NCBI RefSeq assembly: GCF_900660745.1
Contig: NZ_LR215048.1
Span: forward strand, 1,116,001-1,180,000
DNA: 64,000 nt
DNA from: Haploplasma axanthum
GTDB taxonomy: Bacteria > Bacillota_I > Bacilli_A > Acholeplasmatales > Acholeplasmataceae
Direction: 5' to 3'
Below are positions 1 to 64,000 of the stretch, one piece after another; position 1 is the first letter of the stretch, and the number at the start of each line of letters is the position of its first letter. The notes below the pieces were generated by a model. That model had not been told where the DNA came from, did no database searches, and worked only from the letters and a program-made list of their open reading frames with translations. The translations under genes and the position numbers were made by a program.

Positions 1-1
1 T

Positions 2-400
2 GCGGGTGTTAAAGTTAAAAAAGCTCAAATTAATAAGGTTCCAATGCAATACTTATATGTAGATGGAACAAAACATGTATTTATGAATACTGAAACATAT
101 GAACAACTTGAAGTTGAAGGTGAACAAATTGAGAGCGAAATTAAGTTCTTACCCGAAGGCGCTTCAACTGAATTAATTATGTTTAATGAGAGCGAAATTT
201 TAGGAATTAATTTACCTGATAATATCGTATTAAAAGTTGTTGAAACAGTACCTGGTGTTAAAGGTGATACAAAAACTAATGCTATGAAAGATGCAAAACT
301 TGAAACTGGAATCGTTGTTAAAGTTCCTTTGTTTATCGAAGAAGGGGAAAGAATTGTTGTATCAACATATGACTCATCATATGTATCAAGAGAAAAATAA
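2..400 (+). CDS. efp: Elongation factor P, C-terminal part (5' end outside window)
   Basis: The reading frame is open from base 2 and matches the later part of EF-P, which helps the ribosome form peptide bonds at polyproline stretches. The visible 132 residues start in the end of the KOW-like N domain ([22 protein letters not shown]) and continue through the two OB-fold domains, ending in the typical [17 protein letters not shown]. The N-terminal part with the modifiable loop residue lies before the window. An internal ATG at 44 is not the start, because the frame stays open and conserved upstream. A short hairpin with a T-run follows at once. Confidence 0.95.
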
Positions 401-402
401 TT

Positions 403-421
403 AGGCTATTTAGCCTTTTTG
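403..421 (+). terminator. Rho-independent terminator after efp
   Basis: AGGCT-ATTT-AGCCT is a 5-bp stem with a 4-base loop, followed by five T. It is short but sits directly after the efp stop and before the next ribosome-binding site. Confidence 0.6.
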
Positions 422-445
422 TTTGTAATGGAAGGAATGATTTGA

Positions 446-1177
446 ATGGAAAGACTTCAAAAAGTAATAGCACAAAGTAACGTTGCATCAAGACGTGAAG
501 CAGAAAAAATGATCGTGGATGGACGTGTGGCGGTAAATGGTAAAGTTATTACTGAGCTTGGAACCAAAGTAAATCGGACTGACCGAATAACTGTTGATGG
601 TAAAGTAATAAAAGTTGCTACTAAAAAGTATTTATTATTGAATAAACCAACAGGCTATTTATCTACTACAAAAGATGATAAAAAAAGAAGAACAATAATT
701 GATCTAATTAGTACTGAATATAAAGATGACAGACTATACCCTGTAGGAAGATTAGACTACGACACTGCTGGATTAATTCTACTTACTAATGATGGAGAGT
801 TAACACTAAAACTTACAAATCCGGAAATGGAACTTGAAAAAGAGTATTTTGTAAGAGTTAAAGGCATAGTTATTAGAAAAAAAATTGTTGAATTAAGAAA
901 TGGAATATCAATCGGTGAAAAACAAAAAATAAAACCAATAGAAGTGAACCTTATTGAACTAGATAAAGAGAATCAATCTACACTTATAAGACTATTATTA
1001 GTAGATGATAAAAACGAAGATATTCGAAAAATGATGGAAGTTCTTGGCTTCCCTGTCAAGAATATCACAAGAACAAGTTACTCGTTTTTAACGCTAGAAG
1101 GTGTTAAACGAGGAGGATATCGTGAGTTAAGTGTACACGAGGTTCGTAAATTGCATTCGATTGGCACTAAAAAATAA
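446..1177 (+). CDS. rluB: rRNA pseudouridine synthase, RsuA/RluB family
   Basis: Makes pseudouridine in rRNA, most likely 23S rRNA as for RluB; the exact site cannot be read from sequence. Residues 1-60 form an S4 RNA-binding domain. The catalytic motif GRLDYDTAGLILLTNDG places the nucleophile Asp at residue 104. The length (243 aa) is normal. The start ATG has a GGAAGGA ribosome-binding site about 9 bases upstream. It lies between efp and cmk; rluB-cmk-S1-der order is common in Firmicutes. RsuA-type specificity for 16S rRNA is the alternative. Confidence 0.88.
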   Translation: MERLQKVIAQSNVASRREAEKMIVDGRVAVNGKVITELGTKVNRTDRITVDGKVIKVATKKYLLLNKPTGYLSTTKDDKKRRTIIDLISTEYKDDRLYPVGRLDYDTAGLILLTNDGELTLKLTNPEMELEKEYFVRVKGIVIRKKIVELRNGISIGEKQKIKPIEVNLIELDKENQSTLIRLLLVDDKNEDIRKMMEVLGFPVKNITRTSYSFLTLEGVKRGGYRELSVHEVRKLHSIGTKK

Positions 1178-1204
1178 AAAAGCAATGTTATTATTAAAAA
1201 AATA

Positions 1205-1227
1205 TGTTATAATTAAGAATAGTGGAG
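1205..1227 (+). promoter_or_regulatory. Extended -10 promoter and RBS for cmk
   Basis: TGTTATAAT at 1205-1213 is an extended -10 element, followed by GGAGG at 1223-1227 just before the cmk ATG. No strong -35 is visible. Confidence 0.55.
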
Positions 1228-1234
1228 GAATGAG

Positions 1235-1906
1235 ATGAAAGAATTTCATGTTGCTATTGACGGACCTGCTGGATCAGGGAAAAGCACAATAAGTTCGCAG
1301 ATTGCTCAAAAACTTGGCTGGATACACGTTGATACAGGAGCTATGTATCGTGCTGTGACTTTATATGCTTTGGAAAATCAAGTAAATTTAAATAACGAAG
1401 ATAGTTATCAATTTTTAGATAATGTAAAAATCGATTACCAAGATGACAAAATACTATTAAATGGTAAAGATGTTAGCCGTGAAATTAGAAGCGAAGAAGT
1501 TACTAATAATGTTTCCTTAGTCTCAAGTTTTCCATATGTAAGAGAAAAAATGGTTTTTATTCAACAAAAAGCTGCAAAAGGTAAAAATATTATCATGGAT
1601 GGTAGAGATATTGGTACTGTTGTTTTACCAAATGCTAAGTTAAAAATATTTTTAACTGCTAATGTTGAAGAAAGAGCTAAAAGACGGTATAACGAACAAT
1701 TAATTAAGGGAGTTACCGTTGACTTTGAGGAGTTAGTAAACGACATTGCTATAAGAGATAAAAAGGATTCAACAAGAAAAGAATCACCTCTTAAAAAGGC
1801 AGTCGATGCTTGTGTAATTGATACTACTTATTTAACAATCGAACAAGTAGTTGATAAAATAATAAATTTGATTGAAAAAAAGGAGAATGAACAAGATGGA
1901 TATTAG
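1235..1906 (+). CDS. cmk: Cytidylate kinase
   Basis: Phosphorylates CMP and dCMP with ATP in the cytoplasm to feed CTP and dCTP synthesis. The P-loop GPAGSGKST lies at about residues 10-18, followed by the family motif HVDTGAMYRAVT. The conserved DGRDIGTVV and the Arg-rich lid (RAKRRYNE) are present. The length of 223 aa is standard. The last 11 bases overlap the start of the S1-protein gene, so the two are probably translationally coupled. Position between rluB and the S1 gene supports the call. Confidence 0.95.
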   Translation: MKEFHVAIDGPAGSGKSTISSQIAQKLGWIHVDTGAMYRAVTLYALENQVNLNNEDSYQFLDNVKIDYQDDKILLNGKDVSREIRSEEVTNNVSLVSSFPYVREKMVFIQQKAAKGKNIIMDGRDIGTVVLPNAKLKIFLTANVEERAKRRYNEQLIKGVTVDFEELVNDIAIRDKKDSTRKESPLKKAVDACVIDTTYLTIEQVVDKIINLIEKKENEQDGY

Positions 1907-3287
1907 AGTACTAAAGGTAGGAGACATCATTGAAGGAAAAGTTGTTGCTGTTACTGATAAAACCATCTTTTTGGATGTACAGTATTTTACAGAAGCGAGA
2001 ATACATATTGATAACTACGATCCAGAACTAGAAAGTTTTGACGGAGTAATTAAAGTTGGAGATCTTGTAAAAGGCCGAATTCAAAAGATTAGTTTAGATG
2101 AACCGGCATTAATCTTAATGTCACGTTTACCACTAATCAAAATTGATAATTTTGAAAAGATTAGAGAAGCTGTAGAATCAAAAGAAATTGTTTCTGCAAA
2201 AGTGAAAAAAGTCGTAGATAAAGGTTTATTATTAAGCTATTTAGATTACGAAGTATTTTTACCATTCACATTATTAGATTATGAATATGTTGAACAAAAA
2301 GATAAATTAAAAAATAAAAATTTAGATGTTAATATTATTGAAGCTACTAAAAAAGGTAGATTTACAAGAATTGTTGCATCTAGAAAAGAAATATTTGAAA
2401 AAGAAAGAAAAGAATTATATGAAAAACGTCTTCAAGAAAGACAAAGTGAACTTGATTCGATTCAAACAGGCGATGTATTAAAAGGTACTGTTGATAAAAT
2501 TGAAAAACATGCTGCAAATATTAGATTTGATCATGTTGTAGGATTACTACGTATTTCTCAAGTTTCACATTATCGTATTGAAAAAATTGAAGATGTATTA
2601 ACACTTGGTGATGAAATAGAAGTTAAAGTCATCAAAAAAGAAGGAAATAGATTAGATTTATCGATCAAAGCATTAGAAGATACACCATTTGAAAAATTTG
2701 CTAAATCTCATAATATTGGGGATACTGTTTCAGGAACAGTTAACCAAAAATTACCATTTGGAATTATTGTTGAAGTTGATCGTGATGTAAGAGGATTATT
2801 ACATAAAAACGAATACTCATGGAATCCAAATGATAACTATGATGATTTTGTTAAAATTGGTGATCAAGTAACTCTAAAAGTTATTGGTATTGATAAAAAG
2901 AACGAAAAAATAAGCTTATCTAAAAAAGCTTTAGAAGATAATCCATGGAAAAATGTAACAGTTAAACGTGGCGAAGTAGTTAAAGCAGTTGTAAGTAAAG
3001 TAAGTGGAAATGGTCTTGAAGTTGAAGTTCAAGGAGTTAATGGATTTATTCCTGCTAACGAAGTTGAAGAAGAAAAATTAGGACAAATTGAAGCATACTA
3101 CTCAATTGGTGACGAAGTTGAAGCGTTAGTTACAGAAGCAAATAACCGTAATTGGAGTTTGAAACTATCAATAAAAGCAGTTCAAACTAAAAAAGAACGT
3201 GAAACATTTGAAAAGTATTTAGAAGATGATAGTGAAGACGTTGGACAAACAATCGGAGATTTATTTGCTGACGAATTAAAAAAATAA
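1896..3287 (+). CDS. rpsA: S1-domain RNA-binding protein (ribosomal protein S1-like)
   Basis: A 463-aa protein with five S1-type OB-fold repeats, beginning near residues 8 ([10 protein letters not shown]), 95, 190 ([10 protein letters not shown]), 273 ([10 protein letters not shown]) and 357 ([10 protein letters not shown]). It probably binds mRNA on the 30S ribosome. Low-GC Gram-positive S1 homologues are more divergent than E. coli S1, so a full S1 role is inference. ATG 1896 is chosen because AGGAG at 1881-1885 sits 10 bases before it; the upstream in-frame TTG 1872 and ATG 1887 lie in front of or too close to that site. It overlaps cmk and is followed 14 bases later by der. Confidence 0.85.
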
Positions 3288-3301
3288 AGGTTGTGGTATA
3301 T

Positions 3302-4609
3302 ATGCCATTTGTTGTAGCAATTGTAGGAAGACCAAATGTTGGTAAGTCTAGTTTATTTAACCGAATTGCTGGGGATAAAATAGCAATTACTGATGATGAG
3401 ATTGGTGTTACAAGAGATCGAATATATGCAAAAGCTGAATGGTTAACTAAAAAGTTTAGTTTAATAGACACGGGGGGCATTGATATAATTGATGCGCCCT
3501 TTTTAAGTCAAATTAAGGAACAAGCATTGCTTGCTATGGATGAAGCAGATGTTATAATTTTCTTAACTGATGGTAAATCTGGTGTAACCGACGGCGATTC
3601 GTATATTGCAAAACAGCTTTATCAAACTAATAAACCAGTTGTGTTAGCTGTAAATAAAATCGATGATGTAAACCAAATAAATAATATATATGAGTTTTAT
3701 CAATTGGGATTTGAAGATCCGATTGCTATTTCGTCTAATCACGGAATTGGAATTGGTGATTTATTAGATCGAGTTATTTCATACATGAAAGATGATAAAG
3801 AAATTATTGATGAATCTGCAATTAAATTTTCAATTATTGGAAGACCTAATGTAGGTAAATCTTCATTAACTAATGCGATTTTAGGTAGAAATCGTGTAAT
3901 AGTTAGTGATATTTCAGGAACGACTCGAGATGCAATTGATAGTAAGTTTAAATTTAACAAAAAAGATTATATCGTAATTGATACTGCAGGTATTAAAAAA
4001 CGCGGTAGAATTTATGAAAATACTGATAAATATAGTGTGATTAGAACTCTTGGTGCTATTGATAGATCTGATGTTGTTTTAGTCGTTATTGATGGTAATG
4101 AAGGAATAATTGAACAAGATAAGAATGTTGCTGGATATGCCATGGATGCTAATAAAGCCGTGGTTATTGTTGTAAATAAATGGGATATTGTTGAAAAAGA
4201 TGATAAAACAATGCAAAAAATGATTAGAAAGATTAGAGAAGAATTTAAATTTTTAGATTATGCTCCAATTGTTTTTACATCAGCACGTGAAAATGAAAGA
4301 ATTCATACTATTTTCCCATCAATTGATTTAGCATATGAAAATTATACAAAAGAAATTAAGACAAATGTTCTAAATCAAATTATTCAAGATGCAGTAGCTA
4401 TGAATCCAACACCAATTCATAATCATGGAAAAGCTAACTTTTCATATGCTACTCAAGTTTCAATTAAGCCACCAACATTTGTTTTATTTGTTAATGATCC
4501 AGAGTTCGTACATTTTTCATATGAACGATATTTAGCTAATCAATTACGTGATGCAATTGACTTTGAAGGAACACCCGTTAGATTAATCTTGAGGAGGAAA
4601 GTTGAATAA
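3302..4609 (+). CDS. der: Ribosome-assembly GTPase Der (EngA)
   Basis: A GTPase needed for 50S subunit maturation. It carries two G domains in tandem, each with a P-loop ([12 protein letters not shown] near residue 8 and [12 protein letters not shown] near residue 180), with DTGG and DTAG G3 motifs and NKID and NKWD G4 motifs, then the C-terminal KH-like domain. The length of 435 aa is usual. ATG 3302 is preferred over the GTG at 3293, since AAGG at about 3287-3290 is well placed only for the ATG. Its stop overlaps the gpsA ATG by one base. Confidence 0.96.
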
Positions 4610-5610
4610 TGAAAATTAGCGTTATTGGTGGAGGTGCTTGGGGAACAACACTTGCACAATTATTAACTGACAATGGAAATGAAGTTCTTATATATGAAAT
4701 AAATAATAATTATTTGAATGAAATAAATAATAATCATATTCATCCGATTTTTAAAAATGTCTTAGATGAAAAAATTAAAGCAACTAACAGTTTAGAAGAA
4801 GCGATTGACTATTCTGATACATATTTGTTGGCTGTTCCAACTAAAGCAATGCGTACAGTTTTAGGTTTAATGGATAAATTGATTAACAGACCAAGTATTT
4901 TTATTAATGTTTCAAAAGGTATTGAACCTGAAACATTAAAGCGCGTTTCTGAGATTGTAGATGAAGAGATTAACCCTAAATATAATGCAGGATACGTATG
5001 TTTAACAGGTCCAAGCCATGCCGAAGAAGTAATTGAAAGAAAATTAACATTACTTGTAAGTGCTAGTCTTGATAATGATTTAGCTGTTAAAGTTCAAAAT
5101 TTATTTGCAAATGATAAATATATCCGTGTTTATACTTCAAACGATCTAATCGGTAGTGAAGTAGGCGGTGCTGCTAAAAATGCTATTGCTGTAATAAGTG
5201 GTGCATGTACTGGACTGGGTCTAGGTGAAAATGCACGAGCTGCTGTAATTACAAGAGGTATTTTAGAAATAGTTCGAGTGGTTGAGTTTATGGGTGGCAG
5301 AAAAGAAACTGCATTTGGCTTAACAGGAATTGGTGATTTAATAGTTACTGCTTCAAGCGAAAATTCTAGAAACTTCCAAGGTGGTAAAAAAATTGGTCAA
5401 GGAATGAAGTTAGATGAAATATATGCTAATGCTACTCAAACAATTGAAGGTTTTAGAACGATATATGCGCTTCATGAATTATCAGAAAAATTTGATATTG
5501 AATTACCGATGATTAGCACTGCTTATGAGATTTTAGAAAATAAATTGACTGTTGAAGAGGGTATGAAAAAGCTTTTAAAACGTGATTTAAAAGCTGAAGA
5601 TTTTTCATAA
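4609..5610 (+). CDS. gpsA: Glycerol-3-phosphate dehydrogenase [NAD(P)+]
   Basis: Reduces dihydroxyacetone phosphate to sn-glycerol-3-phosphate for membrane lipid synthesis. The N-terminal Rossmann fold shows GGGAWGTTLAQLL at residues 7-19. The conserved SKGIE, TGPSHAEEV and catalytic-lysine region GGAAKNAIA are all present. The length of 333 aa is normal. It is coupled to der by a TAATG overlap. A start ribosome-binding site, AGGAGG, lies in the end of der. Confidence 0.96.
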   Translation: MKISVIGGGAWGTTLAQLLTDNGNEVLIYEINNNYLNEINNNHIHPIFKNVLDEKIKATNSLEEAIDYSDTYLLAVPTKAMRTVLGLMDKLINRPSIFINVSKGIEPETLKRVSEIVDEEINPKYNAGYVCLTGPSHAEEVIERKLTLLVSASLDNDLAVKVQNLFANDKYIRVYTSNDLIGSEVGGAAKNAIAVISGACTGLGLGENARAAVITRGILEIVRVVEFMGGRKETAFGLTGIGDLIVTASSENSRNFQGGKKIGQGMKLDEIYANATQTIEGFRTIYALHELSEKFDIELPMISTAYEILENKLTVEEGMKKLLKRDLKAEDFS

Positions 5611-5645
5611 TGCGTTAATAAAGCCCTAAAAATTAACTAATTTAT

Positions 5646-5673
5646 TTGATTAATCGTGTAATCATGATATAAT
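5646..5673 (+). promoter_or_regulatory. Promoter of hup
   Basis: TTGATT (5646-5651), a 16-base spacer and TATAAT (5668-5673) with an upstream TG at 5665-5666 make a strong extended -10 promoter. AGGAGG follows before the HU ATG. This fits the high expression expected of HU. Confidence 0.75.
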
Positions 5674-5701
5674 TAAATAAAAATAAGGAGGAATTTATTT
5701 T

Positions 5702-5974
5702 ATGAATAAAACGGAATTAATAGCTCTTGTAGCAGCTAAAACTGAAACAACGCAAAAACAAGCTAATGATATTGTGGATGCTTTCATTGAAACTATTGCA
5801 GAAACACTTGCTACTGATGAAAAAGTTGTAGTAACAGGTTTCGGAACTTTTGAGGTTCGTACTCGAGTTGAAAGAACTGGTAAAAACCCAAGAACTGGTG
5901 AAACAATTATTGTTCCTGAACAAAAAACTCCAGCATTTAGAGCAGGTAAACTTTTAAAGGATGCAGTAAAATAA
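5702..5974 (+). CDS. hup: HU-type nucleoid DNA-binding protein
   Basis: A 90-aa histone-like protein that binds and bends DNA as a dimer. It has the helical N-terminal body (MNKTELIALVAAKTETTQKQA), the GFGTFEVRTR segment, and the beta-arm GKNPRTGETI followed by FRAGKLLKDAV. Length and motifs fit HU fully; IHF-type specificity cannot be excluded but HU is the only form expected here. It is a single-gene transcript, with its own promoter and a hairpin terminator after it. Confidence 0.96.
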   Translation: MNKTELIALVAAKTETTQKQANDIVDAFIETIAETLATDEKVVVTGFGTFEVRTRVERTGKNPRTGETIIVPEQKTPAFRAGKLLKDAVK

Positions 5975-5989
5975 TAGTTTATTATAATG

Positions 5990-6033
5990 AAACAGAGTAG
6001 ATAATCCGCAAGATTAGATACCCTGTTTTTTTT
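5990..6033 (+). terminator. Terminator hairpin between hup and the Mg ATPase gene
   Basis: AACAGAGTA pairs with TACCCTGTT (one A-C mismatch). Inside is a second stem, TAATC/GATTA, closed by the loop CGCAA, and a run of eight T follows. It works as a terminator for hup; a role as a leader element for the next gene is not supported by any consensus I recognise. Confidence 0.65.
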
Positions 6034-6064
6034 GTTATGATATAAAAAAGAAGGAGATGATGGA

Positions 6065-8695
6065 ATGAAAAAGCAATTAACAAAAGTAAATGAAAAAAAT
6101 AACAACGTAGAATTAGTTTTAAGAAGGTATGCTGAAATACCGATTGAAGATTTATATAAAGAATTAAATACTTCAATTGATGGTATAAAACATAAAGAGA
6201 TTGAAGAAAAAACTGATGAATATGGAAAAAATATTATAACTTTTGGAAGAAAAAATACTAAATTCCATCGATTCTTTACTGCAATAATTAATCCATTTAA
6301 TATCATTTTATTAATTATTGCAACTGTTACATATATCTTTGATGTTATTTTATCTTCAAAACCTGATTATTTAACAGTAAGTATTATTGTTTTTTTAGTT
6401 TTATTGTCAAGTACGGTTGCATTTATCCAAGGTGAAAAATCAAATACTGCGGTGACTAAACTAACAAAGATGATTTCTAATAAGGCTGATATTAGAAGAA
6501 ACGGTAAAATGATTGAAGTTTTAATTGAAGATATTCTTCCTGGAGATATTATTAAATTATCAGCAGGTGATTTAATTCCTGCAGATGTTCGTTTTATTAC
6601 AACAAAAGATACCTTCGTAGCTCAATCAGCACTTACAGGTGAATCAAATCCTGTTGAAAAATTTAGTGAGATTACTGATAAAAGAGATAAGACAATTACA
6701 GATATTACAAATATTGGTTTTATGGGTTCTAACATTGTTAGTGGTAGTTCATTTGCTGTTGTTTTAACAACAGGTAATAACACTTATTTTGGATCTATGG
6801 CACAAACTTTAAATCAAAGACGTGAAAAGAATAGCTTTGAAAAAGGGGTATCATCAGTTAGTGAATTATTAATTAGAATGATGATTATTATGATGCCAGT
6901 TGTTTTATTGATTAATGGAATCACTAAACATGATTGGTTACAAGCAATTCTTTTCTCAATTAGTGTTGCAGTTGGATTAACACCAGAGATGTTACCAGTT
7001 ATTATGACTTCAACGTTAGCAAAAGGTGCAGTATCAATGTCTAAGCATCAAGTAATTGTTAAAGACTTAGGATCTATTCAAACGTTTGGACAAATGGATA
7101 TTTTATGTACTGATAAAACCGGAACATTAACAGAAGATAAAATTATTTTAGAAAAATATATGAATGTTCATGGACAAGATGACTATCGTGTATTAAGACA
7201 TGCATATTTAAACAGTTATTTTCAAACAGGTTTAAAAAATTTAATTGATATCGCTATTATTGAGCGAGCAACTAAAAAAGAGATTCATGAAATTAAAGAT
7301 AAATATCATCGTGTTGATGAGATTCCATTTGACTTTACAAGAAGAAGAATGAGTGTAGTATTAGAGGATAATACTGGAAAACGCCAATTAATAACAAAAG
7401 GTGCAGTTGAAGAAATACTAGCAATTTCATCATTTTTAGAAATAGATGGAAAAGTTGTTCCACTTGACCAAGAAACAAGAAAAATCGCTACTGAGACATA
7501 TGAAAAATTTAATAGTGATGGTCTTAGAATGATTGGTGTTGCTCAAAAAAATGAAGTTCCAGGTTCAAATGTATTTGGAGTAAAAGATGAATCAAATATG
7601 GTTTTAATTGGTTTTATAGGATTTTTAGATCCACCAAAAGAAAGTGCTAAAGAAGCAATTAAAGCACTTAAAGAACATGGGGTTAGAGTAATTGTTTTAA
7701 CAGGAGATAGTGAAGGTGTAGCTCTAAAAGTGTGTAATAAAGTTGGATTAGAAACTGAAATTACATTATTAGGGATTGACGTTGAAAAAATGAGTGATGA
7801 AGAATTGAAAATTCAAATGAAGAAGTGTAATTTGTTTTCTAAACTTTCTCCTAATCAGAAAAAACGAATAGTAAAACTATACCAAGAAGAAGGTCATACG
7901 GTTGGGTTTATGGGCGATGGAATTAATGACGCTCCCGCTCTTAAACAAGCAGATGTCGGAATTTCTGTTGATACTGCGGTTGATATTGCTAAAGAAACTG
8001 CTGATATTATTCTTTTAAAGAAAGATTTAATGGTTCTTGAAGAAGGGGTGATTGAAGGTAGAAAAACATTTGGTAATATTAATAAGTATATAAAAATGGC
8101 TGTAAGTGGAAATTTTGGAAATATGATTTCAGTTATTATTGCAAGTATTTTCTTACCATTTTTACCAATGCTACCAGTTCAAATACTTACTCAAAACATT
8201 TTAAATGATTTTTCGCAATTAGGAATTCCATTTGATACTGTCGATAAAGAATATCTTGAAAAACCACGTAAATGGCATACTAAATCAATTAAAAGATTTA
8301 TGATTTGGTTTGGTCCTTTAAGTTCAATTTTCGATATCTTAACATTTGCAATTCTTTGGTTTATTATTAAAGCAAATACAACAGACTTAGCACCGTTGTT
8401 TCAAGCTGGATGGTTTGTTTTTGGAACGATATCTCAAATTCTAATAATTCAAGTTATTAGAACAAGAAAAATCCCATTCATACAAAGTAATGCTTCAAAA
8501 TCTTTAATTATTTCTTCATTAATTATTTTGATTGTAACGTTAGTTATTGGATTTACTAAACTTGCAGTAACAATTGATATGGCAATGCTTCCTATTAAGT
8601 ATTTACCATGGCTTTTAGCAGTATTAATTGGATATTTAGTATTAACACAAATTATGAAAAAAATATATATGAAAAAATATGGAGAATGGTTGTAA
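6065..8695 (+). CDS. mgtA: P-type Mg2+ transport ATPase, MgtA type (class IIIB)
   Basis: An 876-aa integral membrane pump predicted to import Mg2+ at the cost of ATP. The A-domain motif TGES is at residues 191-194. The phosphorylated Asp is D350 in DKTGTLT. The hinge motif GDGINDAPA is near residue 617. About ten membrane segments are predicted, four of them after the ATPase core. The QILTQNILNDFSQLGIPFDTVD segment after the core is typical of MgtA/MgtB and not of Ca2+ or heavy-metal pumps. It stands alone, with GAAGGAG before its ATG. No recognisable M-box riboswitch lies upstream. Confidence 0.9.
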   Translation: MKKQLTKVNEKNNNVELVLRRYAEIPIEDLYKELNTSIDGIKHKEIEEKTDEYGKNIITFGRKNTKFHRFFTAIINPFNIILLIIATVTYIFDVILSSKPDYLTVSIIVFLVLLSSTVAFIQGEKSNTAVTKLTKMISNKADIRRNGKMIEVLIEDILPGDIIKLSAGDLIPADVRFITTKDTFVAQSALTGESNPVEKFSEITDKRDKTITDITNIGFMGSNIVSGSSFAVVLTTGNNTYFGSMAQTLNQRREKNSFEKGVSSVSELLIRMMIIMMPVVLLINGITKHDWLQAILFSISVAVGLTPEMLPVIMTSTLAKGAVSMSKHQVIVKDLGSIQTFGQMDILCTDKTGTLTEDKIILEKYMNVHGQDDYRVLRHAYLNSYFQTGLKNLIDIAIIERATKKEIHEIKDKYHRVDEIPFDFTRRRMSVVLEDNTGKRQLITKGAVEEILAISSFLEIDGKVVPLDQETRKIATETYEKFNSDGLRMIGVAQKNEVPGSNVFGVKDESNMVLIGFIGFLDPPKESAKEAIKALKEHGVRVIVLTGDSEGVALKVCNKVGLETEITLLGIDVEKMSDEELKIQMKKCNLFSKLSPNQKKRIVKLYQEEGHTVGFMGDGINDAPALKQADVGISVDTAVDIAKETADIILLKKDLMVLEEGVIEGRKTFGNINKYIKMAVSGNFGNMISVIIASIFLPFLPMLPVQILTQNILNDFSQLGIPFDTVDKEYLEKPRKWHTKSIKRFMIWFGPLSSIFDILTFAILWFIIKANTTDLAPLFQAGWFVFGTISQILIIQVIRTRKIPFIQSNASKSLIISSLIILIVTLVIGFTKLAVTIDMAMLPIKYLPWLLAVLIGYLVLTQIMKKIYMKKYGEWL

Positions 8696-8709
8696 AAATT
8701 TAAAAGTTA

Positions 8710-8738
8710 TTGAATTAAAATTCTTTATCTAGTAAAAT
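8710..8738 (+). promoter_or_regulatory. Promoter for the ankyrin-yhbY pair
   Basis: TTGAAT (8710-8715), a 17-base spacer and TAAAAT (8733-8738) lie just upstream of GAGGTG and the ATG at 8756. Confidence 0.6.
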
Positions 8739-8755
8739 GATTATGAGGTGTTTGA

Positions 8756-9712
8756 ATGAATATTTTTGAAAAAGCAATGATTAATGATTATAAGTTTTTT
8801 AAAGAAAACGAATATGACATTAACATTAAAGATGAAACTGGAAAATCATTATTACATTATGCTGTTCTAGGCAGTTCTTTTGAGGTTGTTAATGAATTAT
8901 TAAAAAGAGGCATAGAAGTTAATCAGTCTGACAATAATAACGAAACACCAATTTTTGATTGTGCTAGAAAAGCAAAACTTGAAATGGCAAAAATCTTAAT
9001 CATTAATTCTGCAAATATCAATCATAAAAATAATAAAGAAGAAACATTATTTCATCTAGCAAGTGAAAAAGGCAATAAAACATTTTTAAAATTATTAATT
9101 GAAAATGACTCATTAACTAACGAGATTACTACTGATGGAAAATATCCAGTTCATTACGCAATTCTTGCAGGACAAATTGATGTTGTAAAAATGTTGTTAT
9201 CTATTGCTAATCAATCATTTTTATTACTTGATCATAATAACAATACGTTATTGCATTATGCTTCTCAAACAACAAATGATTTAATGATTTATTTCTTAAT
9301 TAGTGAAGGATTAAATCCTAATTTACTTAATAATAATTATGAAACGCCATTGTTTAATGCTGTAAGATTTGGAACAAAAGAAACGGTTAACGCTTTATTA
9401 AGTAATGATTCATATATTTCAATTAGAAATAATAATCATGAAACACCAATTGATTACGCTTTAATATATGGAAGATATCAATTACAAACATTACTTGTAA
9501 ATTATGAAATGTTACCAAAATATGAGCGATTAAAAAATAATCAAGCCTTAACAATTGCAACTCTAAATCGTGACTATCAATTAATAAAAAAACTACTTAG
9601 TAGCATGGTTTCTATGAGATATGATAAGTATAATTTTTCAGCACTTGATTATGCAAAATTATATAAACTTGATCAAGCAATTGAATTATTAAAAAATAAG
9701 CCAATAATCTAG
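8756..9712 (+). CDS. Ankyrin-repeat protein
   Basis: A 318-aa soluble protein built almost wholly of ankyrin repeats. Clear repeat signatures include GKSLLHYAVLGSSFEVVNELL, NNETPIFDCARKAKLEMAKIL, KYPVHYAILAGQIDVVKMLL, NTLLHYASQTTNDLMIYFL and NYETPLFNAVRFGTKETVNALL, giving about eight to nine repeats from residue 25 to the end. There is no signal peptide or membrane segment, so it is likely a cytoplasmic protein-binding scaffold. Its partner is unknown. The ATG has GAGGTG seven bases upstream. The next gene, yhbY, follows after 13 bases and is probably co-transcribed. Confidence 0.85.
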   Translation: MNIFEKAMINDYKFFKENEYDINIKDETGKSLLHYAVLGSSFEVVNELLKRGIEVNQSDNNNETPIFDCARKAKLEMAKILIINSANINHKNNKEETLFHLASEKGNKTFLKLLIENDSLTNEITTDGKYPVHYAILAGQIDVVKMLLSIANQSFLLLDHNNNTLLHYASQTTNDLMIYFLISEGLNPNLLNNNYETPLFNAVRFGTKETVNALLSNDSYISIRNNNHETPIDYALIYGRYQLQTLLVNYEMLPKYERLKNNQALTIATLNRDYQLIKKLLSSMVSMRYDKYNFSALDYAKLYKLDQAIELLKNKPII

Positions 9713-9725
9713 AAAGGAATATAAA

Positions 9726-10007
9726 ATGACAAATAAACAAAAAACATATTTGAAAAATTTAGTTAAAAATAGTAATCAATTTTTAATTGGAAAAGATGGT
9801 TTTCAAGAAAGACAACGTACTGACTTTAATAATTATATTTTGAAAAACGAAGTAGTAAAAATAAAATTATTAGAAACATCACCAATAACGGTTGATGAAT
9901 TAATTGAAATTCTTTCAAAAGACAATGTAGAGATAGTTAATAAGATTGGACGAACTTTGGTAGTTTATAAAGAAAATCCGGAATTAAAAAACAAAATAAT
10001 ATTATAA
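9726..10007 (+). CDS. yhbY: CRM-domain ribosome-associated RNA-binding protein YhbY
   Basis: A 93-aa protein consisting of one CRM domain, the family that binds 23S rRNA in pre-50S particles. Visible marks are the KTYLKNLVKN helix at the start, the IGKDGF loop in the GxxG position, the VDELIEIL helix, and the closing strand IGRTLVVYKEN. Length matches YhbY/YqeI. The GAAAGGA ribosome-binding site precedes the ATG. It ends at a convergent terminator shared with the protease gene on the other strand. Confidence 0.85.
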   Translation: MTNKQKTYLKNLVKNSNQFLIGKDGFQERQRTDFNNYILKNEVVKIKLLETSPITVDELIEILSKDNVEIVNKIGRTLVVYKENPELKNKIIL

Positions 10008-10046
10008 AAAAAACTGGAAGTCTAAATTTGACCTTCCAGTTTTCTA
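10008..10046. terminator. Bidirectional terminator between yhbY and the CPBP protease
   Basis: AAACTGGAAG pairs with CTTCCAGTTT around a 12-base loop. A-runs on the left and T-runs on the right let it stop transcription from both sides. Confidence 0.85.
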
Positions 10047-10051
10047 TTTTA

Positions 10052-11257
10052 TTATGAAAATAAATTTGGAACTAAAACAAATAATGTACTTAATAAGTTG
10101 CTAAGAGCATGCATCGATATTAACAAAGCAATATTCTTATTATTTTTATAATACCAGTAACTTAAGAATATTCCCATTCCAACATAACTTATACTAAATG
10201 TAAAGACTGTAGCAAGTCCTGTTAAGTTAAATCCACCAGTAGTAGCGAGGTTTAAAAGTTCAGTTAAAACATGAATTAAACCAAATGTTGTGGCTGAAAC
10301 AATTAAGGCAACTTTTTGGTTCTTAATTAATCCAAAGATTGATTTTCTAAAAACAAGTTCTTCAACTACAGGTGCTAGAATAACAGTGGTAACTACTACA
10401 AATATTCCGCCTTTTGATGTTAATAGTTCAACAATTGCATCTTGATTAGCAGAATCTCCAGAGAGATTAAACAAACTTTTAAATAAAGTACTTAACAATC
10501 CTAAAACAATTGAAAATGCAAACATATAAGCAAAACTTGACAATATTTTACCTAAAGCTGGATGATGTTCTTTTTCTAAATAAATGAAATCATCTTTAAT
10601 ACTACGTCTATTGATAATAATAAGTGGTATAAAAACTATAATATAACTGAAGAAGAGAATAAGTGAACTTTGAAAGTTTGTATAATTATTTATAGTATTA
10701 TATTGTTCACTAGTATAAGAATTAAGGATACTTGCTAGTTCAGTTTTTAAAATATAATTGACTATTAAGGTATTATCACTATCGGTTTCGCTAATTTTTA
10801 TACCATTAATCCATGAAACTTTTTCTCCGTTTAAAATACTAGTAATTACTTCATTACTAATAATCCATTCTCTATTTTCTTCATCTTTATTTTTTGTAAC
10901 TAAAACATATGTTTCTTTAAGTTTTGAATTTGTAATATCGGAATAATATAAATCATCAATTTTATTAAAATCTTTAATATCAGTTTCAAATTCGGTTTTA
11001 GGTACTAAAACAATCGTATTTTGATAATTTCTATCTGTAATACTAGATATTAGAACTGTTGTCTTAGACTTTCCACCTATTCCTACAATAATTGCTGTAA
11101 CAATTAATGATCCAATCCCAATAAAGAATAATAAAAAGTAAATAATTAATGTTAATAAGTTTTTATTTGAATCTTCTTGATGCTCAGGGGTTCTTTCCTC
11201 ATTTTGTTTTTTAAATATTTCTTCATAATCAATAACCTGTGAGTTATTATTTTCCAT
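10052..11257 (-). CDS. CPBP-family intramembrane metalloprotease (CAAX-type)
   Basis: A 401-aa polytopic membrane protein. The first 30 residues are polar, one membrane helix follows at about 35-60, then an extracytoplasmic stretch (about 65-195) and a bundle of helices carrying the protease core. The core motifs are EELVFR (E299, E300, R304), FGLIH (H329) and HALSN (H383, N387), the metal-binding pattern of ABI/CPBP proteases. Substrate is unknown; roles in prenyl-protein processing, stress or bacteriocin immunity occur in the family. The ATG is preceded on its strand by AAGGAAG. The gene is monocistronic. Confidence 0.85.
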   Translation of the reverse strand: MENNNSQVIDYEEIFKKQNEERTPEHQEDSNKNLLTLIIYFLLFFIGIGSLIVTAIIVGIGGKSKTTVLISSITDRNYQNTIVLVPKTEFETDIKDFNKIDDLYYSDITNSKLKETYVLVTKNKDEENREWIISNEVITSILNGEKVSWINGIKISETDSDNTLIVNYILKTELASILNSYTSEQYNTINNYTNFQSSLILFFSYIIVFIPLIIINRRSIKDDFIYLEKEHHPALGKILSSFAYMFAFSIVLGLLSTLFKSLFNLSGDSANQDAIVELLTSKGGIFVVVTTVILAPVVEELVFRKSIFGLIKNQKVALIVSATTFGLIHVLTELLNLATTGGFNLTGLATVFTFSISYVGMGIFLSYWYYKNNKNIALLISMHALSNLLSTLFVLVPNLFS

Positions 11258-11385
11258 TACTATCTTCCTTTCCCTTTAACTATGATAATATTATATAGTA
11301 AAACGGTAATATTTACTAATAAATAAATAAAAAAGTTGATTATGTGTTATTATTAAAATAGTAATAATTTAATGGAGTTGACATA
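11258..11385. promoter_or_regulatory. Divergent promoter region
   Basis: A 128-base AT-rich gap between two outward-facing genes. TTGATT at 11336-11341 followed by an AT-rich -10 zone is the best guess for the rightward promoter. No operator-like palindrome was seen. Confidence 0.4.
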
Positions 11386-12255
11386 ATGGATACAAAAATA
11401 AAAAAAGAAATAGTTAAAATATTTAACGTCAAAGAAAGTAAGATAAAAGACCTAAAAAGATTTTCAAAAGGAATGAGTAATTATACTTATTATTTTAAAA
11501 TAAATGATAAAGCATATGTTATTAGAGTAATTGGTGATGATGCTGATCGCTATGTTGATTATCATAACGAAATAAATGCAATCTCAGCAGTTTTATCAAA
11601 TCAACTAACAAGTAAATTAGTTTATTTTGATATTGAAACAGGAACTAAAGTTTCTGAGTACATTGATGGTGAAACAATCGACTTTGAAACTAAAAACTTT
11701 GATATAAAAGAGTTAGTATTTTCTTTGAAGAAACTACATTTAATAAAAAATGAAAACATCAAAAATTATGCATTAATCGATCGATTAAATGAATATGAAA
11801 GTTTTAATAAAATCAGTGATATATCAAAACCATACTTTGCATTAAAAACATGGTGGATTGAAGTATTTAATAAATACTATCGAAATAATGAGCAAGTATT
11901 TTGTCATAATGACCTACAGGATGCTAATATAGTAAGAAGTAGTGATGATAACAAAATATATTTTATTGATTTTGAATATGCAGCATACAATGATGTGTAT
12001 TATGATATTGCAGGATTTGAAGAAAATGCATTATATGTTCATTCAGAATATTTTGGGCATCCAACAACTGAAAAAGAAAAAAATCATGTGATTTTTTATC
12101 GAATTTTTCAATCACTTCAATGGTATCAAGTAGCACTATATAAGCATAAAATAGGCTTTTCTGAAAATACAAGTTATGATTTTAATGAATTAGCAAACTA
12201 TTTTATCAATAAAGCACTAAGTTTATATGAGGAAATAAAAGCAGGTGAATTCTAA
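11386..12255 (+). CDS. Choline/ethanolamine kinase-like phosphotransferase
   Basis: A 289-aa kinase of the APH/choline-kinase fold. The N lobe contains FSKGMSNYTYYFKI and the ATP-binding Lys in AYVIRVIG. The catalytic loop is FCHNDLQDANIV and the metal-binding segment IYFIDFEYAAYNDVYYDIAGFE, a pattern closer to choline/ethanolamine kinases (LicA-like) than to aminoglycoside kinases. It may phosphorylate an amino alcohol for lipid or glycolipid head groups; the substrate is inference. Its stop overlaps the next ATG by one base, so it is coupled to the GGDEF/EAL-like gene. Confidence 0.72.
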   Translation: MDTKIKKEIVKIFNVKESKIKDLKRFSKGMSNYTYYFKINDKAYVIRVIGDDADRYVDYHNEINAISAVLSNQLTSKLVYFDIETGTKVSEYIDGETIDFETKNFDIKELVFSLKKLHLIKNENIKNYALIDRLNEYESFNKISDISKPYFALKTWWIEVFNKYYRNNEQVFCHNDLQDANIVRSSDDNKIYFIDFEYAAYNDVYYDIAGFEENALYVHSEYFGHPTTEKEKNHVIFYRIFQSLQWYQVALYKHKIGFSENTSYDFNELANYFINKALSLYEEIKAGEF

Positions 12256-15200
12256 TGAAATTAAGCGATATTTTAAAATTAAATAATGAAATAGAAAGTT
12301 TAAATATTATCCAAGACTTTTTGAATCAAACAATAACTCAAAATGAATATGAGGCTGCTATTGCTCATTATTTAAAAATTGCTTCTGCAAATAAACTAGA
12401 TGATTTAGTTTTAAGTGAAGGTAGTAAGCACTTAGGAAAAATTGAGAAGCATGAACCGACAAAATATCGTGAAAGAATTTATAAGTATCTGATAAGAGCA
12501 GCAATTAACAAGAAAGATAAAGAAAAAGTTTTAGAATACTTAAACAAAAGAAAAAAAGTCTTACCAATTCTAAAACAATACTTGATCCTTTTGGACGAGT
12601 TAAATTTTAAAAAAGCTTTTAATGAAGATTATTTTGATGTCTTAAAAAAGCTATCAATTGAAATCTTACCTCAGGAAATCAAAAATGATATTCAAGAACA
12701 AATTTTAAATTATTATTTAGAAAATAATATGTATGAAGATGCTCTTAAAGTTTTAAATGAATTAAAAGAACAAAACTTGAAACAAGAATATGATAATATC
12801 CTTTTGAAAATCAAATATGAGTTAGGTAAATATGATGATGTTATTGAACTTGGTAATAGCATTTTAGATAATAGTGATAATAAAGCTTTTATTGCTAGTT
12901 ATATGATTTCATCTCTTACAAAACAAAATTTATTAAGAAAAGCATCAATTCTTGAAGCTGAATATGAGACAATTATTGATGAAACTGATGATGAAGAAAT
13001 TAAAAGATTTGCATATCAAGAAATTATTAAGTTATATCAGTTGATGAATAATAATTTTTCTACAGAAATTTATGAAAAAAAGTTAAAAAAGATTATAAAA
13101 AAACCTAAAAAAGAAGAAAAACAAAATATACAACCAATTGTTAAAGAGATAGTTAAAATAAATGAGGTATCAACAACTAAGTTAATAAGTAATGCAAAAT
13201 ACTTAGAACATTTCGAATGGATTAGAGAATGGTTAATTAAATCACATAAATTAGATTCTAAGCTTGCTTTTAGAGAATATTTAAGAGAAATTTTTATTCT
13301 TATTAATGAAAAAATCAATTTTAAAGAAGTTGTCTTATATTTAGATGATATGTTTGAATCTAACTTTTTTAATTATAAAAAAACAAGATTATATGATAAA
13401 AAAATAATTAAGCAGTATATTGATGATTCGGTTATTTTTGAAGTACTCAACAAAAAAGATCATATCTTTGGTAACCCAAGTATTTTACTAAATAAAAAAG
13501 ATGTTTTAACACAAAAGAATTATGAAGACGATGTTAAATACGTTTATGCGTTTTACATAAATGATAATGCAGCACTTGTTTTTTACCTTGACAATGAATT
13601 TGATGATCCAGGAATCTATTATGAACTACTTAGTGGTATTACATCAATTATATCAACAAGAATATTTGATGAAGAGAATAACAAACGTCTAAAAAAAGAA
13701 GCTAATAATTTTAATGATATTATTAATAATCGCATAATGCCAATAAGATTAATGACTGAATATCGTTCAAGTTATAATGAGCAAGCTGTAAACCTTTTTA
13801 AAATAGATGCAAAGTATCACTTTGAACTTTTCTTAAGAGAAATACCTTTAGATGAAGCAGATATTTATAAAGAAACGATCAAAAGATTGTTTAATTATCC
13901 TAATGAAGTCAAAAAAATGGAATATACATTTCAAGATTTAAATATTCAAGAATATTTATTTGCTGTTAAAGTTAATGGTGAAGTTACGATTGTTAGTTTC
14001 TTTATTGATATTACATCAAAAATTAATAAAGAAAAATCATTAACATATAATGCTACAATGGATATTGAGACTGGACTTCCAAATAAACATTCATTAAACT
14101 TGGAAATGGAAAAATGTCTTGGAGACAAAGCAACTTTCATTCTTTTAGAACTTGATGAAAGTTTTAGAACAATTTATGGAAACGAAAGGATTAATAAGTT
14201 TTTTGTTGAGTTTGCAAGAGCTACTAAAAAACACTTTAAAGAATATAAAGTTTATAGATATGATTTTAATCAAGTGATTGTTGTTTTAAATTTCAATGAT
14301 ATTAGATCAGTTAATAAAGAATTAGCAGATTATTTTCAAGTTATAAATCATTTGAAATCTCAAATTTTGAAATATGAAAAATATCGAGTTAAAGCTGGTG
14401 TATTAAGATATCCGGTTGTTACGATTGAAAAAAGTATTGACAAATTATACAGGTATTTAGATGTAGCTCTAGATAAGGCTAAGAAAAGTAAAGAGCATGA
14501 TTATGTTCATTTTATTTATGCTGATTACGAAAAGGAAGTTTTTGAACAAGAAATTATTGATTATTTAAATACGGCTATTGAAAATAAACAGCTAAGTATT
14601 AGATTTAAACAAATAATTGATATTCAACAAAATCTTGTTTGGAATTATGAAAGTGATATATATCTACCAACGGTTAACATTGATAGTAAATATTTAAAAA
14701 CGATTGCTAAAAAACGGAATAAAATAGTTCAGTTGGAACAATTTCATATTGAAGCAGTTTGTAGTTTCTTAAAAAAACTTGAAGATGAAACAGGCCATTT
14801 AATTAAACTTATTATTCCAGTTTCAAAAGAAACATTCCTAGATTTAGGATTCCAAGGTTTTATTATTGGAACGTTAAAGAAATATAAAATTCCTGCAGAA
14901 TTTATTCGAATTCTTTGTGATTTAGAAACTAATGATCAAACTGCTGCCTTAAAAGTTCAAGAAATGATTAAATTTGGTATTTCGCTTGATTCAACAAATG
15001 TTGAGACAATCTTATCAAATGATTTTAATGCATTGCATTTGAATTTTAATGCTACTAATAATAAATGGAAAAGTTATTATAAAGGGTTAAACACTTTTTT
15101 AACTAGTAATGGGATTGCTTTTGTATTAAGAAATGTTAACTTAAAAGAAGAAAAAGAGTTAATTAAATCATTAGGTATTAAATTTATTGAGGGAGATTTA

Positions 15201-15257
15201 TATCAAAAAATTAATCCTAGTGAAATAATAACAAAGATTAAGGAACGATTAGTATGA
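12255..15257 (+). CDS. Degenerate GGDEF-EAL protein with N-terminal helical repeats
   Basis: A 1000-aa protein with no membrane segment. Residues 1 to about 290 are TPR-like helical repeats, about 310-600 look like GAF/PAS-type sensor domains, about 600-760 a GGDEF fold (entry MDIETGLPNKHS), and about 765-1000 an EAL fold. Both catalytic motifs are lost: the GGDEF position reads R668-Y-D-F671, and the EAL position reads ESDIYLP (E799 onward) without the other metal-binding acids in order. It is therefore unlikely to make or cut cyclic di-GMP. It may bind a nucleotide or act by protein contacts. It lies between the kinase-like gene and the HEPN-like gene with overlapping ends. Confidence 0.78.
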   Translation: MKLSDILKLNNEIESLNIIQDFLNQTITQNEYEAAIAHYLKIASANKLDDLVLSEGSKHLGKIEKHEPTKYRERIYKYLIRAAINKKDKEKVLEYLNKRKKVLPILKQYLILLDELNFKKAFNEDYFDVLKKLSIEILPQEIKNDIQEQILNYYLENNMYEDALKVLNELKEQNLKQEYDNILLKIKYELGKYDDVIELGNSILDNSDNKAFIASYMISSLTKQNLLRKASILEAEYETIIDETDDEEIKRFAYQEIIKLYQLMNNNFSTEIYEKKLKKIIKKPKKEEKQNIQPIVKEIVKINEVSTTKLISNAKYLEHFEWIREWLIKSHKLDSKLAFREYLREIFILINEKINFKEVVLYLDDMFESNFFNYKKTRLYDKKIIKQYIDDSVIFEVLNKKDHIFGNPSILLNKKDVLTQKNYEDDVKYVYAFYINDNAALVFYLDNEFDDPGIYYELLSGITSIISTRIFDEENNKRLKKEANNFNDIINNRIMPIRLMTEYRSSYNEQAVNLFKIDAKYHFELFLREIPLDEADIYKETIKRLFNYPNEVKKMEYTFQDLNIQEYLFAVKVNGEVTIVSFFIDITSKINKEKSLTYNATMDIETGLPNKHSLNLEMEKCLGDKATFILLELDESFRTIYGNERINKFFVEFARATKKHFKEYKVYRYDFNQVIVVLNFNDIRSVNKELADYFQVINHLKSQILKYEKYRVKAGVLRYPVVTIEKSIDKLYRYLDVALDKAKKSKEHDYVHFIYADYEKEVFEQEIIDYLNTAIENKQLSIRFKQIIDIQQNLVWNYESDIYLPTVNIDSKYLKTIAKKRNKIVQLEQFHIEAVCSFLKKLEDETGHLIKLIIPVSKETFLDLGFQGFIIGTLKKYKIPAEFIRILCDLETNDQTAALKVQEMIKFGISLDSTNVETILSNDFNALHLNFNATNNKWKSYYKGLNTFLTSNGIAFVLRNVNLKEEKELIKSLGIKFIEGDLYQKINPSEIITKIKERLV

Positions 15258-16291
15258 ACGAAATATTAAAATATATTAGTGAAATAACTAATGAAGGTAA
15301 AAAGTATCAATTAGATACAACATATAAAACATTACTACAGGTTGATGAGATTATTAAATATTATGTTAAAAATACAGAAAAAGAGCATGCAGCAGTAGTA
15401 ATTGATATTTATGGACTACTTCAAAGTTTATTTGTTGGTATTGATTCTTTATATAGTCTAACAATTGGAATAACAAGTAATAAATTTTATATTAACGTTA
15501 ATCAAAATAAAACTTTAAATGGATTAAAACATATAAGAAATGATATAGTTGGACACCCTACTAATAGAAGATATGGTCAAAACGGAATTGGATATTCAAT
15601 CATCAATATGGAAGAACTCACGTATAATGAATTTAAGTATGTGACATATGTCTTTATCGATGGAAGTTTTAAGACTAAAGAAACAAACGTTAATTTATTA
15701 GAATTAACAAGTGAATATGATAAAGAGAAAACAATCATTATTGATAGACTTGGTGAATTTTTAAATAAAGAAGTAACAACCATTAACTTAGATGAAGAAA
15801 TTAAACAAATGTTTATAGAACCAAGTTTGTATAATTTAAACAAGATTAAAGATAAATTTATTGATAATTATGGTAATCTATCTAATCACCGTTTTATGTG
15901 GAGACTTGAATTGGTTGAATTAGCGTTGGAATGGAATAATGATGATCCAGAGATTAATAATTTAATTAAGTATATACTCAAGTTGCAAGTTTTAAAACTG
16001 TGGGAGATTGCAAATGATATGGAAAATAAGTATTCGAGATTACCATATGTAAAAATACCATATCTTTTAAAAAAGTTATATAAGTATTTAGATAAAAACC
16101 AAAATTATATTGAGTATATAAAAAATCTTTATGATTCAAATAATCCTTATTTTGAGTCTGATTTAGAATACTTATTAAAAAATGTTGTAGATAAATCGGT
16201 GTTAAAGCTTTTAAATATGTTTGATAATGAAACTAATAAGAGTAAAATATATTTGTTAGGAGCAACATTAAAAAACTATAAGAAAAAATAA
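15254..16291 (+). CDS. Unknown protein with HEPN-like N-terminal half
   Basis: A 345-aa, mostly helical, soluble protein. The N-terminal 110 residues are helical and carry HIRNDIVGHPTN, in which R95-N96 and H101 fit the R-polar-x4-H pattern of HEPN domains; in many HEPN proteins this makes an RNase site. The C-terminal part is helical with no motif I recognise. Its ATG overlaps the preceding TGA, so it is translated together with the degenerate GGDEF-EAL protein. The HEPN call rests on one motif and the helical setting, so function is open. Confidence 0.5.
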   Translation: MNEILKYISEITNEGKKYQLDTTYKTLLQVDEIIKYYVKNTEKEHAAVVIDIYGLLQSLFVGIDSLYSLTIGITSNKFYINVNQNKTLNGLKHIRNDIVGHPTNRRYGQNGIGYSIINMEELTYNEFKYVTYVFIDGSFKTKETNVNLLELTSEYDKEKTIIIDRLGEFLNKEVTTINLDEEIKQMFIEPSLYNLNKIKDKFIDNYGNLSNHRFMWRLELVELALEWNNDDPEINNLIKYILKLQVLKLWEIANDMENKYSRLPYVKIPYLLKKLYKYLDKNQNYIEYIKNLYDSNNPYFESDLEYLLKNVVDKSVLKLLNMFDNETNKSKIYLLGATLKNYKKK

Positions 16292-16326
16292 TAATAAATA
16301 TGATATAATAATAGTTGAAAATTAGT

Positions 16327-16365
16327 GGAAGGAGTTAAGATTTAGTTAAATCTTAGTGAATAAAT
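16327..16365 (+). promoter_or_regulatory. Ribosome-binding site separated from start by a hairpin
   Basis: GGAAGGAG at 16327-16334 is 31 bases before the ATG at 16366, too far for normal use. Between them TAAGATTT (16336-16343) and AAATCTTA (16348-16355) form a perfect 8-bp stem with the loop AGTT. Folding removes 20 bases and leaves 11 between the site and the ATG. Confidence 0.6.
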
Positions 16366-16563
16366 ATGTCATGGAGCAATGAAACTTATTTAATTGGTGA
16401 AAAAGTTAAAGTAGATAATGAAAAAGATGAAGGTGTTGTAACACGTATTGATAAGAATAGAGGATTAATTTATGTTCTATTTAAAAGAATGCGTGAAGAA
16501 GCTTATCCATATCCGGAAGCTCTTGACCAAGGAATAATTATTCCTTTAGTTAAGAAAAAATAA
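16366..16563 (+). CDS. Small conserved-looking protein, unknown function
   Basis: A 65-aa acidic-to-basic protein with no membrane segment. The pattern GEKVKVDNEKDEGVVTRIDKNRGLIYVLF resembles a small SH3/KOW-like beta barrel, followed by the polar AYPYPEALDQGIIIPLVKKK. It begins at ATG 16366, as an in-frame TGA stop lies three codons upstream. Its ribosome-binding site is brought close by a leader hairpin. queH starts one base after its stop, so it is in the same transcript. No function can be named. Confidence 0.65.
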   Translation: MSWSNETYLIGEKVKVDNEKDEGVVTRIDKNRGLIYVLFKRMREEAYPYPEALDQGIIIPLVKKK

Positions 16564-16564
16564 T

Positions 16565-17131
16565 ATGCGTATTTTAATGCATATGTGCTGTGCGCCATGT
16601 GCAACTTTTCCTGTTGAATTATTGAAGGAAAAAGGCTTAGATGTTGAGGGATTATTTTATAATCCTAATATTCATCCATATGAAGAGTTTAAAAAGCGTG
16701 AAGAACAAGTTAAAAAGTTAAGCGAAATTTATAAAATTAAAGTTCATTTTTTGCCAGACTTTGAACAACAACTTTGGGAAGAAATGAAAGATAAAAGTAA
16801 AAATAGATGTGGAACATGCTATCAAAAACGAATAGCTAGACTTTTTAAGTTTGCTAAAGTTGAAAAATTTGATGCAGTTACAACATCAATGCTTGTAAGT
16901 CCTTATCAAGATCATGAAAAGATTAAAGAACTAGCTACAATGTATAGTGAAAAATATGGAATACCTTTTTACTATGAAGATTTTAGAGTTGGTTATCGTG
17001 AGGGTCAAGAAAAGGCAAAAGAACACGGTTTTTATAAACAAAGATATTGTGGATGTGTATTATCTCTTTTAGAGACTATTGAACAGATATCAGCCGAAGA
17101 AAAGCAAAAAAGGATGGTTGCTAATGGTTAA
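16565..17131 (+). CDS. queH: Epoxyqueuosine reductase QueH
   Basis: Catalyses the last step of queuosine formation in tRNA, reducing epoxyqueuosine; it replaces the unrelated B12 enzyme QueG. The 188-aa protein shows the family's cysteine sets: MCCAPC near the N terminus (residues 8-12), NRCGTCYQKR in the middle, and RYCGCVLSL near the C terminus, which bind an FeS cluster and a nearby metal. The motif TTSMLVSPYQDH is typical of DUF208/QueH. It overlaps the start of the next gene by 8 bases. No other queuosine gene is in this window, so the cell may salvage queuine or precursors. Confidence 0.92.
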   Translation: MRILMHMCCAPCATFPVELLKEKGLDVEGLFYNPNIHPYEEFKKREEQVKKLSEIYKIKVHFLPDFEQQLWEEMKDKSKNRCGTCYQKRIARLFKFAKVEKFDAVTTSMLVSPYQDHEKIKELATMYSEKYGIPFYYEDFRVGYREGQEKAKEHGFYKQRYCGCVLSLLETIEQISAEEKQKRMVANG

Positions 17132-17804
17132 TGTATTAATAAGTAGAACAAGTATTATTTCTACTCCTTGGGCAATTAGAGAACTTGAAAAATATTTTAG
17201 AAAAGACATGAAAGTTGTTGTTCTTGCCTTTTCTTTTTTTGGTAATTTAACTGAAGAAGAATATTTTAATGAATATGGAATTGACTCTATTCAAGATATA
17301 AAGGTTAGAAATACATTTGAATTATTTGGAATAAAAGATGTTAAGTGGATATACTATTATAAACAGTCAAATAAAGAGGCTATTAATCTAATAAATAATG
17401 CTGATATTTTGTATTTGCCTGGTGGAGCCCCTGATTTAATGATGGAAAGAATAAATGAAAAAGGTCTTTTAAGTTCACTTAAGAATTTTAAAAATATTGT
17501 TGTTGGTTCATCAGCAGGAGCAATGATTCAACTAGAAAGATATCATATATCAAAAGATAATGAATATAATAAGTTTGCGATTCATGAAGGTTTGGAGTAT
17601 ATAAACGATTTTTTTATTGAAGTTCATTTTAGAAATCGGAAGAAACAAAAATCTTCAATGAGAAGAATGCGTAAAGAATTTAAAAAACCTGTTTATATAA
17701 TTCCTGATGATGGTATGATAATTGTTGATGATAAGAAGATTAAAACGATAAATAGCGCAAAAAAATATTATGATAGAAAAGGTATTATTAAGGTGATTAA
17801 ATGA
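17124..17804 (+). CDS. Peptidase E-like protein (S51 / type 1 GATase fold)
   Basis: A 226-aa cytoplasmic protein with the class-I glutamine-amidotransferase-like fold of peptidase E. The nucleophile elbow is VVGSSAGAMIQL, with Ser as the likely nucleophile, preceded by the typical YLPGGAPDLMM. A later VHFRNR provides a candidate His. Dipeptidase activity on Asp-X peptides is known for PepE, but the family also holds other hydrolases, so substrate is inference. ATG 17124 is used because an AAAAAGG site is about 11 bases upstream; the longer in-frame start lies inside queH. It overlaps the next gene by four bases. Confidence 0.75.
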   Translation: MVNVLISRTSIISTPWAIRELEKYFRKDMKVVVLAFSFFGNLTEEEYFNEYGIDSIQDIKVRNTFELFGIKDVKWIYYYKQSNKEAINLINNADILYLPGGAPDLMMERINEKGLLSSLKNFKNIVVGSSAGAMIQLERYHISKDNEYNKFAIHEGLEYINDFFIEVHFRNRKKQKSSMRRMRKEFKKPVYIIPDDGMIIVDDKKIKTINSAKKYYDRKGIIKVIK

Positions 17805-18547
17805 AAAAAGGTTTAATTATATATATTGTAATGTCACTTCTTTTTTTAGTAGCAATTTATTTTGTTACTGTTTCAAGTATAATAACTGATAGTCAAAATG
17901 AATTTAATAACAAGATTTTTTCAGAAGCGAGAGAAACAAAAAACTTTGATCAATTTGTTGCTTATCAAACAAAAGAATATAAATTAATTGATTCATATGA
18001 TGAGAATGAATATAGATTAGTAACTTATCACTTTAATAGCAAAGATGATAAACAAGGTTTATTATTCATTATTATTCCGCTTAAAGATGTGAAAATTGCA
18101 GATAGTGCTAAAGATAGTAATGATAAAACGAAAGTTTTAATTACGGATACTCTTAGTAAAGAGTCATTTATTGATACATCGACAAAAGATGTTTCAATTA
18201 GCTATGGTTTGAATTCTAAAAATGTTGGCTTTATGTTTTTTGATATTGTTATGAGAGAAAAAAATACAATAAAAGTAACTTATTATGATTATGAAGGTAA
18301 TCAAAAAATTGATAAAACATTTAACGAAATAGCACTAAGTAGTAGTACTGAATTAGAAACTTTTAATAAAGGTTATACTTTAGAAGAAGTAAAAGAAGCA
18401 ATGGGTTATGAATCAGAATTAAAAAAAGCACTAATAACAAGAATAACTATTTATATTATTGTTGTTATATTTGCACCATTCATATATCGTCTTATAAAAA
18501 CTTTTATTATTCGTAAACGTGAGACTGGTAATAGAAAACTTTCTTGA
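17801..18547 (+). CDS. Membrane protein with two terminal membrane helices, unknown
   Basis: A 248-aa protein with an N-terminal helix (residues 5-26, LIIYIVMSLLFLVAIYFVTV) and a C-terminal helix (about 209-230) before a short basic tail. The 180-residue middle would face outside and is polar and beta-rich in appearance. I recognise no family. It overlaps the peptidase-like gene by four bases (ATGA) and ends at a clear terminator, so it closes the operon that starts near 16.33 kb. Confidence 0.7.
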   Translation: MKKGLIIYIVMSLLFLVAIYFVTVSSIITDSQNEFNNKIFSEARETKNFDQFVAYQTKEYKLIDSYDENEYRLVTYHFNSKDDKQGLLFIIIPLKDVKIADSAKDSNDKTKVLITDTLSKESFIDTSTKDVSISYGLNSKNVGFMFFDIVMREKNTIKVTYYDYEGNQKIDKTFNEIALSSSTELETFNKGYTLEEVKEAMGYESELKKALITRITIYIIVVIFAPFIYRLIKTFIIRKRETGNRKLS

Positions 18548-18570
18548 AATATAGAAAGTTTTTTTATTTT
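18536..18570 (+). terminator. Terminator before the glucan locus
   Basis: AAACTTTCT pairs with AGAAAGTTT over an 8-base loop and a T-run follows. It separates the upstream operon from the beta-glucan genes. Confidence 0.85.
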
Positions 18571-18578
18571 AAAAGTTC

Positions 18579-18606
18579 TTTACAATTTAAAAATATAGTA
18601 TATAAT
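18579..18606 (+). promoter_or_regulatory. Promoter of the first glucan operon
   Basis: TTTACA (18579-18584), a 16-base spacer and TATAAT (18601-18606). The transcription start should fall at or just before the LacI operator at 18622. Confidence 0.7.
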
Positions 18607-18621
18607 AGATTTATAAGACTA

Positions 18622-18637
18622 AGGAAACCGATTTCCT
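18622..18637. promoter_or_regulatory. LacI-family operator, copy 1
   Basis: AGGAAACCGATTTCCT is a near-perfect palindrome around a central CG, the classic half-site arrangement of LacI-family regulators. It overlaps the expected start of transcription. Two more copies occur at the promoter after the lacI-type gene in this locus, which makes that regulator the likely binder. Confidence 0.8.
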
Positions 18638-18653
18638 ATAAATGAGGGACAAT

Positions 18654-21170
18654 ATGATAAATAATAAAAAAATTAGATTAAATAAAAATAATGGTTATTA
18701 TTTACCGCTGTTTAATATGAATGGTACTGTAAGTTCAATTACACCTTTTTTTGCAGGTGATTTAAAGAAGAGTTATTATAACTATGCTTTAGAACCAATA
18801 AGTGAATTAGGGATGTATAATTTAACAAGACAAAGAAATATTATTTTTTTTGTAAATAGTAAGCGCTTCGATTTGAATGGTCAATTAGAACATCAGCAAG
18901 ATGATGAAGTATTTTATGAAGTAAATCAGTTAAGTCAGATTGTAACTAGAAGTAATTCATTATTTGAAATAAAAACAAAATCATTTATTCCGGTAAATGA
19001 TGATGTTGAAGTGCATCATATAAAATATAAAAATAAAACTAATGAAACACAAAAACTAAAAGCTATAACTTCAATACCATTATATGGGAGAAGTCCGGAG
19101 AATATCCATGATCACAGACATGTTACATCATTACTAAATGTTTGTGAAATAGTTGAAAATGGAATTATTAATAAACCAACATTATCATTTGATGAAAGAG
19201 GACATAAGTCCAATAACAATTATTATAGTGTTTTTTGTTTTTCAGATTCAATGAAAGTAAAGAATTATATTCCAGTTTTAGATGATTATATAAATGGGGG
19301 AAGTTTTTTATTGCCAAGAGGATTAGATAATGATAAATATCATGTCAAAGATATTGTAAAAGGCTATGAGATTATTGGAGCAATCGCTTTTGAAGAAGTC
19401 GAAGTTAAAGCAAATGAAGAAATTGTTTTAGTGTTAACTATTGGTATAAGTGAAAACTTAGATCAAATTGAAAAAATAAAAAAATATCAAGATATTGCTT
19501 ATCTTGAAGAAAAATATAATGAAACTATCAAATTTTTCGATAAGTTAAACAGTTATATAACTTTTGAGTTTGATAATGAAGAAAGAATCGAACAAGTTAA
19601 ATGGATAACCCTACAACCAATACTTAGAAGATTTTTAGGTAATTCATATTTACCACATCATGACTATGGACATGGTGGAAGAGGTTGGAGAGATTTGTGG
19701 CAAGATTTACTTGCTTTAATATATTCAGGTGATAAAACTGTTAAAGAATCAATTATTTCAAATTTCGCTGGTGTTAGAATTGATGGTTCAAATGCCACAA
19801 TTATTGGTGATAAACTAGGTGAGTTTAAAGCTGATAGAAATCAAATTGTTAGAGTTTGGTCTGATCATGGAGCATGGCCACTTCTAACAACTAAGATGTA
19901 TATTGATGAAACAGGCGATACAGAAATTTTATTTATTAAACAAAAATATTTTGATGATAAATTTACACATTATACTAAAAAAACTAAGGAAACTATTTCA
20001 GATAATAATGTAATGACTTATATGAATAAAGTTTATTATGGGACAATATTTGAACATATTCTTTTAGAAAACTTAATAGGTTATTTAAACATTGGTAAAC
20101 ATGGATTTACACGTCTTGAAGATGCTGATTGGAATGATGGACTTGATATGGCTAATAAAGAAGGAGAAACAGTTCCTTTTACAATGTTCTATTTAAATAA
20201 TCTTAGAGTAATTGTTGACATATTAAAAAACATAAAAGTGGATAAACTTGAATTGTTTGAAGGCTTAATAGAATTATTAGATGGAAAAATTAAACTTGAT
20301 GAATATTTTAATTTAGTTTCTAACTATGAAAAAATAGATAAAGTAGAGATTAAAAAAGAAGTTATAATTAAACGATTAAATGAACTTATAAAAATAAAAG
20401 AATCATTTATAAGTAAACATGCAACCGTAAATAATAATTTTTATCAAAGTTATGTAAATAATGATGGTAAGTTCCTTGATGATGAAAAGAGTATGTCATT
20501 AACAGCTCAAACAATGGGATTAATTAATAATATTCCAAGTAAAGATTTTGCTTTAGAAGTTGCATTAAATACTAAAAAACTATTGTTTGATAAGAAAATC
20601 GGTGGATATAGATTAAATACCGATTATAAAGAAGTAATGTTAAATATGGGAAGAGCATACGGATTTGCTTATGGACATAAAGAAAATGGAGCAGTGTTCT
20701 CACATATGGCTACAATGTATGCATATGGTTTATATAATTATTCGTTAGTTGATTATGGACATGAAGCTATAGCAACCTTATTAAATAGAGCACTAGATAA
20801 AGATAGTGGTGTATTAGTAGGTGTTCCAGAGTATTTCAATGACCGTGGTGTTGGGAAATATATGTATTTAACTGGAACAGCTAGTTGGATAATAAAATTA
20901 TTACGCGAACAAATGTTTGGTATTAAACTTAACTATGGTATTTTATCCTTTGATCCGAAATTAGAAGCTAATAATTTTATCAATGGTAGAGCAAGTCTAG
21001 AAACATATATATTTAATAAAAAATGCAAGATAATTTATTTGAATGAAAAGAATTTATCATATGGAAAATATAAAATAAAACAAATTAAAGTAAATGGACA
21101 AGAAACTATAGAACGTGCCTTCAATAGTATTAGTGGAACTGTTGAGGTGATTTTAGATGAAATTAATTGA
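18654..21170 (+). CDS. GH94 phosphorylase, probable laminaribiose phosphorylase
   Basis: An 838-aa cytoplasmic glycoside phosphorylase that would split a beta-glucosyl disaccharide or short oligosaccharide with phosphate to alpha-glucose-1-phosphate. GH94 marks are HGGRGWRDLWQD and the catalytic-acid segment D490-A-D-W-N-D495. GH94 also contains cellobiose and other phosphorylases; beta-1,3 specificity is inferred from the GH16 genes beside it and from the known GH94 laminaribiose phosphorylase of Acholeplasma laidlawii. ATG 18654 is chosen because GAGGG lies five bases upstream; ATG 18642 has no such site. It is the first gene after the operator and overlaps the cupin gene. Confidence 0.85.
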   Translation: MINNKKIRLNKNNGYYLPLFNMNGTVSSITPFFAGDLKKSYYNYALEPISELGMYNLTRQRNIIFFVNSKRFDLNGQLEHQQDDEVFYEVNQLSQIVTRSNSLFEIKTKSFIPVNDDVEVHHIKYKNKTNETQKLKAITSIPLYGRSPENIHDHRHVTSLLNVCEIVENGIINKPTLSFDERGHKSNNNYYSVFCFSDSMKVKNYIPVLDDYINGGSFLLPRGLDNDKYHVKDIVKGYEIIGAIAFEEVEVKANEEIVLVLTIGISENLDQIEKIKKYQDIAYLEEKYNETIKFFDKLNSYITFEFDNEERIEQVKWITLQPILRRFLGNSYLPHHDYGHGGRGWRDLWQDLLALIYSGDKTVKESIISNFAGVRIDGSNATIIGDKLGEFKADRNQIVRVWSDHGAWPLLTTKMYIDETGDTEILFIKQKYFDDKFTHYTKKTKETISDNNVMTYMNKVYYGTIFEHILLENLIGYLNIGKHGFTRLEDADWNDGLDMANKEGETVPFTMFYLNNLRVIVDILKNIKVDKLELFEGLIELLDGKIKLDEYFNLVSNYEKIDKVEIKKEVIIKRLNELIKIKESFISKHATVNNNFYQSYVNNDGKFLDDEKSMSLTAQTMGLINNIPSKDFALEVALNTKKLLFDKKIGGYRLNTDYKEVMLNMGRAYGFAYGHKENGAVFSHMATMYAYGLYNYSLVDYGHEAIATLLNRALDKDSGVLVGVPEYFNDRGVGKYMYLTGTASWIIKLLREQMFGIKLNYGILSFDPKLEANNFINGRASLETYIFNKKCKIIYLNEKNLSYGKYKIKQIKVNGQETIERAFNSISGTVEVILDEIN

Positions 21171-21567
21171 AACTTATGAATATAATAACGAAGGATATTT
21201 AAAACTCTTTTCTTATAAAGAGTGGCGTATAGCAATGTTAAATTATATAGATGAATTAGATATTAATAATATTAATCATGTTGAAGCGCATCAAGAAACT
21301 GATGAAGTATTTGTTTTACTTGAAGGAAAATGTCAAATGATTTTATATTGTAGTGAAAGATCTGAATTTGAAATTGTTAATTTAGAAAAAAATAAGATTT
21401 ATAATATTCCAAGTGGAGTTTATCATAATCATACTTTATCAAATGATGCTAAAGTTTTAATTGTTGAACAAGAAAATACTGATTCATTAAATTCAATTAG
21501 AAAGTATTTTACAACTGAAGAAAAACAAAAATTGTATGAAATCTGGAGAATAAAAAATGAAGTATAA
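21157..21567 (+). CDS. Small cupin protein
   Basis: A 136-aa single cupin barrel. Motif 1 is HVEAHQETDEVFVLLEG and motif 2 IPSGVYHNHTL, with His and Glu residues placed to bind a metal. It has no signal peptide. Its ATG lies inside the end of the phosphorylase gene after GAGGTG, and its own end overlaps the GH16 gene by 11 bases, so it is a firm member of the glucan operon. It may bind or isomerise a sugar or act as a sensor; no substrate can be named. Confidence 0.8.
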   Translation: MKLIETYEYNNEGYLKLFSYKEWRIAMLNYIDELDINNINHVEAHQETDEVFVLLEGKCQMILYCSERSEFEIVNLEKNKIYNIPSGVYHNHTLSNDAKVLIVEQENTDSLNSIRKYFTTEEKQKLYEIWRIKNEV

Positions 21568-22279
21568 ACTAAAATGGAAAGATGATTTTAAAAAAGATGG
21601 TAAACCAAACAATGAAATTTGGACTTATGAAACTGGTGGCCATGGTTTTGGTAATAATGAAAAGCAATTCTATACTGACAATTTAAAAAATGCATATGTT
21701 GAAAATGGAATATTAAACATTGTTGCGTATAAAGAAAATTACGAAAACAACGAATATACATCAGCAAAATTGACCACATATGGTAAAAAACATATTAAAT
21801 ATGGTAAAATAATTGTAAAAGCTAAACTACCTAAGGGGAATGGAACATGGCCTGCAATTTGGATGTTACCAGTTAGTATTCAAAATGGTAATCCATGGCC
21901 TTATTGTGGGGAAATTGATATTATGGAGCATGTTGGTAAAAATCAGGACTATGTTCACTTTAGTTTGCATTCAAAGAAATATAATCATCAAGTTGGTAAT
22001 CAGCCAACTCACGTAATTAAACAAGAAGGTGTAACAGATACTTTCAATGATTATGAAGTTAGGTGGGATTCTGAAAGTATTTCATTTTATGTAAATAATG
22101 AACATCATGTAACTTTTAAAAAGAATAGTGATGATAGTGTTGAAGGATGGCCTTTTGACGAAGAATTTTATTTAATTTTAAACTTAGCTATTGGTGGATG
22201 GTGGGGTGGAGAAATTGATGATTCAATTTTACCTGCAAAACTTCAAATTCAATCAGTAGAAGTATACGAAAAGGATTGA
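21557..22279 (+). CDS. Intracellular GH16 beta-1,3-glucanase (laminarinase type)
   Basis: A 240-aa GH16 catalytic domain with no signal peptide or lipobox, so it should act in the cytoplasm. The catalytic motif is G-E119-I-D121-I-M-E124, with E119 the nucleophile and E124 the acid/base in the laminarinase form (EIDIME). KYGKIIVKAKLPKGNGTWPAIWMLP and NLAIGGWWGG are typical of this family. It probably shortens imported oligoglucans so that the phosphorylases can work on them. It is flanked by the cupin and the LacI-type gene with overlapping ends. Confidence 0.92.
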   Translation: MKYKLKWKDDFKKDGKPNNEIWTYETGGHGFGNNEKQFYTDNLKNAYVENGILNIVAYKENYENNEYTSAKLTTYGKKHIKYGKIIVKAKLPKGNGTWPAIWMLPVSIQNGNPWPYCGEIDIMEHVGKNQDYVHFSLHSKKYNHQVGNQPTHVIKQEGVTDTFNDYEVRWDSESISFYVNNEHHVTFKKNSDDSVEGWPFDEEFYLILNLAIGGWWGGEIDDSILPAKLQIQSVEVYEKD

Positions 22280-22284
22280 TATAT

Positions 22285-23301
22285 GTGGATAAGCGAATAA
22301 CGATTTATACAATTGCAGAAGACTTAGGGCTAGCACCTGGAACAATTTCAAAAATTATTAACAATAAAGGTAATGTGAGTACTGAAACAAGAGAAGCAGT
22401 CTTAGATTACATTAAAAGAATTGGATATGTTCCATCATCGAGCGCAAGAATGTTGAAATCAAAAAGAACATACACAATTGGTGTAATTTTTAGTGAGGAT
22501 ATGAAAATCGGTTTGGAACAAGCTTTCTTTTCGAGTATTCTTCAAAACTTTAAAAATTATGCAGAAAATAAAGGTTATGAGCTTAGCTTCATTGTTAGAA
22601 AACTTGGTAAGAATAAGATGTCTTACTATGAATGGTGTTTAAATAAACGTGTTGATGGTGTTTATATAGTGGTTGGTGATTATCAAGATAAAGAACTATT
22701 AGAACTTGTGAATAGTAAAATACCATGTGTATCAACTGATATGATTGTTGATAATCTTCATACAGTTATTAGTGATAATGCACAAGGAATTAAATTAGCA
22801 CTTGAATACATAAAAAATGAATTAAAACTAAAAAAAGTGGCAATGATTTCTGGACCAACTAGATCTAAGGCGTTTAAAGAAAGAATTGATTATTTTAATA
22901 ACAATTATAAAAAATATGAACTTGAAAAAACAGATTTAATCATTGCTGATGGTTTTGGATTTACAACAGGCTATAACTCAGCAATTGAATTATTAGATAA
23001 AAATAATAATCCAGAAGTTATTATTGCATCAAGTGATGATATTGCATTAGGAATTTTAAAGGCAATCTTTGATAGAGGATTTAATGTTCCAGATGATATC
23101 CAAGTTATTGGTTTTGATGATATTGCATTTGCAAAACATTTCACACCACCATTAACAACGATCAGACAAGATCGAAAAAAACTTGGAGAACGTGCTGCAA
23201 AAGACTTAATTAGTCATATTGAAAATGATATTTTTCATTCAAAAGAGATAGTTACGATTCCAGTTGAATTAATAGAACGAAAAACAACGAAAAAAAAGTA
23301 A
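22285..23301 (+). CDS. LacI-family transcriptional regulator
   Basis: A 338-aa repressor. The N-terminal helix-turn-helix is ITIYTIAEDLGLAPGTISKI, followed by the hinge helix with SARMLKSKRTYTIGVIF, then a periplasmic-binding-protein-like sugar domain. GTG 22285 is chosen over TTG 22276 because AAGG (22271-22274) is ten bases before it. It very likely binds the three AGGAAACCGATTTCCT-type sites of this locus; the inducer would be a beta-1,3-gluco-oligosaccharide or a breakdown product. That match is inference from position. It is the last gene of the first glucan operon. Confidence 0.92.
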   Translation: MDKRITIYTIAEDLGLAPGTISKIINNKGNVSTETREAVLDYIKRIGYVPSSSARMLKSKRTYTIGVIFSEDMKIGLEQAFFSSILQNFKNYAENKGYELSFIVRKLGKNKMSYYEWCLNKRVDGVYIVVGDYQDKELLELVNSKIPCVSTDMIVDNLHTVISDNAQGIKLALEYIKNELKLKKVAMISGPTRSKAFKERIDYFNNNYKKYELEKTDLIIADGFGFTTGYNSAIELLDKNNNPEVIIASSDDIALGILKAIFDRGFNVPDDIQVIGFDDIAFAKHFTPPLTTIRQDRKKLGERAAKDLISHIENDIFHSKEIVTIPVELIERKTTKKK

Positions 23302-23320
23302 ACATTTTATCACTTTGATA

Positions 23321-23335
23321 TTGTAAACGATTTCA
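23321..23335. promoter_or_regulatory. cre-like catabolite control site
   Basis: TTGTAAACGATTTCA fits the Bacillus cre consensus WTGNAANCGNWNNCW at every defined position. It covers the -35 element, which is a repressing position. Binding by a CcpA-like protein is inference; the local LacI-type protein is the other candidate. Confidence 0.55.
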
Positions 23336-23349
23336 TTATGTGATATTAT
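23321..23349 (+). promoter_or_regulatory. Promoter of the second glucan operon
   Basis: TTGTAA (23321-23326), a 17-base spacer and TATTAT (23344-23349). It drives the phosphorylase-transporter operon that starts at 23438. Confidence 0.72.
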
Positions 23350-23362
23350 ATACACATCAAGA

Positions 23363-23378
23363 AGGAAACCGATTTCTT
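23363..23378. promoter_or_regulatory. LacI-family operator, copy 2
   Basis: AGGAAACCGATTTCTT differs from copy 1 at one base. It begins about 14 bases after the -10 box. Confidence 0.75.
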
Positions 23379-23407
23379 ATTTTAATTTCCTTCTGAAAAA
23401 AATATTA

Positions 23408-23423
23408 AGGAAACCGATTTCCT
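23408..23423. promoter_or_regulatory. LacI-family operator, copy 3
   Basis: AGGAAACCGATTTCCT is identical to copy 1. It lies 45 bases after copy 2 and just before the ribosome-binding site of the next gene. Confidence 0.78.
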
Positions 23424-23437
23424 GAGGAGAGATTGAA

Positions 23438-26400
23438 TTGAATAAAGAATTATACATATTAAAAGACTATCAAAAAAAGAAACCGTTTTCAAATTTCTTG
23501 AGTGGAATAGCAGGGAAAATGGGAGTACCTATATGGAGCTTTTATATAAATAGAGGACAAGCAATTGCATCGTTTGGAACTAGAGATAAGAATGGAGCAA
23601 TTATGGAATTCTTCCCAGCTAATGGGGCTTACTTATATTCTAAAAAAATTGGTTTTAGAACAATAGTAAAAATAGATAACAAAATATATGAATTTTTTAA
23701 TGAAGCAAATGAAAACCAAATAATGACAATTGAAAAAGATAAGTTGACAATTGAAGAAGTAAATGAAAAACTAGCGATTAAACTGAAAGTTATCTATCAT
23801 ACATTACCAAATGAAAAGAATGGTGGACTAGTAAGAAAAATTGAATTAACAAATTTAGGTAGAGAAAGATCAATTGTTTTAGTAGATGGTTTAGCACAAA
23901 TATTACCAGCAGGAATTGATTATGGTGGATATAAATCAGTATCAAACTTATTACAAAGTTGGATGGAAGTTCTAGAATATAATAAGTCACTATTCTTTAA
24001 ACTTCGTGCTTCAACAGATGATTCAAGTGAGATAAGTTTAGTAGAAGATGGTAACTATTATTACACTGCAAGAGAAAATGGAAATGTAAATTATATTTTC
24101 GATTCTAAAGTTATCTTTGCAGAAGATACTACACTAACAACTCCATTTAACTTGATTGAAAAAGATAGTTTGTTAGATGAAAAACAAGTTGGTGTAAATC
24201 AAGTTCCATCAGCATTTACTTATATTGAAGAAAAAAGATTTAAAGATGTAAAACTAATTTCTTTAATTGGATATACAAATGATTTGAATTTCTTAGATGA
24301 TATTGCAAGTAAGTATAGTTATGAATATTTAAATGCTAAGGAAATTGAAAATAAAGAAATACATAATGAATTAGTAAGTTCAATAACAACCGAAACAGCA
24401 TATCCTTTATATGATGAATATATGAATCAAAACTATCTTGATAATGTATTAAGAGGTGGAGTTCCATTAATTTTTAAAACTAAAAATGGTGTAACTGGAT
24501 ATCATATTTATTCTAGAAAACATGGAGATTTAGAAAGAGACTATAATTTCTTTTCAATTGAACCAAAGTATTTCTCACAAGGTAACGGAAACTTTAGAGA
24601 TGTACTTCAAAATAGAAGAAATGACTTAATCTTTAATCCAGCACTTAGAGATTCTAATCTTTATCAATTTGCCTCACTTATTCAAGCAGATGGATATAAT
24701 CCATTAAGTATTGAAGGTTTAAAATTTAAGTATGAAGGCAATGTTAGTTATGGAAATAATGTTGATAAAATCTTAGAAAAAGAATTTACTCCTGGTGATT
24801 TATCAATGGTTTTAGAAGAAAATGGATATTCTGTTGAAGATAAATTAATTGAAATAATTAGTGAGTCAAATTCAGTTATAAAAGCGACATTTGGTGAAGG
24901 TTATTGGGAAGATCATTTTACTTATTTAGATGATGTTATTGCTTCTGTCGAAGAAATATATCCGGATCAATTTGAAAATATCTTATATGATGAAATAAAA
25001 TATGGTTTTTATAATTCTCCAGTATATGTTAAACCAAGAAATGAAAAATATGTTTTAACAAAAGATGGAAAAGTTAGACAATATGATGCAATAAATCACT
25101 TTGATAGAACAACAGATTGGTTATTAGATGAAAAAGGAAATGAAATAAAAGTAAACTTAATTTCTAAATTAGTTACATTAATCCTTAATAAATATGCACA
25201 TTTAGATCCCTTTAATATCGGATTATCATATGAAGCTAATAAACCAGGATGGAATGATGCAATGAATGGTTTACCTGGATTGTTTGGTTCGGGTGTATCT
25301 GAAACTGTTGAATTATTGAAACTTGTTAAACGTACTAAAAGATATATAGAAGAGTATAAAAATAAAGATGTTTTATTACTTGATACAACTTATAAATTCT
25401 TTGAAAAATTAGAAAAAATAGAGTTTAAAGATGATTTATCATTCTGGAATGAAAGAATGAATGAATTAGAAAACTATCGAAAAAATCTTTTAAATAGTAA
25501 GAATAAATTGATTGAAGTAACGACATCAAAATTTGAAAATATTATAGCAAAAATTGAAAGCGTTTTAAAAAATGCTATTACGAAGGCAAAATCATTAAAT
25601 AAGATAATTCCTACATATTTAACGTATAGTGCATCAAAATATGAAGTGATTAAAGGTAAAACTAATACTAAAGGTGAATCATTTGTAGAAATTAAAGAAT
25701 TTAAACTAGAGATTATTCCTACATTCCTTGAAGGACCAACCAGATACTTAAAAGTAGTAAGCGATCATAAAGAAGCATTAAATGTATATGAAACTATTAA
25801 AGCAAGTGAATTATATGATAGTAAATTTAGCTTTTATAAAACTGGAACAGATTTAACAAATCAAAGTCCAGAAATCGGGAGAATTCATGCGTTTACTAAA
25901 GGTTGGTTAGAACGTGAATCAAACTTCTTACATATGACATATAAATATATGTTATCAATATTAAATGCAGGATTATACGATGAGTTCTATAAAGAGATTA
26001 AAACAAATTATACATGTTTTATGGATCCAAATCTTTATGGAAGATCACCATTCGAAAATTCATCGTTTATTGCTCCAAGTAATAACCCTGATTATAGAAA
26101 ACAAGGACAAGGATTCTTTGCTAGACTCTCTGGTTCAACTGCTGAGATGTTATCAATGTGGAAACAAATGTTCTTTGGTAAAAAATTATTTAATCTTGAA
26201 AATGGTAATTTAGTATTTGAAATTAAACCTAAGTTACATAAAGAATTCTTTGTTAATAATAGTGTTAAAACTAGATTATTTAGTGATATAGAAGTTGAAA
26301 TAATTAACGAAGACAATATAAATACTTTTGATAATAATGCGAAAATTGCAAAAATTGTTTTAGATGATGAAAAAGTATTTGAAGGAAATAAGGTTTATGG

Positions 26401-26476
26401 TGAATGGGTTCAAATGATTAGACAAAAGTCTATCAATAAAATAAAAGTGTACATTATTAAGGAGGAGAAAAAATAA
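23438..26476 (+). CDS. Large beta-1,3-glucan phosphorylase, GH161-like (GH94 relative)
   Basis: A 1012-aa cytoplasmic enzyme of the GH94/GH149/GH161 clan that would phosphorolyse beta-1,3-gluco-oligosaccharides. The segment KPGWNDAMNGLPGLFGSG carries the catalytic-acid motif G604-W-N-D607, equal to DWND of GH94. Length and the N-terminal beta-sandwich (IWSFYINRGQAIASFGTRDKNGAI) fit GH161, the bacterial oligoglucan phosphorylases, better than GH94; that assignment is from memory of the family and needs a profile search. The start is TTG with GAGGAGA seven bases upstream. It is the first gene of the second operon, and its stop overlaps the next ATG. Confidence 0.75.
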   Translation: MNKELYILKDYQKKKPFSNFLSGIAGKMGVPIWSFYINRGQAIASFGTRDKNGAIMEFFPANGAYLYSKKIGFRTIVKIDNKIYEFFNEANENQIMTIEKDKLTIEEVNEKLAIKLKVIYHTLPNEKNGGLVRKIELTNLGRERSIVLVDGLAQILPAGIDYGGYKSVSNLLQSWMEVLEYNKSLFFKLRASTDDSSEISLVEDGNYYYTARENGNVNYIFDSKVIFAEDTTLTTPFNLIEKDSLLDEKQVGVNQVPSAFTYIEEKRFKDVKLISLIGYTNDLNFLDDIASKYSYEYLNAKEIENKEIHNELVSSITTETAYPLYDEYMNQNYLDNVLRGGVPLIFKTKNGVTGYHIYSRKHGDLERDYNFFSIEPKYFSQGNGNFRDVLQNRRNDLIFNPALRDSNLYQFASLIQADGYNPLSIEGLKFKYEGNVSYGNNVDKILEKEFTPGDLSMVLEENGYSVEDKLIEIISESNSVIKATFGEGYWEDHFTYLDDVIASVEEIYPDQFENILYDEIKYGFYNSPVYVKPRNEKYVLTKDGKVRQYDAINHFDRTTDWLLDEKGNEIKVNLISKLVTLILNKYAHLDPFNIGLSYEANKPGWNDAMNGLPGLFGSGVSETVELLKLVKRTKRYIEEYKNKDVLLLDTTYKFFEKLEKIEFKDDLSFWNERMNELENYRKNLLNSKNKLIEVTTSKFENIIAKIESVLKNAITKAKSLNKIIPTYLTYSASKYEVIKGKTNTKGESFVEIKEFKLEIIPTFLEGPTRYLKVVSDHKEALNVYETIKASELYDSKFSFYKTGTDLTNQSPEIGRIHAFTKGWLERESNFLHMTYKYMLSILNAGLYDEFYKEIKTNYTCFMDPNLYGRSPFENSSFIAPSNNPDYRKQGQGFFARLSGSTAEMLSMWKQMFFGKKLFNLENGNLVFEIKPKLHKEFFVNNSVKTRLFSDIEVEIINEDNINTFDNNAKIAKIVLDDEKVFEGNKVYGEWVQMIRQKSINKIKVYIIKEEKK

Positions 26477-28494
26477 TGAAATTACACAAAAAGCTAGTAA
26501 TTGTAGTAAGTGCATTACTAATTGCACTTACATTAGTTGCTTGTACGAAACTTAATAAGATCGAATTTTCAGGTATTGAAAATGTAGAACTTGAATTCGG
26601 TGTTGAGTTTAATGTATTAACAAATGTCAAAGCAATAGGCAATGACAAGAAAGATTATACGGACAAGATTGTTATTCAAACAGTTTCAAAAAGCATTGAT
26701 GCAAATGGCAAACTTGATACAACAAAACCTGGTGAAACCAAGGTAAGATATAGTGTCAAGATTGATGAGCCTGAAATTAATGCACAAGTTTGGAGAACAA
26801 TAGTAGTTAAATCACCTGAAAGTACAGGGGAAGGATTACTTCAAAATGGTGATTTTAGTCAAGGAACAGCATTTTGGATTGGAGATCAAGGTTCAATTGA
26901 ATCATCAGTAGTTGATGGTGCTTTAAAACTTGATATCGTTGCAGGCGGAAATTCACACGAACCTAGATTACATCAAATGGCTATTCCATTTGAACAAGGT
27001 AAAACATATGAAGTTAAGTTTAATGCTAAATCAAGTGTTGATAAAACAATTAATCTTCAAGTAGGTGAACTATTAGCTAATGCACCATGGTTTACTGACT
27101 TTAAGCCAATGCAAATTGTTCATAAAGACTTAACTGAAGAATGGACTGAATTCTCATTTAAATTCAAACATAATTTAGACAACAAACGTGGTGGATTATT
27201 ATTTGAATTTGGTAAAGTAGATGGTAATCAAGTAGATGCTACAGTTTGGTTAAAAAATGTAACAATAACTGAAGTTGAGGCTGAGGCTGATACTGAAGCA
27301 CCAAAATTTGCGGGTATTAAAGAAACAGTTACATTACTTGTTGGTACTGAATTTAATGCATTAGCTGGAATTACAGCATTTGATGTAGCTGATGGGGATG
27401 TTACAGAAGCAATTACTTATGTAATTAAGAATTCAGATAATGAAGTAGTTACAGAAATTGATTCATCAGTCGTTGGTACATATACTATTGAATATGAAGT
27501 TAGTGACAAATCACTTAATAAAGCAACTGCAACTGTAACAGTTTCATTCATCGAAATGACATTTAAAGATATTAATTTAGTTGTTAATGGTGATTTTAGT
27601 GAAGCGTTAGGGGAAGAATGGACACTATATAAAAATGCCGCTGAAGCAACTATGGCTATAGAAGATAATAAATTATTAGTTGATGTTCAGTCATTAGGTG
27701 GTGCATCATACGATGTTCAATTATTCCAAGAAGGTATTAAAGTTGAACAAGGAAAAACATATCGTATAAGTTTTAAAATTTCATCAACAGTTGCAAGAGA
27801 TTTTAATTTAGCATTTGGTGTTGCTTTAACACAAGATCCATGGTTTACTCATTACATGGATATTAAGAATAGTCTAGAGATTACTACAGAAGAAAAAGAA
27901 TATAGTTATGTATTTACAGTTAGTGAAGAAACTACAAAAAATGGTAAATTAGTATTCGAATTAGGAAATACTGCAAATGGAGAATTAGGCGTTGTTACAA
28001 TATCTGATGTTAAATTACAAGAACGTGATGTTGAAGCTTTAATTGATGCAGATTTTACTAATGAAAAACATGTTATTGAACAAGCAAGTGGTGATACACA
28101 TGCAACTGCTGAAAGAACAACAGATAAATTAACTATTACAGTAAGTACAGTTGGAACAGAAGCTTATATACCACATTACTTCTACATGCTAGATAATTTA
28201 GAAGCAGGAAATTATAAATTTAAATTGAGTATTAAAGGTGATGTAGCAAGAACAGTTAGATTCAATATTGTATTACCAGATAGTGGTCATAGTTCTGTTT
28301 TACCAGAAGTAGAAGGAAAGAACTATGTTGATATTAAATTGGTTGAGGATGAAGTTTATGAACTTATAGTTGATTTTAATGTAGCAACTGCATTAACAAA
28401 TGTAAAAGTTGAACTAGATTTTGGTCCAATTGTTGAAGGCGAAACAAATACAGGTGTATTTGAATTAAGCGATATTCTATTATATAGAAAATAA
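26476..28494 (+). CDS. Surface lipoprotein with carbohydrate-binding modules
   Basis: A 672-aa lipoprotein; the signal peptide ends in the lipobox LVAC with Cys23. Two CBM4/9-like modules are visible, starting at LLQNGDFSQG (near residue 118) and LVVNGDFSEA (near residue 369), each with the FWIGDQ or EWTLYK strand that follows. Between them is a DUF5011-like Ig domain (DTEAPKFAGI...DGDVTEAITY). A third, weaker module starts at about residue 517. There is no catalytic domain, so it probably holds glucan chains at the membrane for the nearby hydrolase and importers. It overlaps the phosphorylase stop by one base. Confidence 0.85.
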   Translation: MKLHKKLVIVVSALLIALTLVACTKLNKIEFSGIENVELEFGVEFNVLTNVKAIGNDKKDYTDKIVIQTVSKSIDANGKLDTTKPGETKVRYSVKIDEPEINAQVWRTIVVKSPESTGEGLLQNGDFSQGTAFWIGDQGSIESSVVDGALKLDIVAGGNSHEPRLHQMAIPFEQGKTYEVKFNAKSSVDKTINLQVGELLANAPWFTDFKPMQIVHKDLTEEWTEFSFKFKHNLDNKRGGLLFEFGKVDGNQVDATVWLKNVTITEVEAEADTEAPKFAGIKETVTLLVGTEFNALAGITAFDVADGDVTEAITYVIKNSDNEVVTEIDSSVVGTYTIEYEVSDKSLNKATATVTVSFIEMTFKDINLVVNGDFSEALGEEWTLYKNAAEATMAIEDNKLLVDVQSLGGASYDVQLFQEGIKVEQGKTYRISFKISSTVARDFNLAFGVALTQDPWFTHYMDIKNSLEITTEEKEYSYVFTVSEETTKNGKLVFELGNTANGELGVVTISDVKLQERDVEALIDADFTNEKHVIEQASGDTHATAERTTDKLTITVSTVGTEAYIPHYFYMLDNLEAGNYKFKLSIKGDVARTVRFNIVLPDSGHSSVLPEVEGKNYVDIKLVEDEVYELIVDFNVATALTNVKVELDFGPIVEGETNTGVFELSDILLYRK

Positions 28495-28506
28495 GGAGTG
28501 TAAAAA

Positions 28507-29931
28507 ATGAAAAAATTATTATTAGTTACATTAACATTAATAGGATCATTAGTATTAATCGCATGTGGTGGAAAGAAACCAGTTCCTGGAAATAAAATTT
28601 CTTTATCTTATGCTGACTGGGGTGATCAAGTAACAAATCAAAAAATGATTGATGCTTTTGAAGCAAAATATCCACATATATCAGTAGAGTTAAGAACTGA
28701 TATTGCAGGTAGTGGTGAAGAGTTTACAGGTAATTTAATTACAGCTTCACAAAATGGAGTTTTACCTGACGTATTTGCAACAGATAATGTTCCAGTAATT
28801 GTTGAACAAGGATTGACATTAGATGTAAGTGAATATTGGGATAAAGATGAAGATGCTAAATTAGTATATGAATATATTGCAAAGACTGCTATTTATGGTG
28901 AAAAAAGATATGGTATTCCTTCATTCCAATTCTTAAAAGGTGTAATGATTAACTTAGATATTTTTGAAAATGCTAACTTAACAACTACTGCAGGTAAATA
29001 TCGTATTGATGACGATGGATATCCAATGAAAGATTGGACATTTAATGAAATGATTGAAATTGCTAAAGCAATTAAAAATATTAGTTCTGATCCAGCAGAA
29101 ACAGTAATTGGACTAGATACTTGGTATGGAACACCAGACTTCCAACAAGTATGGCCAACAATGGAAGATGCTGATTTAATGTATGATACTTGGGATGGAA
29201 GTAAATTTAATTATACAAACGCGCATTGGATAAGTGCAATGCAAGAAAAAGTTAGATTACATCAATTAACTGATGGAACAACAACTAAATTTACTCCAGA
29301 CCAATTGGAACAATATCCTCACTTAGATGGATATTTAATTCAAACTGGAATTGGTGCAATGGATATTGAAGGTTCATGGCAATTCTGGGTAATTCAAGAA
29401 GCTAAAAAAGATAATATTAATTTAGGATTCTGGCCATACCCAAGAGCTACAAATGGAAATTTCTATCCACCAGTAATTCTTGACTATCAAGCAGTTTCAT
29501 CACAAACACAATATCCTGAAGAAGCATACTTACTTGCTAAATGGATGACTTATGGAAAAGATGGATGGAATGCAAGATTAGACATTTTAGATGAAACAAG
29601 AAAAGAATTAATTGCTAAAGGTGAAACACCTGCATATCTTGATAGATATCCAATTGCTGATTATCCAGAAATTTGGGCAAAAGTAGATGGTTTCGTTGAT
29701 GGTATTGAAGGTATTCAAGCAACATTTGAACATATTGCAAATGGTAAACCAGATTTAGATAAATGGATGCCAGGATATCGTGATTTCTGGGCATGGGCAA
29801 ATGATGCAGAAAACACATTTGGATGGGAAGCATTAGTTACTGCTGGAGCAACATCAGTACCAACTTATGCAACAGAATGGAATAAAAAAATAAATGAACT
29901 AGTACAACAAACGCTAGATAAACTAAAATAA
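28507..29931 (+). CDS. Sugar ABC transporter substrate-binding lipoprotein
   Basis: A 474-aa extracellular solute-binding protein, family 1 (MalE-like). The lipobox is LIAC with Cys20, followed by a short GGKKP linker and the start of the fold (ISLSYADWGDQVTNQKMIDAFEAKYPHISVEL). Trp- and Tyr-rich stretches fit sugar stacking. It is preceded by AAGGAG and followed by a strong hairpin, which would let it be made in excess over the permeases. It should deliver gluco-oligosaccharides to one of the permease pairs. Confidence 0.9.
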   Translation: MKKLLLVTLTLIGSLVLIACGGKKPVPGNKISLSYADWGDQVTNQKMIDAFEAKYPHISVELRTDIAGSGEEFTGNLITASQNGVLPDVFATDNVPVIVEQGLTLDVSEYWDKDEDAKLVYEYIAKTAIYGEKRYGIPSFQFLKGVMINLDIFENANLTTTAGKYRIDDDGYPMKDWTFNEMIEIAKAIKNISSDPAETVIGLDTWYGTPDFQQVWPTMEDADLMYDTWDGSKFNYTNAHWISAMQEKVRLHQLTDGTTTKFTPDQLEQYPHLDGYLIQTGIGAMDIEGSWQFWVIQEAKKDNINLGFWPYPRATNGNFYPPVILDYQAVSSQTQYPEEAYLLAKWMTYGKDGWNARLDILDETRKELIAKGETPAYLDRYPIADYPEIWAKVDGFVDGIEGIQATFEHIANGKPDLDKWMPGYRDFWAWANDAENTFGWEALVTAGATSVPTYATEWNKKINELVQQTLDKLK

Positions 29932-29936
29932 AAAGA

Positions 29937-29970
29937 GATGTTGGGGGAGTTTTCTCCCCCCATCTTTCTT
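29937..29970 (+). terminator. GC-rich hairpin inside the operon
   Basis: GGGGGAG (29943-29949), a TTTT loop and CTCCCCC (29954-29960), extended by GATG/CATC with a two-base bulge, then a T-rich tail. It is the most GC-rich spot of the locus. It probably acts as a partial terminator or 3' stabiliser of the binding-protein mRNA. Confidence 0.75.
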
Positions 29971-29987
29971 ATATGTAAGGAGTCAGT

Positions 29988-32900
29988 ATGAAGACGATTA
30001 AGAATATTTTTAATAAGTTAAAACAAATAATTAAAGGCATATCTACAAAAAGAATTATCGTTTATACGATTACTTTTTTCTTATCGTTATTTCTTGTCCT
30101 TTCATTTTTTCGTAAGTCAAATATGAAAAATTATGTTTCTACAATTGATTATAATAACGATTATCAACAAACAAGTAACTTAGTTAGCGGTAAAAAGAGT
30201 TATACGAATCTATTATTAGAATACAAAAACAAAAATATTCCTTTTATTAATAAAGATATTATTCTAGATAATAGTGATTATTTAGGTTTAGAAGTGACTG
30301 AAAATGATAGTAATTATGGTGAAGCTGTAAAAAAATATCAAAGTGAAAAAACAAGTAATAATGGAGTCTATCTATTAAATGAAGATAATCAATTAACAAT
30401 AAAAGTTAGTGATGTTGAAGAAGGAATTTATTATATTGCAATTGATTATTATGAATTGGACCAATTAATTGATAATAATCAAATAAGTATCAAGATTAAT
30501 GGTGAAGTACCATTTATTGAGAGTGAAACATTAGTATTAAAATCTAAGTGGATTTTTGCTAAAGATGAATTTAGTAATGATAGATATGGTAATGAGATAC
30601 AAGCAGGGGCAAATAAGGAGATTGGATGGTATAATCAAAAGATTTATGATTACAAGGGAATCCATCCAAATTATTATGGTTATCATTTAAAAAATGGTGA
30701 TGAAATAACCATTTCATATGTGAATAAAGATTTATTAATTGGTGAAGTTTCATTCTTTAAGACTGAAACAATAAAAACATATGAAGAATATTTAAAGGAA
30801 TATCAAAATGTTAGTATAAGTAATGAAAAAATTGAAATATCTGCAAGAGATATGAAGTCAAGAACTGAACCATCAATAAGACTTAGAAGTGAAAGAGATC
30901 CAAGTAATTTATACTATGATACACAAAAACTAAAATTAAATACAATTTTTAGCGAATCATGGCAAAATGGTGGTCAAGCAGTAACTTATGAGATTAATGT
31001 TGAAAATAGTGGTATGTATAAATTGGCATTTAAATATCGACAAAATTTAGTTAATGAAATGCCAGTATTTAGAAAAATCAGTATTAATGATAAAGTACCA
31101 TTTGATTTATTTGAAAGTTATGCATTTCCTTACACAACAGGTTTTTTAAATCGAAGAGTTGTTGATGAAAATGGAGATGATGTTTTAATATATTTAGAAG
31201 CAGGAACACATGAAATAACTTTAGAAGCAGTGAGTTATCCATACCGTACTGCGATTGAAAAAATTAAAGAAATAATGTCAGAAATTCAAAGTCTGGCTTT
31301 AAAAGTTAAACGATACACTTCTGGTGGAAATGATCCATATAGAGATTGGGATATTGAAACATATTTCCCAAATGCAAGTACAGATATGAATAAATGGGCT
31401 GATGAATTAGATGTGCTTCATGAAAGTTTAAAAGTAATGTCAGATGTTAGTAAACCATCTGAAATTGCTAACATTTCACAATCGGCTAAGCGACTTAGAA
31501 ATATTGCTAAAAACATTAACAAATTACCAAGCAAAATGGTTCAATTCTCTGATGGTGATTCATCAGTAAACCAATTACTTGGAGCAACAATGCAAAGATT
31601 AATGGTTTCAGGTTTAGAAATTGAACGTGTTGTTGTTTATGGAGATGAAAGATTATCTAAACCATATAGCAATGTATTTACATCAATATATGAAGAAATT
31701 AAGAGATTGATTCTATCATATACAAATAATCCATATAGCGTATCAAAAGCTAAAGATAATGAATTAAGAGTTTGGGTAAATCACCCAAGACAATATATTG
31801 AAATAATGCAAGCTATGATTGATGAAAAATATGATGGCAAGATGCGAATTACATTATCGCAAATGCCAGATCAAAATAAATTAGTATTAGCAAATGCTAG
31901 TGGTGATGCACCAGATGTTGCAATTGGTGTGGATCATTGGATTCCATATGATTTTGCAATAAGAGAAGCATCACTTGATTTAAGAGAGTTTAAGGGATAC
32001 GAGGAACTAGTTAAGAACTTTTCTAAAGGTGCAATGATTCCATATATATTTGAAGATGGTGTTTATGGATTACCAGAAACTCAAAACTTTTGGGTTACTT
32101 ACTATAGAAAAGATATTTTAGAAAGTATCGGTGTTAATAAAGTTCCACAAACTTGGGATGAAATAAAAGCATTACTACCAGTACTTCAAAGTTATGAACT
32201 TAATTATTTTATTCCAATTTCTCAATATGTAGGTTTAAAACCATTTGTTGCAACACTTCCATTTATCTACCAATTTGGTGGTTCATTATATAGTGAAGAC
32301 GGCATGCAAACAGCAATTAATGATACTGAGACAATTCAAGGAATGAAATTAATGTCAGAATTATTTACACTTTATAATATGCAAAAATATGTTGCAAGTT
32401 TCTACAATCAATTTAGATATGGAATTATTCCAATTGGTGTTAGTGATTTATCAACATACATTCTATTACAAACAACTGCATTAGAACTTGATGGATTATG
32501 GGATATTGATTTACATCCAGGAAATTATATTGAAGAAACTGGTGAAATAGTAAGATATGCACCATCAGGTGCACAATCTTCAATGATTATGAGTACTACT
32601 AAGCATAAACAAGAATCATGGGATTTCTTATCATGGTGGATGAGTACTGAAGTTCAGGCAGAATTTGCTTTTACACTTCAAAATACATATGGTAAAACAT
32701 ATTTTTGGAATACTGCTAATGTTAATGCATTTAGTCAAATGTCAATTCCTAAAAAACACCGTGATGTTATTTTAAATCAATGGGAATATGCATCTGAAGC
32801 TCCAAGAATACCTGGATCTTACATGGTTGAACGTGAAATCAGTAATGCATGGACAAAAATGGTTTTTGATGGTGCTAATCCAAGACTTGCACTAGATGAA

Positions 32901-33035
32901 GCTGTTCGTATTTCAAATCGTGAAATATTATATAAAATGGCTGAATTTGGATATGTTGTAAATGGTGTACCAGTTAAGAATTATGAAGTACCAACAATAA
33001 AAAATATTGACAAATGGCTAACGGAGGTAAACTAA
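29988..33035 (+). CDS. Membrane-anchored giant substrate-binding protein fusion
   Basis: A 1015-aa protein. It starts with a basic cytoplasmic stretch and one membrane helix (residues 22-42), then two related beta-sandwich domains ([14 protein letters not shown] near 150; [14 protein letters not shown] near 340) like CBM or PA14-type folds, a coiled helical linker (about 420-580), and a full family-1 solute-binding domain from about 590 to the end ([32 protein letters not shown]). There is no lipobox, so it is tethered by the helix. It is about twice the length of a normal binding protein. It probably serves the permeases directly downstream. Confidence 0.8.
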
Positions 33036-33036
33036 G

Positions 33037-33921
33037 ATGATTAAAAAAATGAATAGACCAGCTTGGTTTCTTGTTCCATATTGGACATTGTTTGCAATAT
33101 TTATTGTTCTACCAGTACTAGCAGCAGTAGTATTATCATTTACATACTTTAATGCTATTCAAACGCCTAAATTTGTCGGGATTACTAACTACATTGAGTT
33201 AGTAACAATTGACACAGTATTTATGCAATATGTTTTATCTAATACAATCAAATTCGCTTTAATTGTTGGACCTGTTGGTTATATATTATCGTTTGTTGTT
33301 GCATGGATGCTTGCACAAATATCGAAAGTACCAAGAACAATTTTAGCAATTATTTTATACTCACCATCTTTAACGATGGGGGTTGCTATGGCGTCAATGT
33401 GGAAAATTATTTTCTCTGGAGATTCAAAAGGCTATTTAAATGCCTTACTTATGAACTGGGGAGTCATATTAGAACCAATTCAATTTTTACAATCACCTCA
33501 ATACTTAATGACGATTATGATTATAATCTCACTATGGAGTAGTATGGGAGTTGGATTTTTAGCGATGCTAGCAGGGGTTTTAAATATTGATCAAACACTT
33601 TATGAAGCAGCTTATATTGATGGAATAAGAAATAGAACTCAAGAGATTTTCTATATCACAATTCCATCAATGAAACCACAAATGTTATTTGGTGCAGTAA
33701 TGGCAACAGTAACAACTTTCCAAGCGGGAGCAATTGGTGTTCAACTATCGGGATCCAATCCAACCCCTCAATATTCAGGACAACTAATCGTTAACCATAT
33801 TGAAGACTTTGGATTTACAAGATATATGATGGGTTATGCAGCAACAATTAGTGTTGTCTTGTTATTACTTGTATATTTCTTATCAAAAGTAACGTTTAAA
33901 TTATTAGGAGAAAAGGAGTAG
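33037..33921 (+). CDS. Sugar ABC transporter permease, MalF-type (pair 1)
   Basis: A 294-aa protein with six predicted membrane helices. The EAA loop that docks the ATPase reads [21 protein letters not shown]. The length matches small UgpA/MsmF-type permeases. AGGTAA-type spacing to the upstream gene is one base, and the next permease starts five bases after its stop. No ATPase gene lies in the locus. Confidence 0.92.
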
Positions 33922-33926
33922 ATAAA

Positions 33927-34799
33927 ATGTCATCATTTCAAGGTACTAAAATAAATCCAAGTAGATTTGATAAGAGTCAATTAAAGTTTTATCTATTTTT
34001 AATCCCTCTTTCAATTCTAATGTTATTACCAATATTATTTATATTTAATCAAGCTTTTAAACCACAATCAGAATTATTTGAGTATCCACCTAAGTTCTTC
34101 GTAAGAAAACCAACAATGGGAAACTTTAGTGAGTTTTTTAGAGTTATGAATGCAACTAGTGTTCCACTTTCAAGATATATTGCCAATACATTATTTGTAA
34201 CAATAATTGGAGTATTTCTATCAATTGTGTTTTCAGCTTTATCAGCTTATGGATTATCAAAGTTAAAGTTTAAAGGTAAAAAACTTTTATTTGAAATAAA
34301 CACAATCGCTTTAATGTTTGTTCCAATAGCCGTCCAAATACCAAGGTATTTAATCATTGCTAGAATGGGACTAATTGATAATTATTTAGTTCATATATTA
34401 CCAATGATTGTTTTACCGGTTGCAATGTTTTTATTAAAACAGTTTATTGATCAAGTTCCAAATGATTTAATAGAATCTGCAAAAATTGATGGTGCATCAG
34501 AAATGGAAATATTTATAAAAGTAATATTACCTATAATATCACCTGCAATTGCAACAGTTGGTATTTTATCATTCCAACAAATTTGGAATGACGTAGTTTC
34601 ATCAACTCTTTACATTAATGATGAAAGTAAACGAACATTAGCGTTTTTTATTCAAAGTTTAACATCAACACACAATACAGTTGCTGGACAAGGAATGGCA
34701 GCAGCTGCAAGTTTAATAATGTTCTTACCAAATTTCATTCTATTTGTTATTCTTCAAAGTAAGGTAATGAATACAATGGCGCATTCGGGGATTAAATAA
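33927..34799 (+). CDS. Sugar ABC transporter permease, MalG-type (pair 1)
   Basis: A 290-aa permease with six predicted helices. The EAA loop is ESAKIDGASEMEIFIKVILP, and the extracytoplasmic part after helix 1 has the usual FKPQSELFEYPP. It pairs with the MalF-type protein just upstream. The following gene starts one base after its stop. Confidence 0.92.
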   Translation: MSSFQGTKINPSRFDKSQLKFYLFLIPLSILMLLPILFIFNQAFKPQSELFEYPPKFFVRKPTMGNFSEFFRVMNATSVPLSRYIANTLFVTIIGVFLSIVFSALSAYGLSKLKFKGKKLLFEINTIALMFVPIAVQIPRYLIIARMGLIDNYLVHILPMIVLPVAMFLLKQFIDQVPNDLIESAKIDGASEMEIFIKVILPIISPAIATVGILSFQQIWNDVVSSTLYINDESKRTLAFFIQSLTSTHNTVAGQGMAAAASLIMFLPNFILFVILQSKVMNTMAHSGIK

Positions 34800-34800
34800 T

Positions 34801-36846
34801 ATGAAGAAAAAAAGATTATTAATTGCAATCCTACTATTAATGATAAGTATTATATTTGTTAGTCCTACTAAAGTGGCAGCAAATGGTATTCCTTATACTA
34901 CTTATACATATAGTAGTTCAACGAAAAGACTTATATGGACTCAAGATGCTTATGTTCCACTCTCGATTCAATATGAACTCGGTGGAATAGAACTTAGAGA
35001 TCCACAAGATATAACAATTGATTCTAAAAATAACGTTTATATTGCTGATCAGGAACAAAAAATGATTATTAAATATAACGTTGAAACAAATGATAGTTTA
35101 AGAATTGGTGAAGGTGAGTTAGTAAAACCTACTGGTGTTCATGTTGGTCAAGATGAAAAAGTTTATATAGTCGATGTTGGAAGTAAAGAAGCATATCAAT
35201 ACACATTTGATGAGCCAACTCAAACCTATATTAGAACAATGACATATAAAAAACCTGTTAACACGCCATATTTTAGTGATACAGATGTTTTTGAACCAAC
35301 AAAGGTTGTTACTGATCATGCAAATTTAGTATATTTAGTTTTAGCAGGTAATTTTAATGGTTTAGCTAAGTATAATGAGAATGGCGAATTTACGGGATTT
35401 TTTGGAGGTAATCAACTACCAAAAACTCTAGATAACATGATTAAGCAATTATTATTTGATGAAGAACAACGTCGTAATTGGTTTAAGATGATTCCTAAAT
35501 CAGTCTATAATGTCGGCGTTGATCAATCAGGATTAATATTAACAACAACAAAAGATGAAATAGGATATAAAAAATTAAATATTGCTAATCAAGTATATAA
35601 TGAATCCATATGGGGATTTGAAGATATTGAAGATGTTTTTGTTGGTCCAAATCATACGATTTTTACAATTTCAAAAACAGGTAGAATTGTTGAGTATACA
35701 CCAGAAGGAGAAGTTTTATTTATCTTTAGTGGTAAAGATGAATTTGATCAAAAAGGATTATTTAAATCACCAACTGGAATTGCAGTAGATAGTAAAAATA
35801 ATATATATGCTGTAGATAATCAAAGTAGATCACTACAAATCTTTATTCCAACTGAATTTGCAAACACAATTCATGAAGCAATTTTACTATATTATGATGG
35901 TAAATATTCGGAATCACTTGTTCCATGGCAAAAAGTTTTAAAAATGAATTCTTTATTTGATTTAGCAAATAAGGGAATTGGTGATGCATATTTTGCTCAA
36001 ATGGAATATGAAAAAGCTATGGAATCATATATTATTTCAAGAGACCAACAAGGATATTCACAAGCATTTTGGGAAGTTAGAAATAAAGATTTACTTGCAA
36101 GTGGTCCCCTACTTGTTGGAGTATTACTTGGATTAATTGTTTTAGTTATTGCTAATCAGTTTTTAAAATTTGGTAAATATTTAAAATTACCATTTAAAAA
36201 ACTTAATACATATTTGAAAAAGTATAAAGTTTATAATGAACTAGCATTTGGTTTCTATATTATTAAAAAACCAAGTGATGGTTTTTATGGAATTAAGCGC
36301 GAAAAGAAAAGTTCAAACCTTACAGCATTAATATATATATTATTGTTCTTTATTGCGTATATGTTTTGGAAATATAATACAAGTTTCTTATTTAATGACA
36401 TTATTAAATCGGAAATAAATGTATTAAATGAAGTAATGTTCATATTCATACCATTAATACTTTGGTTAATAAGTAATTATTTAATTGGAAGTATTAGAGA
36501 TGGAGAAGGTAAATTTAGTGATATTTTACAAGGTACTGCATATACCTTACTACCACTGATAATAACATTACCAATTTTAGCAGTAGTTTCAAACCTATTA
36601 ACATATAATGAAGCATTTGTATATAATGTTTTAATGTATATAGGAATTGGTTTATCAGTTATTTATTTAGTTATTATGGTTAAAGAAATTCATTTCTATG
36701 ATATGAAACCAACATTTAAAAATATTCTAATTACACTATTTACAGCAATTATGATTTTAATATTCATTGTTATAATATACATGTTGATGTCTGAAGTTAT
36801 TGGATTGTTTGGTGATATCATTAAGGAGGTTAGAAATCGTGTCTAG
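34801..36846 (+). CDS. NHL-repeat / TPR / Yip1-domain membrane protein
   Basis: A 681-aa protein. A signal peptide or first helix (residues 4-26) is followed by an outside beta-propeller of NHL repeats (DPQDITIDSKNNVYIADQEQ; PTGVHVGQDEKVYIVDVG; PTGIAVDSKNNIYAVDNQ; about 50-350), a TPR-like pair (about 360-420), one membrane helix (about 440) and a Yip1-type helical bundle (about 505-680). No enzyme motif is seen. Its place between two permease pairs says it belongs to the importer, perhaps as an assembly or gating factor; that is inference. Its end overlaps the next gene. Confidence 0.78.
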   Translation: MKKKRLLIAILLLMISIIFVSPTKVAANGIPYTTYTYSSSTKRLIWTQDAYVPLSIQYELGGIELRDPQDITIDSKNNVYIADQEQKMIIKYNVETNDSLRIGEGELVKPTGVHVGQDEKVYIVDVGSKEAYQYTFDEPTQTYIRTMTYKKPVNTPYFSDTDVFEPTKVVTDHANLVYLVLAGNFNGLAKYNENGEFTGFFGGNQLPKTLDNMIKQLLFDEEQRRNWFKMIPKSVYNVGVDQSGLILTTTKDEIGYKKLNIANQVYNESIWGFEDIEDVFVGPNHTIFTISKTGRIVEYTPEGEVLFIFSGKDEFDQKGLFKSPTGIAVDSKNNIYAVDNQSRSLQIFIPTEFANTIHEAILLYYDGKYSESLVPWQKVLKMNSLFDLANKGIGDAYFAQMEYEKAMESYIISRDQQGYSQAFWEVRNKDLLASGPLLVGVLLGLIVLVIANQFLKFGKYLKLPFKKLNTYLKKYKVYNELAFGFYIIKKPSDGFYGIKREKKSSNLTALIYILLFFIAYMFWKYNTSFLFNDIIKSEINVLNEVMFIFIPLILWLISNYLIGSIRDGEGKFSDILQGTAYTLLPLIITLPILAVVSNLLTYNEAFVYNVLMYIGIGLSVIYLVIMVKEIHFYDMKPTFKNILITLFTAIMILIFIVIIYMLMSEVIGLFGDIIKEVRNRV

Positions 36847-39217
36847 AAAAATAAAAAGAAGTATAGTAGCAATTTTACTTGTTGTTTTTACATCAATTAC
36901 AGTCAATGGAATGAGTAAGAAAAATGCTAGTATATTTAATACTTATGAAGATAATAATTCTAATTTTTCATATATTGAAGATAGTTTTTTAAGTAGTTCA
37001 AGATTTACACAATTGAATAAAGTAACAGAGGCTGAAAAAGAACAATACAATGAAAACTATAAAATTAGGTATGCAAATGAAAAACTTGATTTACTAGGAT
37101 ATGAACTAGCTCTTTCTAATGAGTCATATGATCTTTATTTTGAAAATGATTCGTACTCTATCGTTATTGTGAATAAGACAACTGGATTTGTATGGTCGTC
37201 TAGAGCAGAATTTCAAGAATATTCAGATGGAAATAATAATGCTAGACATTTAATGAATTCAGGTATTTGGATTGATTATGTTAAAACAAATACTCAAAAT
37301 CTTAGACAAACGACAACTTCAATTTATAGTGCAGCAAAAGTTACATATTTAAATAATGAAGATGTACCAACAGAATTAAAACCATATGTAATAAAAAATG
37401 ATTCATATGATAAAAATTTGATGGAAATAGAAAGTGAAATTAATACAAGTAATAAAACAATTACGAGTTTGATTAATTTTAAAGAATTAAAGATTTCTTT
37501 CAAAGTTAATCTAACATTAAGTGAAAATGGAATTAATGTTAATTTAGATAATAGCACTATTCTAGAAAATGATATAAATACTAAATTAACAAATATTTAT
37601 ATTTTTCCATATTTAGGATCAACTAGAGAAAACAAAGTTCCAGGATATTTTATGATTCCTGATGGAATAGGAGCTTTAGTTAGATTAAATAGACAATTTA
37701 ACAAGGATTTTAATGCTAGATACTACGGAAATGATTTAGGATATAATGAAGGATATTTACCTGAATTATCACTTCCAATTTTTGGAATAGTTCACCTAGA
37801 AAATGAAAATGCCTTATATGCAAAGATAAATGAAGGTGCAGAAAACGTTGTTCTTCAAGGAAGATTTTGGGGAGCAAGTAGTAGATATTTTAGGTTAAAT
37901 CCAAGATATATTGTTAGACAAGTTTATAAGACAATTATCGATAGAAAAGGTAATGGATATGATAGCCTATTAGATCAAAAGACAACAAGTAACCTAAATA
38001 TTGATTATAAGTTTTTGACTGGCGAAGAAGCAAACTATGTAGGAATTGCTAAAGATTATCAAGAATTTTTAAATAGTATCAATGTTTTAACTAAAAGAGA
38101 ATTGACAGGAAATGGAATTCCTTTAAATATCAATTATTTAATGAGTGATCGCGAAGATTCATTCTTAGGAACTAAGAAAGTTACAATGACAACAGTGAGT
38201 CAAGTTGAAGAAATTTATAATGAATTTAAAAATAATGGAATTACAAATCAACAAGTTAATCTACAAGGGTATTCAACTTCTGGAAATAGAGACCGAGCAC
38301 CTTATAAAATAAGTGTTATTGAAAGTAAGAATAATTTTAAAAAACTTGCTGAATTAGTTAAAAATGATGATAATAATATTTATTTTGAAAACAATTATTT
38401 AGTATCAACTAATTATAATAATCGTATTTCATATAATCGTGATGTTGCAAGAAATGTTTCTCAAACAAGAATGGCATACGATAGATATGATTTAAACGAT
38501 TCTTCGTATAAAAAGTACTATTTATATCCAGAACAATCGCTTCGTTTAGCTAAACAAGATGTAAAAAAAGTAAATGATTTATTAATATCTGGACTTACTA
38601 TTGATGATGAAACAAATAACTTATATTCTACATATAAGAGTGGTAATTATATTGATCGAACAATGAACTTAGTAAATCAAAGACAAATATTTGAATTGTA
38701 TGAAAATATGCAAATGCGTTTTCCTCATTTATATGCATTAGAATATGCTAAAACATTCTTAGATGTTCCAATAACAAATAGTCAATATGATTTTTATACT
38801 GATTTAATACCTTTAATACCATTAGTATTAAAAGGATATATTTCATACTTTACGCCAAATATTAACTATAATGCATTAGGAATAGAGCGACTATTAATGA
38901 TGGTAGATTTTGCTATAAATCCAAGTTTTGTATTAACATATAGTCCAACCTATAAAATGAGATATACATTATCATATACAGATTATTCAACATCTTATAG
39001 TGATTATAAAGATGAAGTAATTGAAACATATAACTTTGTTAATGATGCACTTAAAAATGTTATTGGAGCTACTATCATTGAAAGAAATATTCTAGGACTT
39101 GGTATAGTTGAAGTTAAATATAGCAATAATGTCAAGATTTATATAAATTATACAAGTAAGAATTTTACTTATAATAATATTTCAATTCCTGCTAGCAATT
39201 ATAAGGTGGTGCAATAA
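36839..39217 (+). CDS. DUF5696-like exported protein of the importer cluster
   Basis: A 792-aa protein with an N-terminal signal or anchor helix (SIVAILLVVFTSITVNGM) and a long extracytoplasmic region. A beta-rich part (SYDLYFENDSYSIVIVNKTTGFVWSS) precedes a region that looks like a glycosidase-type barrel (LNINYLMSDREDSF; MRFPHLYALEYAKTF). I place it in the DUF5696 group, which recurs beside YIP1 proteins and sugar permeases, with moderate certainty. GTG 36839 is used because AAGGAGG lies nine bases before it; the longer frame starts inside the previous gene. It overlaps the next ATG by one base. Confidence 0.7.
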   Translation: MSRKIKRSIVAILLVVFTSITVNGMSKKNASIFNTYEDNNSNFSYIEDSFLSSSRFTQLNKVTEAEKEQYNENYKIRYANEKLDLLGYELALSNESYDLYFENDSYSIVIVNKTTGFVWSSRAEFQEYSDGNNNARHLMNSGIWIDYVKTNTQNLRQTTTSIYSAAKVTYLNNEDVPTELKPYVIKNDSYDKNLMEIESEINTSNKTITSLINFKELKISFKVNLTLSENGINVNLDNSTILENDINTKLTNIYIFPYLGSTRENKVPGYFMIPDGIGALVRLNRQFNKDFNARYYGNDLGYNEGYLPELSLPIFGIVHLENENALYAKINEGAENVVLQGRFWGASSRYFRLNPRYIVRQVYKTIIDRKGNGYDSLLDQKTTSNLNIDYKFLTGEEANYVGIAKDYQEFLNSINVLTKRELTGNGIPLNINYLMSDREDSFLGTKKVTMTTVSQVEEIYNEFKNNGITNQQVNLQGYSTSGNRDRAPYKISVIESKNNFKKLAELVKNDDNNIYFENNYLVSTNYNNRISYNRDVARNVSQTRMAYDRYDLNDSSYKKYYLYPEQSLRLAKQDVKKVNDLLISGLTIDDETNNLYSTYKSGNYIDRTMNLVNQRQIFELYENMQMRFPHLYALEYAKTFLDVPITNSQYDFYTDLIPLIPLVLKGYISYFTPNINYNALGIERLLMMVDFAINPSFVLTYSPTYKMRYTLSYTDYSTSYSDYKDEVIETYNFVNDALKNVIGATIIERNILGLGIVEVKYSNNVKIYINYTSKNFTYNNISIPASNYKVVQ

Positions 39218-40257
39218 TGAAAAAGATTAAAAGTTTTTTCGGTAAATTATTTAGTAATATTAGTGAATTTTATCGTTTAAAAGTATCACCAGTATTTCAA
39301 AAAATTGGTTATGCATTAACACATAACTTCATATTTAGAAAAGGTCATACACAAATATTATTATTTAATAAAATAAAGATTAAAATGACAAGAAAAAGAA
39401 GAGCAGCATTTTACGGTTTTATGTTTATTGGTTTATGGGTTATTGGATATTTAGTATTAACTTTATATCCAATGATCAATTCATTGATCTTAAGTTTCTC
39501 AAGAGCATTTTATAATGTTCAAACAGGGATCAAAAGTGAGTACATTGGAGCAGTTAACTATTTAAATATTTTTAGAAACCAAACATTATTACCGTTATAT
39601 ACAAACTATGTAACAAAATTAATTATTGCTGTTCCATTAATAATAGTTTTCTCGATGATTATTGCAATGTTAATTAATCAAAAAATTAAAGGGAAAGGAA
39701 TTTGGAGAACAATCTTCTTTTTACCAGTAGTAATATCATCTGGACCAATCCTTAATGAACTTATAAATCAAGGTGCAACAACTCTTCCTTCATTTGAAGA
39801 TAATCAAGCATTAAACTTTTTATTCAACAATGTGGGAGAATGGATTGCTAATCCAATTGAATTAATTCTTAATCAATTATTATTAGTTTTATGGTATGCA
39901 GGTGTTCCAATTCTAGTATTTCTTGCTGGATTGCAAAAAATCGATAAAAGTATTTATGAAGCATCATCAATTGATGGTGCATCACCATGGGATAACTTTT
40001 GGAAGATTACGTTGCCATCAATAAAACCATTCATATCAGTTAATATTATTTATGTTGTTGTTTCTATGTCAATGTTTTCAGAAGAAGGCGGAATTCTTGA
40101 ATTAGCTAAAACTCATATGTTATCTGGTACTAGTGATTCAACATTATGGTTTGGTTATGGATTTTCAGCAGCAATGATGTGGCTATACTTTATATTGATG
40201 GTTTTAATAATTCTAATCTTTGTAGGATTATTATCAATTAGAAGAAGGGAACGATAA
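39217..40257 (+). CDS. Sugar ABC transporter permease, MalF-type (pair 2)
   Basis: A 346-aa permease with an extended basic N-terminal tail (about 60 residues) before the first membrane helix, and six helices after it. The EAA loop reads EASSIDGASPWDNFWKITLP. It is longer than the first-pair protein by the cytoplasmic tail. The next permease starts three bases after its stop. Confidence 0.92.
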   Translation: MKKIKSFFGKLFSNISEFYRLKVSPVFQKIGYALTHNFIFRKGHTQILLFNKIKIKMTRKRRAAFYGFMFIGLWVIGYLVLTLYPMINSLILSFSRAFYNVQTGIKSEYIGAVNYLNIFRNQTLLPLYTNYVTKLIIAVPLIIVFSMIIAMLINQKIKGKGIWRTIFFLPVVISSGPILNELINQGATTLPSFEDNQALNFLFNNVGEWIANPIELILNQLLLVLWYAGVPILVFLAGLQKIDKSIYEASSIDGASPWDNFWKITLPSIKPFISVNIIYVVVSMSMFSEEGGILELAKTHMLSGTSDSTLWFGYGFSAAMMWLYFILMVLIILIFVGLLSIRRRER

Positions 40258-40260
40258 AAC

Positions 40261-41184
40261 ATGATAAAAAAAGATCATAAACAAAAATTTAAACGTGTTT
40301 TATTCGGTATGAACTTTGTTGATGGATTGTTCTATAAAACAATGATTTACATATTACTAATTAGTTTTAGCTATATTTATTTATATCCATTATTATATAT
40401 GTTAACAAACTCATTTATGGGATCTGCTGATTTAGTAAATGATGGTGTTAAATGGATTCCTACAAAACTTAATTTTAGTAACTATAAACAAGCATGGCAA
40501 GTTTTAGATATTGCTAAAAGCTTTTTTGGAACAACAGGTTATGTCTTAAAGGTGAGTCTTTTATCAACCATATCTAGTGCATTAATTGGATATGGATTTG
40601 CTAGATTTGATTTTCCGTTTAAAAAATTGTTATTTATATTAATGCTTGCAACTTTTATACTACCAAATCAAGTAACAATGTCTTCTAATTTATTAATTTT
40701 AAGAAAACTAGGCTTAATTGGTAGTCAAAGTGCTATGACTTATCCAGCATTATTTGGACAAGGAATAAACTCAGCAATTTTCATTTTAATATTTTATCAA
40801 TTCTTTAAAACTATTCCATCAGTTTTAATGGAATCAGCAGAAGTAGATGGTGCAGGAGAATTTAAAATATTTTATAAAATAGCAATTCCACTTGCAATAC
40901 CATCAATTATAATAGTATTTTTATTCTCGTTCGTTTGGTATTGGAATGAAACATACTTAACAGGATTATATACTGGTACGCAACTAACACTTCCATTGAA
41001 ATTAATGTCATTTAGATCAACATATGAAACATTATTCCCACCAGGAAGTGCAGGTGCAGCATTAAATGAAGGTGTTGTATTAGCTGGTAATATGCTTGTA
41101 ATCCTTCCTCTTTTAGTACTATACTTCTTAGGTCAAAAGCATTTTACAGAAAGTATCGATAGAACCGGAATAACAGGTGAATAA
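40261..41184 (+). CDS. Sugar ABC transporter permease, MalG-type (pair 2)
   Basis: A 307-aa permease with six predicted helices. The EAA loop reads ESAEVDGAGEFKIFYKIAIP. The first extracytoplasmic loop is typical for MalG-type proteins (LTNSFMGSADL). It forms the second permease pair with the gene upstream. The GH16 lipoprotein start lies around its stop codon. Confidence 0.92.
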   Translation: MIKKDHKQKFKRVLFGMNFVDGLFYKTMIYILLISFSYIYLYPLLYMLTNSFMGSADLVNDGVKWIPTKLNFSNYKQAWQVLDIAKSFFGTTGYVLKVSLLSTISSALIGYGFARFDFPFKKLLFILMLATFILPNQVTMSSNLLILRKLGLIGSQSAMTYPALFGQGINSAIFILIFYQFFKTIPSVLMESAEVDGAGEFKIFYKIAIPLAIPSIIIVFLFSFVWYWNETYLTGLYTGTQLTLPLKLMSFRSTYETLFPPGSAGAALNEGVVLAGNMLVILPLLVLYFLGQKHFTESIDRTGITGE

Positions 41185-41185
41185 A

Positions 41186-42307
41186 ATGATAAAAAAAATA
41201 TTATTAACAGTTATTATTGGATTGACAGGGTTTTTATTAGTTTCTTGTAGTAAGGAAAAAATGAAACCAGTGGAAGATAGTTTGGTTCCATATATAGATG
41301 ATGAATGGGTTGCTGTTTGGGCTGATGAGTTTAATGGAACAGAACTTGATATGAACAAATGGACATATGAAATTGATGGCAATGGTGGAGGAAATAATGA
41401 ACTTCAGTATTATACAAATAAAAATACATTGGTTAATAATGGAACTTTAAAGATTATTGCTAAGAAGGAAAATATTTCTGGAAGACAATATAGTTCATCA
41501 AGAATTGTTACTAAATATAAAGGTGATTTCAAATATGGAAGAATCGTTGCTAGCGCTAAAATGCCAAGCGGTAAGGGGACATGGCCAGCAATTTGGATGA
41601 TGCCAACTAATAGTAAATATGGAGTATGGCCAAATAGTGGTGAAATTGATATTATGGAGTATGTAGGGTATGATCCTAATGTATTTCATACAAGTATTCA
41701 TACTAAGAAGTATAATCACATGTTAGGCACTCAACAAACGTATAAAAAGAATGTAGCTAATGCAGAAACTGAGTTTCATACATTTGAAATTATTTGGGAA
41801 CCAGGAAAAATTGAAAGTTTTGTTAATGGAGAAAAATACGGAACGTTTAAATATACCTCAGCATATAATCAAGAAGTAGAATCAAAAGATGCATTTCCTT
41901 TTGATCAAGAGTTCTTTCTAATCATGAATTTAGCGATTGGTGGTAGTTGGGGTGGTGCTCAAGGTGTTGATGACAATATTTTCCCAGCGACATTTGAAAT
42001 CGATTATATTCGTGTTTATCAAAAGGATTATAACTATTATGATTCTGAAAAACCAAGTGATATTAAGAACTTAAGACAATCAACAAGATTACAAAATTCG
42101 ATTTTTTGGAATGAAGCAACTGATGATATGGGTGTATCTTATTACAACATTTATGTTGATGGAATTCTTCATACAACATCAGAACTGTCACAAGTAGTTC
42201 TTAAAGACCTTGATAAAGGTCTAGAATATAGTATTGAAGTTGAAGCTGTTGACTTTGTTGGTAATAAATCAAGTAAAAGTGAACCTTTAAAGTTTACATT
42301 TAAATAA
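41186..42307 (+). CDS. Surface GH16 beta-1,3-glucanase lipoprotein with Fn3 domain
   Basis: A 373-aa lipoprotein; the lipobox is LVSC with Cys21. Residues about 40-280 form a GH16 domain with the catalytic motif G-E153-I-D155-I-M-E158 and NLAIGGSWGGAQGVDD. Residues about 285-373 form an Fn3 module (SDIKNLRQSTRLQNSIFWNEATDDMGVSYYNIYVDG). It should cut long glucan on the outer face of the membrane. ATG 41186 is preferred, since AGGTGA lies five bases before it; the GTG at 41177 overlaps that site. It is the last gene of the glucan operon, before a clear terminator. Confidence 0.92.
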   Translation: MIKKILLTVIIGLTGFLLVSCSKEKMKPVEDSLVPYIDDEWVAVWADEFNGTELDMNKWTYEIDGNGGGNNELQYYTNKNTLVNNGTLKIIAKKENISGRQYSSSRIVTKYKGDFKYGRIVASAKMPSGKGTWPAIWMMPTNSKYGVWPNSGEIDIMEYVGYDPNVFHTSIHTKKYNHMLGTQQTYKKNVANAETEFHTFEIIWEPGKIESFVNGEKYGTFKYTSAYNQEVESKDAFPFDQEFFLIMNLAIGGSWGGAQGVDDNIFPATFEIDYIRVYQKDYNYYDSEKPSDIKNLRQSTRLQNSIFWNEATDDMGVSYYNIYVDGILHTTSELSQVVLKDLDKGLEYSIEVEAVDFVGNKSSKSEPLKFTFK

Positions 42308-42312
42308 TTAAG

Positions 42313-42345
42313 AAAAGATAGGAGAAAAACTCTTATCTTTTTTTG
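42313..42345 (+). terminator. Terminator closing the glucan operon
   Basis: AAAAGATAGGAG pairs with CTCTTATCTTTT (one G-T pair) over a five-base loop, and a T-run follows. Confidence 0.88.
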
Positions 42346-42349
42346 GCTC

Positions 42350-42367
42350 TTAGTAATATCGTGTGGT
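42350..42367 (+). repeat. IS left terminal inverted repeat
   Basis: TTAGTAATATCGTGTGGT, exactly complementary to 43929-43946. Confidence 0.85.
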
Positions 42368-42434
42368 TTTATTGAAAACACCTATGTAATTAGGTGTGGC
42401 TAAGTAGCCTATGTAATATAATGTGGTATGTAAT

Positions 42435-42475
42435 AAAGCGGAAGAATCTAAACCTGATTTCTTCCGCTTTTTCTA
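42435..42475. terminator. Terminator hairpin at the transposase end of the IS
   Basis: AAAGCGGAAGAA pairs with TTCTTCCGCTTT over a 12-base loop. It can end transposase transcription on the minus strand and block read-in on the plus strand. Confidence 0.8.
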
Positions 42476-42491
42476 TCCAATCTATTTTAAT

Positions 42492-43802
42492 TTATTCGGG
42501 TATTTTAAGGGCTACATCTTTATTAATAGAATAAATGATTCTAGCTCTTAATCTCTTAAAACTTTTAATCCCATTACTAGTCTTAATAATAGTCTTTATT
42601 CTAGAATTAGTACCTTCAATTGGTCCATTAGATAATCTTCTATTAGAATCGGATTTAATAAAGGAATTAATAATCTCATTCTTCCAATTAGAAAGTAATT
42701 TACCAAAAGATCTAATATCTTCTAACCTGTGATTACGATATTTAGTAATTAAATCAGATAGTAATTCTTTAGCATTATCAAAATTAGAGTTTCTATTAAA
42801 CTCACGATATTCTTCCTTGATTTTATAAACTTCAGTTAAATCATCATCAATGGATAAAAGAAAATCTTTAATAGAAGATTTATTAAGACTAATTCTAAAC
42901 TTAGGAATAGAAATATAACCATTATAGATATTATCGTATTCTTTAGTAAAGAAATAATGAAACTTCTTTAACATATAATATTTATCATTCTTATAAGTTT
43001 TAAACTCAATATTACCAGCATATTTATTCATTACTTTAATACGATGCTTATTAACGATATCATTAATATGTTTAATAACATGAAAAGAATCAATAGCTAT
43101 TAAAGCTTTAGGCATAACTTTAGATATAACGTCTTTATAAGGCTTCCACATATCAATAATAACTACTTTAACACTATCTAATTCAGTATGTTTAAGACTA
43201 GATAGATATTCTAATAGATATGATTTATGACGAGTTTTTAAAACATCAATTATTTTTTTTGTTTCAAAATCTAAGAATAGACAAGCATAAGGATGTTTAG
43301 TCCTTTTTGAAACATGAAATTCATCGATACATAAAAACTTAGGTAATATATTTCTATTTGGATCAACATAATCATCAAAAATATCAATAACAGTTTTAGT
43401 AGAAACATTAAAGATAGTAGAAGCACTAGTAAATGTATTAGAAGGATTCTTTAAGTGTTCTAAAATAGATAATTTAGTATAATGACTAATTCTATCTTTA
43501 TTAATAGTAAAAGGGTTAGGTTCAAAGAAAGTTTTATTACAAAACTTACAAATGAACCTCCTATGTCTAAAAATAATGTTAACAGGATTACTATTAGAAA
43601 TACTATGAGTGATAGTTTTAGTTTTATAACCATGTATTTTAGAATCTACAGAGTTACATACTGGACAATTGATCTTTTTGAGTGACAGAGTTAAATGAAC
43701 ATTGGTTATTGAATTTGAATTGGTAACATCTAGAATATCAAATTGAAAATCAAAAGAATCATTATGTTTTAAATTTAGAAATTTTATGATATCATCATAC
43801 AT
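42492..43802 (-). CDS. ISL3-family transposase
   Basis: A 436-aa transposase. The N-terminal zinc-binding part has C46-x2-C49 and C85-x2-C88, followed by a helix-turn-helix region. The DDE catalytic residues are probably D160 (LCIDEFHVSK), D217 (VVIIDMWKPYKD) and E396 (NGPIEGTNSRIK), all in contexts typical of ISL3. The frame is unbroken. AGGAGG lies just before the ATG on its strand. It is likely active or recently active, given the intact frame and perfect terminal repeats. Confidence 0.92.
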   Translation of the reverse strand: MYDDIIKFLNLKHNDSFDFQFDILDVTNSNSITNVHLTLSLKKINCPVCNSVDSKIHGYKTKTITHSISNSNPVNIIFRHRRFICKFCNKTFFEPNPFTINKDRISHYTKLSILEHLKNPSNTFTSASTIFNVSTKTVIDIFDDYVDPNRNILPKFLCIDEFHVSKRTKHPYACLFLDFETKKIIDVLKTRHKSYLLEYLSSLKHTELDSVKVVIIDMWKPYKDVISKVMPKALIAIDSFHVIKHINDIVNKHRIKVMNKYAGNIEFKTYKNDKYYMLKKFHYFFTKEYDNIYNGYISIPKFRISLNKSSIKDFLLSIDDDLTEVYKIKEEYREFNRNSNFDNAKELLSDLITKYRNHRLEDIRSFGKLLSNWKNEIINSFIKSDSNRRLSNGPIEGTNSRIKTIIKTSNGIKSFKRLRARIIYSINKDVALKIPE

Positions 43803-43879
43803 GAAGGACCTCCTTTGTTAGATTTGGATAGTAACAATATCATAACATAAGAGGTCTTTTTTTAAATGATTAAAAGAAC

Positions 43880-43919
43880 CTATGTAAAAAAGTGTGGTCA
43901 CCACACTATATTACATAGC
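43880..43919. repeat. IS subterminal repeats and palindrome, right end
   Basis: CCTATGTAAAAAAGTGTGG and, in reverse, CTATGTAATATAGTGTGG lie back to back here; at the left end, related copies sit at about 42381-42399 and 42408-42426. Where the two right-end copies meet, GTGTGGT and ACCACAC form a perfect 7-bp inverted repeat around one base. Confidence 0.7.
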
Positions 43920-43928
43920 TATACGATG

Positions 43929-43946
43929 ACCACACGATATTACTAA
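43929..43946 (-). repeat. IS right terminal inverted repeat
   Basis: ACCACACGATATTACTAA, the complement of the left end. Confidence 0.85.
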
Positions 43947-43992
43947 TAACTCTTTTTTTGAATATGATGTTAATGTGTTAAAATATAAAAGT

Positions 43993-44022
43993 AAAAAAAA
44001 ACAATCCAATAAAGGATTGTTG
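43993..44022 (-). terminator. Terminator of tRNA-Lys
   Basis: On the minus strand ACAATCC and GGATTGT form a 7-bp stem with a 6-base loop, followed by a T-run of at least eight. Confidence 0.85.
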
Positions 44023-44034
44023 AGTAATTAAACT

Positions 44035-44110
44035 TGGTACGCCCTCACGGGATCGAACCGTGGACCCACAGATTAAGAGTCTGTTGCTCTGCCAGCTGAG
44101 CTAAGAGCGC
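44035..44110 (-). tRNA. tRNA-Lys, anticodon CTT
   Basis: Read on the minus strand the 76 bases fold as a full cloverleaf: acceptor GCGCTCT/AGGGCGT (closing with a G-T pair), D arm GCTC...GAGC, anticodon arm ACAGA-CTCTTAA-TCTGT with anticodon CTT, T arm CACGG-TTCGATC-CCGTG, and an encoded 3' ACCA. The codon read is AAG. It is flanked by the IS, which ends about 90 bases away. Confidence 0.95.
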
Positions 44111-44172
44111 ATATTTCAAGCACATATTATGATAACACTAAAATAACAAAAAAACAAGAGGGAAATACAAAA

Positions 44173-44661
44173 ATGGTAAATAAAAATTATAAATATACAT
44201 TAGCCTTTATTAAGCGTGGTGATGAGGTTTTAATGCTAAATAGGAATAAATCTCCATGGATGGGATCTTGGAATGGTGTAGGTGGCAAAGAAGAGCCAAA
44301 TGAATCAGCAATTGAGTGTATAAAAAGAGAAGTGTTTGAAGAAACAGAAATAAATATAAATGTTAATAATGTTTTTGATAAAGGTGTTGTAACATGGAAT
44401 ACATATGATAGTAATGGATTAGGATTACATGTTTACTTAATTATCGTTCCAATCGAATTTGAATATCATACACCAAAAGTAACAAGAGAAGGTATTTTGG
44501 ATTGGAAGAAAATTAGTTGGATATCTGATTTTAATAATACTGGTGTAAGTAGTAATATTCCATATTTTATTAATGATATAATAAATGAAGAAATAAGGTA
44601 TAATCATTATTGTGAGTTTGAAGGCAATGTTATAAAGAAAGTAACTAAAGAGAAGATTTAG
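44173..44661 (+). CDS. Nudix hydrolase (MutT-like)
   Basis: A 162-aa Nudix protein. The Nudix box is GVGGKEEPNESAIECIKREVFEETEI at about residues 36-61, complete in its Gly, Glu and Arg residues for Mg2+ binding. The N-terminal YTLAFIKRGDEVLMLNRNK resembles 8-oxo-dGTP diphosphatases (MTH1/YtkD-like), so nucleotide-pool cleaning is the likely role. The exact substrate is not fixed by sequence. The ATG follows GAGGGAAA. The ABC-F gene starts 15 bases downstream. Confidence 0.85.
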   Translation: MVNKNYKYTLAFIKRGDEVLMLNRNKSPWMGSWNGVGGKEEPNESAIECIKREVFEETEININVNNVFDKGVVTWNTYDSNGLGLHVYLIIVPIEFEYHTPKVTREGILDWKKISWISDFNNTGVSSNIPYFINDIINEEIRYNHYCEFEGNVIKKVTKEKI

Positions 44662-44676
44662 TTTTGAGGTGTTAAG

Positions 44677-46215
44677 ATGATTGATGGTAATAATATAACA
44701 TTTTCATATAGTAGCGAATTAATATATAAAGATGCATCATTTAGACTTTTAAGAGGTGAACATGCGGTCTTAGTAGGCGAAAATGGAGCAGGGAAATCGA
44801 CATTAATGAAAATGATTGCTAAAGTTCTTGTTCCTGATCAAGGAGAGATTAAGTGGCTACCAAATATTAAAGTTGGATATTTAGACCAATATATGAGTTT
44901 AAAAGAAACTGATTTAGTTGGAGATTATTTATATGATGTTTTTAAGGATTTATTTAAAAAAGAAGAAGATATGAATAAACTTTATGAAAGAATTTCAAAT
45001 GAAAGTTTAAATGATTCAGAAATTGACAGGTTACTACATTATGCATCAAGCATTCAAGAGGAATTGATTGATAAAGATTTTTATTCAATGAAGTCACAGG
45101 TAAGTAATATTATTCATGGATTAGGTTTATCAATGGATGTTTTAGAAAAAGAAATCAAACATTTATCTAGTGGAATGCGTTCTAAGATTATTCTGGGTAA
45201 ATTATTATTAGAGGAAAATGATGTTATTTTATTAGATGAACCAACAAACTTTTTGGATATTCAACATGTTGATTGGTTATCGAAGTTTTTAAGAGATTAT
45301 CAAAAAGCATTTTTAGTTATTTCTCATAACGAAAGTTTTTTAAGAGAAATTGCTAATGTTGTTCTTGCTGTAGAAAATAGAACAATTAGTCGATATAAAG
45401 GCTCGTTTGATTTTTATTTGAAGGAACGTGAAGTACGTTTTGATCAACATCAAAAAGAATATGAAGCACAAAAAAGATTTATTAAAGAAACTGAAGATTT
45501 TATTAGTAAAAACATTGTTAGAGCATCAACAACTAAGCGTGCACAAAGCAGGAGAAAAATGCTTTCTAAACTAACAAAAATTGAAAAGTTTGATAATAAA
45601 GCTGAATATACTTTTAATTTCCCAATTAAACTACAAACAGGAAAAGAAGTTTTAGTTTTAAATGATTTAGAGATTGGCTACAATAATATTCCATTATTAG
45701 ATAAACAAAACTTTGTTATAAGAAATCAAGATAAAGTTGTTATTACTGGTAAAAATGGAATTGGTAAATCAACACTGATTAATACAATTACCTCTAATAT
45801 ACCTAAAATATCTGGAGAATTTAAATGGGATAAAAATGTTAAAATTAGTTATTTAAAACAAGATGATTTCTATCAGACAGAAGATATTGCATTTGATGTT
45901 GTAAGAATAGGTTATCCCAATTTAAATAATACTGAAGTTCAAAGTTTACTAGCTACATATGGTATAACATATGAAATGTCTCATAGACCAGTTAAAACGT
46001 TATCTGGTGGTGAACAAACAAAAATTAAAATTGCCTTATTAAAAAATAATTTCGGTAATGTTTTAATTATGGATGAACCAACAAACCATTTAGATCATGC
46101 TGCAAAAGAAGCGTTAAAAACAGCATTAAATGAATATCAAGGAACACTGATTTTAGTTTCTCATGAGAAAGATTTTTATGAAGAAATATGTGATTATGAA
46201 ATTAGTTTATTTTAA
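44677..46215 (+). CDS. ABC-F family ATPase
   Basis: A 512-aa soluble protein with two ABC ATPase domains and no membrane segment. Walker A motifs are GENGAGKST and GKNGIGKST; signature motifs LSSGM and LSGGE; Walker B motifs LLDEPTNFLD and MDEPTNHLD. A helical linker of about 60 residues (residues about 245-315, with VRASTTKRAQSRRK) joins them. ABC-F proteins act on the ribosome, in translation rescue or in antibiotic resistance; which of these applies cannot be read. It follows the Nudix gene and precedes rpmG. Confidence 0.88.
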   Translation: MIDGNNITFSYSSELIYKDASFRLLRGEHAVLVGENGAGKSTLMKMIAKVLVPDQGEIKWLPNIKVGYLDQYMSLKETDLVGDYLYDVFKDLFKKEEDMNKLYERISNESLNDSEIDRLLHYASSIQEELIDKDFYSMKSQVSNIIHGLGLSMDVLEKEIKHLSSGMRSKIILGKLLLEENDVILLDEPTNFLDIQHVDWLSKFLRDYQKAFLVISHNESFLREIANVVLAVENRTISRYKGSFDFYLKEREVRFDQHQKEYEAQKRFIKETEDFISKNIVRASTTKRAQSRRKMLSKLTKIEKFDNKAEYTFNFPIKLQTGKEVLVLNDLEIGYNNIPLLDKQNFVIRNQDKVVITGKNGIGKSTLINTITSNIPKISGEFKWDKNVKISYLKQDDFYQTEDIAFDVVRIGYPNLNNTEVQSLLATYGITYEMSHRPVKTLSGGEQTKIKIALLKNNFGNVLIMDEPTNHLDHAAKEALKTALNEYQGTLILVSHEKDFYEEICDYEISLF

Positions 46216-46228
46216 AAAGTATTTAGTA

Positions 46229-46257
46229 TTGAAAAAGATGCTAACTTTTGATATACT
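46229..46257 (+). promoter_or_regulatory. Promoter of rpmG
   Basis: TTGAAA (46229-46234), a 17-base spacer and TATACT (46252-46257) with TG one base upstream of the -10 box. Confidence 0.78.
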
Positions 46258-46283
46258 ATTAAAGAAGTTTGGAGGGATTAACA

Positions 46284-46433
46284 ATGCGCGAATTAGTTAG
46301 ATTAATTTGTACTGAATGCGGTGAAGAAAATTACTACACAGATAAAAACAAGTCAAAGACTCCCGGACGTATCGAAATGATGAAATATTGTCCAAGAGAA
46401 AGAAAACATACGTTACACCGTGAAAAACGATAA
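46284..46433 (+). CDS. rpmG: 50S ribosomal protein L33
   Basis: A 49-aa ribosomal protein, [18 protein letters not shown] at the start and HTLHREKR at the end. The first zinc pair C9-x2-C12 is present but the second reads CPRE, so only one of the usual two cysteines is kept there. A ribosome-binding site GGAGGG lies before the ATG. It has its own promoter and terminator. More than one L33 gene is common in Firmicutes. Confidence 0.93.
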
Positions 46434-46442
46434 AAAAAAGAT

Positions 46443-46486
46443 AGTTTCCAATTGAACATTAGATTGTTTACTGGAAACTTTATTTT
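46443..46486 (+). terminator. Terminator after rpmG
   Basis: AGTTTCCA (46443-46450) pairs with TGGAAACT (46472-46479) over a 21-base loop, followed by a T-rich tail. Confidence 0.75.
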
Positions 46487-46503
46487 TAATATGAGAGGTT
46501 AAT

Positions 46504-47400
46504 ATGGAAACACTAAAATTCTATTTATTATATGTACCGCTTGGAGTTATAGCAACAATACTATTAGTTAAATATTTAAAGAATAAAACAAATGAGCAAA
46601 GATATCGGTTTTTAATATACTTATCAATTGCTGCACTTCTTTTACATCTTATAAAACCATTCTTTTTTCCGTATAATACGGAAGTTTATTCTGAGAATGG
46701 AATATTAATTATTAGTAAACCAAGTATTTATCGAAAAATGACTTTTGAGAATATTTGTGCTGTATCAGCACTAGTTTATTTACCATTATTACTATTAAAG
46801 AAAAAAATACCATTAGATTATATTGCAACTATTGGATTAATTGGTGGGTTTGCAGCATTTATGTATCCAACAGAAGTAATTCTTGGAATGTTTGATAGTA
46901 TGAAAGTAACATATAAATTAGGTTTATTCAGTTTTGATACAATGAGATTTTATATTGTCCATTATTTAATATTTATAATTCCATTTTTATTACTATATTA
47001 TAAGTTACATACGTTTGAACTTAAAAGAGCAATCTTTTTACCAATTTCAATTTTAGTAATGTTAACAATGGTTTATGTCAATGAATTGATTTTAGACAAG
47101 TTTGGTTGGTTAGATGCTGTTCATGAGTATGCTGGAAGAGATATTTTCTTAGATAGTAATATTCGTAACTCATCGTTTGTTTTTGGTATTTCAGATGGAT
47201 TTAAAAAGATTGGTATTATAATTGATATGCTTGTTCCTAAATTTATGAAAGAGCCTTATTATATACCTGTTTTATGGATTACTATACCTGCTTTTGTTTA
47301 TGGACCTTTATTATATTTTGGTTTTGAATATGCAACAGATAGGAAAAAAGCTGTTTTAGAATTAAAAACTCTTTTTAAAAAGAGCGAAAACACAAAATAG
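46504..47400 (+). CDS. Integral membrane protein, YwaF-like (TIGR02206 type)
   Basis: A 298-aa protein with seven to eight predicted membrane helices and short loops. The layout and the late HYLIFIIPFLLLYYKL segment resemble the YwaF/TIGR02206 family, whose function is unknown. It has no enzyme motif I can point to. It stands between rpmG and the LytTR regulator, each with its own signals, so no operon partner is evident. The family name is moderate in certainty. Confidence 0.6.
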   Translation: METLKFYLLYVPLGVIATILLVKYLKNKTNEQRYRFLIYLSIAALLLHLIKPFFFPYNTEVYSENGILIISKPSIYRKMTFENICAVSALVYLPLLLLKKKIPLDYIATIGLIGGFAAFMYPTEVILGMFDSMKVTYKLGLFSFDTMRFYIVHYLIFIIPFLLLYYKLHTFELKRAIFLPISILVMLTMVYVNELILDKFGWLDAVHEYAGRDIFLDSNIRNSSFVFGISDGFKKIGIIIDMLVPKFMKEPYYIPVLWITIPAFVYGPLLYFGFEYATDRKKAVLELKTLFKKSENTK

Positions 47401-47420
47401 TAACAAAATAAGATAATAAT

Positions 47421-47449
47421 TTGACATTATCACCCAAATATATGATAAT
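47421..47449 (+). promoter_or_regulatory. Promoter of the LytTR gene
   Basis: A perfect TTGACA (47421-47426), a 17-base spacer and GATAAT (47444-47449). Confidence 0.7.
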
Positions 47450-47495
47450 AGTTATACACTTTTGTTTCTAAATCTGATATTCGGGGTGATTTAGA

Positions 47496-47945
47496 TTGAA
47501 AATTAAGATTTTACTTAATGATGAAAAAAAAGAATTGTATGAGAAAAAATTAATAGAAGCTGGTTTTATAATTTCAGAAGAAGCTACAGTTTTTTTAGTT
47601 GAAGAAGATTTTAAAACTAATTATTTAATTGTTAAAGATGAAGATAATTTCTATATGAAATTAAATAAAGATGATATTATCTGTTTTGAAAGTTTTGGAC
47701 ATAATATTATTTGCGAGATAATGGATAAAAAATATCGTGCAAAAGAAAAACTCTATCAATTAGAATCAATGTTTGATCAAACTGAATTTATTAGAATAAG
47801 TAATTCAGTAATTGTCAATATAAATTATATTGAGAAAATTATTCCATCAATAGGGATGAAATTTAAATTAAAACTAAAAAATGGGAAAACAGTTGAAGTA
47901 ACTAGAAACTATTATTATAAATTTAAAGAAACAATTGGAATTTAA
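47496..47945 (+). CDS. LytTR-domain DNA-binding regulator
   Basis: A 149-aa protein whose C-terminal 95 residues are a LytTR DNA-binding domain (DDIICFESFGHNIICEI; FIRISNSVIVNINYIEKI; LKNGKTVEVTRNYYYKFKE). The N-terminal 50 residues are short and do not form a response-regulator receiver, so it is not part of a usual two-component pair. The start is TTG, with GGGGTGA seven bases upstream. It precedes the membrane protein and the dlt-like genes and may control them. Confidence 0.88.
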   Translation: MKIKILLNDEKKELYEKKLIEAGFIISEEATVFLVEEDFKTNYLIVKDEDNFYMKLNKDDIICFESFGHNIICEIMDKKYRAKEKLYQLESMFDQTEFIRISNSVIVNINYIEKIIPSIGMKFKLKLKNGKTVEVTRNYYYKFKETIGI

Positions 47946-48072
47946 AAGACTACAGCAATGTAGTTTTTTTTTGTATTCTATGAATATAAAAGTGTAAAAT
48001 ACGAAGATGTTAAGAAAAAGAAATTACTTTGTACTATATTATAATAGGCTTTTATTGAAATGAGGTGTTAAA

Positions 48073-48738
48073 TTGAAAAACTATGTTTTTATTGTTTTAG
48101 GAATAGTAATAGGAATTGTTGCTTTGTTATCAGTTATTTATTTTTATGTTTATCGTATTTTAATTAATAGACAGTTTAAATATAAAAGAAGATATCGATT
48201 AATGAGACCAATTCATGCTGTCTATCTCTTTTTTATTATTTTTAGTTTGTCAGGATTTTCATATATAGCTTTTAGTGGACCAAGTAATCTTTTTCAAAAT
48301 AAAAGTTTAAACTATAAAATATACGATAAAGATGATGTTGCAGTTTCAGATATAATGAAATTATATAGCGAAAACATTCAAGAAAAATCAGTAATTCCAG
48401 GATACGAAATGGTCTATGAAGAATTTGAAGATCTATCAGTCTTAATATATGTTGAAGAGTCCGGTGATAATTTTGAATTCTTAAGCTTTCTAATATTCAC
48501 AGAATACACTGCTGAGTCACATGGTGATAAAGTTCGAATTGAAATATTTTATGAAGAAAAAGAAAGCTATTTTAATGATGACGATGTAGTCAATGACTAT
48601 AGTGATATTTTTATAATAAAAGGCTATATTAGTGAGGAATTAAATGCATATTTAGTTTATGGAATATATGAAGAAATTGATGGTCAATATCTTCAAGTTA
48701 CTGAGATTGTTTTACCAATACAAATTAGATTTGAATAA
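48073..48738 (+). CDS. Membrane protein with outside domain, unknown
   Basis: A 221-aa protein with two membrane helices at about residues 4-28 and 49-68, and an acidic extracytoplasmic region after that (YDKDDVAVSDIMKLYSENIQ onward). I do not recognise a family. The start is TTG with GAGGTG before it. It comes 50 bases before the MBOAT gene, so it could be the first gene of the dlt-like operon or a partner of the LytTR regulator. Confidence 0.65.
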   Translation: MKNYVFIVLGIVIGIVALLSVIYFYVYRILINRQFKYKRRYRLMRPIHAVYLFFIIFSLSGFSYIAFSGPSNLFQNKSLNYKIYDKDDVAVSDIMKLYSENIQEKSVIPGYEMVYEEFEDLSVLIYVEESGDNFEFLSFLIFTEYTAESHGDKVRIEIFYEEKESYFNDDDVVNDYSDIFIIKGYISEELNAYLVYGIYEEIDGQYLQVTEIVLPIQIRFE

Positions 48739-48788
48739 TAAAATATATAAGACAATCATTAATAAAAAATAATAGGTGGGGATTACAA

Positions 48789-50342
48789 ATGAATGAAGTT
48801 TTATTAATATATGGTATTGTCCTTTTAATATCAGTAATTGCTTACTATTTGATACCTTTAAAGTATCGATATATAGTATTACTGGTTTTTAGTTTGGCAT
48901 TTTCAATTATTGTGAGCAAAATATTAATTCTTTTTTTAATAGGAACAGCAACAACAATCTATCTAGGAGCCAGATTAATAAAGAAAAATATCGATACATA
49001 TAAAGAAAAAGAAGAAATAACACAAGAAGAGAAGAATAGAGTCAAAAAGATTAATAAAAGGATTGTAACTATAGTTGTTATAGTTAATATATTTATTTTA
49101 GGTTTTTTAAAGTATTATTTATTTTTTAGAGGAAACTTTAATGGATTATTTTCAATCTTAGGAACTAGTTTTAGATTACCATATTTGAAACTTTTACTAC
49201 CGATTGGAATATCGTTTTATACATTACAGGGGATTGGATATGTAGTAGACGTTTATAGAGAAAAATACGAAGCTCAAAAATCATTTTTAAAAGTGCTTTT
49301 ATTTGTATCATTCTTTCCTTCAATATTAGAAGGACCGATAAGTAGATATGATCAAGTAAGTGATTCACTTTTTAATGGAAATAAAGCTAATTATCAAAGG
49401 ATAATGTTAGGGTTACAAAGATTAATATGGGGATTATTTAAGAAATTAATTGTTGCCGATCGAGTATACCTTTTAGTTAAGACTGTTGGTGATAATCCAA
49501 GAGAATATAGTGGAATTGCGAGTTTATTGTTCATTATTGGTTATACAATTCAACTTTATGCAGATTTTTCAGGTTTTATGGATATTGCATTAGGTAGTGC
49601 AGAATTATTTGGAGTGAAATTACCTGAAAATTTCAAACAACCATTCTTTTCAAAATCAGTTCAGGAGTTTTGGAGAAGATGGCATATTACACTTGGTACT
49701 TGGCTAAAAGACTATGTTTTTTATCCAATAGCACTATCGCCAAAAATTAATAAATTAGCATCTAAGATTAGAAAGAAATGGAAAAACCATTTCACTAAAA
49801 TGTTGCCAACTATTATAGCACTATTTGTTTTATGGATTTGTAATGGATTATGGCATGGTCCGGAATGGAAATATATATTTTATGGAATTTATTACTTCAT
49901 CTTAATATTCTTAGGAATGATGATGGAACCAATATTTAGGAAGGTCCACAAGAAACTAAATATAAATACTAAGGCAATATGGTATAGAGTATTTCAAATT
50001 ATTAGAACTTTAATTTTAGTTAACATTGGAATGACAATCTTTGGAGCGAAGAATCTTAATGATGCATTCTATATCTTAACTTCAGTATTTAAACCATATA
50101 ATGGTTCAATATTTGCTTTAGGTTTAGATGGATATGAATTTGTAATTTTATTAATAGGTGTTGGTTTAATATTTATAATGAGTTATTTTAATGAAAAGAA
50201 TATTAATTTGTTTAATGTGATTGCTTCAAAACCAATTTATTATCGATGGGTTATATATCAAGCAGTTATTATCTTTATGGTTATTTTTGGTGCGTACGGT
50301 GATGATTACGCTAAAGTACCATTTATTTATGCCGAGTTTTAG
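48789..50342 (+). CDS. dltB: MBOAT acyltransferase, DltB-like
   Basis: A 517-aa membrane-bound O-acyltransferase with about ten to twelve helices. Motifs are LPIGISFYTLQGIGYVVDVYR, FFPSILEGPISRYDQV, EFWRRWHITLGTWLKDYVFYP and CNGLWHGPEW with the catalytic His at residue 356. In the DltB case it moves an aminoacyl group from the carrier protein across the membrane onto a glycerol- or lipid-linked polymer. AlgI-type O-acetylation is the alternative; the carrier and adenylation genes downstream favour DltB. GGTGGGG lies before the ATG. The next gene follows after 11 bases. Confidence 0.85.
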   Translation: MNEVLLIYGIVLLISVIAYYLIPLKYRYIVLLVFSLAFSIIVSKILILFLIGTATTIYLGARLIKKNIDTYKEKEEITQEEKNRVKKINKRIVTIVVIVNIFILGFLKYYLFFRGNFNGLFSILGTSFRLPYLKLLLPIGISFYTLQGIGYVVDVYREKYEAQKSFLKVLLFVSFFPSILEGPISRYDQVSDSLFNGNKANYQRIMLGLQRLIWGLFKKLIVADRVYLLVKTVGDNPREYSGIASLLFIIGYTIQLYADFSGFMDIALGSAELFGVKLPENFKQPFFSKSVQEFWRRWHITLGTWLKDYVFYPIALSPKINKLASKIRKKWKNHFTKMLPTIIALFVLWICNGLWHGPEWKYIFYGIYYFILIFLGMMMEPIFRKVHKKLNINTKAIWYRVFQIIRTLILVNIGMTIFGAKNLNDAFYILTSVFKPYNGSIFALGLDGYEFVILLIGVGLIFIMSYFNEKNINLFNVIASKPIYYRWVIYQAVIIFMVIFGAYGDDYAKVPFIYAEF

Positions 50343-50353
50343 GAGGGAAGACT

Positions 50354-51337
50354 ATGAAAAATATATTATTGATTAGGATATTAAAAAGCATTTGTTTTTT
50401 TAGTATTTTCATATTAATTACTGTTTTTATATCAAGATCATTTTCAACTAGAAAAGAAGCATACGAATTATCTTCAAGAAGTAGAAGAGCATCTCAAGTC
50501 TTTAATGAACCTAATGATTCATTAGATGTAATAATTGTTGGTCATAGTGGTGTTTATACTGGATATTCACCAATGGAAGCATATAAAGAATATGGATTTA
50601 CATCTTATTCATTGTCTCAAGCAGTTCAAAAACCATGGGAATCATATAATTATTTAGTTGATGTTTTAAAGACCCAAAAACCAAAAGTAATTGTTTTTGA
50701 AGTTGATCAACTATTTTATGATAAAATCAACTATCAAGCACATGGTGCTGTAGTTAAAGCAGCTGATGCATTATTCCCAATTGTTAGTAATCACATACTT
50801 TGGAAAAAATTCTTTGGTAAAAAATTTAATCCTTTAAAAGAACGTAGTTATACGAAAGGATATACAATTGATTATCATGTTAATCCATATAAGGGACCAT
50901 ATGAATTGAAGGAAACTGATAAAGTTTATAAAATTAAAAAGCCTCATTATCTCTATATGAAGAAAGTTGCTGAACTTTGTAAGAATAATGATATACCGCT
51001 TGTTCTTTTAGAGATGCCATCAAAAATCAGATGGGATTATTCAAAATATAATGCTGTTAAAAAGTTTGCAGATGAAAGAAATATTCGATTTGTTGATTCT
51101 AATCAAAGAATAAAAGAGTTTAATTTTGATTGGAAAAATGATACTAGGGATCGAGGAGATCATTTAAATCATTACGGAGCTGTAAAATTCACTAAGTTTT
51201 TTGCTAAATATTTAACTGATGAATTTGATTTGCAAAATAAAAAAGATGATTCAAAATATCAACATTGGAATAATGATCTTTTAATATATGAAAATATGGT
51301 TGAGGACATAAAAAATGATAAATACAAGAATAAATAA
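50354..51337 (+). CDS. dltD: SGNH-fold DltD/AlgJ-like membrane-anchored protein
   Basis: A 327-aa protein with one N-terminal membrane helix (residues 7-28) and an outside SGNH-hydrolase-like domain. Block I is VGHSGVYTG with Ser65 as candidate nucleophile; the late block is D266-R-G-D-H270-L-N. DltD helps the MBOAT enzyme deliver amino acids to teichoic acids. It is shorter than typical DltD (about 400 aa), so an AlgJ/AlgX-like relation is possible. It overlaps the adenylation gene by 23 bases. Confidence 0.68.
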   Translation: MKNILLIRILKSICFFSIFILITVFISRSFSTRKEAYELSSRSRRASQVFNEPNDSLDVIIVGHSGVYTGYSPMEAYKEYGFTSYSLSQAVQKPWESYNYLVDVLKTQKPKVIVFEVDQLFYDKINYQAHGAVVKAADALFPIVSNHILWKKFFGKKFNPLKERSYTKGYTIDYHVNPYKGPYELKETDKVYKIKKPHYLYMKKVAELCKNNDIPLVLLEMPSKIRWDYSKYNAVKKFADERNIRFVDSNQRIKEFNFDWKNDTRDRGDHLNHYGAVKFTKFFAKYLTDEFDLQNKKDDSKYQHWNNDLLIYENMVEDIKNDKYKNK

Positions 51338-52841
51338 CGTATTAGAATACTTAGAAAAAAGTGCTAGTAAATATCCTTCAAAAATAGCTTTTTCTGATGA
51401 TAAAAATTCGATTAGCTACGAAGAATTAGTTTTAAAAGCTAAGATAGTTGGAAGTGCGATTGCTGAATATGGTTTAAAACAAAAACCAATCGGAGTAATA
51501 AATGAAAAAAGTGTTGAAACAATTATTGTTTTTATGGGAATAATCTATTCAGGTAATTTTTATGCACTCATTAATCCTGAACATCCAATCGATAGAAAAA
51601 ATAAAATTATTGAAACATTAGATAATCCATTCTTTGTTTTATCTAAAAAATATGAAAAACAAATTGATAGTGGTTTAAACATTAATAAATATTTAAGTAT
51701 TGAAGAATTACTAGAAAAGACAACAATAAACGAATTAGAACTTTTAAATATTAGAAAGAATCATATTGATATTGATCCGTTGTATTCTATGTTTACATCT
51801 GGATCAACTGGTGAACCTAAAGGAATCGTTGTAAGTCACAGATCAGTAATCGATTTTATTGAAGTATTTGTTAGCGAATTTGAATTTACTAAAGATGATA
51901 TAATAGGAAATCAAGCACCATTTGATTTTGATGTATCTGTTAAAGATATTTATACAACATTAAAAACAGGAGCTACAATGCAAATAATCCCTAAACAAAA
52001 GTTTTCATTTCCAACACTATTATTAGATTTTCTTTGTGAGCGAGAAGTGACAACATTAATTTGGGCAGTATCAGCATTATGCATAATTCCTGTATTTAAT
52101 GGATTTCAATATAAAATACCTTCTAAAATAAATAAAATCCTTTTTAGCGGTGAATTAATGCCAATTAAACATTTAAATGAATGGAAGAAACATCTACCAG
52201 ACGCTTTATATGTAAATCTTTATGGACCAACTGAGATTACTTGTAATTGTACTTTTTATACGCTACCTCAAGGTATCTATGAAAAAGAGTCTATGCCAAT
52301 TGGAAAACCTTTTTTAAATGAAAGAGTATTTTTATTAGATGATAATAATGAGTTAATTGAAGATGCGAATAAACAAGGAGAAATATGTGTTTCAGGTACA
52401 GCATTATCTTTAGGATATTATAATAATAAAACCGAGACAGAAAAAGCTTTTGTTCAAAATCCTTTAAATAAATATTATAATGAGTTAATTTATCGAACAG
52501 GAGATCTTGGATTTTATGGTAATGATAAGGAATTATACTTTAGTTCAAGGAAAGATTTCCAAGTTAAACATATGGGGCATCGAATTGAATTAACTGAAAT
52601 TGATTCAGCGTTTTTGAAAATTGACAATATAACAAGAGTAGCAACAATTTATGACAAAGAGAATAAAAGTATTATTTCATTCTATCAAGGTGAGTATGAA
52701 AGTGCTGAAATAGTTAAGAAACTTAGAGAATTACTTCCAAAATATATGATTCCTACGAAACTGATTAAAGTTCTTAACATACCACTCACAGATAATGGGA
52801 AAGTAAATAGAAAGAAATTAATGGAGGAATACTATGAATAA
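51315..52841 (+). CDS. dltA: DltA-like amino-acid adenylating ligase
   Basis: A 508-aa AMP-forming ligase that would activate an amino acid and load it onto the carrier protein encoded two genes on. Core motifs: TSGSTGEPKG (residues 161-170), NQAPFDFDVSV with the amine-binding Asp at 206, YGPTEITC, and YRTGDLG; the C-terminal Lys lies in NGKVNRKKL. The position that is Cys in known DltA (FLFCGE) and selects D-Ala is Ser278 here (ILFSGE). The amino acid used may therefore not be D-Ala. ATG 51315 follows GAGG by nine bases. Confidence 0.82.
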   Translation: MINTRINNVLEYLEKSASKYPSKIAFSDDKNSISYEELVLKAKIVGSAIAEYGLKQKPIGVINEKSVETIIVFMGIIYSGNFYALINPEHPIDRKNKIIETLDNPFFVLSKKYEKQIDSGLNINKYLSIEELLEKTTINELELLNIRKNHIDIDPLYSMFTSGSTGEPKGIVVSHRSVIDFIEVFVSEFEFTKDDIIGNQAPFDFDVSVKDIYTTLKTGATMQIIPKQKFSFPTLLLDFLCEREVTTLIWAVSALCIIPVFNGFQYKIPSKINKILFSGELMPIKHLNEWKKHLPDALYVNLYGPTEITCNCTFYTLPQGIYEKESMPIGKPFLNERVFLLDDNNELIEDANKQGEICVSGTALSLGYYNNKTETEKAFVQNPLNKYYNELIYRTGDLGFYGNDKELYFSSRKDFQVKHMGHRIELTEIDSAFLKIDNITRVATIYDKENKSIISFYQGEYESAEIVKKLRELLPKYMIPTKLIKVLNIPLTDNGKVNRKKLMEEYYE

Positions 52842-53982
52842 TAATATAAAAACACCAGCATTTCTTTTTGATATTGATAAACTTAGAAAAAGAGTTAATG
52901 ATTTAAATGAGTTAGCAAAGAAAACAAAAATTAATCTTTGTTATGCGATAAAAGCAAACCCTTTCCTAATTAGTTATTTAAAAGATTATATTCATTCATT
53001 TGAAGTATGTTCACCAGGTGAGTTTAGAATTTGTGAGAAATTAAACATTAAACCAGAACAGATTGTTTTATCAGGTGTTAATAAAGAGTATAATGATATC
53101 GAAAGAATTGTTAATTTAAATGGCACAAAAACATTATATACAATTGAATCAGAAGAACACTTGAAGTTCTTAAATGATTTGGCAAATAAGAATGGTATTA
53201 AACTACCAGTTATCATTAGGTTAACAAGTGGTAATCAATTCGGTGTTGACATAACAATACTTGAAAATATAATTGAAAAACGTAATGACTATTCATTAGA
53301 GATTAAAGGCATTCAATTTTACTCAGGTACTCAAAAGAAGAAAATTGAAGTGATTAATCACGAATTAAATGAATTAAAATCATTAATAAATCTTTTGAGA
53401 GATAAATATAACTATGAAACAAAAGTTTTAGAATATGGACCAGGACTTGCTGTTAACTATTTTTATAATGATGGGCAACCAGTAAGTTATCAAAATTATG
53501 AAGAATTAATTGATGCTATTGAAAAAGTTGGTTTTAAATGTGAAATCACCCTTGAACTTGGAAGATATATTGCTTATGAGTGTGGTGAATACATAACTAA
53601 AGTTGTTGATATAAAAAAGAATTCAGGCATTAATTATGCAATAGTTGATGGTGGTATTAATCATTTGAATTATTATGGACAAACAATGGCAATGAAAATT
53701 CCAAATTTTGAACATATAAAAACAAATAAAATCAATAAAGAAGATTCTTATACAATTTGTGGTTCGTTATGTACAGTTTCAGACGTTTTAGTTAGAAATT
53801 TGACACTTAATACTCTTAATATCGGAGATACGCTGATATTTAAAAATACTGGTGCATATTCAATAACAGAAGGAATCTATTTGTTCTTGAGTCGTGATAT
53901 GCCAAGAATATATGTTAAAGAAAATAAAAATGTAACTTTAGTTAGAGATTTTATTGAGACAAATCAATTTAATACAATATAA
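52834..53982 (+). CDS. Fold-III PLP enzyme, ornithine/DAP-decarboxylase-like
   Basis: A 382-aa PLP enzyme with the alanine-racemase-like barrel and C-terminal beta domain of LysA/ODC. The PLP Lys is K40 in CYAIKANP; C313 and D317 in CGSLCTVSDVL match the catalytic Cys and Asp of the group; YGPGLAVNYF and ELGRYIAYE match the phosphate-binding and Arg motifs. The usual HFHxGS stretch reads QFYSGT (Y163 for the PLP-stacking His), as in relatives that work with carrier-linked substrates. It could be a decarboxylase or a racemase; neither is proven. It overlaps dltA by eight bases and precedes dltC by 17. Confidence 0.75.
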   Translation: MNNNIKTPAFLFDIDKLRKRVNDLNELAKKTKINLCYAIKANPFLISYLKDYIHSFEVCSPGEFRICEKLNIKPEQIVLSGVNKEYNDIERIVNLNGTKTLYTIESEEHLKFLNDLANKNGIKLPVIIRLTSGNQFGVDITILENIIEKRNDYSLEIKGIQFYSGTQKKKIEVINHELNELKSLINLLRDKYNYETKVLEYGPGLAVNYFYNDGQPVSYQNYEELIDAIEKVGFKCEITLELGRYIAYECGEYITKVVDIKKNSGINYAIVDGGINHLNYYGQTMAMKIPNFEHIKTNKINKEDSYTICGSLCTVSDVLVRNLTLNTLNIGDTLIFKNTGAYSITEGIYLFLSRDMPRIYVKENKNVTLVRDFIETNQFNTI

Positions 53983-53999
53983 AAGAAAGGAATAAAATC

Positions 54000-54221
54000 A
54001 TGGAAAAATTACTTAATATATTAAATGAAATTAAACCGGATATTGACTTTGAAACAAATGAAGAATTAATTGATGCTGGAATATTAGAATCATTAGACAT
54101 TATGCAAATAGTAGCTGAAATTAGTGATCAATTTGATGTTCAATTATCACCTTCAGATATTATCCCAGATAATTTTAATTCTGCAAAAGAATTATGGGCA
54201 ATGATTGAAAGATTAAAGTAA
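54000..54221 (+). CDS. dltC: DltC-like aminoacyl carrier protein
   Basis: A 73-aa carrier protein. The phosphopantetheine attachment is Ser31 in GILESLDIMQIV, followed by the QFDVQLSPSDIIPDNF helix-loop typical of DltC and other ACPs. It should carry the aminoacyl group from the adenylation enzyme to the MBOAT protein. AAGGAA precedes its ATG. A Sfp-type transferase in this window (60760) could activate it. It ends the operon before a strong terminator. Confidence 0.85.
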   Translation: MEKLLNILNEIKPDIDFETNEELIDAGILESLDIMQIVAEISDQFDVQLSPSDIIPDNFNSAKELWAMIERLK

Positions 54222-54252
54222 AAAAAGGAAGCAATTTAATGCTTCCTTTTTT
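54221..54252. terminator. Bidirectional terminator after dltC
   Basis: AAAAGGAAGCA pairs with TGCTTCCTTTT over a six-base loop, with A- and T-runs on the two sides. It serves the dlt-like operon and the convergent GNAT gene. Confidence 0.88.
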
Positions 54253-54257
54253 ATAAA

Positions 54258-55379
54258 CTATATTTTTTTAATCCAACAACGACGTTTTTTATGCTCTACA
54301 TAATCAAAATCTTTCCAAAATGATTGAATAGCAATATTATTTTCAAGCTCTGGACCAGTTTCAGCCCATTTAACACCATGTTTAACCCCAGTTTTAATTC
54401 CATCTTCAAATATCAATGCTGAAATTCCACGACCTTGATGTTCAGGAGCAACAGCAATAAAATAAAAGTCTAATGTATCATATTTCTTTAATGATTTAAG
54501 GATTCTTGCCCAACCAAATGGGAAAAGTTTACCATTACTTTTCTTATTAGCAATACTTAATGATGGCATTACAACTCCAAAACCAGCAATTTTGTCATTT
54601 TTATCGTAGACAACCCATACCCATTCTAATTTAACAAGTCCAATTACTTGTTTAACATAAAAATCAATGATTTTTTTAGGCATTGGATAAAACCCATATA
54701 ACTCGCTAAATGCATTATTATAAACTTCAAATGCATCATAGATAAAGCTATCTAAATCTGTTTTAGATGTTGGTTTATATAATCGATAACCATATCTTTT
54801 TTTTATTAATTCAGTAGCTCTAGCAACTTTTTCAGGGATTTCTTGTGGCCAATTAAGTCTTTTTTCTAACCAGTCAACATCTTTTTCAAACCCTAGTTTT
54901 TCCATATGTACCATATAATAGGGAGCATTATAGATTGTAATAAAAAGATTTAAATACTCAAAACCTTCAATTAACATTCCTTGACGGTCAAAATCTGTAA
55001 AACCAATTGGTCCGATTATTTCTTCCATACCATAAGTTTCAACACCCCATGATTCAACAGCACTTATTAAAGCTTTAGTAACTTCTAAGTCATCTATCAT
55101 ATCTAATCTTGTGAAACGAACTTGCTTTTTATTCATTTCATAATTAATTTTGTGGTTAACTAGACCGGCTACTCTACCAACTAATTTACCGTTTTTATAT
55201 GCTAAGAATCTTATTGATTCAACATATGCATGGACTGGATTCTTTTTCTTATTGAAAACATTATTCTCATCCATTGATAATGCAGGAACAAACGCTGGGA
55301 CATCCTTATAAAGCTTGTTAGGAAATTCAGTGAAGTTTCTTGCATCGCGCTTCGTTTTAACTTCTCTAATTAAGATCAT
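54258..55379 (-). CDS. GNAT-family acetyltransferase-like protein (YghO-like)
   Basis: A 373-aa cytoplasmic protein. It starts with IREVKTKRDARNFTEFPNKLYKDVPAFVPALSMDE, which is typical of the YghO-like group, and carries two GNAT-like halves; the C-terminal one has FIAVAPEHQGRGISALIFEDGI, which matches the acetyl-CoA site Q/RxxGxG/A. The substrate is unknown. The gene is convergent with the dlt-like operon and has its own upstream region of 200 bases toward tig. TTCCTC on the plus strand before the start is its GAGGAA ribosome-binding site. Confidence 0.78.
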   Translation of the reverse strand: MILIREVKTKRDARNFTEFPNKLYKDVPAFVPALSMDENNVFNKKKNPVHAYVESIRFLAYKNGKLVGRVAGLVNHKINYEMNKKQVRFTRLDMIDDLEVTKALISAVESWGVETYGMEEIIGPIGFTDFDRQGMLIEGFEYLNLFITIYNAPYYMVHMEKLGFEKDVDWLEKRLNWPQEIPEKVARATELIKKRYGYRLYKPTSKTDLDSFIYDAFEVYNNAFSELYGFYPMPKKIIDFYVKQVIGLVKLEWVWVVYDKNDKIAGFGVVMPSLSIANKKSNGKLFPFGWARILKSLKKYDTLDFYFIAVAPEHQGRGISALIFEDGIKTGVKHGVKWAETGPELENNIAIQSFWKDFDYVEHKKRRCWIKKI

Positions 55380-55543
55380 TAAATTCTTCCTCTCATTTTT
55401 AATACTATATATATTTTACTCTATTTACTCAATTTTATCAATTGTATGGATAGGATAATATACATTGTAACTTAGTTTTATATATAATTAAGATAAATTA
55501 GAATATAAATTTAGTATTTGATTATATAATAATTAAAATAATA

Positions 55544-55552
55544 TGCTATAAT
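55544..55552 (+). promoter_or_regulatory. Extended -10 promoter of tig
   Basis: TGCTATAAT at 55544-55552 is an extended -10 box, about 20 bases before AAGGAGG. No strong -35 is seen at 17 bases. Confidence 0.6.
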
Positions 55553-55586
55553 ATAAAGGTTGAATAGATACAAGGAGGATTACAAA

Positions 55587-56867
55587 ATGAAAATTGAAAA
55601 ATTATCACCAAATCGTGTAAAATTTACATTTGATGTTACAGTAGATGATTTTAATCATGCACTAGACCATGCTTTTGAGCATGTTAAAAATGATGTTGAA
55701 ATTAAAGGATTTAGAAAAGGACATGTTACAAGATCAGTTTATGAAAGTAAATTTGGAGTTGAATCATTGTTTGAAGAAGCATTAAACCACGTATTTCATC
55801 ATAAATTCCATGATGCACTTGCAAATGAGGAATATCAATTAGTTGGAGATCCAAAACCAATTGTTGATTTTGAAAAAGTTGCTGTAGGTAAAGAATTCGA
55901 AGTTGCATTTGAAATTGCAATTAAACCTGAAGTTGAATTACCTGAGTATAAAGGAATTGAAGTTGAAAAATTTGATAATACGGTAACTGATGAAGAAGTT
56001 AATGAAAGACTTAACAAACTTGCTGAATCAGAAACTGTTTTAGAACCAAAAGCAGAAGGATCATTAGAAAATGGTGAAACAGCTGTATTTGATTTTGAAG
56101 GTTTTGCTGATGGTGTACCTTTCGAAGGTGGAAAAGCTGAAAATCATGAATTAGAAATTGGTTCTGGTCAATTTATACCAGGATTTGAAGAACAAATGAT
56201 TGGTATGAATGTTGGAGAAGAAAAAGACGTTAATGTTACTTTCCCAGAACAATATCATGCTGAAAATTTAGCTGGTAAACCTGCTGTTTTTAAAGTTAAA
56301 TTACATGAAATTAAGAAAAAAGTTTCTCCAGAACTTAATGATGAATGGGTTAAAGCTTTAGGACGTTCTGAACAAACTCTTACAGAATTAAAAGAAGCAT
56401 TAAAAAAAGAAGTTGAAACTGAAAAATCAACAAATAACAAAAATGTTGCATTAGATAAAGCGTTAAAAGTTATTGCTGAGGCAACTAAAGTTGATATTCC
56501 AGTTGAAATGATCGATTATGAAGTTAATCAAGCATTAAAGAATATTGAAAATCAAGCTAAACAATATGGATTAGACTTACAAACTTATATTAGTTTAACA
56601 GGTATGCAAGAAGATGAATTAAAAAACCGCTTAAAAGAAGAAGGCGAACTTAGAATTTTAAATTCATTAATTATTGAAGCAGTTGCTAAAAAAGAAAAGT
56701 TTGAAGTTAGTGAAAAAGAAGTTGTTGAAAAATATGATGAATTATCAAAACATTACAATATGCCAGTTGATGAAATCAAAAAACATCTTCCTGAAAATTT
56801 AGTAAAAACAGATATAGAATTTGCAAAAGCTGTTAACTTTATTTTCGATAACTTAAAATTCGTTTAA
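55587..56867 (+). CDS. tig: Trigger factor
   Basis: A 426-aa ribosome-bound chaperone and prolyl isomerase. The N-terminal ribosome-binding domain has GFRKGHVTRSVYESKFG, close to the GFRKGKxP signature. The FKBP domain (about residues 150-240) has FDFEGFADGVPFEGGKAENHELEIGSGQFIPGFE. The C-terminal helical arms follow. ATG 55587 is used because AAGGAGG lies ahead of it; the longer frame starts between promoter and this site. It is monocistronic, with a perfect terminator after it. Confidence 0.96.
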   Translation: MKIEKLSPNRVKFTFDVTVDDFNHALDHAFEHVKNDVEIKGFRKGHVTRSVYESKFGVESLFEEALNHVFHHKFHDALANEEYQLVGDPKPIVDFEKVAVGKEFEVAFEIAIKPEVELPEYKGIEVEKFDNTVTDEEVNERLNKLAESETVLEPKAEGSLENGETAVFDFEGFADGVPFEGGKAENHELEIGSGQFIPGFEEQMIGMNVGEEKDVNVTFPEQYHAENLAGKPAVFKVKLHEIKKKVSPELNDEWVKALGRSEQTLTELKEALKKEVETEKSTNNKNVALDKALKVIAEATKVDIPVEMIDYEVNQALKNIENQAKQYGLDLQTYISLTGMQEDELKNRLKEEGELRILNSLIIEAVAKKEKFEVSEKEVVEKYDELSKHYNMPVDEIKKHLPENLVKTDIEFAKAVNFIFDNLKFV

Positions 56868-56869
56868 AA

Positions 56870-56904
56870 TTTAAGGGGCCAAGCCCCTTAAACTATATTT
56901 TTTC
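56870..56904 (+). terminator. Terminator after tig
   Basis: TTTAAGGGGC (56870-56879) and GCCCCTTAAA (56883-56892) pair perfectly over a three-base loop, with a T-run after a short gap. Confidence 0.85.
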
Positions 56905-56925
56905 TTTGGCACTCTATCACTTTGA

Positions 56926-56953
56926 TTGCAAATTGCAAAAAAAGTGATATAAT
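56926..56953 (+). promoter_or_regulatory. Promoter of lon
   Basis: TTGCAA (56926-56931), a 16-base spacer and TATAAT (56948-56953) with an upstream TG. TTGCAA is repeated seven bases further at 56933-56938, so the -35 zone is a direct repeat that might bind a regulator. Confidence 0.7.
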
Positions 56954-56980
56954 GTTAATAGTAAGAAGGGAAGTGAAATT

Positions 56981-59290
56981 ATGGAATCAATCAAGAGTTT
57001 ACCGGCAGTAGCTGTCCGCGGAGTTGTTCCAATTCCAAACAATGATTTTAGGATTGAAGTAGGTAGAAAAAAATCTTTAGATGCAATTGAAGCATCAGAA
57101 AAAGATTTTGGTCAATATATTTTAATCGCAATCCAAAAAGATCCGTTAAATGAAGATCCAACAGTTGATGATATTGAAGAATACGGCACACTAGCTAAAA
57201 TATCAATGAAAATAAAATTACCTAATGGAAACTTTAAAGTTAAATTTAATGTCTTAGAAAGAGTAAAAATAAAGGAATTCTTCTTAACTGAACCATATTT
57301 TGTAGCAAATTATGATGAGGTAGAAACTAATATTACAAGTGATGAGGAAGAAGTTACTTTAGTTAAAATGATTGTACAAGAAATTGCTGAAAATGAAACA
57401 AATATTTTGATGCCAAATAATAATGTAATAGAGAAAGTTCAACAAGGTTTAACAACAAATAAAGTTGTTGATTTAATTGTTAATTTCTTAAAAATTGAAG
57501 AAACAGAAAAGTATCGTTATTTAGCTGAAAACAGTTTAAATAAACGCTTAAAAATGTTGTTAGAAGATATTAATCGTCAAAAAATGATTATTGATTTAGA
57601 ACGCAAAATTAATGAAGAAGTAAAAAAATCAATTGATGAAAATCAAAAAGAATATTACTTACGTGAAAAAATGCGTGCTATTCAAAATGAACTTGGCGAT
57701 AAAGTAAAACGTGAAGAAGAAATTGAAGAATTAAGAGAATTAATTATTGAAGCGAAAATGCCTGCAAACATTGAAGAAAAAGCTCTTCAAGAACTTGCAA
57801 GATTACGTTCAACACCATCAGCTATGGCTGAATCATCAATAATTAAAACATATTTAGACTTTTTAGTTGCATTACCATGGTATGAAACAAGTAAAGACTT
57901 AGATGATTTATCATTAGTTCAAAAAAGTTTAGATAAAAATCACTATGGGTTAGAAAAAGTTAAAGATAGAATTGTTGAATATCTTGCTGTTAAGATTATG
58001 ACACAAAAGAATCCACAAACTATTTTATGCCTTGTGGGACCTCCAGGTGTTGGTAAAACATCATTGGCAATTTCTATTGCTGAAGCGTTAAATCGTAAAT
58101 TTGTTAAACAATCACTTGGTGGAGTTAGAGATGAATCAGAAATTAGAGGACATAGAAGAACTTATATTGGAGCTCTTCCAGGTAGAATTTTAAATGGTAT
58201 GAAAGCTGCGGGAACATTAAACCCAGTATTCTTATTAGATGAAATTGATAAAATGGCTTCTGATTATAAAGGTGATCCTGCATCTGCAATGCTAGAAGTA
58301 TTAGATCCAGAACAAAATTCAAAATTTAGTGATCATTATTTAGAAGAACAATACGATTTATCACAAGTTTTATTTATTACAACTGCAAACTATTTAGAAA
58401 ATATTCCTGCTCCACTTAGAGATAGAATGGAAATTGTTGAATTATCTAGTTATACAGAACATGAAAAATTTGAAATTGCTAAGAGACATTTAGTAAGCAA
58501 ACAATTAGAAGCACATGGTTTAAAACCAGAACAATTTATTCTAGATGATGAAGTAATTTATTACATGATTCAACATTATACTAGAGAAGCTGGTGTTCGT
58601 GAATTAAATCGATATATTGGTGCATTAATTAGAAAAGCTATTAAAGAAATTTTAATAACTAAAGAAAAATCTGTTCATATTAGTAAAGATAATGTTGAAA
58701 ACTACATTGGTAAACCTAAGTTTACACACAACACGACTGAAAATAAAGATCGTATTGGAGTTGTAACAGGGCTAGCATATACTCAATATGGTGGAGATAC
58801 ACTTCCAGTTGAAGTAACTTATTATAAGGGTCGAGGTCAATTAGTCTTAACAGGTAAATTAGGTGATGTTATGAAGGAATCAGCACAAACAGCTTTATCA
58901 TATGTTAAAGCAAATGCTGAAAGATTCAATATTGATCCAGAATTATTTAAAGAAAATGATGTCCATGTTCATGTTCCAGAAGGTGCAATTCCTAAAGATG
59001 GTCCATCTGCTGGTATAACAATGGCAACCGCAATTTATTCAGCATTAGCAAATAAATTTGTTAAACGTGATGTTGGTATGACTGGTGAAGTAACACTAAG
59101 AGGTTTAGTATTACCGATTGGTGGATTGAAAGAAAAATCAATTGCTGCCCATAGAAGTGGTATAAAAACTATTTTAATTCCAAAGGATAATGTTAGAGAT
59201 ATTGATGACATTCCAGTTGAAGTAAAAGAAAATTTAACTATTATTCCGGTAGAAACAGTTGATGATGTATTTGCAAACGCAATTAAATAA
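56981..59290 (+). CDS. lon: ATP-dependent protease Lon
   Basis: A 769-aa soluble AAA+ protease that degrades misfolded and regulatory proteins. The N domain starts with LPAVAVRGVVPIPNNDFRI. The AAA+ module has GPPGVGKTSLA near residue 353, LLDEIDKM, and the arginine finger region RDRMEIV. The protease domain has PKDGPSAG with Ser676 and the dyad Lys near 719 (GGLKEKSIAAHRSG). All key residues are present. It is followed 50 bases later by the ysxC gene, with T-run between. Confidence 0.97.
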   Translation: MESIKSLPAVAVRGVVPIPNNDFRIEVGRKKSLDAIEASEKDFGQYILIAIQKDPLNEDPTVDDIEEYGTLAKISMKIKLPNGNFKVKFNVLERVKIKEFFLTEPYFVANYDEVETNITSDEEEVTLVKMIVQEIAENETNILMPNNNVIEKVQQGLTTNKVVDLIVNFLKIEETEKYRYLAENSLNKRLKMLLEDINRQKMIIDLERKINEEVKKSIDENQKEYYLREKMRAIQNELGDKVKREEEIEELRELIIEAKMPANIEEKALQELARLRSTPSAMAESSIIKTYLDFLVALPWYETSKDLDDLSLVQKSLDKNHYGLEKVKDRIVEYLAVKIMTQKNPQTILCLVGPPGVGKTSLAISIAEALNRKFVKQSLGGVRDESEIRGHRRTYIGALPGRILNGMKAAGTLNPVFLLDEIDKMASDYKGDPASAMLEVLDPEQNSKFSDHYLEEQYDLSQVLFITTANYLENIPAPLRDRMEIVELSSYTEHEKFEIAKRHLVSKQLEAHGLKPEQFILDDEVIYYMIQHYTREAGVRELNRYIGALIRKAIKEILITKEKSVHISKDNVENYIGKPKFTHNTTENKDRIGVVTGLAYTQYGGDTLPVEVTYYKGRGQLVLTGKLGDVMKESAQTALSYVKANAERFNIDPELFKENDVHVHVPEGAIPKDGPSAGITMATAIYSALANKFVKRDVGMTGEVTLRGLVLPIGGLKEKSIAAHRSGIKTILIPKDNVRDIDDIPVEVKENLTIIPVETVDDVFANAIK

Positions 59291-59340
59291 GTGTTATAAT
59301 AAGAAGTAGAAATACTTCTTATTTTTTTAGGAGGGATAAA

Positions 59341-59925
59341 TTGAAAGAAGCAGTTTATATTAAAGGCTCAACAAATGTTTCTGATGTTGAAAATCAGTTA
59401 CCAACGTATTTGTTGTTAGGAAGAAGTAATGTTGGTAAAAGTTCGTTTATTAACGCGTTAACTAATCGTAAGGCGCTTGCAAGAACATCAGGAACACCAG
59501 GTAAAACAATTGTTTTAAACTATTATTTAATTAATAGTAGTTTTTATTTAGTAGATGCACCTGGATATGGTTATGCTAAGAGATCAAAATCAATGCAAAA
59601 TGAGTTTATTGGTATGATTGATAACGTTATTCATAATCATCCTAAAATAATATCAGTTTTATTACTAATAGATTTTAAGGTTGGTCCAACTAATGATGAT
59701 TTAGAAATTTATGATTATCTATTAAGTATTGGAATAGAAGTGAATATTGTAGCAACTAAAAAAGATAAAATACCAAAGACGAGACAATACAAACAAGAAA
59801 AAGAAATAAAAAAAGTTCTTAATAATCCAATTAATTTTTATTCAGTTTCAAACACTACAAAAGATAGTATCGATAAAATAAGAGAAAAAATCTTACAAGG
59901 AGTTGAAGGTTATGAATCCCATTAA
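59341..59925 (+). CDS. engB: Ribosome-assembly GTPase EngB/YsxC
   Basis: A 194-aa GTPase that acts in 50S subunit assembly. Motifs: P-loop GRSNVGKSSFINAL, switch region RTSGTPGKT, DAPGYGYAKRSK (G3) and TKKDKI (G4). The lon-ysxC order is well known in Firmicutes. The start is TTG, with AGGAGGG directly before it. The end overlaps the DegV gene by 14 bases. Confidence 0.95.
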   Translation: MKEAVYIKGSTNVSDVENQLPTYLLLGRSNVGKSSFINALTNRKALARTSGTPGKTIVLNYYLINSSFYLVDAPGYGYAKRSKSMQNEFIGMIDNVIHNHPKIISVLLLIDFKVGPTNDDLEIYDYLLSIGIEVNIVATKKDKIPKTRQYKQEKEIKKVLNNPINFYSVSNTTKDSIDKIREKILQGVEGYESH

Positions 59926-60763
59926 GATCTTTACTGATTCAACCGCTGATTTGAGTAAAGAATTATTAGATAAATTTGATATAGTATCATTACCATTATC
60001 GGTAAATTTTGAAGATGAATCATATCGTGATGGTGTTGATATTGATACCGAATTTTTATATAAACTTGTTGAGCAAAAAGGTGTTTTACCAAAGACGTCG
60101 GCAATTTCACCAGGAACGTTTTTTGATGAGTTTGAAAAATGGATTAATAAAGGTTATGACGTTTTATATATTGGGATTGGATCAAAGATTTCTGGGACAT
60201 TCCATAGTGCAACGGTTGCATCAAAAGAACTTCCAGATAAGCGAGTTTTTTTAGTTGACTCCAAGAATCTTTCATCAGGAATTGCTTTATTAGTTTTAAA
60301 AGCTAAAGATTTAAGAGATCAAGGAAAAAATGCAAGTGAAATCAAAACTATTCTTGATGATATTGTTCCAAGAGTTAGAAGTCAATTTGCTATTAGAGTA
60401 TTAGACTATCTTCATAAAGGTGGTAGAGCAAGTGGAACAGCAGCACTTGTTGGTAAATTTTTACGTATTCGTCCAATAATTCAAGTTCGTGATGGTGGAA
60501 TGACAGTTTACAAAAAACCAATGGGAACAATGACAAAAGCTGTTGATATTATGTTGAATGATTATTTGAATGAAGGAGATAACCTTGATTTAGAATATGT
60601 CATGATAACTCATTCGATTGCTAATAAACAAGCAATCTATATGGAAGAGTTTGTTAATCAAAAAATGAAACCGAAAAATCTTATCATTAGTAATGCTGGT
60701 TGTGTAATTTCTAGTCATTGTGGAGCTGGAACTATTGGTATTTTATATATTGTGAAAAAATGA
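59912..60763 (+). CDS. DegV-family fatty-acid-binding protein
   Basis: A 283-aa DegV protein, the family that binds fatty acids; some members (FakB) present them to a fatty acid kinase. Marks: KIFTDSTADLSKELL at the start, TSAISPGTFFDEF, LYIGIGSKISGTFHSA and VDSKNLSSGIALLVL. ATG 59912 has AAGGAG nine bases upstream, while the longer frame starts at a TTG inside ysxC. Its TGA overlaps the ATG of the next gene. No fatty acid kinase gene is in the window. Confidence 0.93.
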   Translation: MNPIKIFTDSTADLSKELLDKFDIVSLPLSVNFEDESYRDGVDIDTEFLYKLVEQKGVLPKTSAISPGTFFDEFEKWINKGYDVLYIGIGSKISGTFHSATVASKELPDKRVFLVDSKNLSSGIALLVLKAKDLRDQGKNASEIKTILDDIVPRVRSQFAIRVLDYLHKGGRASGTAALVGKFLRIRPIIQVRDGGMTVYKKPMGTMTKAVDIMLNDYLNEGDNLDLEYVMITHSIANKQAIYMEEFVNQKMKPKNLIISNAGCVISSHCGAGTIGILYIVKK

Positions 60764-61425
60764 GTAATATAAATATCTACATATATAAGTTTAATGAAAA
60801 TCATAGTTTAAAAGTTCAAGAATTTTTTAGTAATTACAGGCTTGATAAGATTCAAAATATTATTAGTGATGATTATATCTCAAGAAATATTCAAATTGAA
60901 AACATTATTTTTGAAATATTAAAGAAAAATGGTTTTAACGAATCAAAATTAAATTTCTTCGTTGGTGATAATGGTAGACCATATTTGATTAAGAGTGATT
61001 TATGCTTTAGTATATCTCATAGTAATGAGTACTTAGTTATTGCAATTTCAAATATGAATCTAGCTGTTGATATTGAAAAAATTGATTCTAAAAGAATGAA
61101 GATTGTTAAAAAGATGTATTATGATTTAGTTGATTATTCGATTGATCGAGTAATTATGGATTGGACAATTAAAGAATCATATATTAAATATTATGATTTA
61201 AATGTTTTTAATGGTATAAGAGATATTATTATTGATAAACCAAATGTTTTTGGTTCTTATGGGATTTTAGAGTATAAATCTTATCGTCTAAATGATTTCT
61301 ATATTTCGATTGTTTCTAAAGAAATAGAAGAAATAGTTATTAATAGTGTTAGTTTAGATGAAAAAGACTTGATTAGTATTGAGAAATGTACTAAAATATA
61401 TGAAAGCAAAGAAGAGGAAGAGTAA
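60760..61425 (+). CDS. Sfp-type 4'-phosphopantetheinyl transferase
   Basis: A 221-aa enzyme that would move phosphopantetheine from CoA onto carrier proteins. Motifs: GDNGRPYL, FSISHSNEYLVIAI, the Mg2+-binding AVDIEKID (D104, E106) and WTIKESYIKYYD (E139, K143). It is of the Sfp/AcpT two-domain form and not the short AcpS form. It should act on the DltC-like carrier or on an acyl carrier protein. The ATG overlaps the DegV TGA; the upstream in-frame start is inside degV. Confidence 0.88.
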   Translation: MSNINIYIYKFNENHSLKVQEFFSNYRLDKIQNIISDDYISRNIQIENIIFEILKKNGFNESKLNFFVGDNGRPYLIKSDLCFSISHSNEYLVIAISNMNLAVDIEKIDSKRMKIVKKMYYDLVDYSIDRVIMDWTIKESYIKYYDLNVFNGIRDIIIDKPNVFGSYGILEYKSYRLNDFYISIVSKEIEEIVINSVSLDEKDLISIEKCTKIYESKEEEE

Positions 61426-61429
61426 TATA

Positions 61430-61645
61430 ACTTTAACTTTTAGAGAGAGGTTGTTTGGTGAAAAACCTTAGTTAGACTATATGAAGGTAGCCTTGGAGCT
61501 AATTATTTGAAATAGTAGTAAAATAGTTCGTATGTCTGCGTTAAAGATAATTAAGTGCTAAATAGTCTAAACTATTTAGAATTAAGGTGGTACCGCGATT
61601 AATTCGTCCTTAAATATATTATATATATTAAGGACTTTTTTTATT
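61430..61645 (+). promoter_or_regulatory. T-box riboswitch upstream of GNAT-valS
   Basis: A T-box leader: AGAGAG with GGTTG and GGTG-AAAAACC in Stem I, the AGTAG element at about 61516, the CTGCGTTA of Stem II, and the T-box core AAGGTGGTACCGCG at 61584-61597. The antiterminator pairs TTAAGG with CCTTAA and excludes the terminator. Uncharged tRNA-Val should release transcription. The specifier codon cannot be placed with certainty; several GTA triplets are present. The AGTA near 61417 suggests that Stem I starts inside the upstream gene. Confidence 0.9.
61606..61645 (+). terminator. T-box terminator
   Basis: GTCCTTAA (61606-61613) pairs with TTAAGGAC (61628-61635), further joined by the AT-rich loop, then seven T. 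It competes with the antiterminator. Confidence 0.85.
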
Positions 61646-61660
61646 TTAGGAGTTGATTAA

Positions 61661-62209
61661 ATGTTAAAAACAATTGAAACGAAAAGATTAGTTTTAAGAC
61701 CACCGAGAGAAAGTGATCTAACTGATTTTTATAATTATGCTAAAAAAAGTAATATTGGGCCAAATGCTGGATGGTTACCTCATGAATCAATAGAAGAAAC
61801 TAAAGAAATTCTAACAAGTTTTATTCAAAAAGAGGAAGTCTGGGTTATAACGATAAAGCCAAATGATCAAATGATTGGAACTATTTCATTGCATTGCAGT
61901 GACTTCTATCAAGCGGTCAATGGGATTGCAGAAGTTGGATATGCATTAGATGATTTATATTGGAATAAGGGTTATATGACTGAGGCACTTGAAGGATTAA
62001 TTAAACATGCTTTTAATGACTTAAAACTAAATAAATTAACTTGCGGACATGAAAAGAATAATCTTGCTTCGCAAAGAGTAATTTTAAAGAATGGATTTAA
62101 ATTTAAAGAAATAGATGATAGCAGAATTTTTGCTAATGCTGATATTAAAGAAGTATATACGTATGAATTAGTAAATGAAAATTTGGAGGAAAATAATAAT
62201 GGAAACTAA
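61661..62209 (+). CDS. GNAT acetyltransferase, RimJ/RimL-like
   Basis: A 182-aa acetyltransferase of the RimJ/RimL group. Marks: [19 protein letters not shown] at the start, [25 protein letters not shown] (acetyl-CoA loop) and [15 protein letters not shown] near the end. It would acetylate an N-terminal or other amine; the target is unknown. AGGAG lies before its ATG. It comes between the T-box and valS and its end overlaps the valS start, so both should respond to valine starvation. Confidence 0.85.
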
Positions 62210-64000
62210 ATTAAGTACAAAATATGATTTTAAAGAAGTAGAGAAAGATAGATATAATGAATGGGTTAAAAAGAACTATTTTAAGGCTGATAGACCAGAT
62301 TTAAAACCATATACAATTGTTATTCCACCACCAAATGTTACTGGAAAACTTCATTTAGGACATGCATGGGATAATACATTACAAGATATTATAATTAGAA
62401 GAAAAAGAATGCAAGGTTATGATGCACTTTATCTTCCAGGTATGGATCATGCAGGAATTGCAACCCAAGCTAAAGTTGATGAAAAATTAAGGGAACAAGG
62501 AATTTCTAGATATGATTTAGGAAGAGAAAAGTTTTTAGAAGTTGCTTGGGACTGGAAAAAAGAATATAGTGAACATATTAGAAAACAATGGGCAGCACTT
62601 GGAATAAGTGTTGATTATTCAAAAGAACGTTTTACTTTAGATGAAGGCTTAAATAAAGCTGTAAATCATGTTTTTATTACAATGTTTAATGAGGGGTTAA
62701 TTTATCGCGGAAATAGAATCATTCAATGGGATGTTGATGCTAAAACTGCACTTTCAAATATTGAAGTAGAACATAAAGAAGAGTTATCTAAATTATATTA
62801 TTTTAGATATCCATTTGTTGCAGATAAAACTAAATACTTAGTAATAGCAACCACAAGACCAGAAACAATGTTTGCTGACCAAGCTTTAATGGTTCATCCA
62901 GATGATTCAAGGTATCAAAAATATATTGGAACTAAAGTATTTATTCCAGGAACTAATGTTGAAATCCCTGTTATTGCTGATGCATATGTTGATATGGAAT
63001 TTGGTACTGGAGTTGTAAAAGTTACACCAGCACATGATGCTAATGACTTTGAAGTAGGAGTTAGACATAATCTTAAAATGCCTCTTTGTATGAATGAAGA
63101 TGGAACAATGAATGAAATGGCTTTAGAATTTAATGGTGTTGAGCGTTTTGAATGTCGTAAAAATTTAACTGAAAAATTAAATAAACTTGGACTTGTTGAA
63201 AAAATTGAGGATTATCAAACATCAATTGGGTACAGTGAAAGAACTGGTGTTGTTGTTGAACCGAGATTATCACTACAATGGTTTATTAAAATGGATGATA
63301 TTTCAAAAGATAGTTTAAAAACAAATGTTGAATTTGTGCCAGAAAGATTTAAAAAGATTTTTGAACGTTGGATGACTGATACACAAGATTGGTGTATTAG
63401 TAGACAACTATGGTGGGGACATAGAATTCCTGCATGGTATAAAGGTAGTGAAGTTAAAGTACAAATTGAATCACCTGGTGCAGACTGGCATCAAGATGAA
63501 GATGTTTTAGATACATGGTTTTCTTCAGCATTATGGCCTTTTTCAACACTAGGATGGCCAGATAAAACTGCTGATTTAGAAAGATTTTATCCTACTGATG
63601 TTTTAGTAACAGGTTATGATATTATTTTCTTCTGGGTAGCAAGAATGATTTTCCAAGGAAGACATTTCACTAAAGAAGATCCATTTAAACATGTTTTATT
63701 ACATGGTCTTATTAGAGATAAAGATGGACGTAAAATGAGTAAATCCCTTAACAATGGTGTCGATCCAATGGATGTTATTTCAAAATATGGTGTTGATGCA
63801 TTAAGATACTTCTTAACAACGAATTCTGCACCTGGAGCTGACTTACGTTATGATGAAGAAAAGGTTGAATCAAGTTGGAATTTCATTAATAAACTATGGA
63901 ATATTTCAAGATTTGTTATTATGAATTTAAGTGAAGAAAAACAAACAATTGATTATAATAACTTAAATTTATTTGATGAATGGATTTTATCAAGATTATC
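62199..64000 (+). CDS. valS: Valyl-tRNA synthetase, N-terminal 600 residues (runs off the window)
   Basis: Joins valine to tRNA-Val. The N-terminal [15 protein letters not shown] is followed by [14 protein letters not shown] with the class-I HLGH motif, the editing domain ([20 protein letters not shown]), [19 protein letters not shown], and [11 protein letters not shown] with the KMSKS motif near residue 513. The combination is specific to ValS. The ATG overlaps the GNAT gene by 11 bases, with GGAGG before it. The anticodon-binding and coiled-coil parts lie beyond the window. Confidence 0.97.

Follow-up and report, generated by a model that had tools for sequence, protein, structure and literature searches.

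A Conserved dlt-Like Gene Cassette With a Fold-III PLP Decarboxylase and the Surface Aminoacylation It May Carry Out

Introduction

In Gram-positive bacteria, D-alanylation of teichoic acids determines how the surface is charged and how sensitive the cells are to cationic peptides. Genes reminiscent of this pathway lie together with a gene for a fold-III PLP enzyme in the window studied here (the whole stretch of 64,000 nucleotides of Haploplasma axanthum DNA that was analyzed), and the question is what such an enzyme does in this company and which group, if any, reaches the cell surface. The original prediction took the locus for a variant dlt operon that delivers a decarboxylated or racemised amino acid, rather than plain D-alanine, to a surface polymer or glycolipid, with an acceptor that would itself be new in a wall-less cell. 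No account of the cassette was found in the open-licence literature.

The Cassette and Its Distribution

Five genes, encoding an MBOAT protein, an SGNH protein, an adenylation enzyme, a fold-III PLP enzyme and a carrier, occupy positions 48789–54221, all on the + strand, and are separated in this order by a gap of 11 bp, overlaps of 23 and 8 bp and a gap of 17 bp, so that the predicted coordinates, gene order, overlaps and short gaps are exact. The features are as follows.

48789–50342, +, MBOAT (DltB-like) acyltransferase, 517 aa (PF03062, E 1e-18; catalytic-type His, H356)
50322–50339, +, FIYAEF, C-terminal hexapeptide of the MBOAT protein with the acyl-shuttle motif FXYXXF (Tyr514)
50354–51337, +, membrane-anchored SGNH-fold protein, 327 aa (Ser65, His270; predicted fold)
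51315–52841, +, stand-alone amino-acid adenylation enzyme, 508 aa (PF00501, E 2e-53)
52834–53982, +, fold-III PLP decarboxylase of the BtrK/SbnH/LysA branch, 382 aa (PF02784 and PF00278; K40, C313, D317)
53314–53331, +, QFYSGT stretch of the PLP enzyme, residues 161–166, aligned to HVYTGT of BtrK
53767–53784, +, LCTVSD of the PLP enzyme, containing the catalytic-type residues Cys313 and Asp317
54000–54221, +, DltC-like carrier protein, 73 aa (PF00550; phosphopantetheine-type Ser31)

Scans for promoters and terminators returned no more than chance expectation. A 221-aa protein encoded at 48073–48738 was considered as a further member and was left out of the parts because it has no counterpart next to other cassettes.

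A further 14 genomes from the same class contain the complete five-gene set, and an alignment-based scan of genome contigs, unlike a single-protein query, which recovered none, yielded 80 loci, mostly from Lachnospiraceae, other Clostridia and Erysipelotrichia. Of these loci, 43 are flanked by 4.5 kb or more on each side, and 35 of the 43 hold all five genes. Anaerosacchariphilus polymeriproducens and Lacrimispora algidixylanolytica are among the carriers. Gene order takes several arrangements: in 68 of 72 loci the PLP gene directly follows the adenylation gene, and the two halves (adenylation–PLP–carrier and MBOAT–SGNH) exchange order as blocks, which is what one would expect of a maker and a transferer. 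This recurrence in many distant genomes is far beyond chance, and the five genes constitute a conserved cassette. It is no speciality of wall-less cells, being widespread in gut Clostridia and Erysipelotrichia. A PLP search within the family labelled f1 gave matches of about 23–31% identity only, LysA-like where inspected; therefore, as judged from these comparisons, the cassette probably came in by transfer. Plasmid-borne relatives of the PLP enzyme were rejected as cassettes, as they belong either to an SbnH-type siderophore locus or to acyl-carrier clusters with ketosynthase-type genes.

A dlt-Like System Without DltD

Each Dlt-like protein scores below the cut-off of its equivalog model: 279.9 of 559.85 bits for the adenylation enzyme (TIGR01734, DltA), 164.8 of 375 for the MBOAT protein (TIGR04091, DltB), and 36.7 of 68 (NF003464) and 22.4 of 52 (TIGR01688) for the carrier (DltC). 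DltD (PF04914) has no match in the 15 carrier genomes and none above cut-off in 392 genomes of the same phylum, and searches for dlt genes would suggest that the carriers examined have no such system. By sequence the cassette is dlt-like, not dlt, and its description as a dlt operon has to be given up.

The MBOAT protein nonetheless has DltB as its only solved relatives, and 97% or more of the 73 homologues compared keep H356. A Tyr-bearing C-terminal hexapeptide ends all 73 orthologous MBOAT proteins; FXYXXF tails of this kind are acyl-shuttle hexapeptides, whose mechanism has been described (PMC12148441). The pairing of a fused shuttle tail with a carrier protein was not described in the open-licence literature searched. 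The shuttle tyrosine at the MBOAT C-terminus is an observation that the original prediction did not contain.

The SGNH-like protein has no Pfam or NCBIfam support, and its assignment, already proposed, now has the backing of a predicted structure: the AlphaFold2 model (pLDDT 88.8) has SGNH/GDSL hydrolases, including DltD (6pfx, 6o93), as its Foldseek/VIA matches. Ser65 and His270 are invariant in the alignment, with GHS here vs. GDS in most orthologues. Three features of an MBOAT–SGNH acyltransferase pair are thus present, namely an MBOAT domain with conserved His, an FXYXXF-type tail, and an SGNH fold with Ser and His.

Ser31 of the carrier is likewise invariant, the best solved relatives of this protein are D-alanyl carrier proteins, and the host genome encodes one AcpS-type transferase.

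The Adenylation Pocket and the PLP Enzyme

The substrate pocket of the adenylation enzyme (D-V-K-...-S-L-C-N-K) is invariant in 86 of 88 sequences. Leu198 and Cys269, the D-alanine determinants of DltA, correspond to Val207 and Ser278 when aligned to Lactobacillus crispatus DltA, and these replacements are invariant in the family. Position 239 within the invariant pocket is Lys, which we take to be the residue that reads the side-chain carboxylate of glutamate in the surfactin Glu module; this pocket lysine, too, was absent from the original prediction. In addition, Val at 236 and Ser at 301 are invariant (positions hand-mapped via conserved motifs), which is the VinN-type combination of a bulky residue 236 with Ser301; positions 236 and 301 are enlarged in VinN, and 236 also in a beta-Phe variant of TycA (PMC11253843). 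The Lys330/Arg331 pair and shortened loop of VinN are not present, their place being taken by Cys310/Asn311 with no gap relative to DltA or LgrA, and this absence is therefore counted against a settled side-chain orientation of the substrate.

In the PLP enzyme, K40, C313 and D317 are found as predicted, and all 93 homologues compared have them unchanged. The QFYSGT stretch is also there; however, it is no departure, as had been supposed, since Tyr or Phe precedes [STVA]-G-T-Q throughout the subfamily, with HVYTGTQ in BtrK. The LCTVSD stretch compares with LCTPED in BtrK and CETGD in Aquifex LysA. BtrK is the best solved match by profile search, ahead of SbnH and LysA, and the best fold match of the model (pLDDT 90.2; 7ru7, Z 38.6), tied within 1 with LysA; the analogy with BtrK is thereby upheld. 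The PLP enzymes of the cassette form their own clade (support 99/97), and BtrK groups apart from it with LysA and the plasmid relatives; therefore, the function of the PLP enzyme is argued from likeness and context. Of the marks of a BtrK-like enzyme, it has fold III, a Schiff-base Lys, Cys and Asp in the C-terminal domain, and an adjacent carrier and adenylation enzyme. Decarboxylation on a carrier has precedents, as BtrI–BtrK decarboxylate carrier-bound Glu (PMC7857480), VinN–VinL–VinO handle 3-methyl-Asp likewise (PMC11284099), and AfcQ–AfcK–AfcP convert carrier-loaded L-Asp to beta-Ala (PMC12186527).

Proposed Function and Alternatives

By analogy with these systems, we favor, by a modest measure, a function in which the cassette builds an aminoacyl group on its carrier, modifies it in place, and sends it out to the cell surface. 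The adenylation enzyme would activate an acidic amino acid, most likely L-aspartate and secondly L-glutamate, via its side-chain carboxyl and load it onto the 73-aa carrier. With the residue still on the carrier, the PLP enzyme would bind its free alpha-amino group as an aldimine and take off the alpha-carboxyl, so that the carrier would come to bear a beta-alanyl (or GABA) group. The MBOAT protein would take this omega-aminoacyl group through the membrane and transfer it onto Tyr514 in its FIYAEF tail. From the tyrosine the group would pass to Ser65 of the SGNH protein, which would hand it to a hydroxyl on a surface polymer or a glycolipid; the LtaS-like proteins of the host may make this acceptor. 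The effect may resemble that of D-alanylation, placing positive charge on an anionic surface. Linkage of the genes, their families and folds, the catalytic residues, the shuttle tail and the pocket are observed; substrate, sequence of steps, acceptor and physiological effect are inferred. The host genome encodes three LtaS-like proteins, so that the acceptor need not be new, as had been thought. A wall-less host remains a sound assumption, there being no PF00905 transpeptidase in the genome, and a product other than plain D-alanine agrees both with a pocket that is not kept and with a genome holding no alanine racemase, only YggS. The original interpretation thus stands as to the BtrK likeness, the product and the host, and its own refuting case, an enzyme that is only LysA, is excluded; it falls as to dlt membership, the oddity of QFYSGT, and racemisation, which lacks the specific support that decarboxylation has.

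The PLP enzyme could instead convert a free amino acid, for instance Asp to beta-Ala or Glu to GABA, with the adenylation enzyme loading the product, so that the same decoration would arise in another order. LysA and the ornithine decarboxylases of fold III do use free amino acids, and the adenylation–PLP gene linkage fits either order, but beta-Ala is not activated by AfcQ (PMC12186527), and decarboxylation takes place on the carrier-bound form both in the nearest solved enzyme and in the nearest precedent pathways. The pocket lysine also suits a substrate still bearing a second carboxylate, and we regard the free-amino-acid order as unlikely.

Quite unlikely, too, is a variant of Dlt in which the alpha-carboxyl of the acidic amino acid is used for loading, Lys239, presumably the usual side-chain carboxylate reader of alpha-activating Glu domains, binds the side chain, and the PLP enzyme racemises or beta-decarboxylates the amino acid to an alanyl (perhaps D-alanyl) or D-acidic residue. 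Racemases and decarboxylases share the fold, the PLP enzyme has weak Ala_racemase_N similarity, and the host has no other alanine racemase; against this, Cys313, Asp317 and the entire C-terminal domain are of the alpha-decarboxylase type, the D-alanine pocket is not kept, and we know of no precedent for beta-decarboxylation in fold III.

An acceptor other than a polymer (a small secreted molecule, a protein or a lipid head group) is very doubtful. Three loci (L071, L077 and L093) carry the adenylation–PLP–carrier half without MBOAT–SGNH among polysaccharide-type (WcbI-like), GNAT-like and AMP-ligase genes, and would fit such a role; however, two teichoic-acid-type (TagF-like) CDP-glycerol glycerophosphotransferases adjoin the cassette in Merdibacter, sulfatase-family proteins of the LtaS-type fold occur in 14 of 15 carrier genomes, and known MBOAT–SGNH pairs modify envelope polymers (PMC12148441). 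A standard LysA of lysine synthesis next to a standard dlt operon, suggested by the TIGR01048 match, has next to no likelihood, as that match reaches 170.5 bits against a cut-off of 297.9, LysA forms another clade (100/100), the PLP gene is linked to the adenylation gene, and a separate true LysA exists in 5 of 15 carrier genomes, the other ten having none over the cut-off.

Should on-carrier decarboxylation with export hold, a common group of gut bacteria would carry on its surface an omega-amino acid not foreseen by any annotation, perhaps beta-alanine or else GABA, which is neuroactive.

Comparison With Known Systems

The BtrJ/BtrI/BtrK, VinN/VinL/VinO and AfcQ/AfcK/AfcP trios share with the cassette a stand-alone adenylation enzyme, a carrier and a PLP decarboxylase. 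Their product, however, enters a small molecule in antibiotic synthesis, whereas the partners here are MBOAT and SGNH proteins; the cassette PLP clade lies apart from BtrK, and Lys330/Arg331 of VinN are missing. The exosortase-A-associated pair TIGR03098/TIGR03099 likewise joins an adenylating ligase to a fold-III decarboxylase, but the scores fall short (167 of 592 bits and 175 of 478 bits, although no NCBIfam model scores the PLP enzyme higher than TIGR03099), and no exosortase context was seen.

With the Dlt pathway of teichoic acid D-alanylation (DltA, DltB, DltC, DltD, DltX) the cassette has in common the route from adenylation enzyme through small carrier, MBOAT and SGNH protein to polymer, and its carrier and MBOAT protein are closest to DltC and DltB among solved structures. 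It differs in missing the Dlt equivalog cut-offs, in lacking the DltD family, in its replaced D-alanine residues, and in its added PLP decarboxylase. Its shuttle tail, moreover, is part of the MBOAT protein, and hence a separate DltX is not needed. O-Acetylation systems of the PatA–PatB/AlgI type also have the shuttle hexapeptide fused to the MBOAT C-terminus and a separate SGNH protein; they use an acyl-CoA donor and no carrier protein (PMC12148441), whereas the cassette encodes a carrier of its own as well as an adenylation enzyme and a decarboxylase.

We lean slightly toward a third kind of MBOAT–SGNH envelope acylation, in which a carrier pathway would make beta-alanyl or GABA groups by on-carrier decarboxylation and attach them to a teichoic acid, a lipoglycan or a glycolipid. 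This pathway would be widespread among the Lachnospiraceae and Erysipelotrichia of the gut, with a wall-less relative also having it. If this is true, the two-way split of MBOAT–SGNH pathways, into those with a carrier and separate DltX and those with acyl-CoA and a fused tail, breaks down.

Organization and Distribution of the Cassette

The five genes and the gene order on which the original prediction of a variant dlt operon was based are confirmed, all on one strand, with gaps of 11 and 17 bp and overlaps of 23 and 8 bp:

48789-50342, + strand, MBOAT protein (Pfam MBOAT)
50354-51337, + strand, SGNH-like protein (without family match; predicted structure an SGNH/GDSL hydrolase)
51315-52841, + strand, adenylation enzyme (Pfam AMP-binding)
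52834-53982, + strand, fold-III PLP enzyme (Pfam Orn_Arg_deC_N and Orn_DAP_Arg_deC)
54000-54221, + strand, carrier protein (Pfam PP-binding)

A TMEM164-family membrane protein and then a LytTR-domain regulator are encoded 5' of the cassette (46504-47945).

This cassette is widespread. The PLP enzyme occurs at 40-49% identity in 14 further genomes among 392 sampled from the phylum, with the adenylation enzyme, carrier, and MBOAT nearby in all 14 and an SGNH homologue found by BLAST in 13; in the fourteenth (stretch L052), the SGNH homologue is a 324-aa frame matching the profile. An alignment scan of named genomes, in which the best 80 of 568 relatives were taken as loci, listed matches mainly from Lachnospiraceae, other Clostridia, and Erysipelotrichaceae, plus one bin labelled Treponema. 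Among the matches listed, the five-gene set is complete in 35 of the 43 loci flanked on each side by at least 4.5 kb, the adenylation gene immediately precedes the PLP gene in 68 of 72, and the most frequent order is adenylation-PLP-carrier-MBOAT-SGNH (37 loci), followed by the MBOAT-SGNH-adenylation-PLP-carrier order of the window (13 loci). These two orders indicate that the cassette consists of a maker block and a transfer block that swap places.

At three loci (L071, L077, and L093), the maker block lies without MBOAT-SGNH amid genes for GNAT-like (repeated, ~285 aa), WcbI-like, and AMP-ligase proteins, where the same aminoacyl carrier may serve a second purpose. Stretches L073, L084, and L100 hold the maker block only, with seemingly housekeeping neighbours and no MBOAT-SGNH within the stretch. 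In L046 (genome G435) and L048 (G385), MBOAT is broken by stops or a split frame, as is the L046 PLP gene, and the remaining cassette is intact, reflecting either decay or sequencing error.

The PLP Enzyme

A role as LysA is rejected, as the PLP enzyme scores 170 bits against the LysA model (cut-off 298), LysA forms a separate clade (100/100), and true LysA is encoded elsewhere in five carrier genomes (none above the cut-off in the other 10). The score against TIGR03099 is likewise low (175 bits, cut-off 478). A 14-orthologue profile ranks BtrK (187 bits) above SbnH (177) and LysA (165) in the PDB, and the best fold match of the predicted structure (pLDDT 90.2) is BtrK (Z 38.6, rmsd 2.6 over 374 residues), with several LysA structures within 1. 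K40, C313, and D317 are unchanged across 93 sequences. The QFYSGT motif, pointed out earlier as a departure from decarboxylases, is present, and in the profile alignment it has a counterpart in BtrK, HVYTGT (HCHIGS in Aquifex LysA); LCTVSD stands opposite LCTPED of BtrK and ICETGD of Aquifex LysA. In the tree, every cassette PLP enzyme falls on one side of a branch with 99/97 support, and BtrK, SbnH, and plasmid relatives are on the same side as LysA. For other members of the enzyme's branch, the amino acid that is decarboxylated is attached to a carrier or to citrate (PMC7857480). Model scores, tree, and separate LysA together make the enzyme a distinct subfamily within this branch. Two carrier genomes have second, deep-branching PLP homologues remote from the cassette (L149 and L150), for which the closest models are FslC and LysA.

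Adenylation Enzyme and Substrate

The adenylation enzyme is about equally distant from DltA (280/560 bits) and general NRPS domains (289/317 bits). Its pocket, hand-mapped through conserved motifs to GrsA positions 235, 236, 239, 301, 322, 330, 331, and 517, is near-invariant in 88 sequences: Asp206, Val207, Lys210, Ser278, Leu302 (Leu/Val/Ile), Cys310, Asn311, and Lys496. Lys at 239 presumably reads the side-chain carboxylate in the surfactin Glu module. In an alignment to DltA, Leu198 and Cys269, which contact D-Ala (PMC11253843), are replaced by Val and Ser. This Val/Ser pair at 236/301 resembles the bulky pair in VinN, an enzyme that activates methylaspartate at its side-chain carboxyl, as well as A236V in a beta-Phe variant (PMC11253843), but Lys330/Arg331 and the short loop of VinN are missing. 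These pocket residues make an acidic substrate likely, and the presence of an alpha-decarboxylase in the cassette favours activation of the side-chain carboxyl.

The combination of a stand-alone adenylation enzyme with a carrier and a PLP decarboxylase is biochemically established for VinN/VinL/VinO (PMC11284099), BtrI/BtrK (PMC7857480), and AfcQ/AfcK/AfcP. In AfcQ/AfcK/AfcP, L-Asp is activated via its side chain, loaded, and converted to beta-Ala on the carrier, and free beta-Ala is not activated (PMC12186527). The favoured candidate for the group transferred by the cassette is beta-alanyl, with GABA next.

Host and Acceptor

The window sits within one contig of 1.88 Mb, in which no penicillin-binding transpeptidase (PF00905) was found, in agreement with a wall-less cell. 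Many genomes of the same family are 0.3-0.9 Mb, as would be expected for Acholeplasmataceae, which include phytoplasmas. The PLP gene is absent from both congeners sampled. The host genome encodes one AcpS-type phosphopantetheinyl transferase, three LtaS-like sulfatase-family proteins, all under the LtaS equivalog cut-off, and no alanine racemase, the sole other Ala_racemase_N match being a 204-aa YggS protein. It also encodes a 1283-aa single-module NRPS-like protein (G000:C1:1495490-1499338; L158:1991-5839) with condensation, adenylation, carrier, and terminal reductase domains, the closest model being aureusimine synthetase AusA.

In Merdibacter, two CDP-glycerol glycerophosphotransferases (PF04464) precede the cassette, and PF00884 proteins (LtaS family) occur in 14 of the 15 carrier genomes. 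These findings make a teichoic-type polymer or glycerophosphoglycolipid a plausible acceptor, including in the wall-less host. In Erysipelothrix-type genomes (L042), a two-component system lies 3' of the cassette.

Transfer Half and Comparison With Known Systems

The only solved relatives of the MBOAT protein are DltB. The predicted structure of the SGNH-like protein (pLDDT 88.8) shows an N-terminal helix and the fold of an SGNH/GDSL hydrolase, its Foldseek matches include DltD, and its Ser65 and His270 are the same in 27 orthologues. At one locus (L096:9525-13514), one MBOAT is followed by four tandem SGNH paralogues, as if serving several acceptors.

Overall, the idea that the operon makes and transfers a modified amino acid rather than plain D-Ala is partly supported and can be extended: the widespread cassette is dlt-like and BtrK-like and probably places a decarboxylated acidic amino acid on a surface polymer. 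The MBOAT protein ends in FIYAEF, and a tyrosine hexapeptide of this kind is terminal in 73 of 73 orthologues. In PatA, the acyl group moves to the tail tyrosine and from there to the SGNH partner; in Dlt the same motif is located on a separate protein, DltX (PMC12148441). In the cassette, the motif is fused to MBOAT alongside a carrier protein, and this predicted combination of carrier and fused tail in one set appears to be its clearest structural novelty.
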